Shown here one piece after another: positions 1-62,402 of a stretch of 62,402 nucleotides of DNA; the stretch's first letter is position 1, and every line of letters starts with the position of its first letter. The stretch lies in contig NW_025407845.1 in the NCBI RefSeq assembly GCF_003324165.1, positions 574,550 to 636,951 of the forward strand, given 5' to 3'. The stretch is from Naegleria lovaniensis (Eukaryota; Heterolobosea; Eutetramitea; Acrasida; Naegleriidae). The notes under the pieces were generated by a model that saw only the letters and a list, made by a program, of their open reading frames with translations, did no database searches and was not told where the DNA came from. A program made the translations under genes and the position numbers.

Positions 1-100
1 TCCGAGATTTTGTGGGTCTCTTGGGAGTGGTGTGCGAAAAATGGTGATGTAGAGCGAAAGGCATTTTTAATAAGTTCGAGCCCTTAAAAAATACCGCAAG

Positions 101-646
101 ATGATCAACAGAAAAGACTCTGACATGCTCCACAGCTTGGAAAAACGGTTAGCAAAGATTGAACAACAAACGCATTACATTATCTTTACCCTCCAACAAT
201 TAAATAACATACTCGATGAATACATACAAAACCACGAGGAAAGTACACAGCACCCTCATCACATTACTTTAAACACACACCATCCACCAATTGAAACCGT
301 CAATAATTCAAACGTTGAAAAACCAGAGAAAAAACCACCAGAAATTAATACCGAACGACCAACGCCACTAACACCTGAGAAAACAAGCATGAGAATACAA
401 CCCAAGAAACCACGTACAACCGTCAAAGCCAAGCCAAGAAGAAAAACTAACCAAAAGATGAACAAAGTTCACAACCACGTTGTTCATGACGACGATGAAA
501 TTGGACAAGCACTTACGATCCACTTGACCAAACATCAACTCGACAAGAAACATGTAGTGGTTAGAGGATTAAGAAAAAAACATCTCACCCTTTATTGGAT
601 CCAGGATTGCTCTCCACCCTGCTGTACCACGACTATTATAACATGA
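101..646 (+). CDS. Hypothetical protein, N-terminal coiled coil and basic Pro/Thr/His-rich tail
   Basis: A 181-residue open frame starts at an ATG after an A-rich stretch. Residues about 8-42 have a heptad-like pattern of Leu and Ile and could form a short coiled coil. The middle (about 45-125) is low complexity, rich in His, Pro, Thr and Lys, and strongly basic. The end contains several Cys residues. No signal peptide or membrane segment is seen, and I recognise no family. The last twenty residues follow a run of seven A and look unlike the rest, so the true 3' end could be spliced or frameshifted. The gene converges on CDT1 downstream. It could be a nuclear or nucleic-acid-binding protein given its charge, but that is only a guess. 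Confidence 0.45.
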   Translation: MINRKDSDMLHSLEKRLAKIEQQTHYIIFTLQQLNNILDEYIQNHEESTQHPHHITLNTHHPPIETVNNSNVEKPEKKPPEINTERPTPLTPEKTSMRIQPKKPRTTVKAKPRRKTNQKMNKVHNHVVHDDDEIGQALTIHLTKHQLDKKHVVVRGLRKKHLTLYWIQDCSPPCCTTTIIT

Positions 647-1107
647 ATCCTATGAAGAACAAACTGGTAATCTTATATATTTGTTTATTGACTAATCAGC
701 ACTATTTACTAATTCGTGACCTATTAATATGATTATTGATAACCCAATATTACTAACCATTGATATTTCAAAAAACATTAATAGAACAATCCTTGCATTA
801 TTTTCGCCATCTGTTCATCGATGGACTTAACCCGCTCCATTTATAGCAGTTGCTCAAAAAAAGCAAGAAACCTGTTAATATTTGAAATATCCTTACAAAA
901 ACATTTGACATTCTGAAGTTGTATCCTTACTAAACGAACGTCTAATGTAACGTACTGAGGCACCGAAGGGCCAATAAATAATATTTAAATTTTTAATAAG
1001 TTGAATATTTATTGAATAACTGTTTTGGAATTGTGACACTAATTTGGAAAAATTAATTCGTTCCAAGCTAGGAAATTCCAAGATGTTAGAGTTAAAGACT
1101 AGTGTTC
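647..1107. other. Intergenic region between convergent genes
   Basis: This stretch separates two convergent genes and is very AT-rich. It contains T- and A-rich tracts suitable for 3' UTRs and poly(A) signals of both neighbours. I see no conserved coding frame, RNA gene or repeat in it. Confidence 0.5.
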
Positions 1108-2393
1108 TTATTGCACTCCGCTCTCCAAACTTTGTTTAGCCATTTCAAATTTAGCATTCTTATTCATTTCAAATACTTTGAGAGTACCAAAGGTGTTTAG
1201 TGAAAAGCATGATGGAGCGTGTTTGCAAAATAAATGAAGATGTGACATGATTTCTGGGTTCGTGATAGCACGAGGATACCTAGATTTGAGAGTTTCTACC
1301 AGTGTGTTAATTTCCATTTTGGTTTTCTTACTCATTTTCATTATTCTGAAGATGTAACATTTGGACACGTGTGTAAATAAATCAATAAATTATTAATTTT
1401 CAATAAAATGGTCATGAATAAATTTCGAAATGTGTTAAAATACTCCTCTACGTACGTAAATAATAACAGTAACGTTTCACAAGCTCTATCACACTCAAAC
1501 TTTTTCGTAAGCCAATGTTGTCGCGCTAATTCCTCAATTTCACGTCTATCATTTTCTTGAAGCATTTCCTGAAGCGATTGTTTTTTCGTTTCTTGTTGTG
1601 GTCGAGGAGGTGGAGGCAACATGTTACTGTTCTGTTCATTATTTTCTCGCTGTGACACCGTTTGCTTACTGATAGTCATACTTTCATTTTCGAGACCTAG
1701 TGTTCGTTTTTCAATGGTTGGTGTCGTTTTACATTCAATGAGACCAGGATTGGAAAGTCTTTTTTTCCACAGTCCAATAATGACAGATTTTTTCTTCTCG
1801 AAATCTTCTTTCAATTCCAAACACAATTGTTGATGATAATTATAATACAATGTAAATAGCTCTGGAACGATACATTGAATGGTTTGAAGTAATTCTAGTG
1901 TGAAACGTTCACCAGTTTCTCCACACTTTTCATTGAGAGCCGCCACTGAAAAATCACTAAAACCTCTTCGATAAAGTAAATTCAATGCATAAAAAAGGCG
2001 TCCAAAATTTTGATCCAATCCCGATATCTCTTTTTCAGAAAACATCAAACCATTAATTTTGTTTTGTGAAGGAATTGGGGAAGAAATATTTGAAGAAGAA
2101 TTATTTTGAATATTGAGAAATGAATCTTTTTCGTTCGTATTCGAACTCGTGGAAATTGTTGTTGATGATAAAGATGACATCGGAATTGATGATCCACTGG
2201 CTAGAGGTCCATCGTTCGGAAACTCCACAGAAGGAGTTGCTTCTTTCTTTCTTCGGACCATTCTTCTTGATTTTGTTGGAATGGTGCTTGATTCTTCAAA
2301 TTCATCCTGTTGGATTTGTGTGCTGGATTTTTGAATCGACCCTGATGAGGGTGCTGGCGTTGATGACATTTCGTCCAACGTTCGTTTCGACAT
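1108..2393 (-). CDS. CDT1: CDT1-like DNA replication licensing factor
   Basis: Cdt1 loads the MCM2-7 helicase at origins with ORC and Cdc6. Exon 1 runs 2393-1456 and exon 2 runs 1345-1108; a 110-nt intron (GTACGT donor, CAG acceptor) restores the frame and gives 391 residues. The start is the ATG at 2393, preceded by seven A, not the in-frame ATG 87 nt upstream. Residues 1-110 are a disordered Ser/Thr-rich tail. Residues about 115-220 match the geminin-binding-type winged-helix fold (a helix with LNLLYRRGF, later IVPELFTLYYNY). Exon 2 carries the MCM-binding C-terminal winged helix (EIMSHLHLFCKHAPSCFSL, matching the EMEKHLLLLSELLPDWLSL type of block). The order and spacing of the two domains support the assignment. 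The divergent neighbour upstream is a pseudogene, so the 2394-2747 gap is probably this gene's promoter. Confidence 0.8.
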
Positions 2394-2747
2394 TTTTTTG
2401 GCGCCAATCCCAAAACGTTGTGAAAATTTATTAATAATTACAACGAATTTGAGATGAAAGGAAGGCAAAGAAAGTATCATTATGGAATATAAGAATAGTT
2501 AGTTACTCACTGCATGTTGCTCAACTCTTCGAAATAGATGATGAGGCAAAGAATTCAATGAATCCTCATAGGAAGTAACAATAACGCATCTTGTCAACAG
2601 TTAAAGAATGAAGTCTAGTATTCTTGACAATAGCTGTCAGAAAGAAAACATGAGATCCATTTGTCATAAAGAAACAACTGTCACATGCCAACAAGAATAT
2701 GAACAATTCATGCGCTGCTCTATATTGATCAAGATTATTCATTTCAC
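2394..2747. promoter_or_regulatory. Upstream region of CDT1
   Basis: This 354-bp gap separates CDT1 from a divergently oriented decayed GTPase gene. It should hold the CDT1 promoter and 5' UTR. I see no recognisable TATA box, operator or repeat, so the assignment rests on position only. Confidence 0.35.
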
Positions 2748-3894
2748 ATGATATGCTTGATTTCTTCGGGTGAAAATATTAAAAGTGAAATTCAAGTATC
2801 GACATTTACAAAGAAATGGAATCAACTCATACGCATTCCTGTGATCACGCGACAGCGTTTGAGATTGATCCAGTTACGTCACCAATTATATGATCCAAAT
2901 GATTTGAAAAATTCTTATAATCCTCCTCCAATTCACAAATTTGAAGATTTATTGACATTGACTGGATTTTTGAATTTTGAAAAATTAAGTCTCTTTTTAG
3001 ATCAATTATGGGTGGACATTGCAAAAACTCGAACCCATGGTTCAGCACCTTGCTCATTGGACTATGAAGGGTCAAAAAAGTTTTTAAAATATTGAATTAG
3101 AATTTGATGACGATGAATTAACATCGAAAACGGAATTAAGCCAATGCATGACATTAATTGTTCAACGGCAATACTCTCTGTGTCAATGGAATATTGAAAA
3201 GGAACGTCAAAAATCCTTTCAAAAGAGTACTGGTATTCTGAATTCATTGTTTTCCAACAACGATTACAAGTTCGCTATCCTCTCAAGATACTCCCAATGA
3301 AGGTCAGATTTCATTCGTTGGCTCTTTCGGGATTGGAAAAAGCAACTAGGTCACCCGAATGCTTGAACAAACTTCAGGATTTTCTTCCAAGACTGGAGTG
3401 ATGTCCCTTGCCATGACCTGTCAATTTCTTTCTCTCAAGTTTAAACCTCAACTGTGCAGAAACAATCAACAGCAACACGAACAAAAACTTTCCTTCCGGT
3501 TGTGGGATACGTTTGGAGAAAAACGATGCAGGAAAAAACATCTTCCATTGATGTATTTTCGACGCATGTTTTTAATTAATATGTGTTTTGATATTCATGA
3601 TTCCAAAACATTGCATCGCCTTAATGTGGAGTACGAAGCGATGATGAAAAATCATCAAGAAGCGAGGCGTGCAGGTGGATCCAATCGAGCCCCTTGTTGT
3701 TACTGGTTGGATTTAAGAACTCAACAACAACAACTCTTCCTCAGAAACAAAAAATCTATGTCAAGTAGATTGAAGAATATTCAAAAAAGTTTAAGGCACC
3801 CTTTGTGGAAGTGTGTTCTCCATTGTTTTATAATGTGAATGCCATGTTGATCTATGTGGCAATGAGATATCATTACTTCACGCATGAAAATTAA
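2748..3894 (+). pseudogene. Decayed Ras/Rab-like small GTPase
   Basis: Pieces of a Ras/Rab-type GTPase appear in order but in different frames. An N-terminal piece of about 115 residues (2748-3095) ends at a frameshift and continues in another frame to about 3297. A third frame then encodes a P-loop (GSFGIGKSN), stopped by TAG at 3347-3349. Beyond the stop the same frame gives the switch II signature WDTFGEKR (consensus WDTAGQER) and the following helix. A base-recognition remnant near 3700 is split across frames, and the G5-like region (KAPFVEVCSPLF) is in yet another frame to 3894. At least four disruptions make sequencing error alone unlikely. The N-terminal extension has no recognised family and may belong to a separate domain. 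Loss of the gene in this strain or an unusual paralogue array elsewhere would explain it. Confidence 0.65.
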
Positions 3895-4034
3895 TGTATT
3901 TTTATTGAATCGACAACAATAAATATTGTCACTGTTTTCAAAAATAAATTCAAACAAATTAATTCTACTACGGAGTTAATAAATAGTTGTCAATGCCATA
4001 ATGATGTTTGGCATCTTGTTAAGCAAAAATTTTC

Positions 4035-4918
4035 TCAATGTTGTTTCTCCTTGTTGTGAATCGAGTCATATGAGTGATGATCCACTGGCCAAAACTTGTC
4101 ATATAACTTGTCAACTACATATTCCACAGGATGATCGAACATAAATGGCAATAAAGGAAGCATTGCCAAACCAGCAGCCGTTGGAATGACACGACTCTTA
4201 GCACCAAATTTTAACATGAGTTTAGCAGTCCAATGAACTGTTTGATGAATAGTGACAGCTGGCAACAACATGGAGGCAGTCGATTGGAAAAGGGCTGTCT
4301 TTGTGCAAGTTCTCAGAATAATACTCGTTGGAGAGTTTTTTTGTTTTTCATTGTAAGTTTGAAGTCCGACATCTCCTAACACATAGGCCCAAGAAATGGC
4401 ATAGGCTCCCTTGACAATGAGAGGATGAACAATGGGCCTGAAAGCCTCACCTTATTATTTTTAAAAGCAATATTATGATTATATAATTATTATTACATGA
4501 ATATTATGAATTGGGTATTTGAGTAATTGATTGATCATGTCAAATAATATATTAATTTAGAAATTAGTTCAATCAAAATTAAATTATAGAAATACACGTG
4601 TCATCATCCGAGCCACAAAATTCGTATTAAATCATTACAAAACAATAATTATCATCAACCAATCCATCATGAACCTATTAAAATTCATCATCAACAAGAC
4701 TTACCCACATCAGAAGTATAGGCCAAATAACGAGCTCCGGCCGTAATCAATGTTCGGAGTCGAGCACCATAGGCAAGATAACGCATGGGAGATTCCTCAA
4801 CAACATGTTCAACAGCTTCTACTTTTTCTACTTTGGATGATTTGGAAGAATCATGTGGTTGTTGTTGTTGATGAAGGGAAGAAGTTGTTTCTTGTTGAGG
4901 AGATGAATTCGAAGACAT
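4035..4918 (-). CDS. MTFP1: Mitochondrial fission process protein 1 (MTP18 family)
   Basis: MTFP1 is an inner mitochondrial membrane protein involved in fission and membrane integrity. Exon 1 is 4918-4705 and exon 2 is 4450-4035, with a 254-nt intron (GTAAGT donor, AAG acceptor); together they encode 209 residues. After a Ser/Gln-rich leader of about 43 residues, the family core begins with MRYLAYGARLRTLITAGARY and continues across the splice with DVGEAFRPIV, matching the human YANEVGEAFRSLVP block. Later segments TIHQTVHWTAK and the HPVEYVVDKLYDKFWP end also fit the family. Hydrophobic stretches correspond to the usual membrane segments. The N-terminal leader is longer than in animal proteins. 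It is transcribed divergently from METAP2 across only 174 bp, suggesting a shared promoter. Confidence 0.85.
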
Positions 4919-5092
4919 TTTTTTTGATTGGGTTGTTGAAAGAGCTTGGGCATTCGAAGTGGAATGGAAGGAACATCATTTCACCATCGTTAATAATCCT
5001 ATCAAATTGTGAAGTGTAAAATCAAAGATTTTGTTCAAATTAAAAGAATCTTACTAACTCCAAATTTGTGATTTTTGAAGTTCAAAAAAAAA
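4919..5092. promoter_or_regulatory. Bidirectional promoter region MTFP1/METAP2
   Basis: Only 174 bp separate the two divergent start codons. Both ATGs are preceded by homopolymeric A runs (on their own strands), which is the recurrent start context in this window. No specific factor site is recognisable. Confidence 0.4.
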
Positions 5093-6561
<1,469 letters not shown>

Positions 6562-7229
6562 ATGCAGAAGTTTTTTCAATCCACCTGAATGAACAATGGA
6601 GCGTTATTCGAATGAATTTCTTAATGATTACATGCTCTTAGAAGAACGGTATCTCTTGTTTAGGAATGGTTCTCTCCAAAGTCGTGCTGTGGTTTGTATT
6701 GGAACCAAAAGGAACCCTATTAGAAGGTGTGAAACTGTGCGTCATCATTTCTATTGCTGAACCCAAACTCCTTAGAAGCTCTTAACTACTTTTTTCGAGT
6801 TCTGTAATGGAACAAGCATTCTGTCGATTTCCATTGACCAACCTTTCAAAACCTATTTTCATGAATTGACAAAAAAACACAACCACAGATTGCAACAGTG
6901 CGTTCCTCTCTTAGCATATAATTACAACCCTCCATTGTCTCCTTTTCTAGAACAACTCGAGTTGTCATCCTCCTCTCTACATCACACCTCCACTCGCTCG
7001 TGTCCATTGGTGGTTTGCAAGACGAAAAACGTGATTGCGTCCAATATTTAATCCGCCGGTACTAGCGCACAAGAAACTTTCGATTCGATTACTGCGACTC
7101 GACAGCAGCGTACAATTTTCTCTTGAAGCACCTCAACAACTTTGTAAAAAAACAAGAACACCACTTCTTGTGTGTTTTGATGATTCATACAACAACCTCA
7201 ATCACGAGAACACGAAGAAGAACTTCATT
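6562..7229. other. Intergenic region with 5' leader of the PAP2-type gene
   Basis: The gap holds the METAP2 3' end and the upstream region of the next gene. The last 350 bp are rich in C and T with several CTC and TCC runs, unlike the AT-rich surroundings, and probably form promoter and 5' UTR. A 54-codon ATG frame at 6596-6760 has no similarity I recognise and is not called as a gene. Confidence 0.35.
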
Positions 7230-8881
7230 ATGACGACGACGACTACGACCAACGCATCGACACCACACAAAGAACAATTGTATGGTTCTTCATTTTCACA
7301 TTCTGCTGCTGATGAAGAAAACTCTTCAATAGCTTTCTTACATGCATCGTCCAGCCAGGATTCGCATTCCATGACATCTTCTTCGTCTTGTTCAACTTCA
7401 TTTTCTAATGCTTCTGAATGTACATTGTCGATGGACATGTTCACGATTCATAATTTTAAAATCAAAGATGATTTGGAGAGTCAAGCGATGAATCATGATT
7501 CTCAGGACGCAGCCAACGACCAACAACTCAACCCACTGCCGTTGCATACGACTGATGTGCATCTTGGCAAGTATTATGCATTCAACAACCACTCATCACC
7601 ATCCTTCACACGACACTTGGCAAAGCAATTTTTTCTAATTTTGGAAAGTTTCAGTATTTGGATAATCAAAAGCTTATTTTTCCCATTGATATCTTGGACG
7701 ACTATACCAATCGCCCTTTATTTTCTATTAATGGCCAATTTCCAAACGATTGCTTTCAAGTACATGTACAGCTCAGAAGGTGAATTTTTCAATCAGGTTG
7801 ATTTTGACATTATTCCAAAAATTGACAAGACGTTAATGTTCGGTCTGGGAATGCCTCATTCCATTCTCGCGAATATTTATCATCCTGTTCTGGATTTCTT
7901 TTTTGCCATTCCATATTTGAATCATTTTGTTTTTCCATTGGCGTTTTATCCATTAATTTTTTGTGTCTTGTTATGGAAACCAAATCGAGAATATTTAAAA
8001 TTTAAAATTGGAATTCCAGTTGTGAAAATGATTAAGGAACTATTTCAAAAAAATCGTAAGTGTCTCTCTAATGATAATCTCTGAAATAATATTTACAACT
8101 GGATTGCATTATAGAACTATCAGACGAACTCACCGATCGAGAACAATTCGTCAATGAACCTACTGAACGCTCCTATCAAGAAGTTGCTCAACAACAACGA
8201 CAAGAAAATTCATCCAAATCGAATCCTAAAATTTCCAATTACAAACTCAAATGTTTCATTCTCTCATTGGGAATTATTTCTCTCATTCAAATTGCATTTT
8301 GTTTCTTCTTTCCAACAGCTCCTCCTTGGTTTCGAAGTAATAGTTTGCTGTATGAAGAATATTACAATCAGTTTGGAAGTGAATTAACAAAAAGTTCACC
8401 TCCAGTATTGTCCGTCTATGCTCCTGAAGCTCGATTTGAAATGATTGACAAAATTCTAGGTGTTGAACTCTTTGGCGAAATTTATGGAAAAGGAACGATC
8501 AAATTTGGAGCATTTTACAGTTTGCATGTTGGATGGACTGCAATTATTGCATTTATTGAGCTCTATGTGGTATTCTGTGAAAATCATAACACTTTAGAAA
8601 ATGATGAATTATTCGATGAAAATCATTTGAATGAATCACAAGAAGGATGTTTGTCATTTGCTAGAAGTGTTTGGTGTTGTCAATCTTCTCGCAATTCTAA
8701 AAAGAATACGTGGAGTTTTATTCAAATCTTCATGTTGGAATATTTATTATGGATTTTTATTGCTTCGATTTATTCGGCACATCATTACATGATTGATGGA
8801 TTGGTTGCTATTCTTCTTGCTTTTGTCATTGTTAAAATTGTGACGAAATATCTCGTGAAAGATGACACTAAGGTGGTGTAA
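7230..8881 (+). CDS. PAP2-superfamily membrane protein, inositolphosphorylceramide-synthase-like
   Basis: Exon 1 (7230-8055) and exon 2 (8115-8881) are joined by a 59-nt intron (GTAAGT, TAG) to give 530 residues. The first in-frame ATG is at 7230. Residues 1-120 are Ser/Thr/His-rich and probably cytosolic. Several hydrophobic segments follow. The second half shows the PAP2_3 (AUR1/IPC synthase) blocks: a PTAPPW motif, GAFYSLHVGW containing the first catalytic His, and SAHHYMIDGLVA with the second His and Asp. These enzymes move phosphoinositol, or another head group, from a phospholipid to ceramide in the Golgi. The loop before the last block has an acidic, Cys-containing insertion. The exact donor and acceptor lipids cannot be read from the sequence, and a phosphatidic-acid phosphatase role is possible. 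A ceramide-synthase-like gene lies at 27-28 kb. Confidence 0.7.
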
Positions 8882-9320
8882 ATTTAAAGCAGATAATATT
8901 TGCTCTAGGTATTGCTTTTAAATGATTGCATTGGAATTCCATTTACTGAGATAGTGCAACAGAATTTCTAAATCTCATCTTTTGATCAATGAATTCAATG
9001 AAAATCACTTTTGTTCCAACTGTGACCATTCGCTCAATATTCATCAATATGGACGACCTCAATAAATATCTTGGTGAAGGATTCAAGACACGGAGTTGTT
9101 TTGCCTTCGGTAACCGAGAATGATTTGAAACTGTGAATTCAATCAATTTAATCTTTTTAACAGTACCAACCCTTCTCGAAAATGTCTCATTCTCAGAGCG
9201 TTATCTCTCGTTATTGTCTCACCGACGAAATTAGCGTCCGAACGGTATGGACAATCTTCGGAAATTTTTCTCTTCAATAATTTGTATTTGAATTTTGTGT
9301 TTACAATCAAACATTAAAAA
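8882..9320. promoter_or_regulatory. Upstream region of the riboflavin transporter
   Basis: This AT-rich 439-bp gap holds the 3' end of the PAP2-type gene and the probable promoter and 5' UTR of the next gene. I see no conserved frame, RNA gene or repeat. Confidence 0.3.
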
Positions 9321-11268
9321 ATGTCGGAAAGTGGTTTGGACCCAACCATGGAATCCAAATATACCATTGCAACAACAGCAATCATTGACAAGACAACCAC
9401 AGAAGGAGGAGGAGATTTCTTTCAAAATTCCAATCCATTATCTTCCGAAAGGACGACTGAACAACAAGGCTCTTCGTTGTTTGAACTCAAGGATCAAATT
9501 CCTAAAAACAGTAATAGTAGCAGCACGAACTTGTTGGTACAATCTTCATCCATTGGGGTTGAGAACCATGATGGATCTGTTGTGAATTTGAATTCAGAAT
9601 TTATCGATACTACTACGAATACTCTCAAGAAATCGGAAACGATGGAAGTGGTCAAAGCTCTCGAAGAAGAAGAAATGACAAAATACAAGATGCAACAATT
9701 TTTAAGAAAGTATTGTGTTTCATTTCCAAATCCTGTGGTTTATGTGTTGGTTATTGTTTTTGGATTGTCTTCGTGGATTGCAGTGAATGGTAAGTACTTG
9801 AATTTACAACAGAAAACAAATTGACGAGTGACATGTACTCAACATTTCCATAGGTATTTACAGTGAAATTCCAATTCTTGGAATGAACTTACCTGAAGGA
9901 TATGCCATTGCAGTCGATATGAATTTGAGTTTACAATTGGCTAATATTGTGCCGTTCTTATATTTTTTGTTGATGGTTTTTAGGAGAGCTTACAAATTGA
10001 TTCGAATGAAAAAAGAATCTTCTCATTCACCTCAACCACAACAACAATCTACATCCACTACATCTGTTCATCAACAATTTGAATGGATTGACACGATTTT
10101 CATCATTTCTTTACTTGTCATTGGTATTGCCACCTTAATCTTAATGTCATTTTTGTGGAATGTTCAAGTTTCAGGAAGATCATGGCCTTTCCTCATTTTA
10201 ATGTTCTTTGTTGGAGTGTGTGACTGTACGTCTACCTTGTTATATTATCCATTTGTGTTGCATTTCACCTATGCACATTCCAGCGCCTTGTTGATTGGTG
10301 AATCGTTAACGGGATTGGTTGCTTCTGTCATCTCCATCATTCAGACGCCATCAGACAAAATTCTTTTATTTCCATTCTGGGTATTTTGCATCATTTTAGC
10401 TGGAATTACATTTTTAAGTTTTGTTGCTTATTGTTTATTAAGGTTTTTACCTTATTGCAGGAGAGAGCTTCGAAGAGAATTTGACACACTCACAGAAGAA
10501 AAGAAGAAGAAAATTCTCATGAAAAAGCCAATCTTGACATGGTCAGCAATACGTTTACTCATTTTCCAAACCTTTTTGAGTTTTACTGAAAATGGTTTAA
10601 TTGTATCGATCTTACCCTACGTCTTTCAAAATTATAGACATCATGGAACATTGCTTCGATATGCCATTACGTTTGGAATGATTATTGCTCCAATTGCAAG
10701 TGGAGTGGCCTATTTGGTTCCATTTTACAATTTTTTCGTGGCCATGTTTTCTCATCTGGGTTGGATCATTGGAGCTTGTTTGTTGTTCTTTATTGCTCTC
10801 AACAATCCAAATCCTCCACTCAAACATTCGGAAGGATTCGGAGCCTTTTTGGTTTTGGTGACATTATTGACACGAGCACTCATTTCATTCACCAAAACAA
10901 AGGAATTTCTCACGTGTCACGAACGCATTGAGAAGGAAGATAATGAAATTTTCCTTAAATTAACCAAAGCAGAAAAAGAGAAACGAGAGCAACCAGAAAC
11001 GTCTCAAGAAGGTTTGGATAATGGATTAACACCTCTCAACGGCTCCTCTGTGACCAATGAGAACGCTGGTCAGAATTCATTATGGTTGAATATGAAACAA
11101 GTATTGGATTTGAATCCATTCCGTCTTGGTAAGTGTCACTTGTCATTTTTAATTTCCTTAATCCCTAATATCCACAATGGTCACAAAGCTGGATTTGGTA
11201 TTCAATTGGGAGCCTTAATTGCAACCATCATTGTCAAAGCTTTACAGGAATCTAAATACTTTGGATAA
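9321..11268 (+). CDS. SLC52-type riboflavin transporter
   Basis: Three exons (9321-9789, 9854-11128, 11189-11268) encode 607 residues. The first splice joins FGLSSWIAVN to GIYSEIPILGMNLPEGY, reproducing the SLC52 start (FGMGSWVTINGLWVELPLL). Further family blocks are SLQLANIVPFLYFLL, the FLWN motif and GVCDCTSTLLYYPF. About ten to eleven hydrophobic segments are visible, with a cytosolic N-terminal extension of roughly 125 residues and a charged loop before the end. The family imports riboflavin across the plasma membrane. The last intron (11129-11188) is exactly 60 nt, in frame and free of stops, so its retention would insert 20 residues; splicing gives NPFRLAGFGIQLGALIA, which fits a final membrane helix better. 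Convergent with the MYB gene, 78 bp apart. Confidence 0.85.
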
Positions 11269-11346
11269 ACATTAATCTTAGAATTACGGATGAAAATATC
11301 TTTTTTAAATTTCATTCTTTGAATTTGAAGAATCTAAAAGATCTTT

Positions 11347-12765
11347 TCAATACTTTTTATTTGCAAAATATTTCTGTGCATGACTCGCCACTTGTGTTCT
11401 CGTTCGAGTCTTGACAAACTTTTCTGCAATTTCTCTCCATTTTCCCTTTCCGCATTCATTAAGACCTCTTACAAAATCTTCATGTTCCTTCTCTGTCCAA
11501 CTTCCATCATTAATTCCTTTCAATTGATGTTGAGCATTGACAAATTTAATTTTGGAATTGTCATTCGAAATGGAAAAATTCATAAATTGATACGGAGATG
11601 ATTTCATGGACGATGATGATGAGTGAATGTCTTGTTGAGTGGTTCGTTTTGACTTTTTTGGACAAGTTTGTTCATTCATAGTATTTACAAAGGAATATTG
11701 TACAACAGTTACTGGAGAGGAAGGATTGGATAAAGACAATGGAGGAGATTTCATCCTTGTTGATGAGGTCATTCCATCATGGTTGTCAGAAATATTGAGA
11801 TCATTGGTTTCAAGTTGTTGTTTTCGTTTTCCAAGAACAGTCAAAGGTTTTGACATGTTGTTGGATTCTTGAAATGTTTCCAATGAAGTGATTGTTGGAG
11901 ATTTTGATGCAAAAGATTGAGAAATGGCATCCATTGAATTTGTTGTTGTTGATGATGTTTTTTGACTATTGTTACTATTGAAACTTGTAGTTCTTGAAAG
12001 AATGCTTGAATTGGAGGAGAATGACGACTGACATTTCGAATGATCGTGATGGTTGGTGTAACATTGTTGTCCATTCATTAGGTCCAGAGCACAAGTCGGT
12101 GTATTCGGAGAAGAAGAACATGGTGTCAGATTACGTTTTTCCAAAAATGGATTCATGACACTTGTCTGGATTGAAGTACCATTCGTTGGTGAATTTGGGG
12201 ATAATTCAATATGAGGAGAATGATGATGGTGCATCTTTGATTTGTATGTATGTAAATTTTGAGAATTCGAGTTGTTGTAATTTCTTGACGTTGAAATCAT
12301 CAGAGGATTTGATCGTTGATGTAATAAACGAGGAGATTGAGAAGGAGATGTGGTTGTGGTCGATGTAGTAATGTTGGACATGGAAGAAGTAAATTTCAAG
12401 TCGTTGTAGTATAACTTTTGGGGATTGATGGATTGGCAAGTGACAGTTGGGGAAGGAACATAGGGTACAGGTTGAGTAGTGGAATGCATGTAATGATGAT
12501 ATGTTGGGGAAGGTTGATGATGATGTGGTTGTCGTTGTGGATGAAACACGTTCTGATGCATGCGTTTTGTGGTGGTGACTTTTGACTGTCCATCCAAATT
12601 TGGATATACAGAACACAATCCATCCGTTGTTCTTGTTGTTGTTGGCATGGACAAAGAGAAGGGATTCTCATCATCCACATGACGTGATCGACTCTCATGT
12701 AAAGGTCGATCCTTCAAACTTTCAATCAATGTGCTAATGGAAGGCAATTGTTGTTGTTGTTTCAT
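11347..12765 (-). CDS. SHAQKYF-class MYB-like transcription factor
   Basis: The 472-residue frame starts at 12765 after an A-rich leader. Residues 1-420 are low complexity: Ser, Thr, Asn, Gln and His runs with several His-rich clusters. Residues about 421-472 form a single MYB repeat: [19 protein letters not shown], then [18 protein letters not shown] and the diagnostic SHAQKYF. This class is common in plants and amoebae and binds DNA as a nuclear factor; targets are unknown. The domain sits at the extreme C terminus, with only four residues after it. Two canonical minus-strand splice donors upstream (GTAAGTTT at about 12998 and GTAAGTTA at about 13097) suggest spliced 5' UTR exons. Family assignment is firm; function beyond DNA binding is inference. 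Confidence 0.85.
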
Positions 12766-14403
12766 TGTTTTTTAAATTTGTTATTCAATACTAGTAGTGG
12801 AGGATGATGTAGAAAGAATGGAGAGAGAGAAACACAGGATATTCAAGACAACAATATTTGAAATCCATTGATTGCATGATCAATCATGTTGTTCAAAATT
12901 TCTAAATTTGAAAAGTCAAATGCCATCAAATGCGTTCAGCGCCGAAGAATTGTGTGAATGACCACCAATTATGAAAATGAATCTATGAGAAACTTACCAG
13001 AGGGAAGACGAATGGAAAAATACAACATGAGAGATGTTTAAGGGTGAATGCACCAAAGGATATACTGTCAGTTGTCAATCGAAATGTTGTAACTTACATG
13101 TCCAGAGATAACACTTGGGGTATGAGAGATGGTGTTCGATGTCGATCAACAATTAAAAGAGTGAGATGGAACCTCCACTGATAGGAATCGATGATGGTGC
13201 CTACTCTTTGGAGTCTATTACGAAAATTATGAGATGGAAATTTATGGGAGTGAACGAAGAGGCAGACAATTAGTGTGGCAAGTGACGGATGTCTTTTTTT
13301 TTTGGATATGCAGAACACGTTCTTTCACAAAAGTTGGGGGATGATAGAACTCGGTGAAGAATGCACTACGACATTTATTTCCTTTCACGAATGCGGTCTC
13401 TGGTGGACTAAGGTTTTTCAACATTTCAAATGTCAAAAAATGACTTTTCGTTCAAAAAGTCCGATAAAACCATTTGTTTGCCAAAGGAAATGAAGAATTA
13501 TCCTCGAGGGGTGAATATGGAGGTGAATGTATTTAAATGAACTGCCCATTACTTGAATAGTTGTTAAATAACGTGTCAATAACTTTCATATTAATAATCG
13601 AGTTCTGGCAGATGCAACAGAATCGTTTGACAACATTAACAATCTTCGAGAACAGAGCCATGAAGATCTTTGAAAAAAATAGTAGTCTGTCAGTTTGTTG
13701 GCGTTTCTTTCAATTCAGAATGAGGACCACCCAATGCAAGGACTTGTAATCCAATTCATTCTTCATTCCATGACAAGATCTTGTGTTACATTTGAATAGG
13801 AAACGAAAGATTAGGAAAATTGGAAATTTGCATTCCATGTTGCACGCGTGCAAGTTTTCAATGAAATTCTTTCCAAAATCGAAATCGTCTTCATTCGAAA
13901 AGTGATCGAAATTAACGCCATGGATGCAAGACTTTGAATCTCGAAAAATCTTGTCGTATCTCTCTACTGTAAATTGAGAATCTGTAAAAAGATTGGTATT
14001 ATGAAATGGTTGTTTGATTTCAAATGAGATTTCATGAGCTTTCAAATATCATTAAGGGAAATTGGATTTGCTAAAAAAAATCAATTCATGAAAGCCTTAA
14101 AGAAGTTGAGGAATCACTATCAAGCACGTTTACAAAACTGAACTTAGACCGTTCTTTCAAAGTCTTTAAATGTCAACTGCCAACTTCCAATCAATAACAT
14201 CACTGAATGATTAACTCACAACAATAACCTGAACGATGACAGTTATCCCATTCACCACTCTCGATCCATAGATTCCATCTTCATAAACAAAGTTGCTTTT
14301 CATAGGCTTTCACCCTTTTGCAACGATTATTTGTAAACCATCTATCCAAATATATCCACCAACCAATGATTTGCATTTCACAATTTTTAGATTTTCAAAC
14401 AAA
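12766..14403. other. Long intergenic region between divergent genes, probable spliced 5' leaders
   Basis: This 1.6-kb gap lies between the MYB-like gene (minus) and the importin-alpha-like gene (plus). On the minus strand, donors CTG/GTAAGTTT near 12998 and ATG/GTAAGTTA near 13097 could belong to non-coding first exons of the MYB gene. An open frame of 111 codons on the minus strand (13710-14045) lacks an ATG at its start and matches no family I know. I see no RNA gene or repeat. Confidence 0.35.
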
Positions 14404-17193
14404 ATGCATCCACAGGATCAACAACAACGAATGGCCAGTCATGACCATGATCGACATTCAGCAACAGAAGAACAAGATGAATTGAATTTACTTTCGGATT
14501 GGATACAACCGAATCGGTTGGAACAAGAACATCAATCAGTTGTCGAAGAAGATGAATTTTCTGCAGATCGAATACTTCAAGACATTCTTGAGGAGCAAGA
14601 CCAACCGATTCCTTCGATTCATTCATTCATGCAGCAACAAGAACAGACTCCCGATATGAGTCAAATTCTCTCTTCTCGAAATATTTTGGAAGATTCGGTT
14701 GGAATGATTGAAGAACCAAGTGTGACGAACTCGCTTCCAATGATATTACCTTTCGATTCAATGATGAATGTGTCGAATTCCTCTTCGATGTGGTTTTCAT
14801 CTCTTGTAATGATGAATAAGGAAGAGTGTGTGGCGAATCCGACAAGTCAATGCAACAGTGTCAAATGTCAAGTGAGAGAGTTAACCTGGATAGCAAGATG
14901 AGTCATGAAGAAGAGCAAGCGGATGAGATTTCATCTTCAACATGCTCAACGATTGTCGTGAGCGCCGTGGGTTCTGAATATTGTGTCACTCAACAATTAC
15001 CCTCGTTTGGAATTCCTGACACTTGTCAACCATTACACGAAAGACCTTTTTATTTCCTTCCTCCTTTTCCTTCATTTCCTTGTGCATCTTTAAAAAAGGT
15101 TCCTTCGAATCGTTCAAGTATTTCGAAAGAAGGAAAATCAAAGAAAATTCCACAAGCATGGAAACAAGCACTGGAGAATCAAAAAGTGAAAAAACAAATT
15201 CAAAAACAACGAAAAATGTTGCAACGAGACAAGATGTTGCAACGAAGAAGAGAATTAACTGGAAGAGTTGAAGCCATAGGATTGAATAACTCGTCACAGC
15301 CAAAAAGGGAAACTTCCAAACATGTTAATTCAAGAATAGAAATACCATTAAGCGAATTTAAAAAACAAAAAATAGATAAGAGAAAATCATTGATGCGAGA
15401 GCTCAGTTTGGAATGGATTATTTGTGAGGAAGTGTTATTAAGATTTTTAAATTTGTCAACCAGTAATGAGAAGCGGTTTGAAGAAATGAGTGATGACATC
15501 TTGATCGAACAAATTGAACAACAATTGCCAGAGGATGAAGAACAACGTGGAAGAGAACTCTCTCAAATCGTGGAAGGAGTCTATCAGAAGAGTGTAAAAA
15601 GTTTGCAACGGTAAGTGAAAAATTTAATGACAATTGGCATATCAGAATTCTTCATAAGAGTGTACGATTTGTTAAATATTGACTCGATGGATATTGAGGA
15701 CGTTATTGATTCCATTCTTGATTCAGACACTTTATCTCATGTAAAATCCTATTATCTCGATCGAAATGCACTTGGCAAGTATTTGAATGTTTTGAATCAT
15801 CCAAAAGATAATATTACAATGGACAATGAGACTTCTCCTAACATGGAGATGACCACAACAAAAACACTAACAACTGAACGAATGATTCAACAAGTTCAAC
15901 AGGTTGCTGTTTTAATTGTTAAAAAGGTATGACAATTTTCACATTTACATTTTTTACAAAATTGGATCCAAACGTTGATGTTAATTGGTAGTTGAGTGGC
16001 AATGGACGAATCGATCAGTTACAAACTCTTTCCAACCAATTGGATATTTCCCTTATTGTTCAACTGATCCAGTCTCGACACTTACCCATTGTAAATGATG
16101 CTTTATTCATTTTAGCAAATATTGCCAAAATATCAAGCTCGCAACGAGATCAAGTTTTACAAAGTCAGATTGTGAAAGAGTTGACTTCGTTATTGTCGAC
16201 ACAAGTCTTATGTGAAGAGAATGAGCAACATGTTTCCTTACTTCGAATGGGTAAGTAATTTTCAAGAATTTTGTTTAAACCAGTCAACACTTATATTTTC
16301 GACATTTGACATCAGCTTCTTGGTGTTTTTCTAAACTTTGTGTAGGAACTCCCTCTCCAAGCAAAGACCACATGAAACAACTCTTAACTCTCACTCCCTA
16401 TTTCTTACATCGAAAAGACATTGAAACTCTCACTCACACTTGCAGAGCCATCGGACGACTCATGTATCCCAAAGAAATGATTTCACCCTTTCTTCAGAGT
16501 GGTCAATCGAGTCGAATTATTGACTTGATACAAAATCGAAACGAATCCGAATATAGTTTGTTAGCACAAGCATTGGTTGCAGCTGTGAACATCTCTGCAG
16601 GTACCGATGAAGAAACTCAACATTTAGTGACGTTGGACATTTTAGAAATTGCCCTTAAAATTTTAAGATTGCCATTGGTTCCCAAGTCTGTTCGAATTGA
16701 TGCCATGATTCTCGTTTCCAATGTATGTGCATGTACCGAAGTTCAAGTGCAGCGTGCCATTGATTGTGGAGTGTTAGAAGAAATTGCAAAACTTTTCAAC
16801 AAGAAGGACACATTGTTGGATTTGAAAAAAGAAGCCGTGTGGATTTTTCGAAATGCAATCAATAGTGGAGAAGATGAACATGTAGAACTCTTCACAGAAC
16901 GGTATCAAATTGTTCCACCGATTTGTGAAATGATTACCAATGGTCAATCGGAGCAACAAATCAAAAACATGTGTCTTCAAACACTTGTGAAAATTTTGGA
17001 ATATTATGAAAGTGAGACAGGAACTGATGAAATGGCTCAAAACTCGTCGTCGTCGTCGTTGGACTCTCAACATTTGAACCATTTCAATGAAATAATTTTC
17101 CAAATTAAGAAGAGTGGAGCTGCCAAAGAAATTTTACAAATGGATGTTCATGCATCAGAATATGTGGAGGCCTTGTGTAAATATCTTCGATGA
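14404..17193 (+). CDS. Divergent importin-alpha-like armadillo-repeat protein
   Basis: Five exons are inferred: 14404-14805, about 14859-15610, 15659-15926, 15992-16250 and 16316-17193, giving about 852 residues. The first junction is uncertain (acceptor AG at 14846 or 14858); the others are fixed by frame and by GTAAGT or GTATGT donors. Introns are 48-65 nt. Residues 1-250 are acidic and Gln/Ser-rich. A basic helical stretch near 15150-15270 (KVKKQIQKQRKMLQRDKM) may act like an importin-beta-binding region. The second half has armadillo-type repeats, with ASWCFSKLCVGTPSP, KEAVWIFRNAINSGEDEHVE and LTSLL-type helices close to the importin-alpha pattern (A-W-x-x-S/R-N). The usual WxxxN ladder is only partly kept, so nuclear-signal binding may be altered. 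Alternative: another ARM scaffold. Confidence 0.65.
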
Positions 17194-17526
17194 GTAGATT
17201 CATGGAATTGTGCTCGTCTTTCAACTAGTTTGTGTGCTCATTCCACAAATGAGCTATTATTTCTGTAAATATTAAATTGTAGAATATTATAAACAATGAT
17301 GTATTATATGGTTAATGAAAAGCTTTGAATGACAAACACTTACATTAATAACCTTTGGATTCACTCAATATTACGATCATTGTGTTATGTAATCACAATA
17401 CTAGCGACGTTGATTTTGATGAAAAATTAGAGGAATTGACAGGTTTTGAAAAATGCTTCAATTTGTAAGTCTTCAAAACATCATCATGATTTGGCCGAAT
17501 TTCACAACACACACCTCGTCTCAATC
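17194..17526. other. Intergenic region
   Basis: This 333-bp stretch holds the 3' end of the ARM-repeat gene and the upstream region of a small membrane-protein gene. It is AT-rich with no coding frame, repeat or RNA structure I can support. Confidence 0.3.
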
Positions 17527-17950
17527 ATGGACACGATCTCTTTACCTGAATTAAAACTCGGATCAATTCATTCATTCATATTATTGGTCACACACTCATC
17601 ATCACACAACAATTCAAAATTTTAAATTTTCACAAACCATTGACACAAATTTCACACAGAAACATGAACTCCAAATTTTCAAAACCTTCAACAAATACGT
17701 TCCTAAATTAAAAGGAAAATGGCCTCTCACTGTGTTACTTCTCAACATCTTTCTGCCAGGTGTCGGAACATTAGTGGCAGGATGTGTCACTTCCAAAAAG
17801 AAAAAAGTGAAATTTTGTATCATTTTCGGATTGTTGCAAATGTTGTTGAGTGTGGTTTTATTTGGATGGGCTTGGAGTGTTTTTTGGGGAGTGTTCATGT
17901 TTAAGAGAAGTACTGGAATTGGAAAATTTGTACCCGATGTCAATGTTTGA
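17527..17950 (+). CDS. Small SPEC3/Stum-like membrane protein
   Basis: Exon 2 (17660-17950) is clear; exon 1 (17527-17586) is inferred through a 73-nt intron with a weak GTCACA donor and a good CACAG acceptor. Together they give 116 residues. Two hydrophobic segments dominate: WPLTVLLLNIFLPGVGTLVA and a second ending GWAWSVFWGVFMF. The pattern N-x-F-L-P-G-x-G-T followed by G-W-x-W-S-x-x-W-G is the signature of the SPEC3/Stum family, which in flies is needed for mechanosensory neuron function. A short basic loop (SKKKKVKF) separates the helices. Role in an amoeba is unknown. The start is the weakest part of the model: the open frame continues upstream without an ATG, so a different first exon is possible. 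Confidence 0.6.
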
Positions 17951-18040
17951 ATAATTATTAATCATGATTAATAAGAAGTTATTTTACTCAGTATTGAAAT
18001 GTAAATATTGGATTTTAATTTAAATGCTAAATATAAAAAA

Positions 18041-18694
18041 ATGAGCTCAACATCTTCACAAGTTCATAATCATCATCATCAACATACTATTCAAAATATT
18101 CATAACAATACTAATAGAACCATCACTCTCGTTCCGTATGATCAAGTCAGAGATACATGGCCCTCCATCGGAAATCATATCATTGCAACCTATTCCGATG
18201 ATGCTGTTCTTGTTTATCAAGCCTTCAATGATGAAATTGCAGATTATGCACTTGAACATCAAAAATTCGAAGGATGTCCGTCCTACAATGATACACGAAT
18301 GACTTGGATCAAATCCAATTGGTTATGGATGATGTATCGTTCCAATTATGCAACTAAACAAAATCAAACAAGAATTCTTGGATTATGGTTGAAGAGAAGT
18401 GCTTATTTGGATATTCTTAGAAAGGCTAGATTGAAGGGATCAGGTGCAGGATTGGTTCGTGCTCAATGGGATCCAGATTATTCACCTGCGTTGGAACCTA
18501 TTAAAAGGAGAAGAGATTTACAAATTGGAATTAAAAAACGAGAATCATTTAGGAATGGTGAGGATTTTATTGAGATTGTCGATTGTACAGAATTGGCTCA
18601 TAAGAGTAGGGAAACAAAAAGTATACCACCTGAGAGAGTTTTTATACCTGATGAGGATGAAATTTGTATTAATTTACAAGTGACAAGAAATTAA
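18041..18694 (+). CDS. DUF4291 family protein
   Basis: The ATG at 18041 follows seven A; 217 residues. After a His/Asn-rich leader of about 28 residues the sequence follows the DUF4291 pattern: YSDDAVLVYQAFNDEIADYA, then RMTWIKSNWLWMMYRSNYAT, and later RAQWDPDYSP and RRRDLQIGI. The strongly conserved Met-Tyr-Arg-Ser and Gln-Trp-Asp-Pro blocks make the family call secure. The biochemical function is not known to me; members occur in bacteria, fungi and protists. No membrane segment or signal peptide is present, so it is likely cytosolic. No intron is needed. It stands alone between a small membrane-protein gene and a convergent kinase gene. Confidence 0.85.
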   Translation: MSSTSSQVHNHHHQHTIQNIHNNTNRTITLVPYDQVRDTWPSIGNHIIATYSDDAVLVYQAFNDEIADYALEHQKFEGCPSYNDTRMTWIKSNWLWMMYRSNYATKQNQTRILGLWLKRSAYLDILRKARLKGSGAGLVRAQWDPDYSPALEPIKRRRDLQIGIKKRESFRNGEDFIEIVDCTELAHKSRETKSIPPERVFIPDEDEICINLQVTRN

Positions 18695-19116
18695 TGAATG
18701 AAAGAGCTTTGGCTTTGACTATGTGAACAATAATAGAGTTGAATTTGGATTGAATTTAAGGAAAGTAACTAATGGGTTTGAATCTCCTTGATGGAAGATG
18801 AAATCGATTTAGCTCAGTAGAGCGGTTGTTGAAACTGTTTTGGTGGACGAAAATATTTCTCTGGTCATTCATTTCACTTCATGAGGACCCTCCAAGCTCA
18901 GTAATGTTCTATCGTTTTTCATATGGAACAACTTCTGAAAGTGTGGCTTTCAACTGGAACAATCAATGGTGTTTGCTGCAAATGACACACAGAGGACTGA
19001 AGCAATCGCGCCTGCGAGTGTTGCTACCCTGGTTCGTGTGCATTTATTGATTAATTACAATGCTTTTCCACACTATTTCAGTAAATAATAAATTGTAATA
19101 TAATGAAAAAGTTGTA
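18695..19116. other. Intergenic region between convergent genes
   Basis: This 422-bp stretch lies between the DUF4291 gene and the tandem-kinase gene, which converge. A short D-arm-like string (TAGCTCAGTAGAGCGG at 18810-18825) resembles a tRNA A box, but no anticodon stem or B box follows. Nothing else is visible. Confidence 0.35.
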
Positions 19117-22100
19117 TTATTCGTCAGGATTAATACCATGTTGTTTCAAGAGAGCTCTTAATCTCTCGTTTTCATTCTTGAGAGTGGAATTTTCGCAGAC
19201 AAGAGATTCAATGTATGATGGTTCATGATGTCGCAATATTTTGAGCTCCTCTTGAGAAAACTCAACAGGTTCAGTCTCATGTTCCAAGTAATACATCACC
19301 TTTTCCAAAATTTTGACATATTCTGCACACTCTCGACGTCCTGTAGTATCTTGTTGAATCATTGTAATGACACATCTTCCTAATACATCATTCAGTTTCC
19401 AAGAGGGATCAATGTGTTTGTCAATCTCACTATATAACGCTCGGTGAAGCTTTTGCTCTCCTTCAGGTGTTGTCAATAATGTATTAAAACAAAATCCCTC
19501 GTATTGGTTTGAGAAAACAGGTATGTTGGAAATATTGTCTCCTAATTTAGATCCTGCATATTCAGGATGAATTCGCAAACTACAATTTGTCAATAATCTC
19601 ATTAAAACGCATCCTAATGAATATACATCACAATATCTAGATACATCGGTATTTTCTGTTAACCATTCCTTTTCAGGGGAGCTCAAGACCTCTGGTGCCA
19701 TATAAGGATATGTTCCAACATTACTGGTTATGGTTTGAAGTAATTGAATGCTTTTCATGGTCTCAAAATCAATCAATTTAGCTTTGCCATCTTTTGAAAT
19801 GATTACGTTTGAAGTTTTGATATCTCTGTGAACTAAGTTTTTGCAATGCAAGACATTCATACCATTTAGAATTCTAATAAAATGGCTTAATACTTGAATA
19901 AAGTATTTTCTATCTATGTAACATTTGTTGATATCTGATTGAGAGAGCCAATGCTTAGTATGAAGCGTAATAATTTCATGTTCCAATGTTCCCTGTCCCA
20001 TTTCCATCACTAAATAAACATACTCATATTTGCGCTGATCTTTCTCTAACCAAATAGTTCCCCATTCCATACATTGAACAATATAATCTTTGAGTTCTTC
20101 TACTTGTTGTAATTTAAACTGCTCTTCTACACTGTTTTTGGTAACACCTTGGTTTAGCATTAATTTGCAAGCTATTTCTCCATATTTCTTATGAAAAACT
20201 TTCCATACCATACTCTCACCGTATGTACTTTGGTAAATCGTTTCAACATATTGACAATCTTCGAGTAGAAAATTACCATTATTGGACCTGTTTAAAATTT
20301 GCCCAGTCTCCATATTTAGTTGTTTCAATATTCTATTCTCTTTCATCATCTTTTCAATAAATGATGGTTGATATTCTTTCAATAAACTCAAATCAAGAGA
20401 GGAAAAATCTGGATTATGATCTCCATCTTTTTCAAGTGATTGTTTCACAGCTTGCAAAATTGGAATATATCTCACACAACCTCTTCGAGTTTCAACATCT
20501 TTCTGAATCATGGTCATCAAACATCTTCCAAGAATGTCATTCACTTTCCATGATGGATCAATATGTTTGTCCAATTCCTTATAAAGTGCTTGATGTAATT
20601 TGGATTCTCCATGTGGAGTTGCAACAGCCACATAAAAATATTCTCCATATTCTGAGAAATAATTCACATCATCAGTGTTGGTTGTTTCGTATTGACTTCC
20701 ATAAGAATCTTGTTCTTTTGAGTTTAAATATGTTCCATCAAGTATCAATGAACAATTGGTCAACATTCTCATGAACAAGCATCCCAAAGAGAACACATCA
20801 CAAAATTTCGATACTGTGATGTTATTTTCGATATAACTTAAGTCATTACTTAAGGTTTCCGGTGCCATATATAAATAAGTTCCAACATTCAAATCTACTT
20901 CTTCCCAAAATTGAACATTTTGAATTGTGCTTGTGAATAATAACTTCGGCTTTCCATATTGTGTGAGAATAACATTCTCTGGCTTCAAATCTCTGTATAG
21001 TATGTTCATTCCATGCAAAACAGTCACCGCTTTAAGAATATCAATAAAACAATTCAAAATCCAAATCAACTCTTGTTTCTCAATAAACTTGGATTTTGAT
21101 TCTTTCTTATAATATTTCAAAATCGGATTTGAATGAATAGAGTAGATCTCTTCTTTCAATGTTCCTCTTCCCATTTCCATGATAATGTATGGGTAATGTA
21201 AGTCATTCCATTCTATAGTATTACATTCAATACAATCAATCACATGTCCTTTCACACGAGGATCTTTTAACACTTTAAATTGTTCGTTCAATCTATTGGG
21301 GTCGTTTGTTGGTTCAAAAGAGAATTTACAAGCAATCATTCCATGATTCTTGTGCAAACATCTCAATACAGCACCTTGTGCACCCATTCCCAACAATGAA
21401 ATGAAATGAATAGTTTTGAATTGAGGTTGAGATTTCGCAATTTGACAACATCGTCGAATTCTATCCAACTCCATGCCATGCTTGGAAAGATTTTGTGTTG
21501 TCAATTGTTGAATGGATGTAAGTCGAGGAAAGTCTTTCATTTGTTTCCAATCGTTCAAAAATTTCACAATAAAACCAAAGCATGATTCTAACAATTTCTC
21601 AATTGGAAAATCTTGTACAATGTTATTCACAACCTTTTGCAGTTGTTTGTAATGAGTTGATTTGAGAGTATTCCATAAATGGTCCAGAAAGTTATGAATA
21701 GTGTCACTGAATAAATAATAATCAGTGGTGTGTTGAATTTTCTCATGAGCAACAATAAATGAATTCAGATTGATGTGATGAGAAGTTATAAATTTGTGGA
21801 ATAATTTCATCAATGCAAATTCTATCACCATTTCTTTTGGATAATTTGTTGATGTAAATATAGAGAAAACTGTTCTGGAAGGGGTGGGTTGGATGTTCGA
21901 ATATAAATAGAAATCAAATGTATTCTGATCTGATATAAAGTTATTGGAATAGTATTCAATAATTTCATCAAAATTGGAGGCGAATGAAAATTGTTTCGGA
22001 CCTTCTTGAAAGATGGAATTGATTATTTCTGGCTCTTTTTGAAGAGAAGGTGTGAGTAAGAGAAATATTTTGACATTTCTTGCAATTCCTTGCTTAGCCT

Positions 22101-22353
22101 TTTCAATAGTTCCAAATACTTCTTCTTGAATGTACTTTTTGAGTCTATTGTTCTCATTACATATTTTCAATAACCATTCCGCATTGATTTTCAATTCTTC
22201 GGAAGCATATTCAAATGCAACCTCATTTTGGTTCATTGCTTCCAATACAATCTCTGGATCATTTCGTAATTCTTGAGAAGCTAATTGGAGTGACAATCCA
22301 TCTTGTTGTACACGCTGAAGCACATACTCCCGATCATTCTTTTTCATCGCCAT
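19117..22353 (-). CDS. DUF4116 protein with two tandem kinase domains
   Basis: An uninterrupted frame of 1078 residues. Residues about 6-60 are two DUF4116-like repeats (DREYVLQRVQQDG; NDPEIVLEAM; EFASEEL-type ends). The first kinase (about 315-660) has an intact glycine loop (GMGAQGAV), Lys in IACKF, YRDLKPEN in place of HRD, but LFT where DFG should be, so metal binding is probably lost. The second (about 720-1010) has a poor glycine loop (STYGESMVW) but keeps the Lys (IACKL), HRDIKTSN and DFE, plus GTYPYMAPE. Each domain is followed by a similar cytoplasmic extension (LTNCSL, later HIDPSWKLNDVLGRC). The C terminus is a short coiled coil. Likely a Ser/Thr kinase with an internal pseudokinase. 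An upstream ATG at 22406 with a perfect donor offers an alternative first exon. Confidence 0.85.
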   Translation of the reverse strand: MAMKKNDREYVLQRVQQDGLSLQLASQELRNDPEIVLEAMNQNEVAFEYASEELKINAEWLLKICNENNRLKKYIQEEVFGTIEKAKQGIARNVKIFLLLTPSLQKEPEIINSIFQEGPKQFSFASNFDEIIEYYSNNFISDQNTFDFYLYSNIQPTPSRTVFSIFTSTNYPKEMVIEFALMKLFHKFITSHHINLNSFIVAHEKIQHTTDYYLFSDTIHNFLDHLWNTLKSTHYKQLQKVVNNIVQDFPIEKLLESCFGFIVKFLNDWKQMKDFPRLTSIQQLTTQNLSKHGMELDRIRRCCQIAKSQPQFKTIHFISLLGMGAQGAVLRCLHKNHGMIACKFSFEPTNDPNRLNEQFKVLKDPRVKGHVIDCIECNTIEWNDLHYPYIIMEMGRGTLKEEIYSIHSNPILKYYKKESKSKFIEKQELIWILNCFIDILKAVTVLHGMNILYRDLKPENVILTQYGKPKLLFTSTIQNVQFWEEVDLNVGTYLYMAPETLSNDLSYIENNITVSKFCDVFSLGCLFMRMLTNCSLILDGTYLNSKEQDSYGSQYETTNTDDVNYFSEYGEYFYVAVATPHGESKLHQALYKELDKHIDPSWKVNDILGRCLMTMIQKDVETRRGCVRYIPILQAVKQSLEKDGDHNPDFSSLDLSLLKEYQPSFIEKMMKENRILKQLNMETGQILNRSNNGNFLLEDCQYVETIYQSTYGESMVWKVFHKKYGEIACKLMLNQGVTKNSVEEQFKLQQVEELKDYIVQCMEWGTIWLEKDQRKYEYVYLVMEMGQGTLEHEIITLHTKHWLSQSDINKCYIDRKYFIQVLSHFIRILNGMNVLHCKNLVHRDIKTSNVIISKDGKAKLIDFETMKSIQLLQTITSNVGTYPYMAPEVLSSPEKEWLTENTDVSRYCDVYSLGCVLMRLLTNCSLRIHPEYAGSKLGDNISNIPVFSNQYEGFCFNTLLTTPEGEQKLHRALYSEIDKHIDPSWKLNDVLGRCVITMIQQDTTGRRECAEYVKILEKVMYYLEHETEPVEFSQEELKILRHHEPSYIESLVCENSTLKNENERLRALLKQHGINPDE

Positions 22354-22625
22354 TGTAATGTCAATGATCTAACAAGAAAACTTACCCAGGAATAGTTTTG
22401 AGACATTTTTTTTCTGGGTTGACCATAAAACTCCCAACGTGATCGACTATTAAAAATTAGGAGCAGTTCGATTAACAAAATTCGAATTTCATTAATTGGA
22501 TACATTCATTTAGGTCCCAACAAATTCATCTCATTCTCTCATACAGATAGTTTGAACCCTCATCCGGAGTTTCATCTCCGTTAAATTTTCATTGTAAACT
22601 CCTCAAAAAATCTGAATAAAAAAAA

Positions 22626-24256
<1,631 letters not shown>

Positions 24257-24463
24257 ACCATTCAACAACAATGCAATGCAATAAATTGCAGAAATGGTAT
24301 TTTTGATGTGACAATCGTGCACGTGAGACGGCAAACTTTTATGCCATACACTCTCATCAATCGATGGTGATAAGTTGGAAGTGTTGTAAACCTCAGTCTC
24401 AACACAAAATTAAGGCCTCTGATTTTTTGAAAAAAAAGTGTTTATTAAACAACTTCTCAAATG

Positions 24464-26989
24464 TTACACCAAGCGCACGAAAATTTCTGACGGCTCTTCA
24501 GAATAAATTTCCCATTTGACATCATCGTCTTGTTGAGGTTTCATTTGGAAGGGTAGTGACACTTGGGTCAATCCTCGTGAAACGGCCAATAAAAAGAATT
24601 CCCTCCGATCTCGCAGCACTTGAGGTAAATGATTGTAATTTTTACAACTGCTTCGAACCGCTGCTTCTGCAATTTCCAAATCATTTTTCAATTCATCAGG
24701 AAGTTGTGGATACGCTTGCCCATTCTTGAGGAGAGTGGCTTTCATTAGCAACTTGTCGTTTTGAAATTCTTTTGGTAAATTTTGAACATCGACAAAGGTG
24801 GCAGTTTCTAAAATTGCCTTTTTCACCACTTCTCGATCTTGCAATAATTTTTCATCCAAACTACTAAATGTCATGAAATTGGGAGGGATGTTTCTCCACT
24901 TGTTGCATGTTTCAATGGTATACATGACCATTTCCTTGTCACCAGTAAATATAGAACTCATGTTCAAAAATCTTGGATCGATAGCAATGGCAATTTTGAA
25001 TAATTCTCGATCATTATGAATACACTCATCAAAGAGGAAAATATTTGCTCCAAATCGAATGGCCTTTTCTGCCAATTGTTTGTTTCCTTTGACTTTTTTG
25101 TAAAAAACTGGTAAAGTTGAAATGTCACATCCGCTCTCCATGATAATGTTAAAAACTTCTGGATCTTCTTGAATATAAGATGGGAATCGATTGTATTGTA
25201 AAGGAAAGGATTTCAGAGTGGCCAATGCAAATTCTCGATTATCGAGAAGAAAATCTGGCTTTTTGTGAACTCGTTTGTCGCTGAAAGTTTGAAGAGCCCA
25301 TGCTTGGCTTCTTGTGGAGCAGCTGTAACCAAGTTTGAAGAGAATATCGACAACAGAAACAATAGGAGCCAAAAACATGATTAAATCCCAGTCCTTCTCT
25401 AAAAAGGTGTCATCAATGAAATATCCTAATTTGGGACATATTGGAATGATTTCTTTTAGAAACGCTACATCTTTTGTAAGTGCTTCTGGAATTTTGGAAA
25501 AGAAGACTTGTGAGACAGTCACTGGATGTTGCAAATGTTTGACCGCTGTCACACAGAGCTCTCTCACATGTTCAAGCTCGGTAGAATCTTTGAAGGTCTT
25601 GTCGAAAGCTACGCTTGTTAAATTTTCACCCATAAGCGTGACTGCATGGAATGCAAGTTTGGGATGATGTTTAAAAGATCTCCAATTCTTGTCGGTAATT
25701 TCTATTTTTTCAGTACTCAATTCCGAGTAAGCATTGGGGCAATAGTTGAGAATTTTCATCACATCTGTTTCTGTCCATGAATACTTTTGAGCTGATTCTC
25801 TATTGTAATTCACTAAAATGTCCAATAATTTTGGATATTGTTTGACAATGCTTCCTAAAAAGCGATAATCTTCTTCTCCCAGTGGATCATTCTCAATCTT
25901 TCCGTACATACAAGTTTGATACACGGAATGAATGAGCTCATCCTTCTTCGAGAGTAAAGCTGTCTTAATAATCTCCTTATCATTCGCCAACTCTGGAACA
26001 AGTTTAACAACTCCACTAAAAACAGTTTTCTTGTTCGGACGATAGAATCCTTTCATTTTAAATGCAGCATTATCTTCCACATGGTATTGAATGGCAAACA
26101 GAATGACTTCTCTATTGGTTTGATATATCAATGGAATATTCGAATATGGCAATAAACCCAATCTCAATAAAAAGTAAATCATCTTGTCATGCTCAACTAC
26201 AGTGTTCAGTAATTCATGAAGTTCCAAATGTTCCTTTCGGTCTCTCCACATGAATTGACGCAATTTTGTGTAGAGATCGCTCGAATTGTCGGTTGCATAT
26301 CTTAACACAGGAACAATGGTATCCATTTCCTTGAGACCATGTGGAAAACTCGCACACTGATCCAAATGTTCATAAATTTCATGCTTGACACGATTGAATG
26401 CTTCCTTTTCATATCCTTTGAGAGTAGTGGTCATGGCATTCCTAAATGTATGAATGGCTATTCTCCAATGCATGTATTCATTTCTCAAAAATGCATAAGG
26501 AATTGTTTTCAGCTCTTCATCCGTCAATTCCATTTCTTTCAAATCAAATAATTTCACATGTCGAATTAATTCGCATAAACAATCATCGACTTGTTTTTTC
26601 AAAGTTTCATGCTCACACATATTCGAGCGACTTGTCTCATCGTCAAATGCAAAAGCTCGCGCTCTCCAAGTATTAAAGTCCACTCCATTGATCCATTTAC
26701 TCTTGTTGAGAAAGAATTGAATGGCTGAACGAACGAGAGAGATATCAGTAGGCATGTCTGATCGGAGTTTGATAGCGTTGCCACGAAACATGACAGGACC
26801 TAATTGGATCATGGCCATCAATCGGAATGCTTTGAAGGCTTCATTTCGTGCAACTTGAAAGTAAAAGTGTTGATCGCATACGAGGATGGAGAGAAGACTT
26901 TTTGGATCGAGAAAGTTCAAGACCTGTTGTTGAAGCTCCGGTAAGAGATGTTGGAGTGGGAAGTAGAGTGTGTCGAGCTGTTGAGACAT
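24464..26989 (-). CDS. F-box-like protein with DUF4116-type repeats
   Basis: The ATG at 26989 follows seven A and gives 841 residues; the open frame extends 30 codons upstream to another Met but lacks the A-run context. Residues about 10-45 (LLPELQQQVLNFLDPKSLLSILVCDQHF) look like an F-box helix pair. From about residue 260 to the end there are many units resembling DUF4116: D-R/K-E/x-hydrophobic x-x-A, spaced 45-50 residues (for example DREVVKKAILETA, NDKLLMKATLLKNG, NDLEIAEAAVRSS). Such proteins are abundant in Naegleria and giant viruses and probably act as substrate adaptors. No membrane segment. Why so: F-box proteins recruit targets to SCF ubiquitin ligases. The neighbour across the aspartic protease also carries DUF4116 repeats. 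F-box call moderate, repeat call good. Confidence 0.7.
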   Translation of the reverse strand: MSQQLDTLYFPLQHLLPELQQQVLNFLDPKSLLSILVCDQHFYFQVARNEAFKAFRLMAMIQLGPVMFRGNAIKLRSDMPTDISLVRSAIQFFLNKSKWINGVDFNTWRARAFAFDDETSRSNMCEHETLKKQVDDCLCELIRHVKLFDLKEMELTDEELKTIPYAFLRNEYMHWRIAIHTFRNAMTTTLKGYEKEAFNRVKHEIYEHLDQCASFPHGLKEMDTIVPVLRYATDNSSDLYTKLRQFMWRDRKEHLELHELLNTVVEHDKMIYFLLRLGLLPYSNIPLIYQTNREVILFAIQYHVEDNAAFKMKGFYRPNKKTVFSGVVKLVPELANDKEIIKTALLSKKDELIHSVYQTCMYGKIENDPLGEEDYRFLGSIVKQYPKLLDILVNYNRESAQKYSWTETDVMKILNYCPNAYSELSTEKIEITDKNWRSFKHHPKLAFHAVTLMGENLTSVAFDKTFKDSTELEHVRELCVTAVKHLQHPVTVSQVFFSKIPEALTKDVAFLKEIIPICPKLGYFIDDTFLEKDWDLIMFLAPIVSVVDILFKLGYSCSTRSQAWALQTFSDKRVHKKPDFLLDNREFALATLKSFPLQYNRFPSYIQEDPEVFNIIMESGCDISTLPVFYKKVKGNKQLAEKAIRFGANIFLFDECIHNDRELFKIAIAIDPRFLNMSSIFTGDKEMVMYTIETCNKWRNIPPNFMTFSSLDEKLLQDREVVKKAILETATFVDVQNLPKEFQNDKLLMKATLLKNGQAYPQLPDELKNDLEIAEAAVRSSCKNYNHLPQVLRDRREFFLLAVSRGLTQVSLPFQMKPQQDDDVKWEIYSEEPSEIFVRLV

Positions 26990-27133
26990 TTTTTTGATGT
27001 TTTGGACTGAACCACGAGTGTTCCGAGTTCCTCTTGCACAGAGACAGGAGATAAAACAATACTGCTGCGTGTTCCACAAAATCAGTGTATGTACAAATTC
27101 ATTAAATTACAGAATTAAAAGACACCCAAATAC

Positions 27134-28393
27134 TTAATCATCATTTTCTCTAATGTCTTGCTTTCCTTTTCCACTTACAATATTCACAATCATCTTGGTC
27201 ACAAGGGAGAACCAAAAGATGTGAAGCAACACGAGTACTACCAACAGTGCAATTAAGGACCAAAAACTGCTCACACAATATTTGAGACAACAAGCTCCGT
27301 AACTAGAAATTTCAAAATAATCATGCACATTAGTGACATATCGGAACACATAGTATCTTTGAGGATAGTCCCAACTATTGAAAGTGTAAAACAAGGAATG
27401 AATGATGAGATAGGGCAGATAGATCAATCTGAGTACAAAAAAGCTCAATACAAAACCCACGAACACTGTTTCACAAGTTCTCTCAAATTTGAGATGGTTC
27501 AAAGTTTTGGCAATATATAAAAATACATCCACAACGTCATGCAACAGCAAGACAAGAGTTCCAATTCGATGATAATATGAAATGACGCACCAAACAATCA
27601 ATACAATGGTGACAATATGGTGAATCAGCATTTCCACAAAATCTTTCATTCTCTCATCAATGAAAAGTAAAGAAAAGAGAGCTTGAAAATAGAAAGCGGC
27701 TCCCAATAACAAGTACAGTCTTGCAAAGCTGGAAATTTCATAACCTGTTTGCTCTTCTGGGTAGCCCATCACAAGATGTGACAAATCCCAAAACCAAGGA
27801 GCATCATACAGAATGATAATTCCAAAGATGGCAGAAGCACTATAGTACAATGAAAACCAAACATTTTCCATCACACGTTGTTGTAACTTTTTCATAAATG
27901 TTTCAGGATTTGCAGAGGTTTTCAAGCGAGCCAGAGAGCTAGCACTCAAATATTGGCACAAAAAGTTCTTCAGGCTACTCTTGTTGAGTGCAAACCTTAA
28001 CAAAAATAAAACGAGAGCTGCAAACAGAACAATGCACGAGTCTTCAAGCGTCCATCCAATTCTTCTCCATGAGAGAGGAGTTGCCTCTTCACTGCCCAAA
28101 ATTAAGGGAAAACTGTGTGGAGGTCCGCGAGTGATATTTTGATTCCAACGAGAATACGAGTAGCTATGATTGTTGTTAGAGCCTTGAATCCCAAAGACAT
28201 GATCAATGATGTGGTAAAAGATGGCGTGTTTTGTTTCGTTAGGAGTTAGAAAGGAAGAGGAGGCATCAGCTGATGGCGAGGGCCATGATGATGAAGCCTC
28301 GTAGGAGGAAGATAAATTCAACAAGTCTTGCAAGCCTTGATTTGCAGTCGTTGTTGAAGTGATCATGAATTGATTGTCCGCTGATGATTCCAT
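27134..28393 (-). CDS. TLC-domain ceramide-synthase-like protein
   Basis: The first ATG of the frame is at 28393; 419 residues. Residues 1-110 are Ser-rich and contain several N-glycosylation sequons. Six or more hydrophobic segments follow. The Lag1 motif is clear at about residues 246-298: KDFVEMLIHHIVTIVLI, then YHRIGTLVLLLHDVVDVFLY and AKTLNH, including the paired histidines and the double Asp (H-D-x-x-D) required in ceramide synthases. The TLC region also contains WFSLYYSASAIFG near its start. These ER enzymes acylate sphingoid bases to make (dihydro)ceramide. The stop is followed by a short acidic tail (ENDD). Together with the PAP2-type gene at 7-9 kb this would cover two steps of complex sphingolipid synthesis, though the genes are not adjacent. 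Its promoter faces the CH-domain gene. Confidence 0.85.
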   Translation of the reverse strand: MESSADNQFMITSTTTANQGLQDLLNLSSSYEASSSWPSPSADASSSFLTPNETKHAIFYHIIDHVFGIQGSNNNHSYSYSRWNQNITRGPPHSFPLILGSEEATPLSWRRIGWTLEDSCIVLFAALVLFLLRFALNKSSLKNFLCQYLSASSLARLKTSANPETFMKKLQQRVMENVWFSLYYSASAIFGIIILYDAPWFWDLSHLVMGYPEEQTGYEISSFARLYLLLGAAFYFQALFSLLFIDERMKDFVEMLIHHIVTIVLIVWCVISYYHRIGTLVLLLHDVVDVFLYIAKTLNHLKFERTCETVFVGFVLSFFVLRLIYLPYLIIHSLFYTFNSWDYPQRYYVFRYVTNVHDYFEISSYGACCLKYCVSSFWSLIALLVVLVLLHIFWFSLVTKMIVNIVSGKGKQDIRENDD

Positions 28394-29018
28394 TCTGACA
28401 ATGAAATATTCCAATACTTGATGATGATGATAATAAAATAAACGAGATGATGATGATTCGCCCGAATAGGTTTGTAGTGAAAGATAGCAGTATACTGCAA
28501 GATTGTATTGGCAAGTACTGGATGTGGTAGTAATTAAATTCGGTATAGGATTGAATAATATTGGCCAAGGCTTTTGAATCAGGTCAATTTTGGCAAGGCG
28601 ATAATATCGTGAGAGAATCAGTCAATGATGAAAAAGTTCAAAATTCAATTACGTCGTGGCTCAGCAATGGGAATACAAGGTTGCCAGAGTGATACTACAA
28701 CTAGAACACTGCTGTTGTAGGGAGGGTCAAAGGGAGAAAAAGATGTATCAGTGATGATTCAACAACTCGCTGCCAACGAATCTCTGCTTTTTTTCTTCTA
28801 ATTGCAAAAGAATATTCAGTGTTGGAGTAGAAATAAAGATCATCGAAGACCGAACACCAACGGAAGTTTGTGTGCATTTCCTGCACTGTTTGGATTTGAT
28901 CAGTTTGATAAACAGTGCGTTTGAGCATTCGTCACTTGAACCAACGATCTTGTTGTAAATTGAGCAAAAGAAAAACAATGATAAGCCGCGATCACATTCA
29001 AAAGCATCTCAATTAAAA
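28394..29018. promoter_or_regulatory. Shared upstream region of divergent TLC and CH-domain genes
   Basis: This 625-bp region separates two divergently transcribed genes and should contain both promoters. Open frames of 75-100 codons on the minus strand overlap one another in different frames, lack family similarity, and look random. No repeat or RNA gene is seen. Confidence 0.35.
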
Positions 29019-30995
29019 ATGCATCTCTCAAAGCCCTTCTCCCATAACCTAAGAAACTCTCGTGAAATGGCATTAAGGCCCTACACGTTTTCGGGAAGGA
29101 AGGAATCATATGATTTTGAACCTCCTCGATCGAGTGCTGATCGAGAACTTGAAGAGAGGGAGGAAAAGGTGGGATGGAATGGAGGAGATCCTAGTCATTC
29201 ATTCTCATCGGGCTTGATACATGCCTTAAAATCATCGTTTGCCTCGAATTTTGTTCCATTACATCATACGGAAAATACGGTGCCCGTAGACAATAGATTC
29301 AATCATCATGGTATCTCTAACAACGTAAAGGGTAATCTTCAAGATTTTTCTTCATTCCCAATTCAGAGTGCCATCTCAACATCAAGGAACATTTCTTACA
29401 ATGGAGAAGGATTTCTTGGACATCAACCACTCATGCAAAACAACAACAAAACAATTAGTCATATGGAAGGCCTATCTCGGAAAAATCATCAAGAAGAGGT
29501 CCGAGAACAAAGTGAAGAGGATGATTGTTCGGATCATCTTTCCTCGGATCCGAACACCTCAACCAGCTTGCAAAACTCTTCCCATCATCAACTTGTAAAT
29601 ACCACGCTTAATTCCACGTTTTCGGAAATGTTTACACGTCTCTTGGGACGAGAGAAACGAAGACCTCAATGCACAGCTCCCATACGAACGGTCATTGTGG
29701 TACAAGATTTTCTGAAGGAACAATATGAGAAACAAGTGGAACTCGAGAAAGTGTCCAAGTCCCAGCAATACATGGGAGAGCATTATCAAGACAAAAAGTC
29801 CGTATGTGCATCTGGCCCAACTGATGACACGTCCGTGCCAACAGTGCATGATCTTAAAGAAGAAGAGGTCTTGGAAGGTGAAGAGATTTCAAGAAACCCC
29901 TCTCTCGCTCCGTGTATTCGCTCAGTTTCCATTCATAAAAAAGATATGCTTTTGGGTGAGGAAGAACATGTGAGGACGAGGTTTCTTGGTGAGCGAGATC
30001 TTGAGCGATATCTTGACATTGAGGGAACAAATTACAGAAAGAGTAGAAAAAGCAAGTTGGCAGGTACGACAACTAAAACAGACAAACCACGAGATCATGT
30101 AAAACAACAGTCTGACGAATTCACACACGAGAATGACTTTCAAAAACCTACCAAAAGTCGAAGGGTATTTCTTCCAGAATCTGTACAACAAGCAAGAAAT
30201 CACTTCCCCTCTGAGAATACAACTCCTGCTGATAACAATGAATCCAAGCATCAAAGGTCTGTGGTTCCTTCTTCCAAAACAACAAATACTTCACCTCAAA
30301 AACCTTCAAAAACATTACAACAAGAAAAAGCACGTTCCTCCTTCCATTCTGACCCTGCGTCTTCTTCCTCTACACTCATGATACTAAGCCAAGAAAATAT
30401 TTCCCATCATAACAACGTTGTGAAATGGATTGAACGTGACCTGGGAATTAGCATGTCGTCCACCTTGCAATGCGAAAATGAGTTGAAAAATGGTTTGAAG
30501 CTAGCAGAAATTGTTGGTCGAATTGAAAGCGAAGAGCGAATGAAAGGCATGAACAAACAACCTCAAACGAATGCCGCTTTTTTCAACAATGTGGAAAGGG
30601 TGCTTTCAGTGCTCAGGGAGAATAAGGCAATGGAACTTCGATACTTGTGGTCTGTCAAGGAAATTAACGCTGGTAACCCTGAGGTTATATGGGGACTTTT
30701 GAGTGACATTTTCGACGCGTACAGGAAACGAACATCCAAAGTCAAAACAAAATCAAGAAGGAAGATGCAACAAGATATCTCGAAAGAGGATGAAATGGTG
30801 GAAAAAATCGAAGAAATTAGTAAGCATGTGCATTCCAATCAAGTCGATAGGGACTTACATGAAGAACGACGAATGCGTGAAAGTGGCCACTACCAAGCCA
30901 ATGATGAGGTTCAAATTACAGATGAAGGATTTTCCATCGAAGAAATTAATCGAATGAAGCAAGAGTTGTTAAATTCAGTCATTAGTGACGAATAA
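29019..30995 (+). CDS. CH-domain-like protein with long disordered N terminus
   Basis: An intron-free frame of 658 residues starting at an ATG after AAAA. Residues 1-450 are hydrophilic, rich in Ser, Thr, Glu, Lys and His, with no clear fold. Residues about 464-571 resemble a calponin-homology domain: VVKWIERDLGISM, LKNGLKLAEIVGRIE, a long helix, then INAGNPEVIWGLLSDIFDAY, which matches the G-N-x-x-x-I-W-x-L-L end helix of CH domains. CH domains bind actin or microtubules, or act as scaffolds. The tail after residue 575 is highly charged and probably coiled coil, ending in EEINRMKQELLNSVI. Only one CH domain is present, so this is more likely a regulator or microtubule-associated protein than an actin cross-linker. 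The assignment is from pattern alone. Confidence 0.6.
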   Translation: MHLSKPFSHNLRNSREMALRPYTFSGRKESYDFEPPRSSADRELEEREEKVGWNGGDPSHSFSSGLIHALKSSFASNFVPLHHTENTVPVDNRFNHHGISNNVKGNLQDFSSFPIQSAISTSRNISYNGEGFLGHQPLMQNNNKTISHMEGLSRKNHQEEVREQSEEDDCSDHLSSDPNTSTSLQNSSHHQLVNTTLNSTFSEMFTRLLGREKRRPQCTAPIRTVIVVQDFLKEQYEKQVELEKVSKSQQYMGEHYQDKKSVCASGPTDDTSVPTVHDLKEEEVLEGEEISRNPSLAPCIRSVSIHKKDMLLGEEEHVRTRFLGERDLERYLDIEGTNYRKSRKSKLAGTTTKTDKPRDHVKQQSDEFTHENDFQKPTKSRRVFLPESVQQARNHFPSENTTPADNNESKHQRSVVPSSKTTNTSPQKPSKTLQQEKARSSFHSDPASSSSTLMILSQENISHHNNVVKWIERDLGISMSSTLQCENELKNGLKLAEIVGRIESEERMKGMNKQPQTNAAFFNNVERVLSVLRENKAMELRYLWSVKEINAGNPEVIWGLLSDIFDAYRKRTSKVKTKSRRKMQQDISKEDEMVEKIEEISKHVHSNQVDRDLHEERRMRESGHYQANDEVQITDEGFSIEEINRMKQELLNSVISDE

Positions 30996-31206
30996 GCAAC
31001 GCAATATATGCCATAGTTGTGAGATTAATATAATTTTAATAAAAATCTTAGTCGTAAAATGTACAAATACAAGTCGTTTCAATACCTTACTTGGAATGTT
31101 GCTATTATGCTCATCTGTTCAGTGTGGTATCTTAGGGAGTGCTATATTTTCAATGTATGTGCCATGACCATGTGGTTGTGCGAATCATTCTTTGCACACT
31201 TGACAA

Positions 31207-31728
31207 TTATTGTTGTTGTCTCTTCTGATAGGTCAAATCCACCAATCGTTTGAACTCCACTGGATCACTATACACAGCAGCTGCTTCACCATTCAATGGA
31301 TCATCAATATTTGGATCACCCATCAAACTTTGAATGGAGAGCAAAACCGTTCTAGCATTATACGTAGCAGACCACTTATCCTTCAAAATATCCAAACAAA
31401 TATTTCCATATTGATCGACATTGGGATGATAAATTGGAGTGACAAATCTCACGACTGGAACCTTGAAAGGATAATCATTGGAAAAACTGAGAGAGAGTTT
31501 ATACGTTTGTCCTTCATAGGGAGTTCCTTCACAACCTTTCAAAGTACCCGTCCATTTGAACATGTTTCCTTCATCGGGAAAGGCAGAAACACCAGCAGTT
31601 TTGGACATCATGAGATTCATCAATTCGGTTTGAAGTCGTTTCGTGGTGGATTGAGAATTGGAGGAAGTTGCAGTTTTGGATCCATTGTTGGATTTGGATG
31701 GACTTGAAACGACGGACGGAGTGCTCAT
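31207..31728 (-). CDS. UBE2C: Ubiquitin-conjugating enzyme E2 C (UbcH10 type)
   Basis: 173 residues, no intron, starting at 31728. This E2 works with the anaphase-promoting complex to start ubiquitin chains on cyclins and securin. After a Ser/Thr-rich leader of about 30 residues, the UBC fold is nearly colinear with human UBE2C: KRLQTELMNLMMSKTAGVSA, YKLSLSFSNDYPFKVP, YHPNVDQYGNICLDIL with catalytic C111, then WSATYNARTVLLSIQSLMG and EPNID-type GDPNIDDPLN. The extended N terminus and the LMMS block are hallmarks that set UBE2C apart from other E2s. The C terminus is slightly shorter than in human and ends in a Gln tract. An overlapping antisense frame on the plus strand is a shadow. Confidence 0.93.
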   Translation of the reverse strand: MSTPSVVSSPSKSNNGSKTATSSNSQSTTKRLQTELMNLMMSKTAGVSAFPDEGNMFKWTGTLKGCEGTPYEGQTYKLSLSFSNDYPFKVPVVRFVTPIYHPNVDQYGNICLDILKDKWSATYNARTVLLSIQSLMGDPNIDDPLNGEAAAVYSDPVEFKRLVDLTYQKRQQQ

Positions 31729-32035
31729 CTTGTACTAGTAAAGCTTTAAGAATAAAGAGGATGACTTTGGAGAGAGAATTTTTTTTAATGAATTGTAAAT
31801 TTTGAAACGTAACGGTTATTTTTTAAAATTTAAAAGTTGTAACGGTTGTTGGGGTGTTGTGCGATGAACAACACGAGTTCATGAAAGAGAGAACTGAATG
31901 ATGATTTGATGAATGACATTATTTCAAGCTATCTTTTACCTTCCATTTATGAATCAAAATGAAAAGGTAACATTATTTGACAAATTTGTGCAAAAAGACA
32001 TTTGACAGCACTCACAAAAAAACAACAACATCATC
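31729..32035. promoter_or_regulatory. Promoter region between UBE2C and the C2-PhoD gene
   Basis: This 307-bp divergent gap is AT-rich and should hold both promoters. Two related CGTAACGGTTATT / GTAACGGTTGTT strings occur near 31807-31850 (TAACGGTT core). The core matches the vertebrate MYB binding consensus (YAACKG), so it may be a factor site for UBE2C, but this is only suggestive. Confidence 0.35.
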
Positions 32036-34433
32036 ATGCTTCAACTCAAAGTTACCGTCCTACAATGTTCCAACCTCCCCGTGATGGACACCTTCTCCAA
32101 AAGTTGTGATTCCTATGTCAAATTATGGGCCATCCACTACAATGATTCGCATTTGTATCCAAATACTGACACTTGGCAGGAACCTTCCGATTCTTCACTC
32201 GTCAAGAAAACAAAAGTCGTCAAGAAGAATTTAAATCCAGTTTTTGAAAATGAGAGTTTTGTATTCGATTTTCCTAATTTTGATTTGGCGAGTGATTCAT
32301 CTTCTGTGAATTTGGATCCGATGGATTCCTTGTTGATGATTAAAGTGATGGATTACGATCGAATTACGAGAGATGAAGGTGAGTATGATGACAGTTTTGA
32401 CATTTTCATGTTTTTATCAACTTGATGATGATGACAATACGAACCACACCAATTTTCGACATGTTGTTTCATTTGTAAATTATTGACGTTGCGACACAAA
32501 TTTTCACATCATGTCTGACATTTGTTTTCGATTGGATCATAATTTTGCAACAAACAATATCGAACAACATGAACGCACCAGAGATTGGATTTGTATTATT
32601 GCAATTCTTTGGTATGAATCTCAAGCTTGGTGAACGATTGCAACAAACCTTCGAATTGGTCGGAGCAAAATCTGGAACCATCGAATTGGCCATCGAAGCG
32701 ATTCAATCCGTATCCTCCAACTCTCAGAATCGACAGGATTACACCTCTCCTCCTCCGTATCCAATTTCGACACCAATTACTGAATTGTTTGGTCCAACTT
32801 TTCTCACCGTAGGTCCCGTGTTGGGAGTTGTGAAATCGACATCGGCTCGTGTATTGATTGAATGTTCAAAAGCCACTACCTTACAAGTGGAATGTATTGA
32901 AATTGAATCGAGAAGTCACATTGGTGTCAAAAAGGAATATCTTGACACGATGGAATGTATTTCACACTCTGAAAATACTCTCGGAAAATCCTACAAGGAA
33001 TTAATGTGTAAGAGCTTAATGGGTCGTCTATTGAAATCAACCACTGGTGGTTCTCTCTCAAGTTCTGACTTTGTCAATGAGAAGAATATTGTTCTCAAAA
33101 TGGTTCACGTTCCAAAAAGTAACGTTCCATTTGTTTTCACTTTGGATGGATTGAAACCTGATCATGTCTACATGATTCGATTTACCAATATTTTCAATCG
33201 AGATCACAGAATTGGAATTATCAAAACCATGGCCGATGATTCTCTCGTAGTGTCATCTCTCCAGAAAAAAGTTGCCTTGCCACATTTTCTCAATGTCGCA
33301 TGTTTGAGTTGTAATTTTATCGAACGTAGAAATCCCGAAAAGGATATGTGGCAACGTTTGTTGGAAAAAGTCGATCAAGTTGATGTTCTACTTCACATGG
33401 GGATCAAATTTATGCTGATTTTGGTCACAATTCATTCGAGGAAGGTATGAAAATTTGTAAAGGTCGAAATCAAGTCTCTCCTCAAGAAGAAGAAGCCATT
33501 AAGGAAAATTTCAGAAAATATTATCGTCTCAATTGGAATCATCCTGCAACACGAAGATTTATTTCACAAGTGAGCAATTTAATGATTTTGGACGATCATG
33601 AAATTCGTGACGATTGGGGATCCAATGAAGCCGACAAACGCAAAGACACACCAGAATATTATGTTGGATCATTGGCAAGACAAGTCTATTGGGAATATCA
33701 ACGAGCATTACGTGAAGATATTGACGATCGTGTCCGAATGTCCAACAAACATGAAGCATATTATCACATCATTGGAGATGTTGGAATTTTGGTGTTGGAT
33801 TTGAGAGCTGCGAGAAGTTTTTTATCCAGCAATGCAGGTGATAAGATTTTCTTGGGAGAGGATCAATGGAATGATTTGAATTCATGGTTATTTGGAACAC
33901 AACAAGGATCATCTCCTCTCTCGACACCTCAAATCAAATCTCTCATTGTGGTATGCTCGGTTCCCTTAATTTTCCTTAATAAGAAATTGACAGAGGCATT
34001 ACCTAAAATGAGATCCGATTTGGATGATTTCAGAGATCACTGGACCTTTGGAAAACAATATCCAGAACAAATTGATTTATTAGAAATGATTCGAAAATGG
34101 ATTTCTTCACATCCCAATCGAAATTGTGTCGTGTTAGGAGGCGATGTTCACATTGGAGGTTCAACTACCATTAAAAAAGATGGAAAGATTGTGTGTGAAC
34201 AATTGACAAGTAGTGCCGTGTGTAATATTGAAATGTCCTTTACTGAAAATGCAGTATTGAAGTTTATGATCAAAGTGAGTGAAACTTTGAGAGAAGGATG
34301 GACTTTTAAACATCATCAATGGACCAAGGATAATAATTATGGAATTGTGCATATTGCAACGACGGAAAAGGATGAAAAACCAAGCATTCATGCTTATTTG
34401 AATACTTTTGACAAGTCTTACATTTATCAATAA
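32036..34433 (+). CDS. C2-domain plus PhoD-like metallophosphatase, apparent 1-nt frameshift
   Basis: Exon 1 (32036-32378) and exon 2 (from 32582) are joined by a 203-nt intron (GTGAGT, CAG). Residues 1-140 form a C2 domain (LKVTVLQCSNLPVMD, then KKTKVVKKNLNPVFENESF and the Ca-loop-like MDYDRITRDE). A PhoD-like phosphatase follows: an N-terminal Fn3-like part (VGPVLGVVKSTSARVLIE), then the catalytic domain with the DDHEIRDDWG block and VLGGDVHIGG. At 33399-33402 a run of four G shifts the frame by one base exactly inside the expected metal motif G-D-Q-I-Y-A-D: upstream reads DVLLHMG, and one more base would continue DQIYADFG. Downstream frame runs to 34433. The C2 domain would direct the enzyme to membranes, suggesting a phospholipid or phosphoester substrate. 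Either a base-call error or a disabled gene. Confidence 0.75.
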
Positions 34434-34718
34434 TTGTGACAAGTAAAAATATTTAAATTTACAAGAAATTGTGCATGCAAGAATTAAGCACTCCCTTGTC
34501 CCGATACTCGAACAAAGCTATTGGAATTTGGGTTATTCAAATTGGAAGCACAATCGAATGCCAAATCAAGAAGTTTGACAGCAAGAAGACAAAAAAATCA
34601 AAAAAAAATATTCCAGCAACACGTTACTCTGTGGTTTTGTTTATTTTGAATTTTCATATTGGAAACGTTATTATTTTTATGATCATCGAGTTGATTTTTT
34701 GAATTTCGAATCAACAAA

Positions 34719-37371
34719 ATGGCCTCACAAAATTCGCAAAATTCCGATGCAACAAATTTACTCCTCCGAAAACTATCTCCGAAGGCTTTGAGCTTTTTAG
34801 GCTTGATGGGTAGCGAGGATACAAATCAAACTACGAGTAATAATTCCAACAACAATTCCAACAATAATAGTACCAATTTAATGATCAAAACTCTTGCCAT
34901 GTGTTATGGAAATGTTGATCAACTCATGGCCAATACGTTTCAAAAGCTGTTGGGAACTTCACAATCCACGATGGCCAAATTTTCAAAATTCTTGCCATTC
35001 ACTGATAAATCTGCAAATTCAGAAAAGACTACTCAACAACAAGAATGTGTCATGCATCAAGATGCGCTCTCTGTCGTGGTAATTGATGTTGATTATTGGC
35101 TCTATTATTCATCACTTTCAAAATATGTTCTAAATGGTAATAATAGCAGTGGTAGTATTGATAATTCTGCTCAATTTACAATTCCATATCATGGAATGTT
35201 AGCATTGGGAATTAAGTTTGGAAATTATATCATGAGATGGACTGAATTTGGAATTGTGGACATGATTGATCTTTCTCAAATTGACCCATCCATTTTGAGA
35301 GCATCGATTGTGAGTAGAAATGTGACACCACGATCTCAACCAACCATGTTAAAAGTGAATGCCTCGAATTTAAAGAAAATTGCCACGGTCATTGTGCAAT
35401 ACAATACACATTATCAGTACGATCTCTATGACAAGTCACCCATTCAATTTATTAGAAATGTGTGTACAGCATTGGGTGTTTCTTTCAAGTTGGGAAGTTG
35501 TTGTCTGTTGCTGAAAGAAATGGAGACTCATTGGAAAAAGTATCATGGTTATGAAAAAATTGGTCGATTGGAAAATCCTTATATTGAAAAAGATCAACTC
35601 ATTACCTCTGCTAGTCATGTGCATTTTCTAGAAATGGTTACTAATTTATTGCGTTACAATAATAGTTATTCTTGCGATTTTCCATTTGAATGGTCAATCA
35701 TGAAATCGTTGGACAGAACCTTCAAAGTTTGTTCAAGTGTTTCACTTATGGACCCAACTCTCAGAAATCATTATGTATCAAGGGATGACAATCCATTTGT
35801 TTCTTTGGAGAAGACTTTTGGCAAATCAATGTCCAATTTTCAATTGGATAAGAGTGACTATACCTCTTCTTCTTCATCAACACCGTCACTACCTGACACG
35901 GATGAAACTATTTGCGTCTTGGCACTCGATGGAGGAGGTACACGGTAAGTAATTGACATTTAACTCTTCCACATGTGTTAAATTTGATGAATGTGGTAAA
36001 TCGTTCTGTGCCCATAGAGGAATTATTTTGGCCATAATTTTGGCAGAGTTAGAAAAGAGAACAGGAAGAAAATTGAAAGACATGTTCCATTTGGTGTGTG
36101 GAACTTCAACAGGAGCTCTGTGTGCTCGCTCGATTCAAGCGGTATGTTTTTTTCATGATAATACCATATTTTGGCCAATTATTTAATTCATCAATCATTC
36201 CTCGTGACATGATCCTCAATCATTGTTCATTGCCTTATCATTTCTCGATACATTCTCGATGAACACTTCATTGTATTCACAACCACAGGGTTTCGATGCA
36301 GAGACTATTCTTTCACTTTATTTAGAATTTGCAACAAAGATTTTCAGCTCCAAACAACTGTTAAACGAGGCCGTGACAAAATTCTACAAGGTCGTGAGTT
36401 CTGGTTTCTTTTATGAAGCCAGTAAATTAGAATCATTAATTTTGAATCAAGTTGGACGTCCAACTTTTGATGGCAATGACATTCTCACCCTCAATGATTT
36501 ACATGTCACTTCTCCAAAGGCCTTCTTTGTGAGTACTCTAGTTCCCAAATCGAGCATGCATGAAAAAGACGATTGCAAAGAAGCGACTGAAACTGTAAGC
36601 AAATCATCGAGTTTGGCCAATAATGGTCGTTCCATGAGCACGGATAGTCTCTACAGTGCTGTAGCAACAGAAGATAATGCATTGTCTTGCATGGAATCCA
36701 CAACAGAAATTCCATCAAGAGCCACAACAGATGAAGCCATTAGCTACATTTTTAGAACCTATCCTTGTCCTTTCCAAAAAGACAATCATCCCGCAAGATA
36801 CAAAGGCACATGGAATGGTAAAAACGTGACCGTTGCCAGTGCGTTGAGAGCAAGTACGGCAGCACCCGTGTATTTTGAAAAAAAGAAAATTGGCTCGTGT
36901 CACTTTATCGATGGCGGAGTGAGTAATAATAATCCAACAGAGCTTGCAGTGAGTGAGATGAAGAAACTCTTTCCCAATCATAAGAATTTTTGCATTGTGA
37001 GTTTAGGAACTGGAAAAATTACCAAGACCAATACCAATAAGGGAGGATGGTTCTCATTCTCGTCCTCCTCATCGAATAATAGCAAGTCAGAAAATACTGA
37101 ACTGATCTCATCTAATGTGAACACCTTGTTGGATATTTTCGAATTGAGCATGTCGAGTGAGGCCATTCATAGAAGAGTCATGGACATTGTTTCAGAAACG
37201 ACAGACAAGAACATTACTTATTTTAGATTTAATCCAACTCTTGATCAAGACATTCCACTCGATACAACAGCAACTGAGGCATTTGAATTAATGACCAACA
37301 AGACAAGAGAATATGTGAGAAGTGAGGATGCTTTCAATAATTTAGTGAAATTTATGAAATCCAAGCAATAA
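34719..37371 (+). CDS. Patatin-like phospholipase, calcium-independent PLA2 type
   Basis: Three exons (34719-35944, 36018-36141, 36289-37371) encode 810 residues. Introns are 73 and 147 nt with GTAAGT and GTATGT donors. The N-terminal 390 residues are Asn/Ser-rich and partly helical without a recognised fold. The patatin domain starts with the oxyanion hole LALDGGGTRG (D404-G410), with the nucleophile in GTSTG (S439) and the catalytic Asp in FIDGGVSNNNP (D658). Exon junctions fall between these motifs. The spacing between Ser and Asp is about 219 residues and includes a Ser-rich insertion of about 70 residues. The fold hydrolyses fatty acyl chains from phospholipids using a Ser-Asp dyad. Closest pattern is iPLA2-gamma (PNPLA8) type. 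It converges on the PX gene only 36 bp away. Confidence 0.9.
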
Positions 37372-37407
37372 CAAAGTTCATGGATTTTATGTAACAAACT
37401 TTGGAAA

Positions 37408-38790
37408 TCATTGTTCGAGTTGAGAATCGGCTTTTTTCAAAAGTCTCCATTCATAGTCCTCAATGTCATCATGTTCATCGTCGTGGATGAGAGGACTACT
37501 TGTTTCTTCCTTATTAAGCTTGTCTTCATTGGACTGTTCATCCTCCAATGTTTCATTGTCTTCCATCTTGTGATCTGGAGAGAAGAATTTCATAATTTCA
37601 CAGCTGTCATATACTGCTGATTGATTCACGAGTAAATTCAACATTTTAGAAAAGACCTTCTTTCGTTGTTCAATGACTTCTTCAGGTCTCCAATTCAAAA
37701 AGCTTTCAATCCATTGTTTTTCTGGGAAATATAAAGGTGTTTGATCATCTTCTTCGAGTAAATGAGCTTGTTTCACACATTGACACATTAAATCATATAA
37801 TTTTCTGAAGTCGGTGTACTTTTTGTACAATTTGTACTTCAATTCGTTTTCATTCATTTTCAAGGTCACTCGAATGACATAGAAACAGGAATGTTTGTTT
37901 TTGGAAGAATTTCGATCGGACATTGTTTTCACAATTTCACAATTTTGAATACAAGAATTGGCGTACTTCATATTCTCTTCCAACTCTGCGAGAGAATGCT
38001 GCTTATTGGCAAGCTTTGACTTGTTTCTATATTTCAAAATTTGCTCAATGGCTTGATCCACAATCACACCTGCAACGACAGCTGGCAGCACCACTGGATT
38101 TCCTTGCAAAAACATCATGGTTGTCCTAAATGTATAGATGGACAATAAAAACGAAGCTCGAGCCACCACTTTTCCCAATTCCTTCTTATTGGTATTCCAA
38201 TAAGACTCTAAAACATGATCTCCAATGTGACCAGCACCAAAAGCAAACACAAATAACAATGCAGCTGGAATTCTAAAACATGTAAAAGCAGTTCCATCAG
38301 TGACCGATTGCTCCTGATCGTGTAAACACTTTTTCAAATGAGGAATTACAAGAGTGGGCATGAAGGACGTATCTATAACTTTCTTCCATGATTTACACAC
38401 AAGACGAAATTTGAGAATTTCATGAGCAATGATTCGAGAGGACTCTTTTTCATTATCGGACGAGTTTGTTGTGGTAGAGGGCTGAGAGAATGATGCAATT
38501 TGTTCTTCTAGAAATTTCTCTTTCAAGGACTCCATGAGTAATGAAACGATATGAGTGAGAATGAGAGGATCACTCAAATAATGAACATTGTTGTAAATCA
38601 TTTCGTATTCGAGTTCAAAGAGATCTGAAGAAGGAATGGTTTCGTGTGTTGGTTGTGAGGTCGACGTGAGTGGATGATCTTCCATTATTGTTGGTGTCCG
38701 TGTGGATGAATGGAGAAGATTGTGATCATGGATATGGAACCAATGGTCGTTGTATGTGGAATTTGGAGTCACGTGATTATGATTATTCAT
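37408..38790 (-). CDS. F-box-like and PX-domain protein with central hydrophobic region
   Basis: The first ATG is at 38790; 460 residues. The leader is His/Thr-rich. Residues about 70-150 contain an F-box-like pattern (LSDPLILTHIVSLLMES, then LKFRLVCKSWKKVIDTSF). Residues about 175-265 are hydrophobic and hold two or three possible membrane helices (AALLFVFAFGAG, VLPAVVAGVIVDQAI). Residues about 305-415 form a PX domain: CFYVIRVTLKM, YKKYTDFRKLYDLM, then the Pro-containing LYFPEKQW and VIEQRKKVFSKMLNLLV. PX domains bind phosphoinositides, so the protein should sit on endosomal membranes. The tail is acidic. An F-box, membrane and PX combination is unusual and may link ubiquitin ligase recruitment to endosomes. 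The F-box call is weaker than the PX call. Confidence 0.65.
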   Translation of the reverse strand: MNNHNHVTPNSTYNDHWFHIHDHNLLHSSTRTPTIMEDHPLTSTSQPTHETIPSSDLFELEYEMIYNNVHYLSDPLILTHIVSLLMESLKEKFLEEQIASFSQPSTTTNSSDNEKESSRIIAHEILKFRLVCKSWKKVIDTSFMPTLVIPHLKKCLHDQEQSVTDGTAFTCFRIPAALLFVFAFGAGHIGDHVLESYWNTNKKELGKVVARASFLLSIYTFRTTMMFLQGNPVVLPAVVAGVIVDQAIEQILKYRNKSKLANKQHSLAELEENMKYANSCIQNCEIVKTMSDRNSSKNKHSCFYVIRVTLKMNENELKYKLYKKYTDFRKLYDLMCQCVKQAHLLEEDDQTPLYFPEKQWIESFLNWRPEEVIEQRKKVFSKMLNLLVNQSAVYDSCEIMKFFSPDHKMEDNETLEDEQSNEDKLNKEETSSPLIHDDEHDDIEDYEWRLLKKADSQLEQ

Positions 38791-38992
38791 GATCGGATCT
38801 TGTGGTTGAAGAATTGAAAAGAGCAAGTTGGATGTTTTTTTAATAATTTTGAGAGTTTATTTTTATGAATTCTCAACGAACGTGAAAGTTATTCGAATAG
38901 CGAATTTTTAAATTCATTCAGTTGTTACCAGTTCAATAGGATAATATATATATATATTTATTGAAATCACTTTAGGGCACAGACTGACGGCT
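38791..38992. repeat. Short gap with TA dinucleotide tract
   Basis: This 202-bp gap between two minus-strand genes has a short (AT)n microsatellite near 38943-38958. It contains the promoter of the PX gene and the 3' end of the ApoL-like gene is just beyond it; nothing else is visible. Confidence 0.45.
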
Positions 38993-40249
38993 TTAAAGAG
39001 AGGAAATTCCTGTGGCCATCTTTGTCTGATATTTCAAATTCTCAATAATTGGAGCAACTTGAGTGGCCAACTTGGATGGTTCCTTACCATGCAACTTTTT
39101 AGATTCCTTCACCAACAAACAAAAGTCAATAGGAACACTCACAATGGGAACGACACCTTTCACTACCAAACTTGCCAAACTTGCAGCACCAGCATGACCA
39201 TGAGTTAATTTTCCAGTCTGTTGGAAACTGATTTGCTTTTGATTGACTAACGCTTGAACGAGTTGCAACACGGTTACAGTTGAGCTGGCGGAGGTTGTGG
39301 GACTCATGAAGGTCAAACTTTGTTGATCGATGGTTGGATCCGAATTGCGAAAATCATAGGCGAGAGCAATGAGTTCATTGGCATGTTTCGTGTCTTGCTC
39401 CAAAGCTTCTTGAATGGCCTTGGCTGATTTCTTGGCATGCTTCCATTCCGAGACAGCTGCTCCGACCGTGGCTGCAGTTCCGCCTCCGACTAAGGCAGCT
39501 CCGGCTCCGGTGGCCACCAAACTTCCGCCCAAAGTCAATGGAGCTGTAATTAATCCACCAACAATTAAGGAAGCTCCTACAATGTTTGACACGGTTCCTC
39601 CTACTTTGGCTTTGGTCGTGGAGCGAGATCTCTTATTGAGTTGATCGGTCAATTCAGCAAGCTTGGTAAGTACTTCCTTACGTTTTTCAAACCATTTAGT
39701 GGCACAATGTTGTAGAGTTTGAAGGTTGCCATTGGGTTGAGGAGAATCCATCATGATGATTGGATTTCCACCTTGAACTGGGAAAGAAGTGCTGACTGTG
39801 GTCGTCGTGGAGGTCATTATTGGTTGCATGGGCTGTTGTTGTTGTTGTTTCATGGGCAATGGAGGTAATTGTTTCATGGATTGTTGTTGTTCTTGTTGAG
39901 GATAATTCATCATTGGAGGATACTGATATGGATATTGTTGCATGGGTTGATTTCCATACTGTTGTTGTTGTTGTTGAGGAGGATATTGAGAATATAGTTG
40001 AGGTTGTTGCATGGGTTGATTTCCATAATTTGGATAAGTCTGTTGTGGTCCCAAGTTGGGTTGTTGTTGTGGTGGTTGCATGGTTGGTTGTGGTTGTTGT
40101 TGGTATTGGTATTGAGGTTGGCCAGTCATCATCATTTGTGGATAGGACATGGGTGGTTGCTGTTGTTGATACATCATCATGGATGGTTGAGGTTGAATGG
40201 GTGGTTGCATGGAAGGCTGCATGGGTGGTTGCTGTTGTTGTTGTTGCAT
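38993..40249 (-). CDS. Apolipoprotein-L-like protein with Gln/Met/Pro-rich N terminus
   Basis: I prefer the ATG at 40249 (418 residues) after an A-rich leader; an in-frame Met at 40339 would add 30 residues. Residues 1-165 are almost entirely Gln, Pro, Met and Tyr with several polyglutamine runs, a prion-like composition. Residues about 185-300 contain a helical start and then the ApoL-like hydrophobic hairpin: VGGTVSNIVGASLIVGGLIT and the Gly/Ala-rich LGGSLVATGAGAALVGGGTA, followed by a basic amphipathic helix (SEWKHAKKSAKAIQEAL). A second hydrophobic segment is at about 365-390. Apolipoprotein-L domains insert into membranes and can form ion-conducting pores. Proteins with this fold are scattered across eukaryotes. 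Function here is unknown; the repeat-rich tail could drive condensation. Confidence 0.65.
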   Translation of the reverse strand: MQQQQQQPPMQPSMQPPIQPQPSMMMYQQQQPPMSYPQMMMTGQPQYQYQQQPQPTMQPPQQQPNLGPQQTYPNYGNQPMQQPQLYSQYPPQQQQQQYGNQPMQQYPYQYPPMMNYPQQEQQQSMKQLPPLPMKQQQQQPMQPIMTSTTTTVSTSFPVQGGNPIIMMDSPQPNGNLQTLQHCATKWFEKRKEVLTKLAELTDQLNKRSRSTTKAKVGGTVSNIVGASLIVGGLITAPLTLGGSLVATGAGAALVGGGTAATVGAAVSEWKHAKKSAKAIQEALEQDTKHANELIALAYDFRNSDPTIDQQSLTFMSPTTSASSTVTVLQLVQALVNQKQISFQQTGKLTHGHAGAASLASLVVKGVVPIVSVPIDFCLLVKESKKLHGKEPSKLATQVAPIIENLKYQTKMATGISSL

Positions 40250-41033
40250 GATTGTGTGTTTGATTTGTTTTTTTTTGTCTTGTTTTAACCATACACCGTT
40301 TGCCTGGAGTGATTTGAAGGTGAAATGACAATCCTTCATTTGTCAAAAGAGTTGGGAATTCATCTCATTGCTTATTGGTCCTCATAAAAATGGCTTGTTG
40401 TAAACCATATGATGTGACAAATTTAAGACAAGCTGGCGTGATTTTGCATTTTGTATGAATGAAATTTGGTGTTTGACCCCGACCAGTTGTCGCAACGTGA
40501 TGTCATTCATTGCTATTTTGTTTAGTACAAAGAAGGAATCAACTCAACCTCAAGACAATCCTGATACATGTAACGACATGCTGGCACCTTCTCCTTCCAT
40601 TCTTGATGACACATTGTTGGATGGCACTTCGTTGAAAACTTCTTCAACCTAATTTGGCACCATTTCTTTAGAGTTTGTGAACTTATTATCCAAGCTCGAG
40701 TATGCTTAACCGATGCTCTGAGATTTACCATTGCAGTTTCTAAAGTGAGACATGATACTTGTTGAGGTGATCGAAGATTGTCGTGCCAACACTTCCATTC
40801 TCTTTTTATGCAGTCGTTTTTGCAACGTGATGCGGATGACAACTCCTATTAAATTTCCAAAGAATTCCGAGAAAGAAGGATTCTCAATTAGTTAATTTTC
40901 AAAGAATTTAATCAATAATAATTTCATCATGGTTTTGATCTGGTCTCCACATTGAATTGTTGTCATTCTCGTCATCCGTTGCAAAAGATCACAATCCATT
41001 ACAATTTAATCTTTCATAAAATTTTAAAAAAAA
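40250..41033. other. Intergenic region upstream of the ADP/ATP carrier
   Basis: This 784-bp divergent gap holds promoters of the ApoL-like gene and of the carrier gene. A minus-strand frame of 106 codons (40522-40842) is Cys- and Lys-rich without a match to any family I know; I do not call it. The last 100 bp before the carrier are AT-rich and end in a run of A at the start codon. Confidence 0.35.
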
Positions 41034-41975
41034 ATGTCTCACGGATCATCATCATCAAAGGAACACACTGGAAAGGCTTTCGCTAGAGATTTTCTCTTGG
41101 GAGGTCTTGCTGGAGCCATCGATAAAACAGTAACAGCACCTATTGAACGTGTAAAGTTATTGATTCAAACACAAGATGCCAATCCCATGATCCGTAGCGG
41201 ACAAGTACCAAGATATACAGGCATCATTGATTGCTTCATCCGTGTTGCAAAGAATGAAGGATTGATTGCTTTCTGGAGAGGAAACGGTACAAACGTGATC
41301 AGATATTTCCCAACACAAGCCTTCAACTTTGCTTTCAAGGATTCGATAAAGAAGCTCTTCCCTGATTATTCATCAAAGACCGACTTCTTTAAATTCTTCT
41401 TGGTACAGATGGCAGCAGGTGGTTTGGCAGGTGCTGGTTCATTGTGTATTGTTTATCCATTGGATTATGCTCGTACTCGTCTTGCTTCCGATGTTGGTAA
41501 TCATAGAGATTTCAAGGGATTGTGGGATTGTTTGGTCAAGACTGCTAGAGGACCAAGCGGTTTCATGGGTCTATACAATGGTTTTGGTGTTTCCGTTGCT
41601 GGTATCATTCCATACAGAGGTGTCTATTTCGGTTTGTATGATACTTTGAGAGAGAAGAATCCATATCATGGTGATGCAGGTTTTATGGGTGTTATTACCA
41701 AGTTTGCTCTCGCTCAAGCAGTTTCGATTGCTGCCGGTTATGCATCGTATCCTTTCGATACTGTTAGAAGACGTCTCATGATGCAATCGGAGAAGCCAAA
41801 AGATCAATGGATTTACAAAGGAACTGTCGATTGTTTCGGAAAGATTCTCAGGGAAGAGGGTATGAAGGCCATGTTCAAGGGTGCAGGTGCCAATGCAGTC
41901 AGAACTGTTGGATCTGCTCTTGTCTTGGTTTTGTATGACCAATTCCAATTGTTGTTGCCTGTTTCTCACAAGTAA
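41034..41975 (+). CDS. Mitochondrial ADP/ATP carrier
   Basis: 313 residues, intron-free, ATG after nine A. It exchanges cytosolic ADP for mitochondrial ATP in the inner membrane. Three mitochondrial-carrier repeats are clear, each with the P-x-D/E-x-x-R/K signature: APIERVKLLIQTQ, YPLDYARTRLASDVG and YPFDTVRRRLMMQS. The carrier-specific blocks FRGNxTN-like FWRGNGTNVIRYFPTQAFNFAFKD identify the ADP/ATP type. The hallmark hexapeptide, RRRMMM in most carriers, reads RRRLMM at residues 245-250, a single Met to Leu change. No cleavable presequence is seen, as usual. Codon use is biased towards C-ending and frequent codons, typical of a highly expressed gene. Strong assignment. Confidence 0.95.
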   Translation: MSHGSSSSKEHTGKAFARDFLLGGLAGAIDKTVTAPIERVKLLIQTQDANPMIRSGQVPRYTGIIDCFIRVAKNEGLIAFWRGNGTNVIRYFPTQAFNFAFKDSIKKLFPDYSSKTDFFKFFLVQMAAGGLAGAGSLCIVYPLDYARTRLASDVGNHRDFKGLWDCLVKTARGPSGFMGLYNGFGVSVAGIIPYRGVYFGLYDTLREKNPYHGDAGFMGVITKFALAQAVSIAAGYASYPFDTVRRRLMMQSEKPKDQWIYKGTVDCFGKILREEGMKAMFKGAGANAVRTVGSALVLVLYDQFQLLLPVSHK

Positions 41976-42775
41976 GAAGTGATGTCATCTTGAGTGTCAT
42001 CATTTTTCGTGTGGATAATAGTATATCAGTATCGGACTAAATTTTAAGTCAGCAATAATTTTTTCATGAACACATCAACTTCACTATTATTCACACACAC
42101 TCTCTATTTATCCAATAGTAGATTCATTTTGACATATTTATATTATTACCTTATTTTACACAAATATTTGGTCTTTTTAACGTTTCTGGATTTTGAATTC
42201 TTTGCCTCAAACAAATGATTTTCAAAGACTATTTGCTTGGGACTCAGTTTCTTTTGTTTGCATGCTTGTTTCAATAAAGATGATATTACTATTAACTGCA
42301 CAGGGTATCTTTTGAAGGTGTCAAAGTTCTTGTAGCAATCAAGGGAATTGAAGGTGAATGGGTATTTCACAGAAGTCGTGAATGGTATTTCGAGGTACAC
42401 ACTTCCAGTTTCAAGCCCATGCTACACGAGGAGTGTATATTTCTGAAAGATATCGAATAATGGTTGATTACTGCTCCTCATTGTTTATGTAGTTTTTAAA
42501 CTTGGGTTAAGCACAACTACCATTGTATTTATACTCAAAACTTTCATTGTAATCCTGGTTGGCTTCGTAGGTTTGTTGTTTAAAAAAATTTTCGTACATC
42601 CTTGTCAACCCAATTTAACGTTGCTCCAAAGTAACTTGAAGGCGATTGGTCGCCAGTCGACTGTTGACGCGAACAGAATTCCTGACGCATCTCGTCATTT
42701 GTTTAAACTTGACACCTTTCTGTTAACAAACGCACACAAAAAAATAATCACGTTCAACACAAGGCAACAACTAAC
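41976..42775. other. Intergenic region
   Basis: This 800-bp gap lies between the carrier gene and a secreted-protein gene, both on the plus strand. A minus-strand frame of 84 codons (42146-42400) lacks an ATG and matches nothing I know. Otherwise AT-rich, with the downstream gene's promoter presumably in the last 200 bp. No repeat is seen. Confidence 0.3.
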
Positions 42776-44002
42776 ATGTCCCAACTCCAACCTCGTTGTT
42801 TCCTCTCTGTTGTTATTCTCGTCCTTTTGTCTCTAACCACTGCTTCCTTCTCATTTGCAAGTGAAGAATTCTCAGTTCGCTCCACTCAAGATGTTTGCAC
42901 TAGCGTTCTTACCCCTGTGAGTGATAGTGTCCCAGCCGGTCAAACGAAACTCATTTCTGGACCCTACCGTAGTGCTGTTTGTCCTTCTGGTAAATATGTT
43001 TCCAAATATACTGTAATTGTTAAAAGCACTGACGGAAGTCTCTTTAACACCATTGTTAAAGATGTCAACAGCAATACCTTTACACAAGTTTCTGAGGATA
43101 GTATCACATGCTTGAATAGAGAACTCGCAAACACATTCCAATATATTTCTCAATTTTATCTCAGTGTCAAGTGTAATAATCAACTCTTTGCATGTCCTAT
43201 AGAGTTCTTTGAGAATGCTGAATGTACAGATATCACCACAGAATTGAGAGTATCTGCTGTTGAGAAGTCTGGTTCATACGACGTTCTTGTAGGGATGTTT
43301 TATGGAGGAAGTTTAATGACAAGTGCTAATGGAACTGTTGCCTTCTCAATCGAAGGTGTTGATGCCAACAACAAGAACGAATACATTGCATTCAACGCTG
43401 GCACTAGTTCATCTTTGAGCGGTGGTACAGCATCCTTCAATGGAGTTTTTCCTTTAGGTCCTGTTGGCAACTTCAGATTTGTTGCCAAAAAAGATAACTT
43501 GATAGGTTTCAGTGCAAACTTTACCAAGGTTGTACCAGCCAAAGATTACGCATCTTCGTGGATAGGTACATACAAAATCAAAAGTGAATGTGATCAAGCA
43601 AAATGTTGTTGTCCAACTCCCAATGTTGTTATCACCCGTATTGATAATAACTCAATCAAAATCAAAGCATCAACTGCAGCAGGTCAATGCACCAACTCAC
43701 AATTAGACTACACATTGTACTCTCCCCAATATTCAGGAATTCTATCCGAGGACTATTTTGCTTGCCCTTACGGTAGTGCCGCCTTGAATTTCACCACTTC
43801 AACACTTCGATTTGGCAGCTCTTGTTCGTACACTTTTGATAAAATCTCAGCTGCGACTTCCACTCCTCCAGCTGCAGCAAGTAGTAGAGCTGTTGGAAAT
43901 TCGAAAAAAGCGAATACTGGATACAGTGTGAACTCGAGCACTGTCAACATGTGGGTGATTATGGCTGTGATTGTTCAGATTGCATTAATGGCATGCATGT
44001 AA
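42776..44002 (+). CDS. Putative secreted, GPI-anchored surface protein
   Basis: 408 residues, intron-free, with the ATG at 42776. Residues 1-28 are a signal peptide (SVVILVLLSLTTASFSFASE). The middle is Ser/Thr/Asn-rich with at least ten Cys, including a CCCP cluster near residue 277, and several NxS/T sequons. The last 20 residues (NMWVIMAVIVQIALMACM) are hydrophobic and lack a basic stop-transfer sequence, preceded by small residues and a Ser-rich spacer, which is the layout of a GPI-attachment signal. I recognise no domain family. It probably sits on the amoeba surface or in a secretory compartment. A single-pass membrane protein with a very short tail is the alternative. No neighbour suggests a pathway. 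Confidence 0.6.
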   Translation: MSQLQPRCFLSVVILVLLSLTTASFSFASEEFSVRSTQDVCTSVLTPVSDSVPAGQTKLISGPYRSAVCPSGKYVSKYTVIVKSTDGSLFNTIVKDVNSNTFTQVSEDSITCLNRELANTFQYISQFYLSVKCNNQLFACPIEFFENAECTDITTELRVSAVEKSGSYDVLVGMFYGGSLMTSANGTVAFSIEGVDANNKNEYIAFNAGTSSSLSGGTASFNGVFPLGPVGNFRFVAKKDNLIGFSANFTKVVPAKDYASSWIGTYKIKSECDQAKCCCPTPNVVITRIDNNSIKIKASTAAGQCTNSQLDYTLYSPQYSGILSEDYFACPYGSAALNFTTSTLRFGSSCSYTFDKISAATSTPPAAASSRAVGNSKKANTGYSVNSSTVNMWVIMAVIVQIALMACM

Positions 44003-44055
44003 ATCATAGATAGTGGTTGTGGCATCCAAGTTACTTCATTAAATAAATGCAACAA

Positions 44056-44120
44056 GACTCTTCTTTGATGGAACCTTGCTTTAGACCAGACTCTTCTTTG
44101 ATGGAATCATATTTAGACCA
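44056..44120 (+). repeat. Two-copy tandem repeat, about 33 bp
   Basis: Two adjacent units (44056-44088 and 44089-44120) share the start GACTCTTCTTTGATGGAA and end TTTAGACCA, differing in the middle by a few bases and one deletion. They lie in the 3' flanks of two convergent genes. No function is evident. Confidence 0.7.
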
Positions 44121-44219
44121 GCAAGAAGGCCTTTAAAGGTGATTTGCATTGCAACCCTGACTTATCTTAGGACCTTTGAATCTTTGAGAAAGGAGATATT
44201 TGGTAGGACAACCCTGAGT

Positions 44220-47200
44220 TTAAACCGAGAAGGGGTAAGGTTTTATTTCTCCCTCTCTACCTAAACGAATTTCGCCACACCAATCTTCAGGTAGTTGATG
44301 ATCAGCATACCGTTCACATGCTTCCATGTACTTTCGGCATATGGAAACCATACACTTGTTTTGACTCTGCTTAATGAGTTGCGTTGCTGCTGAAAAACAT
44401 TCTCGAAAATTCCTCTCTCGAAACAAGTCCAAAACTTGGGTGAGTTCAGAACGCTCTTTCAACCAAGACTCCTCTGTCTTGGAACTCTTTTTTTTGACGT
44501 CATACAAATTTCTTGCTTTGGAATTATGATGAGGTAAAATAAATTGTCCAAGAAGGGTCAAGTGTACATGATCATTTGTTGCAGTGGATGAAATGAATGG
44601 GATCACACTTTCGGTGACAATAATTTGAGTGTTAAACACTCGTGTAAGAGATTCACAAGCTGCAGCAATGTATGTTGTATCAGAAATGATTGTAGCATCT
44701 ATTCGATCTTCATATCCGACTGTTCCAATGTTGACTGTGCCATTGGAAATTCCAACTCCAATTTTGATATTGCAAATATTATTCTTGTTGAATTTTTCGA
44801 GATTTGAAATTATTTCTAGAGCAGCCATGACGGCTGAATTGGGATCAGGAAATAAGGCCATGATTGCATCACCTTTAGAAAGTAATGTTTCATGTTTCAA
44901 TATAAAAATCAAGGGTTATCGAGTTAATCACCATAAATGTTGTTAAAATTGTCAATATTCAAGCTTGTTCGATAAAATGTCTACAAACCTAGATATCTAT
45001 AGATAAATCCTTCGTGTTTTGAAACTGGTGGAGCTAACTGTTAGATGTTTAAAGTAAGATACCCATTAAGTTACAATGTTCAAATCAAATTCATGCTTAC
45101 CTCCAATAATAATCTGTTGACAAAATGAAATCCTTCTTTCGGTAGCAACTGTTCAATTATTTCTGTGAATCCAAATATATCTGCAAAAAGAATGGTCATT
45201 TCTTTTGTCACAGCATCACCTGGTTGTACTTTGGTAACGTGTGTTTTTCCTATCATCTTTAAAAATTCAGACGGCAAGAAGCGAGTAAAAGAGTTGTTAA
45301 TGGAACTGAAAATTGTTGCGTTATCAATGCTGACAGAGATGATTAGATTGGCCATAGTCACGTTTTCCACAGAGAAACCACTTGCATTTTCGCTATTTTC
45401 TAAATAAATGCATCCAATTGAACTACGTTCTCTTATTACGGGAACGCATAAAGCAGAGAAAATTGTTTTCTGGTTCTTTTCAAAATAAGGTTCAGTTTTG
45501 TCTTCCTTTGGATAGAGTTGTTCTGTTTTAGTTCGTAAAGTTCTGTAAGCCATTGTTACAGGTATTGGCAATTCCAGTGTTGAGTCTATTGCTCTTCCTT
45601 CGTAGATGGTCATTATTGGTGAAATATTTGTATTCTCTACATCAATACTGTCCTGTTTGTTTGTAGTTAATTCTGCATCTAAATACAGAATAGAATTTCT
45701 TTTTAACATCAAGCAGCACCGCTTGGCTTCAGTATGTTCCCTAATTAAAGGTAAAATCGAAGTAAATATTTCTTTCAGATCTAGATCACTATTTTCTTCA
45801 ATTACGCTCTTGTTATAAGGTGACAGCAAGCAGTGTGGTTTTGATAGATCAATAAAACTATCTTGTGACGAGATGTTGCTAGATGGTTGTTTAGACAATT
45901 CTAACTGATTCTCGTAGAGACTCTTCTCGTATGCTTCAATTTGTTGTCTATAATTCGTCCACAAGTAGTCAGCAAATATAATAATTCCCATTTCATTAAA
46001 TTGAGCATAAGCATGAGAGAAATATCGTCCGCTCACACTATCGTCCATTTCAAGCTCATGGTACAGGACACCAATTTTCCAATAAGCTAATTTTTGAATG
46101 AGTAAATTCCGTTCTTGAATTGCTAGCTTGAGACATCTGTTATAGGTGGAAATAATTGTAGCTGTGTTTTTCGTTCCAAATCGTCGAAAATCAACGAGTA
46201 AACGTTCAGCTAACAGTAATTGATGCCAACATTGAAATATCAATGGATTTGTGTGTGAAACCTTTTCAATGGTTTGCAATGAATACTCTATTAGCTTGTC
46301 ACATCTATCAACTAGTGAGGGAGCTGTTGCACTTTTCAGCAAATAAGTTTCATATTCACAAGCAGTTAGCCCATTAAACAACGCATTGAGCCATTCATTG
46401 TTCAATCCAGCTGTATTATATCTTAATTCGTATGTCTTCTCAAAGCATTGAAATGCCTCTTCAACGCTTCGTTGAAAGTACAATGAAATACCCTTGAACA
46501 TGAAGTGATAGTAACTGTAAAAGGGCTGACTGAAAACATCTGTCAAGTAGGGAGGTTCAAAGCGTTCATGTTCACCACACAACACTTGTTTCATTTCTAA
46601 CTGCGCAAGGGCTGTATCTGCTAGACCAAAATTTCCCATATGCTTCAATGTTTCTATGACTTTGTTGCTTAAACTAATAGCGGTTTTCATATCGCCATTC
46701 GCATCAAAAAAATGATGATATGTATATTGTCCAATGGTAAATACTCCTATATCTTTGTTATTGCTTTTCATGGTCACTAAAAAAGCCTCTTCAGCCATAT
46801 TCCATACTTCCAACGAATTCACAGGAAGAATAAAAAAGCTCAAAAGTCGTAATAACAAACATGCAGCCAAATGTTTCTGATTCTTGTATTTGGTTCTTGC
46901 AAGTTCTACTCCTCCTTCCACGAAAATATGCATGTGTGGATATAATTCAAATGTGCACCAAAACCAACCTAATGCACAAAGAACAAAAGGTGCATATTCA
47001 CAAAGCCCGTGCTGAAGAATGATTTCACTGCAAACAAGAATGATGATCATGTAAATATAGTTGCTGTTGGCGCTTTGCATGCAATAGACACCTGGACTAC
47101 TCATGGCTAGAATGTTAATGAAATTGATCTTTTCCAAATCATTCAGATCAGGCAAGTTCATAATATCTTGTTTAGATGTAAAGCGATTCAACAAAGTGTT

Positions 47201-50200
47201 TTTCAAGTAATCCATCTTAGTTTTCATAAATAATTTCAGTTGTTCAACATCGGTTTGAAATGTTAGAAATTTTAGTTCGTCCTTCGATGGAAAAATATGG
47301 CTCTGAAGTATTTCAAAAACCTTTTCAAACTGCCCTAGTGACACGTATGCCATTTGAGCATGATAGCATGCTTGATAAAGGTGATGCTTCGTTTTTGATC
47401 TTTCAATGGCAGAGTTGAAAATTGAAATGGCAGAGTCAATGTTTGAAGAGTATTCGCAATTTCCTTGTGCAATCAGTAAATCAAAAGCAATATTGTATAA
47501 GAAAGAGTCTTCTTCCCAAATATTAGTGTTTTCACAGAGTAACAACTCGCGTGCAATATTGACAAAGGTTCTGGCCTGTTCAATAGCGCCTAAATTGATG
47601 GCCTTTTTTGCAGCCATAGTATTCAAGTTGAGAAGAAGTCTTCTAGTTTTTCTGTTTTCAAAAATAGTAGAATCATGAGCTCGGTAGTTCAAGTGAACGG
47701 CGATACTTGAGAGAGCCTTGTATTCAGGAGTGAGAATAAATCTCGAATAGGTATCGTTGATGTTTAAAATAAGCTCCAAGTTTACACTATGGGCAAAGTC
47801 AGAAACTTGTTTCAGTAATTCATCTGAGAGAGTTGATGCATGATTGTTTTTGTGAGCTGTCAATTCTTTTCTAACTTTTTCAAACTTTTCTCTTGCTTGT
47901 GAAGAAAAATTAATCTCAAATCGAGAACTGGATGAAAAGTGACTCTCATTCCATTCTTCTATTTCTTCACAAATCTTTTTAAATAAATCGTGGCTACTGT
48001 CTGTGCTTTTCAATAACTCTCTAAAATTCTCAACCTTGGTCCACATGATCACATTCTCCAATGAGAATTCCAATTTGCAAAATTGCTCAAAAACTTTTTT
48101 AGTGCTTGGATTCTTCAAAAGTTTTGTTACAGCATCCTGTTCGCTCTCTACTACGGAATCGGTGGTCGAAGATTTGTTTCTTGCTGATAAATTCTTGGAA
48201 TTCTTAATGAACGATCCAATAAATACCAATCCACCAAAGGCAATGATAAATCCTGCTTCAAATAATGTTTGAAAAACTAAATTAAATGCAAGTTTGAGAG
48301 TGAGGTTATCGTTGGTAAATGGTGAAGACGAGGTTGAAGTATCTGTGCTCGTTGTTGAATTAGTCTCGGCAAGAACGGAAAATCCTAAACCATAAGCAAT
48401 AATGAAGAGTGCAATGGAAACGAAAAATATAACAGCTTCTAATCTGAAAAATAATCTGTCATTGGTTAAAAAGAAATGTTGCATTCTTCGAAGGAACGAT
48501 GAATTTGAGTAAAATTTCCAATTCACTTGAACGCCTTTTGCACCCGTTTTAGGGAATGATTTTGTCACACCTTGTACGAAATGCTCCAATTTTGATGAGC
48601 CTGATTGTTGTTGAGTTTTGTTGTTGTTACCGTGGTCACTTGACATGATGAACTTGCCCACATTTTTCATTTCATTCGATATTTGTTTGTACTTGACCTC
48701 CATATAAATATCAAACAAATAAATTCCAATTAAGCATGTGGTCATAACCATGACAAATACAAAGAAGGATACACTCATAATCCATGAAAAAGTGGTCGAT
48801 GTAATGACACTTGTTCTTGCCAGAGAAACAAAAATTACAAAATAGCCAATCACACATAAGCTGATGACACAGTTGGAAAGAATCATAAACTTCTTGTTGG
48901 AAATGAATTTCACAATTGGTGATAATTGTTTTAAGGAAAGTTGTCTCTCATTGAGCATGCTCATAATTTCATACATGTATCTAAACAAAATGTATCTAAT
49001 GTGGTTTAACACGAAATTCCAAATTGCCAAAGAAATCAAAGTAACCACAACCAATGCAGACACATCTCTGAAAATATTGACAGCGTCGTAACTAATGGAA
49101 GCTCCATTATTAATGCTGAGCGTGATCGATTCTGAAACAATATTGGAAAAGGCATTTTCAATGAGTAGAGCAATCAGTGAAAGGTATGGGAATATCCATC
49201 GACTCTTAATAGGTTGTTTGGTGAAAGCTTTGACATTTGACATGATGACCAATCCTACAAGGATGATCAGAATGCAAATGATAAATATGGACGAGATGAT
49301 AATTTGTGCAATTAATTGTGGGTCAGAGGAGAAGGTTGAGCGTGTATCTTGTGAAAATTCAATAAATGAAGTGAATTTGGTTGTGTGGTCGCATTCACAT
49401 CTAATGTAATAGGTTGATAGCTGGAGTGTTACACATCCATTTGATTTCCAAGCGTTCACTGTTTCATTCCAATACATGCATATAAAATTATATTTGAGGT
49501 TAGATGATTTCGTAAATTGCTCAATTCGAGAAATCATTGACGTGTTGAGAGTGGGAAAAAGTATTTGAATGGGTTGAGGCAAATCTGTGAGAGCTGTAAT
49601 CAATCCATTTTGTAAATATTCTACTGAAATGATTGGGGCTATGGAAACTCGAATCAATGGCATAGATGAGTTATTAGTTAGAGTGGAGTTCAGTGTGATG
49701 TTTTGTGAAATGATTTGAATGGTATTTGACAAGTCCTGTAAAGTATCTGTTATAATAGTTGTTGTGGTAGAATTGAATTCTAATTGTACAGTTTGGCTGG
49801 GTACAATCTTTGAGCTATACAAATATTTGACACTTCCCAAAGAGAGTTTCTTTCCCGATTTCGCAGTCTCAGAAATTAATGAGTTGGGAGTGAAAATAAT
49901 GATGCTTCCATTGAGAGTCAGGAATGGGTTGCTTGTTTGGTTTGTCAAATCTGGCAATATCACTACCTCAAAAGCTTCATTGTTCAATATATGACTGTCT
50001 GTCGTGTTAGCTGTCAATGCTGTCACTGAAATCATATTTTCAATTACTGAGCTATACTTGTTATTTGTATAAGATCTCAATGCAGTCATGCAATTTGAAA
50101 TAATACCCAATACATCCTTGACTGTGTCAACCATATTACTTATCGATTGAACTTCAGAATTGGAAGATTGATTCTTCGAAAGAGAAACCATAATTTTTGA

Positions 50201-50953
50201 ATAATCACTAATGGAATCGGTAATTCCTCCAACGCTCATTTGTGATAATTCTTCTTTAAATGAAGAAACAGATTTAAATGAATTGACCAATGACTTGGTA
50301 TCATGCAATGTTGAAGTATTGGGATTCATGGCACAAAGAGCCATCGTGAGTGAGTCCAATAGTTTTTGTTTGTGCGAACTCAATGCATATAATAAGGAAT
50401 TTGTAGAAGCTTGTTCCAAATCTGTCAATGATAATTTGCTTAACGTATCAAAGGATGTAAATTCATTATATGATTGGATGATCATTTTGTTGACGGACCA
50501 TGGATTTATAGTATTTGCAACGGGAAAAGAATTCAACGTTTTTACATCGACTCTGGCAGTGTAATTGGCGACCGCAGTGAATACTGGTAACACAATTTCA
50601 AATCTCGTTGTAAATGGAATGACATTCAGAGAGGGTGTTTTGATTTTATCTGTCATTGGAATTTTCGCATAGTCGTCTTGGTAATATATTTGATATTCAA
50701 AGGCCGCTGTTAAAGGCATCAGCCAATTATTCACTTTCACAGAGAGTTTTGGCTTTCCTGAAGTGTCATTCACATACGTTGTGGATGGTACAAATGAAAC
50801 TTCAAGTGATGGATCGGCCTTGACTCTTTCACACCACAACACAAATCCCACAACAAGGAAAAGAAGTAGAAGAGTATTTGTTATGGGTGTTCTTGTGATT
50901 CTATGACGCGTCGGCCGCGTGATGTGTGGTTGGTGGTGGTTGCTTTGTGTCAT
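44220..50953 (-). CDS. GPS-like/seven-membrane receptor fused to RGS, TPR-like, GAF and class III cyclase domains
   Basis: Exon 1 is 50953-45101, exon 2 a 49-nt microexon 45037-44989, and exon 3 44872-44220: 2184 residues. Signal peptide about 20-45. A long Ser/Thr/Asn-rich ectodomain ends in a GPS-like motif, CECDHTTKFTSF (about residue 519), as in adhesion GPCRs. Seven hydrophobic segments lie at about 545-925. An RGS domain follows at about 945-1080 (FEQFCKLEFSLENV ... NDTYSRFILTPEYKAL), then about 600 residues of TPR-like helices, a GAF domain at about 1715-1885, and a class III cyclase domain from about 1910. The cyclase has metal Asp1925 (FADIFGFT) and Asp1969 (LGDAIMALF), 44 apart as in mammalian adenylyl cyclase, but Tyr2035 and Ala2039 replace the catalytic Asn and Arg. 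The TPR-GAF-cyclase part resembles bacterial multidomain proteins. It may respond to an external ligand; substrate is unknown. Confidence 0.85.
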
Positions 50954-51325
50954 TCTTGTGGGAAGGTTCAACAATTTTTTCGGTTGTGAGAATGAAAATC
51001 GAAGGTGCTTCCCAAAAATTGTGGATGTGTGAGATGACTTTGTCAAAGGAGTGTTGCACGGAGCACTGCTTCTTTTTCAATCTGTGATTGTATTTGGTCT
51101 GTCATTAGTAATCCCAGTGTGGGTTTCGTTATCGTCACACTGAGAATAGCGTCCGAGGGGCGAAACTGAATTTCTTGGTAAAAAAATTATTTGACCCTCT
51201 GAAAACAAGACTGGGACTGAACAATTAACTGTTTCATCATAAATTCCATTGTTATTGTTGAAACACACTACTCTCAATTCTTCAAAATAGTTTGGATGAC
51301 AATGATTGAAAAGGAGCTCCATAAT
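50954..51325. promoter_or_regulatory. Upstream region of the receptor-cyclase gene
   Basis: The open frame continues 31 codons upstream of the chosen ATG but without another ATG. Beyond it a second minus-strand frame (51077-51454) also lacks an ATG at its start and runs into the inverted-repeat element; it could be an upstream exon but no donor joins it well. Promoter position is inferred. Confidence 0.3.
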
Positions 51326-52546
51326 CATGCTCGGAGTTGGAAATGTTTGTAGCTGGTCAAATTTTTGACCTGGAAAGTCCAGGTTCAGGAAGGTTAAAAA
51401 TTTTGACCGGGAATATATTTGGTCAAATGTATACAAACGGACAGCAAGGGCCAAATCGATTTTCCTTAATGGTATGATGTGCCTTAATCAACGTGCCTTC
51501 GCAAAAAACAGCGGCAAACAGTGGGCGTTGAAAAAAACTTCATCATCATCAGTAAATTATTTTCGCTTCATCTTTGGATTATGGATCATCGGCAACTCAT
51601 CAGCAATGCTGTCTGATTGGAACTGTTACCTCCATCTTTATTGCACTAAAATTCCTCAATTCTTCACTGAGTTTTTGCGAAGCTTTCAAACCAAGAAATT
51701 TCTCCATTAACAGTAACCCGATCTAGTCCGAACTCGATGAATACTAGAGAACCATATTGCAAGCTGTGCTGTTAGGATGGGCTCTTTGAAAGTTCCTTAT
51801 CATGGTTTCGGTCGCGTTGATCTTCTTCTTATTGGGATGAAGCGGTTTGGATAGAAATTTGTTCTTGGCTGCTCCGAATATGAAGGAAACAGGATCGAAA
51901 TCTGAAAATGCTTCCATACGTGCTCATCAACCTCGGTAATGTGTGCACCAAATTTCGTGGTGTGATTCGAAGGAAAAGTCCATCATCGTTGTTACTCTTT
52001 AGTATCCTGTATTTTTCCTAAGCCAATTAAGGCCACGTAAAATCTTGGCTCGTACTTCACAGACTCTGCTACAACTTGATATAATTGTTGTCCTTATAAT
52101 ATCAACATCATTATCATTGAGTAATCTCATCTATTCATTCCGGTATTTCGACGGAGAGAGATGGGTAACAAGGGTCATCATATTCGTGGTATTTTCTATA
52201 ACCACAACACATTTATCAATATATTGATATAAATTTCAAACTTCTTAAGCTGTGGCGGTGTATTGGTTGTAGACGATAAGATACAATTATGTTACATCAT
52301 CGAGAGCCTTAATGTTTTCGCCCAAGAACAAAGCGAAGCCATATTCTTTCCTCCTCTTTGGTTTGATGATCACAAAAATAATCAACCCATCTGTACCGTA
52401 ATGTAGTGTTTGGAAGAGATCATCGGAAGCCCTTATTCCCGAAATCGTGTTTCATCTGAAACTTGCCGGTCAAATTTTTGACCTTAAATTTTGACCTGGC
52501 AAAACAGTTGAAAATTTGACCGGCTACAATGTTGATTCCGAGCATG
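51326..52546. mobile_element. Element bounded by about 85-bp terminal inverted repeats
   Basis: The arm at 51326-51412 and the reverse complement of 52464-52546 share the start CATGCTCGGA, the block TGTAGCYGGTCAAATTTT and the end AGGTYAAAAATTTTGACCGG. Both arms also carry the near-palindrome GGTCAAATTTTTGACC (51355-51370 and 52468-52483). The interior (about 1.05 kb) has no intact transposase frame. I see no clear target-site duplication. It looks like an old non-autonomous inverted-repeat element, or a long-hairpin locus. Confidence 0.6.
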
Positions 52547-52606
52547 AATATGTAGCCACATCATGATGATTACAAAGAAAGTATTTTTGAGTGTTTCAAA
52601 AGTCAG

Positions 52607-52646
52607 TATATTGTGATACAACAAGTCGGCTTGTTGTATCAATATA
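52607..52646. repeat. Strong hairpin-forming inverted repeat
   Basis: The sequence GATACAACAAG (52615-52625), four bases, then CTTGTTGTATC (52630-52640) forms a perfect 11-bp stem. The stem extends by TATATTG on one side and AATATA on the other with a two-base bulge, for about 17 paired positions. It lies 320 bp upstream of the metallopeptidase-like gene and just beyond the inverted-repeat element. Confidence 0.75.
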
Positions 52647-52962
52647 GGAACTGAGATCCTTGACCCAGAATAAGCATCGATTGTTGTAATACAACGGGTG
52701 GATCATGTGTTTTTCATGAATAGAGTCAATTCTGATTTTAGAAGAAACGAACTTTCCAAACACAGGTTAAATTATTTTTCAATAACAAAAAGTATCTTTT
52801 TTTGGAGGAAAAATCGAAACATCAAAAAGGATGAATTACCATGATTTTTGAACCATTAAGGAATTGTTCTATATTTGAACATTGGGTGGAAAACATTTAA
52901 ATGTTATGAAATCAAAGGTTTTCAAAATCAACAATTTAAAATTCAACAACGATTAAGCCAGA

Positions 52963-54194
52963 ATGCCTAACAACAAAGGTACACTTTTGCAATTTTACCC
53001 TCAAGATATTTGTGTTTCCAAGGACAATCCAACTATTCTTGCTAAGGTTGAAAAGTGTCGTGTCCCTCAAACAATCAATGATGGCCCAAAGACAAAGAGA
53101 TGACTACACTCGGACCAAATAGAGAAAAAGTTGAAATTGCAAAGATTGGTGGTTTAGAACTTTTTTCTAATGAATTTGATATGTTACACACTTTCACAGT
53201 AGCCAAATTGACTGCTAATATGTGGAGAGATACACTCGAGTCATTGAAAAATACATTTCCTAATGATCAGCAGTTGAGAGTGGCGGCTGAGTATTGGGAC
53301 AAGTTGCCACATGGTGTTCTCGAAATTAGTCCACATGGTATGGTAGACAGAAACGCTTACTACCAACGTCTTCGTACTGGATGTCAACTCAAGTTTGGTT
53401 ATTTCAAAAGCGAGAAAGGAGAATCGATTTATACTTGTCGTACACCTGATATTGTTGCTCATGAAACTGGTCACTATTCACTCGATCGTTTGCGTCCCAC
53501 ATTTATGCAGTCGAAAAAGACACAAACACGTGGCCTTCATGAAGCATTTGGAGATATATCTGCACTAAGCTTTGTGTTTGCAGATGATGCAATGGCCAAC
53601 GCTTTGATTAATTCCACCGATGGTAACCTTCACTCGTCAGAAAACTTTGCTGCAAAGCTTGCAGAACAATTTGGTATTTCATTAGGAATGCATGGCTATC
53701 TTCGTAATGCGGATGCTGATTATAAACTTTCTGAGGTCGAAGATGAAGAACATGCAATATCAGAAGTTTTTACTGGAGCGTATTATGACGCACTTGTGAG
53801 GGCTTTTAATGATGCTACTGACAAATATCCATATTACAATTATTCGAATTTGTTGCAGGCAGTTAGCGAATATGCTCGCGGTCTCTTTTTGCATGCAATT
53901 GTGACTGTAGGTGAGCAACAACCAGAGTTTGTTGACATTGCCAATCGTCTTAGCGAGATTATTGATCAACATGAACAAAAGGCACCTGCAAGAGTTGCAT
54001 ATCTAAAGTCTTTGGATTGGAAAGTGTATTTTGCAGAGGAATTTCAGCGACGTGAGGTCAGCGTACCTGCCAATCTACTACAGCATGTTCCTAAAGAAAA
54101 GATGACAAAGACTAGCATGATCCAACAGAGATCTAAGGAACAGAAAGAGAATTTGAAATCAGTATGTAGTGGTCCCCTTATATCCGATCAATAG
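52963..54194 (+). pseudogene. Bacterial-type zinc metallopeptidase-like gene with frameshifted 5' end
   Basis: An ATG frame (52963-53103) starts after an A-rich leader and ends at TGA 53101-53103; the main frame (from 53100) continues for 364 codons. One extra base near 53040-53100 would join them as one protein of about 410 residues. The main part has the HExxH zinc motif (VAHETGHYSLDRLRP) and, 20 or so residues on, GLHEAFGDISAL, whose Glu can be the third ligand, as in thermolysin-like (gluzincin) peptidases. I see no signal peptide and no intron. The pattern is best known from bacterial proteins, so horizontal acquisition is possible. Either an assembly error or a young pseudogene. Substrate unknown. 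Confidence 0.6.
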
Positions 54195-54618
54195 CTGTTG
54201 TAAAAAGCAACCATAAAACACCAAATTGTGAGTACATGCAAATCCAAATAATGTCATCTGCATTGATAAGTACAGCATCAACACGTTTTAAAATTCAATA
54301 CTTTACATACCCGATTGAATCTAAACAATGTTTGCAATTCTTAACGATTTACAGCAACCGTTCATCGAAGGTCAACCGAATGCAAGCTTGTAAGGGTTGT
54401 TCATACTTAAATGGATGAATTCAGCCTTAGGCGGTTTCCAATTACAGGTTTTCTCCTCCGTACGGAGCAACAAAAGTTATTTTTAAACAACCGGAACGGA
54501 AACGTATCTCGGAGCCGGAGTCACTTACCTTCCGATTCAAGCAAAAGCAACACAAATATCTCTTGCATGGGTATATCCTATCAAAAAAAACAAATCTACA
54601 CACTATTCACACACAACC
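54195..54618. promoter_or_regulatory. Upstream region of the papain-family protease
   Basis: This 424-bp gap has a patch that is richer in G and C than its surroundings (54440-54540), including the 12-bp palindrome CTCCGTACGGAG at 54456-54467. The 60 bp before the start codon are A/C-rich with ACACA runs. The promoter role is positional. Confidence 0.35.
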
Positions 54619-55692
54619 ATGTTGAACAAACTACTCTTCACACTGTTGCTTGTGACTATTTTGACCCTCTCAATTCAAGCAAAGGAACCATTTACCTTGC
54701 TCCCCGAATCAGAAATGCAACGACTCTTCACCCAATTCAGCAGACAACATGTTAAATTATATGGTACCTCAGAAATCCACGAAAGACGATACCAAATCTT
54801 CAAAGCCAACGTTGAAAAGGCAAGATTTGAGAATTACATTACTGGTCGAGAGAATTTGGGAATTACCAGATTTTCAGATCTCACTCCAGAAGAATTCAAG
54901 AGTATGTTCTTGATGAAGACTAAAACGCCTCGGGAAGCAAGAGAAATTCTGATTGGAAAGAAACAACCCTCTCCAGCAACCGCCAAGGTGACCATTAAAC
55001 AATTACAGGAAGCTCCAAAGGCCTTCGATTGGAGAGAACACCAAGCTGTAACTCCAGTGAAGGATCAAGGATCTTGTGGAAGTTGTTGGACATTCTCCAC
55101 CACAGGTAACATTGAAGGAATGTATGCTGCCAAAACAGGAAAACTCGTTAGTTTGTCAGAACAACAATTGGTGGACTGTGACCACAATTGCGTCGTGTGG
55201 GAAGGTGAAAAGACATGCAACAGTGGTTGCAATGGTGGATTAATGTGGAGTAGTTTCGAATTCATTATCAAGACCGGTGGTTTGGTCACTGAGGATTCTT
55301 ACCCTTATGAAGCTGTTAATGGAAGATGTCGATTCAATGTTTCGAATGCAGTTGTGAAAATTTCCAACTGGACCTTTGTTTCCACTCATGAAGATGAAAT
55401 GTCTGCTTGGTTGGCAAACAACGGTCCAATTGCAGTTGCAATCAATGCTGATTATCTTCAATACTATCGAAAGGGAATTCTTAATCCATCGAGATGTGAT
55501 CCAGAGGAATTGAATCATGGTGTCTTGATTGTTGGTTATGGTGAAGAAAAGGCAGCCAATGGTAAAATTGAACAATATTGGATTGTGAAAAACTCATGGT
55601 CCACTTCTTGGGGAGAGAAGGGATATTTCCGTCTCTTGAAAGGAAAGGGAGTTTGTGGAATTAATCAAGTCCCATCCACTGCCCTTATTTAA
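54619..55692 (+). CDS. Papain-family cysteine protease, cathepsin F/RD19-like
   Basis: 357 residues, no intron, ATG at 54619. Residues 1-21 are a signal peptide. The propeptide (to about residue 130) has an ERFNIN-type helix (ERRYQIFKANVEKARFEN) and ITRFSDLTPEEF, which inhibits the enzyme until cleaved. The mature domain has QGSCGSCW with C156, H300 in LNHGVLIVGYG, N325 in KNSWSTSWGEKGYF. The segment VDCDHNCVVWEGEKTCNSGC followed by NGGLM is the extended, Cys-rich form seen in RD19/cathepsin F rather than cathepsin L. The enzyme would act in lysosomes, food vacuoles or outside the cell. Such proteases are abundant in Naegleria. The start is unambiguous. Confidence 0.95.
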   Translation: MLNKLLFTLLLVTILTLSIQAKEPFTLLPESEMQRLFTQFSRQHVKLYGTSEIHERRYQIFKANVEKARFENYITGRENLGITRFSDLTPEEFKSMFLMKTKTPREAREILIGKKQPSPATAKVTIKQLQEAPKAFDWREHQAVTPVKDQGSCGSCWTFSTTGNIEGMYAAKTGKLVSLSEQQLVDCDHNCVVWEGEKTCNSGCNGGLMWSSFEFIIKTGGLVTEDSYPYEAVNGRCRFNVSNAVVKISNWTFVSTHEDEMSAWLANNGPIAVAINADYLQYYRKGILNPSRCDPEELNHGVLIVGYGEEKAANGKIEQYWIVKNSWSTSWGEKGYFRLLKGKGVCGINQVPSTALI

Positions 55693-56054
55693 AGTGGAGT
55701 TATATTCATAACACTATAATGTGAGAATGATTATAAATATATGCTTTTTGGAAACTATTCACATTTTGTTGCATCTTCATGTACAATTCTGATTCAATAC
55801 AAAAAGTTAGCTACCTCAAACTCGTTTTGCAAAATCAGAATTTTTTAGCTGATCCCACGATTCCAAAAAACCTCCTCTACATAAAGCAGACAATTTCTCA
55901 TTTCTTATAGAATAAGTCACATCTAGCCCTGATTGAAGTAGACAGAAAATGCGTATGATTCAGAATTTCTTGCCAACAAGTCAATACAATCTATGGAAAT
56001 TATAAAATCGCATCTCTCCTGATTTTGTTTGTTACCAACGTCAAAAAAGCCTTA
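55693..56054. other. Intergenic region
   Basis: This 362-bp gap separates the protease gene and the convergent TnpB/Fanzor-like fragment. It is AT-rich. If the fragment were once longer, its missing C-terminal part should lie here on the minus strand, but I see no zinc-ribbon Cys pairs or RuvC-like motifs. Confidence 0.4.
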
Positions 56055-56555
56055 TTAATAATCGTCTGTGGTGGTAAGGAGTGTTTTTCCCTTATTTTGC
56101 TCTAACATGAAATGGAGGAGACACGCTTCATTATACGCATGGTTAGAATTGAAGAAAAATCTTTCAAAGACCTTCTTTTGTTCTGAGGTGAGTTTCAATC
56201 TCACTTTCTTTGTTCTCACAAAATAATTGTCTTCGTTTGAGATTGAGAAGGAGGTGTATAATTGTTTAAGCAATTTCTCAACGGGGTCTTCAGCTTTTTC
56301 CTTTGATTCCGCAGTAATAGATGAACTTACTTCATTCTCAGCAGTCGTGGATGAACTTACTCCGTTCTCCACAGTGGTGGATGAACATGCTTCATTGGAT
56401 GAAGATGTTTCAAGAGAAGAATGGTTGGATGAACGATCCATTTCATTCGCAAGCGTTGTTAAAGACTCCTCTAACCCAGACACTTCCTTGAATTTCTGAA
56501 CAAGCTTCTTCTTTTCTGATCCAAATTGTGTCTGTTGAACGAGCAGACCGTCCTT
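56055..56555 (-). pseudogene. TnpB/Fanzor-like N-terminal fragment
   Basis: The open frame runs 56555-56055 (166 residues) and has no in-frame ATG before residue about 39, so the 5' exon is missing or unrecognised; an AG acceptor at 56556-56557 with a GTAGAA donor 71 nt upstream would join it to an upstream open frame. The first part is hydrophilic, then comes a Ser/Thr/Glu repeat of three imperfect 33-nt units (56300-56400). Residues about 120-155 (KVRLKLTSEQKKVFERFFFN, then HAYNEACLLHFM) resemble the helix-turn-helix start of OrfB/TnpB and Fanzor nucleases (K-x-R-x-Y/L-P/T-x-E-Q ... Y-N-x-A). The RuvC and zinc-ribbon parts are absent. Fanzor genes are known in Naegleria. The match is short, so confidence is modest. 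Confidence 0.4.
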
Positions 56556-58364
56556 CTAAATTTGGAATTTTCACACTTACATGGCGTCTTTTTCGATTTT
56601 TCTGTTTTGCTCAACACATTTTCTACCAATTCTTTCTTGCTCGGAGGTGGTTCTGTGGATGGACATCGTTGGCCAAAACGGTTTTCTTAACTCCTTTGAA
56701 TCAGTGATTATATAATACCGAAGTGACAAGTAATTCTTAGATTTATTGTTCAAACATTCAGTGTTGAACGCAACAATTGTGGTCTACATTGCCGCAAGTC
56801 ACTTTTGGGTTTAGGTTAAACCAGTTATGAATAAAGTTTTGCCAGATCTTGCATGTGTTTCAAGAACATTGGTAAGGTAGAATTTCGGGAGCAGTGAACA
56901 ATACTACTACATCCAAAGATGCTATTAATACAAGTACAAGCACAGGGTTTGGATTCCTCTCAGTAGGATTTTTAGAAAGATTCAATATAACAATATATAA
57001 TTTGTTTTTAATATCAATTAGTCCCACGCAGAGAGGAAGGAGGTATTAAGCGAAAGATTTCTTGTTGTTATAGTGGATATCGAGATAACCCCTATTTTTG
57101 TACTAAAAAATCAGGTCCTGTGGTGGTTGACTATCCTCTAAAATTATCGTTGAATGATCAAAACTTGAATATTTCCATCAATTAAGATATAAGGAAGTAA
57201 GGCGCTGCTGTTTCGTTCGAGTTGAATGTGAAAATAGTTAAATATTTTGTGCGTCCAAGTAGGTGATATGTTACTCTTGAAGTTGGTCATAATTTAAACA
57301 TGGACGAGCAAAAGTCGGTATTCCCTCGAAATTGGATACCGTTAACGTTGATTGAAGAGTCCTTTTCTTGATATGTTGGCCTTGAACAGCTTCCATGATT
57401 GATCTCCAAAGTATTGTTGCTGTGAACCACTCTCAAATAAAGGGTTTGGTTTTACAGCCACTCTTGTTTGTTGATGTATAAGATGAAGTATTACAGATTG
57501 AAACTTCTTTCTCCACAATGTTTAGGGGATCGATGTCCTCTATGTCTTGGAATTGTTATCTTTTACATCTGTGAAGTAGTTATCGAGAAATATCAACTTG
57601 AAAAAATGTTTAGGTTTTGGACAATCTAAAAATATCATTAGACTTGATTTAGAGGCAAGATGGCCAACGCAAGCGCATCATTTATTGAATAAATTTATTG
57701 ATATCGGCTCGGAGAGACGATAACAATACATATTGCTATTTGGAATATCATCATTACGTTTCTATTGCAATAAATTATTGTGATGGCCGTCAGGATATCA
57801 CAATTGATTGTAAAATTACGAAAACACACAATATTCGTGGCTCGGAAAAAGAGAAATCGCAACGCTAAACCAGCATCATCTTCAAACGATACATCATCCA
57901 CCTCAACAACAGCACTCAAAAACAACTGAAATGGTGGTTACGGATGTAGACTGTTTCATTCACTTGCAAAGTGCTGTCAGGCAGCTGCAACGTATTTATT
58001 GAAGTGAAGAAGCCTAGGGACAACTGGTTGCACCAACTGTGTTGATCGTTGTTGAAGACGCTCACAGGTGTTTTTCCCTCTGTCATTTATCATAAAGCAC
58101 ATCAAAAAAATACAACAACAACTACACTCATTCAAATGACATTATCATTCTTCGGAATTGATCAAACAGTCTATTTGTAACTGGATAACAGCTCTCATAT
58201 GATGTATCCATCATGAATGATCTTTGACATAATGACAACATGATCATCATTTGAGTTTCCATCCATGATTATTTCATTGATTTGAAGTCATTTCAATTTT
58301 CGGAACTCATTATTTCTCAACGGAAGAAGAAATAATCCGATACGAATCTTTTGTTTCTTTGGAG
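56556..58364. other. Gene-poor region before the subtelomere
   Basis: About 1.8 kb without a convincing gene. A 48-codon ATG frame at 57783-57929 (plus) ends in a Lys/Arg block and a Ser/Thr/Asn-rich tail and could be the last exon of something, but no upstream exon is apparent. From about 58100 onwards the base pattern changes to repeated ATGATCAT and TCATGATG strings that continue into the subtelomeric repeats. Confidence 0.35.
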
Positions 58365-59350
58365 ATTGACTGATTCAGTTTTTCGATAAACCAGTGATTT
58401 CTATGTTGTATAATATATTGTGTAGAGTATTTCTATGACAATTGATGATGGTTATGATCATTATTGGTGGAGTATCATGATGAATGTTGTGGTGGTGTGA
58501 CACCATGTCCTTCCGAGAGTGAGTGTGTCATGAACACTATATATCAACATGTTCGTCATGATGAGTATGACACATCCATGTTGGTTGTACTCACTGAATC
58601 ATCAATTTATGGAAATGGTGTCTCACTCTTTCAATTCATTTTTCTTTTTCACGTGATATTACGATGCTGAATAATTTTAAGAATATCACAGTGACTTTAT
58701 ATGATAGTATATAGTGTGATATTGTTATTTTGAAATTTGTGGAATTTATCTATATGAATTGATTTTGTTATGAGGCACATGAGATGTGTGGAAAATGATT
58801 ATTAATTAATTTTTGAAGAGTTGTCAGGAGAGTGATGCAGATAGTTTTTTATGGTAGATGAGATGGTGTACAACACATTGATATTAATTGTTGTATTTGT
58901 TTATGTCTAGAATGTTTATTGTTGAGCACCTGAGAAGATTTCGTCATGAAGTGGATTACAATGTGAGACATGGTTCTTTCCTTGAGTTGTAGCAATCATT
59001 CATGTGTTGATCTTGTTCTATTGTGTTATTATTGATGTTGTGGAGTGTTGTGATTCATTGTGTGATGGAAGGATTCACTCATGTCACGTTTGACACTTTT
59101 TCATGGAGATTCTGTGTTGATTCATGATGGCTACATTGAAAATAAAGAATTAATTCAGTGATTTTCATGATCAGTGCATGTGAAATGTATGGTGTATGTG
59201 GTTGATATGCGTCAATGTTCATGTCATGTTGATTTTGAATTTTGTCTGGATTTACTGACCCTATACTTCCGCATTTAGAATTTTTCCAAAAAAATGTTGT
59301 TGTGATTGATCAGTGTTGTTTGATGTTGTGATGACGGAATCATGATTGAA
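58365..59350 (+). repeat. Subtelomeric direct repeat, copy 1
   Basis: This 986-bp copy matches 60534-61520 along its full length, starting ATTGACTGATTCAGTTTTTC and ending GGAATCATGATTGAA. Differences are scattered substitutions and few indels, including long identical blocks such as the one around GACACCATGTCCTTCCGAGA (58500 and 60667). The plus strand is rich in G and T. A 68-codon frame at 58464-58670 is preserved in copy 2. Confidence 0.9.
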
Positions 59351-60533
59351 AGGGTTTGGATAGGTGACCGCCTTGACTTGTAATCTTAATTTTTCGACAT
59401 GCTTAATCATGGGATTTTTAATTTTTATGAAATCGTCGGGGATGGAGGTATATCTATGTGTTGATATGACTTTCATCCATTAATTATGGGTAGTTATTGA
59501 ACTGTATTCGCTTAAAGTAGACCTTTCGTGCATGGTCGGGGTTTTCGTCATCTTTGATGTTGAGCTTGATTCAAGCACATCATTCGATAGATTTTGAAGA
59601 GTAGAACATTCGTGCTAGCGACATCATTGGATAGTGAGCTAAGTTGGTTGAATAGTTCAACAAATGGTGACAGGTGTCAAATTTTTGATAGAATTTAAGC
59701 GACACCTTTTTTGTAGATCTCATGAAAATAATGGGGGTCATGATAGAGCATTCGATCAGGTTTAGGGCAGTTTTCGAGAAAATCAAGTTTGAAGGAGTTT
59801 CATCGAGTTCAAAAATGACATGAAAATTTTTCAAAAAAAAATTAAAAAAAAATGAAGCCAAAACTCCCTGCATTTTTGACAGGATCATCATCAACATCGG
59901 GTCATGTTTCCATTCATCATCATGTCATATTTATATTGATCACATCAAATGTGTACATCATGATCAACATTCATCAGGAATATTTTGTGTGTATGAATAC
60001 ACATGGAAATGATAATCATCAAATAGTAGCGGTTAGAATTGTAGTGAACTGCTCCGTTGGATGTGATGATCATGGAATGAATCTGATGATCGGAATGTTG
60101 TTACAGTGATCAGAAACCATAGAATTGATCGTTGATTCAGTTCAAAGTGATGGTCATTTCATGATTTGGTGTGATGTGAAGTGCGATGGTGGCTCTATGG
60201 TAGAGGTGAAAAGTACGATCGAGACAAGTACTTCACAGAACTTCATGAAATTGATATGGATGGATGTTCTGATCATTCAAACAACAAATCATCAGTTTTA
60301 TTCATTGACATGATTGTTTCATTGAATGGGAGCACTTCGCTTTTCTCGGAAAACATCATTTCTTGAGGAAGGGTACAACTCTCCTCTCTTGTTCATGTCA
60401 TTCATTCTATCATCATGACACGTTATGATTATCATTGTAGAAGTGTTTCATGTGATTATGAATGGTTGAAAGTGATCATACTGAATTGTTGTTGGTATGT
60501 CTTGTTGTATCATTGAATGATCATTTTATAACA
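59351..60533. other. Spacer between the two subtelomeric repeats
   Basis: About 1.18 kb. It begins with a GT-rich part, has a run of A at 59836-59852, then an ATG frame of 85 codons (59852-60109) with the A-rich start context typical of this genome, but its product (His, Ile and Val rich) matches nothing. The rest is rich in TCATCA and TGATCA strings. I call no gene. Confidence 0.35.
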
Positions 60534-61520
60534 ATTGACTGATTCAGTTTTTCGATAAACGGATGATTGTAATGTTGTATAATACATTGTGAAGAACATT
60601 TATATGACAATTGATGATGGATATGATCATTATTAGTGGAGTATCATGATGAATGTCGTAGTGATGTGACACCATGTCCTTCCGAGAGTGAGTATGTCAT
60701 GAAGAATACATATGAACATGTTCGTCATGATGAGTGTGATACATTCATATTGTTTTTACTCACTGATTCAACAAGTTGTGGAAGTGGTGTTTCACTCTTT
60801 CAGTTCATTTTTCTTTTTCACATGATATTACGATACTTAATAATTTCAAGAATATCACAGTGACTTTATTTGATTATACACACTAGGATATTGTTATTTT
60901 GAAATTTATGATATTTATTTATTTGAGTTGATGTTGTTATGAGACACCTGAGAAGTGATGAAAATGATCATTAATTATTTTTTGAAGAATTGTCAAGAGA
61001 GTGATGCAGATAGTTTTTTATGGTAGATGGGATGGTGAATGTCATATTGATATCAATTATTGTGTTGGTTCATGTCTAGAATGTATTGTTGTTGAGCACC
61101 TGAGAAGATTTTGTCATGAAGTGTATTACAGCGTGATATATGGATTTTTTCTTGAATAGTTACAATCACCCATGTGTTGATCTTGTTCCATTGTGTTAAT
61201 ATTGATTTTGTGGAGTGTTGTGATTCATTGTGTGATGGAAGGATTCTGTCAGGTCATGTTTGACACTTTTTCGTGGAGAGCCTGTGTTGATTCATGATGG
61301 CTACGTTGATAATAAAGAGTTAATTCAGTGATTTTCATGATCAGTGCATGTGAAATGTATGGTGTATGTGGTTGGTATGCGTCAATGTTCATGTCATCTT
61401 GATTTTGAATTTTGTCTGGATTTACTGACCCTATACTTCCCCATTTAGAATTTATCCAAAAAAATCTTGTTGTGACTGATCAGTGTTGTTTGGTGTTGTG
61501 ATGACGGAATCATGATTGAA
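60534..61520 (+). repeat. Subtelomeric direct repeat, copy 2
   Basis: The second copy (987 bp) is in the same orientation, 2169 bp downstream of copy 1. Similarity stops sharply after CATGATTGAA in both copies, which marks the unit's right boundary. Frame 60636-60863 corresponds to the frame in copy 1. Confidence 0.9.
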
Positions 61521-62115
61521 ATCATTTGTAGTGATCGTAGATGTGTCCTTCAACCGTATTGGATACGTGTATCATGTTCGTTGCTATCACTCAACAGCTG
61601 AGCGTTCAAAGTTGTTCATGAAGAGTGATGAGATGAAACATGGTTGTTTGAATGTTCATTCAAGTTGATAAACATGCTTGTCATGATGGTGTGATCACTT
61701 GATAGTGATTGTGTTGATCCATCAGTTGTATGTGTTGAGCAACGTTTCAATCATTACAATAAAGTTTGATGTTGTGGTGGATGATATCTTTGTCTTGTAT
61801 ATTAAATATTCTTTCATGATCATGAAGTAATCATGTCATAGTGTGAGTCCTATCATTTTGAAGTGTTGTGTATTGTTGTGTGCATGGTGTGATATGAAAC
61901 TTTGAAAAAATTGTTACATTTTATTTGTATGTTGTGATGATGTTCACTACTCTTTATAAAATTGGTAAATCATGTTTATCATATATATGACAACATATCT
62001 ATGAAGTATTATTGAATGTATATAGATACTTGATGAGATAATTGATAAATGTTAACTTTGGAGTGTTTGGAAAAATATGGTCTTAGTCTCTTTACATGGG
62101 TTTGATAAAAATTCT
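61521..62115. other. GT-rich subtelomeric sequence
   Basis: About 600 bp with many TGTTGTG, GTGATG and ATCATG strings and few C on the plus strand. No open frame of note, no RNA gene. It leads directly into the terminal array. Confidence 0.5.
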
Positions 62116-62402
62116 ACTCTTTGGGTTTACTCTTTGGGTTTACTCTTTGGGTTTACTCTTTGGGTTTACTCTTTGGGTTTACTCTTTGGGTTTACTCTTT
62201 GGGTTTACTCTTTGGGTTTACTCTTTGGGTTTACTCTTTGGGTTTACTCTTTGGGTTTACTCTTTGGGTTTACTCTTTGGGTTTACTCTTTGGGTTTACT
62301 CTTTGGGTTTACTCTTTGGGTTTACTCTTTGGGTTTGGGTTTGGGTTTGGGTTTGGGTTTGGGTTTGGGTTTGGGTTTGGGTTTGGGTTTGGGTTTACTC
62401 TT
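62116..62402 (+). repeat. Telomere-like terminal array: 13-nt ACTCTTTGGGTTT units and 6-nt GGGTTT units
   Basis: Seventeen perfect 13-nt units (ACTCTTTGGGTTT) run 62116-62336, followed by ten perfect 6-nt units (GGGTTT) 62337-62396 and the first six bases of another 13-nt unit at the window's end. Units are identical. The G-rich strand runs 5' to 3' towards the end, as expected for a telomere at the right end of a chromosome. The longer unit equals TTTGGG plus TTTACTC, so the tract may mix telomerase-made TTTGGG with a variant. Confidence 0.85.

Follow-up and report, generated by a model that had tools for sequence, protein, structure and literature searches.

The window, a 62,402-nucleotide stretch of Naegleria lovaniensis DNA, lies at the right-hand end of contig C24 in the genome searched here (30.7 Mb, 97 contigs; PMC6125883 describes a published assembly of 112 contigs, made from PacBio reads of 6893 bp on average), and its last ~290 bases carry TACTCTTTGGGTT and TTTGGG repeats of telomere-like appearance. 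The gene C9374_005335 lies on its minus strand, with its ATG at 50953, ~11.4 kb from the apparent chromosome end. A minus-strand frame from 51076 to 45080 remains open over 1998 codons, an event of probability ~10^-62 by single-base composition, and encodes without any intron a probable signal peptide, a GPS motif, seven hydrophobic segments, an RGS domain, a TPR-like region, a GAF domain and the first part of a class III cyclase domain. Two GT...AG introns follow, both positioned inside the cyclase part only. The spliced product of 2184 residues is letter-identical to the NCBI protein of C9374_005335 (P0001 hereafter), which belongs to gene models built with BRAKER1 and the aid of RNA-seq (PMC6125883). 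The full-length protein was searched against Pfam profiles, bit scores being given below with the cut-off of each family; no match was obtained for P0001 in NCBIfam.

44220..50953, minus strand: whole gene C9374_005335, ATG at 50953, stop codon ending at 44220, 2184 aa
50953-45101, 45037-44989 and 44872-44220, minus strand: the three exons
45038..45100, minus strand: intron 1, 63 nt, same splice in the NCBI protein
44873..44988, minus strand: intron 2, 116 nt, same splice in the NCBI protein
50831..50887, minus strand: N-terminal hydrophobic segment, probable signal peptide (aa 23-41), from hydropathy only
49370..49483, minus strand: GPS motif CECDHTTKF (aa 491-528), Pfam GPS 34.6 bits, cut-off 22.5
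48206..49303, minus strand: seven hydrophobic segments, from hydropathy, at like places in the homologs P0002 and P0008
47702..48127, minus strand: RGS domain (aa 943-1084), Pfam RGS 29.0 bits, cut-off 23.9, spanning aa 943-1051
47701..47702, minus strand: fusion junction (aa 1084/1085) inside exon 1, from the borders of BLASTP matches
45854..47701, minus strand: TPR-like region (aa 1085-1700, far border approximate), 46-56% identity to a kinase-AAA-TPR-GAF-cyclase family
45350..45781, minus strand: GAF domain (aa 1725-1868), Pfam GAF 22.4 bits, cut-off 22.4
44589..45205, minus strand: class III cyclase domain (aa 1917-2062) spread over the three exons, Pfam Guanylate_cyc 42 bits, cut-off 21.9

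A first-pass annotation of this locus had read one chain joined up by the reading frame and two introns. The single chain, from the GPS to the cyclase start in one 1998-codon frame, is borne out by C9374_005335; the introns, on the other hand, play no part in linking receptor and cyclase, since a single exon spans the join, and a chimera made by an intron was rejected on the same ground.

A receptor-like half and a bacterial-like half

The GPS is located 22 residues upstream of TM1, directly before the 7TM region. Cleavage is predicted between T524 and T525 with the participation of His523: His523 and Thr525 presumably represent the usual catalytic pair, with Thr524 occupying the place of the usual leucine. 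The hydrophobic segments cover aa 551-569, 587-605, 631-649, 691-709, 728-746, 840-858 and 898-916, and the 7TM assignment rests on these seven segments, which recur in order in P0002 and P0008. The gene is not filed as an adhesion GPCR because no 7TM family of Pfam matched at E<=1 in a search with the exon-1 translation, in which the HMMER filters drop most weak matches. With the RGS domain after the seven segments, the layout is that of a 7TM-RGS receptor, as established by hydropathy and Pfam. The EN, (I/V)(N/S) and D(T/S)YxRF positions of RGS domains contact G-alpha; alignment to solved RGS domains indicates that the first two are kept, and the third is kept in a very weak second alignment piece to RGS14. 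The RGS domain is a putative G-alpha GAP.

In the back half, the GAF score falls exactly at its cut-off in the full protein and reaches 22.6 bits in the exon-1 translation. No TPR family of Pfam matched this translation at E<=1 with the same filters, and the name "TPR-like" rests on homology to P0010, a metagenome protein bearing a TPR domain. The profile searches proposed in the first-pass annotation therefore recover GPS, RGS, GAF (at its cut-off) and cyclase, but leave TPR and 7TM without a Pfam match; between the GPS and the cyclase, the RGS domain stands by Pfam and the seven segments by hydropathy.

BLASTP places the border between both halves at aa 1084/1085. P0002, a protein of 1153 residues, matches aa 13-1084 at 73% identity and ends 14 residues later, whereas the matches of P0003, P0004 and P0005 begin at aa 1084 and that of P0009 at aa 1083, with 46-56% identity. 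We take P0002 as the N. fowleri ortholog because it is 99.3-99.8% identical to two stretches of FDP41_002215 (89.6% to FDP41_010182); it is thus the apparent unfused counterpart of the front half. Its RGS match extends to position 115 of the 117 of the Pfam profile, and its last 14 residues bear no resemblance to the TPR-like region that N. lovaniensis encodes further along the junction exon. A further exon may follow the modelled end of P0002. Searched against the N. lovaniensis genome, P0002 matches the fusion itself best (76% identity, 1604 bits), with a locus at 27% and 209 bits coming second (40 of 64 candidates scored). The same domain order had been expected to be searchable in other Naegleria genomes: the front half was found in N. 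fowleri, but P0002 ends without a cyclase. No N. gruberi protein occurs among the matches listed, and on the receptor side N. fowleri is the only other species listed; the fusion has so far been seen only in N. lovaniensis.

On the other side of the junction, P0004 (C9374_004727) and P0005 (C9374_005915) carry kinase and AAA_16 domains (Pfam) ahead of the shared part, which begins at their residues 844 and 814, respectively. This suggests that, where the TPR-like region begins, the receptor has taken over from the kinase-ATPase front. Indeed, C9374_005335 lacks the kinase and AAA front of the kinase-AAA-TPR-GAF-cyclase family and has the TPR-like, GAF and cyclase back; a membrane receptor with an RGS domain stands in place of the front. 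P0003, which is 74-82% identical to P0004, looks like its counterpart. A tree of the back half (10 rows, 9 different) leaves P0001 without a supported place inside the Naegleria family, with values of 50/49 at the fork; P0004 is its nearest NCBI-annotated relative by tree path, in an unsupported placement. Furthermore, a scan of bacterial and archaeal genomes gave 580 relatives, the best 80 of which were kept, and 58 of these 80 were assigned to Cyanobacteriota. In 7 of the best 80 the match passes query residue 1750, the cyclase match of P0005 covering residues 1581-1744. A likeness to bacterial TPR-GAF-cyclase cores, suspected from the DNA alone, is thereby upheld, with TPR present in P0010, and homology puts the back half in a bacterial-like kinase-AAA-TPR-GAF-cyclase family.

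The cyclase domain and its candidate partners

The cyclase domain aligns to photoactivated adenylyl cyclases of solved structure (5mbg, E 8.9e-13). An active class III homodimer needs two metal-binding Asp, a Lys/Glu, an Asp/Thr, an Asn and an Arg. In C9374_005335 both metal aspartates (D1925 and D1969) and the Thr (T2028) are present, but the Lys is replaced by R1965, the Asn by Y2035 and the Arg by A2039, which turns NxxxR into YxxxA; the residue set of an active homodimer is incomplete. The retention of the Asp pair with the loss of NxxxR is the pattern of one half of a heterodimeric cyclase, of the NeoR or C1 type. Judged by these residues, the domain should not work as a homodimer, and second-messenger production would probably need a partner subunit because the NxxxR pair and the substrate lysine are lost. 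The Thr at the base-contact position, common to adenylyl cyclases, suggests cAMP as the product. The first-pass annotation had placed ligand sensing, G-protein shut-off and second-messenger production in one molecule; the one-chain architecture stands, but with NxxxR and the substrate Lys gone a second-messenger source working alone is unlikely.

Sister cyclases of the same genome offer candidates for such a partner. The K, second D, T, N and R motifs are kept at the loci on C2 and C48 and are present at the locus on C32, where N and R are read in different frames. The first Asp is present in C2, and in C48 and C32 too according to exon matches. P0005 has Gly instead of the first Asp but retains the Asn and Arg. 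Candidate partner cyclases are hence P0005 and the loci on C2, C48 and C32. The loci on these three contigs retain the NxxxR pair, which C9374_005335 and C9374_004727 have both lost; its loss in C9374_004727 too could reflect decay instead of a half-site. The cyclase repertoire of these amoebae is large, with at least 81 cyclase proteins reported in the genus Naegleria, including 4 confined to N. lovaniensis (PMC9928731), and 80 reported for N. fowleri (PMC9283941).

NeoR/RGC provides the closest known parallel for the residue pattern, being a rhodopsin-cyclase chain with metal aspartates and without NxxxR, as in C9374_005335 (PMC12264004). According to the accessible text of that study, the missing NxxxR is offered as the reason why NeoR is inactive alone, NeoR and RGC form an active heterodimer to which NeoR gives the metal aspartates, and NxxxR is also absent in mammalian sAC and tmAC, which have one active site (PMC12264004). 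On the other hand, NeoR did not regain activity upon reinsertion of the NxxxR pair (PMC12264004). The two systems differ in that NeoR/RGC has a microbial rhodopsin, cGMP as its product and a demonstrated partner (PMC12264004), whereas C9374_005335 has candidate partners only. The half-site reading of the cyclase is thus well motivated, though short of proof.

The same residue losses would fit a working 7TM-RGS receptor that carries a dead cyclase as a passenger, in which the fusion is real and the back half a scaffold or a decaying remnant. Such a passenger would be in keeping with the loss of the kinase and ATPase input, with a fusion known from one species among the matches listed, with a decayed-looking kinase fragment of the family elsewhere in the genome (on C41) and with the place of the gene near a contig end. 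However, the two metal aspartates persist in a back half (aa 1085-2184) whose frame only the two introns interrupt, and GC3 is alike across the junction (0.34-0.43 in the front, 0.30-0.37 in the back), and we hold a dead passenger to be unlikely. Distinctly less credible is a self-sufficient receptor cyclase whose homodimers would produce cAMP under direct 7TM control: the cyclase family match, the two Asp and the Thr speak for it, but both sites of a homodimer would be devoid of Asn and Arg and have an Arg in place of the Lys.

Reality and proposed origin of the fusion

The reality of the join was examined across the genome. A search with the junction stretch gave a single full-length match, plus five that cover only part of it at 65-71%, and neither a second copy nor an unfused allele was found in the assembly by the junction-stretch and P0002 searches (40 of 64 P0002 candidates scored). 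A genome search with P0004 (26 of 117 candidates scored) gave family loci bearing both halves on C23 (the P0004 locus itself), on C2, C26 and C32, and two such loci on C48; it also listed the back half of the fusion, cyclase-end matches elsewhere and the kinase fragment on C41. An orphan kinase-AAA half, as a mis-join would have left, was sought in this search and no intact one was found among the candidates scored.

As a control, the genome was surveyed for GPS, RGS and cyclase matches, which listed 124 cyclase matches, 20 GPS matches and, with 150 of 177 candidates scored, 143 RGS matches. Among the 20 GPS matches, only that of C9374_005335 has a same-strand cyclase match no more than 12 kb away, and 9 are followed by an RGS match no more than 3 kb downstream. 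This control is weak in that the cyclase list is without the family loci on C23, C32, C48 and C2:569-575 kb, and cyclases split by introns can escape it. By eye, comparison of the P0004 matches (26 of 117 candidates scored) with the GPS matches gives the C24 pair as the only one within 12 kb. The join of the receptor and the cyclase part is well supported by these sequence comparisons. A mis-join in the assembly, or two transcripts merged into one gene model, is made thinkable by the unfused ortholog P0002, the contig-end place and the 26 of 117 candidates scored in the search for the orphan half, but is very improbable given that a single exon crosses the junction in the same frame, that the assembly comes from PacBio reads of 6.9 kb on average with RNA-seq-aided annotation (PMC6125883), and that neither a second allele nor an intact orphan other half was found among the candidates scored (40 of 64 and 26 of 117).

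We favor, with a probability of roughly 0.5, a receptor that bears a G-alpha GAP together with one of the two halves of a heterodimeric cyclase and that arose by gene fusion near a chromosome end. A GPS-7TM-RGS receptor, minus its last residues, would have been fused there to a bacterial-like kinase-AAA-TPR-GAF-cyclase protein from its TPR-like region onwards, and the back half would have parted with its kinase and ATPase input. Contact from outside would act through the GPS stalk and the 7TM bundle on the RGS domain, which would speed GTP hydrolysis by G-alpha, and the TPR-like and GAF linker would relay the same change to the cyclase domain. The latter would offer its metal-binding face only, the Lys, Thr, Asn and Arg being supplied by a sister cyclase, and each heterodimer would have a single active site, like NeoR/RGC or mammalian tmAC. 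A more specific version is advanced only tentatively: the single cytoplasmic tail of this GPS-type 7TM receptor would combine a G-alpha off-switch and an obligate heterodimeric-cyclase half whose kinase-ATPase input was swapped for the receptor, and one outside signal would both silence a G protein that activates itself and use the docked sister cyclase to start or stop cyclic nucleotide synthesis.

Relation to known receptors and significance

To our knowledge, NeoR/RGC has neither an RGS domain nor a GPS, and plant AtRGS1 neither a GPS nor a cyclase. AtRGS1 nevertheless shares with C9374_005335 a 7TM region joined to RGS, and acts on a self-activating G-alpha (PMC9283941). The front half has its closest described counterparts among the 7TM-RGS proteins of N. 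fowleri, of which 28 are reported, a number of them with a GPS (PMC9283941). The shared layout is a GPS, seven TM segments and an RGS domain at the C-terminus, and the apparent direct ortholog P0002 is 73% identical; the difference is that P0002 ends just after the RGS domain and C9374_005335 goes on into the cyclase. The expectation that GPCR-RGS fusions exist in amoebae agrees with this description. Four RGS domains of the N. fowleri proteins were produced, one of which was unreadable in the assay, and the three readable ones were GAPs for some G-alpha proteins, self-activating ones included, with no response from Nf G-alpha1 (PMC9283941).

Oomycete GPCR-AC bigrams also have an N-terminal 7TM region and a C-terminal cyclase in one chain, a likeness of domain order (PMC6033456, PMC5784254). 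They are set apart by description, the accessible text of both papers mentioning no GPS, RGS, TPR or GAF in them (PMC6033456, PMC5784254). GPCR-AC homologues are reported to be absent outside oomycetes (PMC5784254), and no oomycete protein is named among our protein matches listed. Thus GPS-7TM-RGS proteins in N. fowleri and 7TM-cyclase bigrams in oomycetes are already described. The full domain combination of C9374_005335 was not found described in the text of the openly accessible papers searched, in line with the statement of the first-pass annotation that it knew of no such protein. C9374_005335 would extend a known receptor family by part of a cyclase, in what is a well-supported fusion. 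Furthermore, the Naegleria GPS-7TM proteins bear, through a likeness of domain order, on the placing of the GAIN-7TM union in stem holozoans by a 2025 survey of choanoflagellate GPCRs (PMC12716839).

If the proposed reading is true, a receptor, G-protein shut-off and part of an effector would be united in one chain, and the direct drive of a tethered cyclase by a 7TM receptor would become testable in an amoeba that is not a pathogen. The unfused N. fowleri ortholog and the N. lovaniensis fusion form a natural before-and-after pair, and a new receptor would have emerged in Naegleria through exchange of its input module at the edge of a repeat domain, close to the end of a chromosome.

Features flanking the fusion gene and the contig end

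Beside the fusion gene C9374_005335, the window holds a short repeat immediately downstream of the stop codon, two protein matches and, up to the right end of the contig, a repeat array:

38993-40342 (-), Apolipoprotein L match in an open frame (40 bits; cut-off 25.9)
44055-44121, 33-base repeat, two copies, right after the stop codon of the fusion gene
54487-55692 (+), cysteine protease of the papain family, with an I29 propeptide, close to the contig end
62115-62402, tandem TACTCTTTGGGTT (17 copies), then TTTGGG (11.5 copies), up to the contig end

The DNA of the open frame with the Apolipoprotein L match contains tandem repeats. The terminal array is telomere-like. Four consecutive TTTGGG units, searched for across the assembly, gave 1118 forward matches, with places listed for the first of these, versus 0 reverse matches, so that left contig ends may be devoid of TTTGGG repeats.

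Apparent models of one 7TM-RGS gene in N. fowleri

Two annotated N. fowleri proteins, P0006 (FDP41_010182) and P0007 (FDP41_002215), are encoded on separate contigs, and each lacks some parts present in P0002, the apparent ortholog of the receptor half. They appear to be differing models of one 7TM-RGS gene.

Relatives of the back half and loci of opposite order

A kinase-AAA-TPR-GAF-cyclase gene is present in the assembly as two inverted copies (C48:134801-140670 (+) and C48:243964-249832 (-)), which do not differ across the stretch used for the tree alignment and reflect either a true duplication or an assembly effect. The gene for the related protein P0004 lies near a contig start (C23:1664-7703), and no telomere-like array occurs within the first 1700 bases of that contig. 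A kinase-only fragment of the same family (C41:230700-231900) carries five stops within the match and is decayed-looking.

At two further loci (C9:738266-739647 and C46:70050-71233), cyclase matches are followed within 0.5 kb, on the same strand, by an RGS match in frame with the cyclase end; this order is the reverse of that in the fusion gene, where RGS precedes the cyclase.
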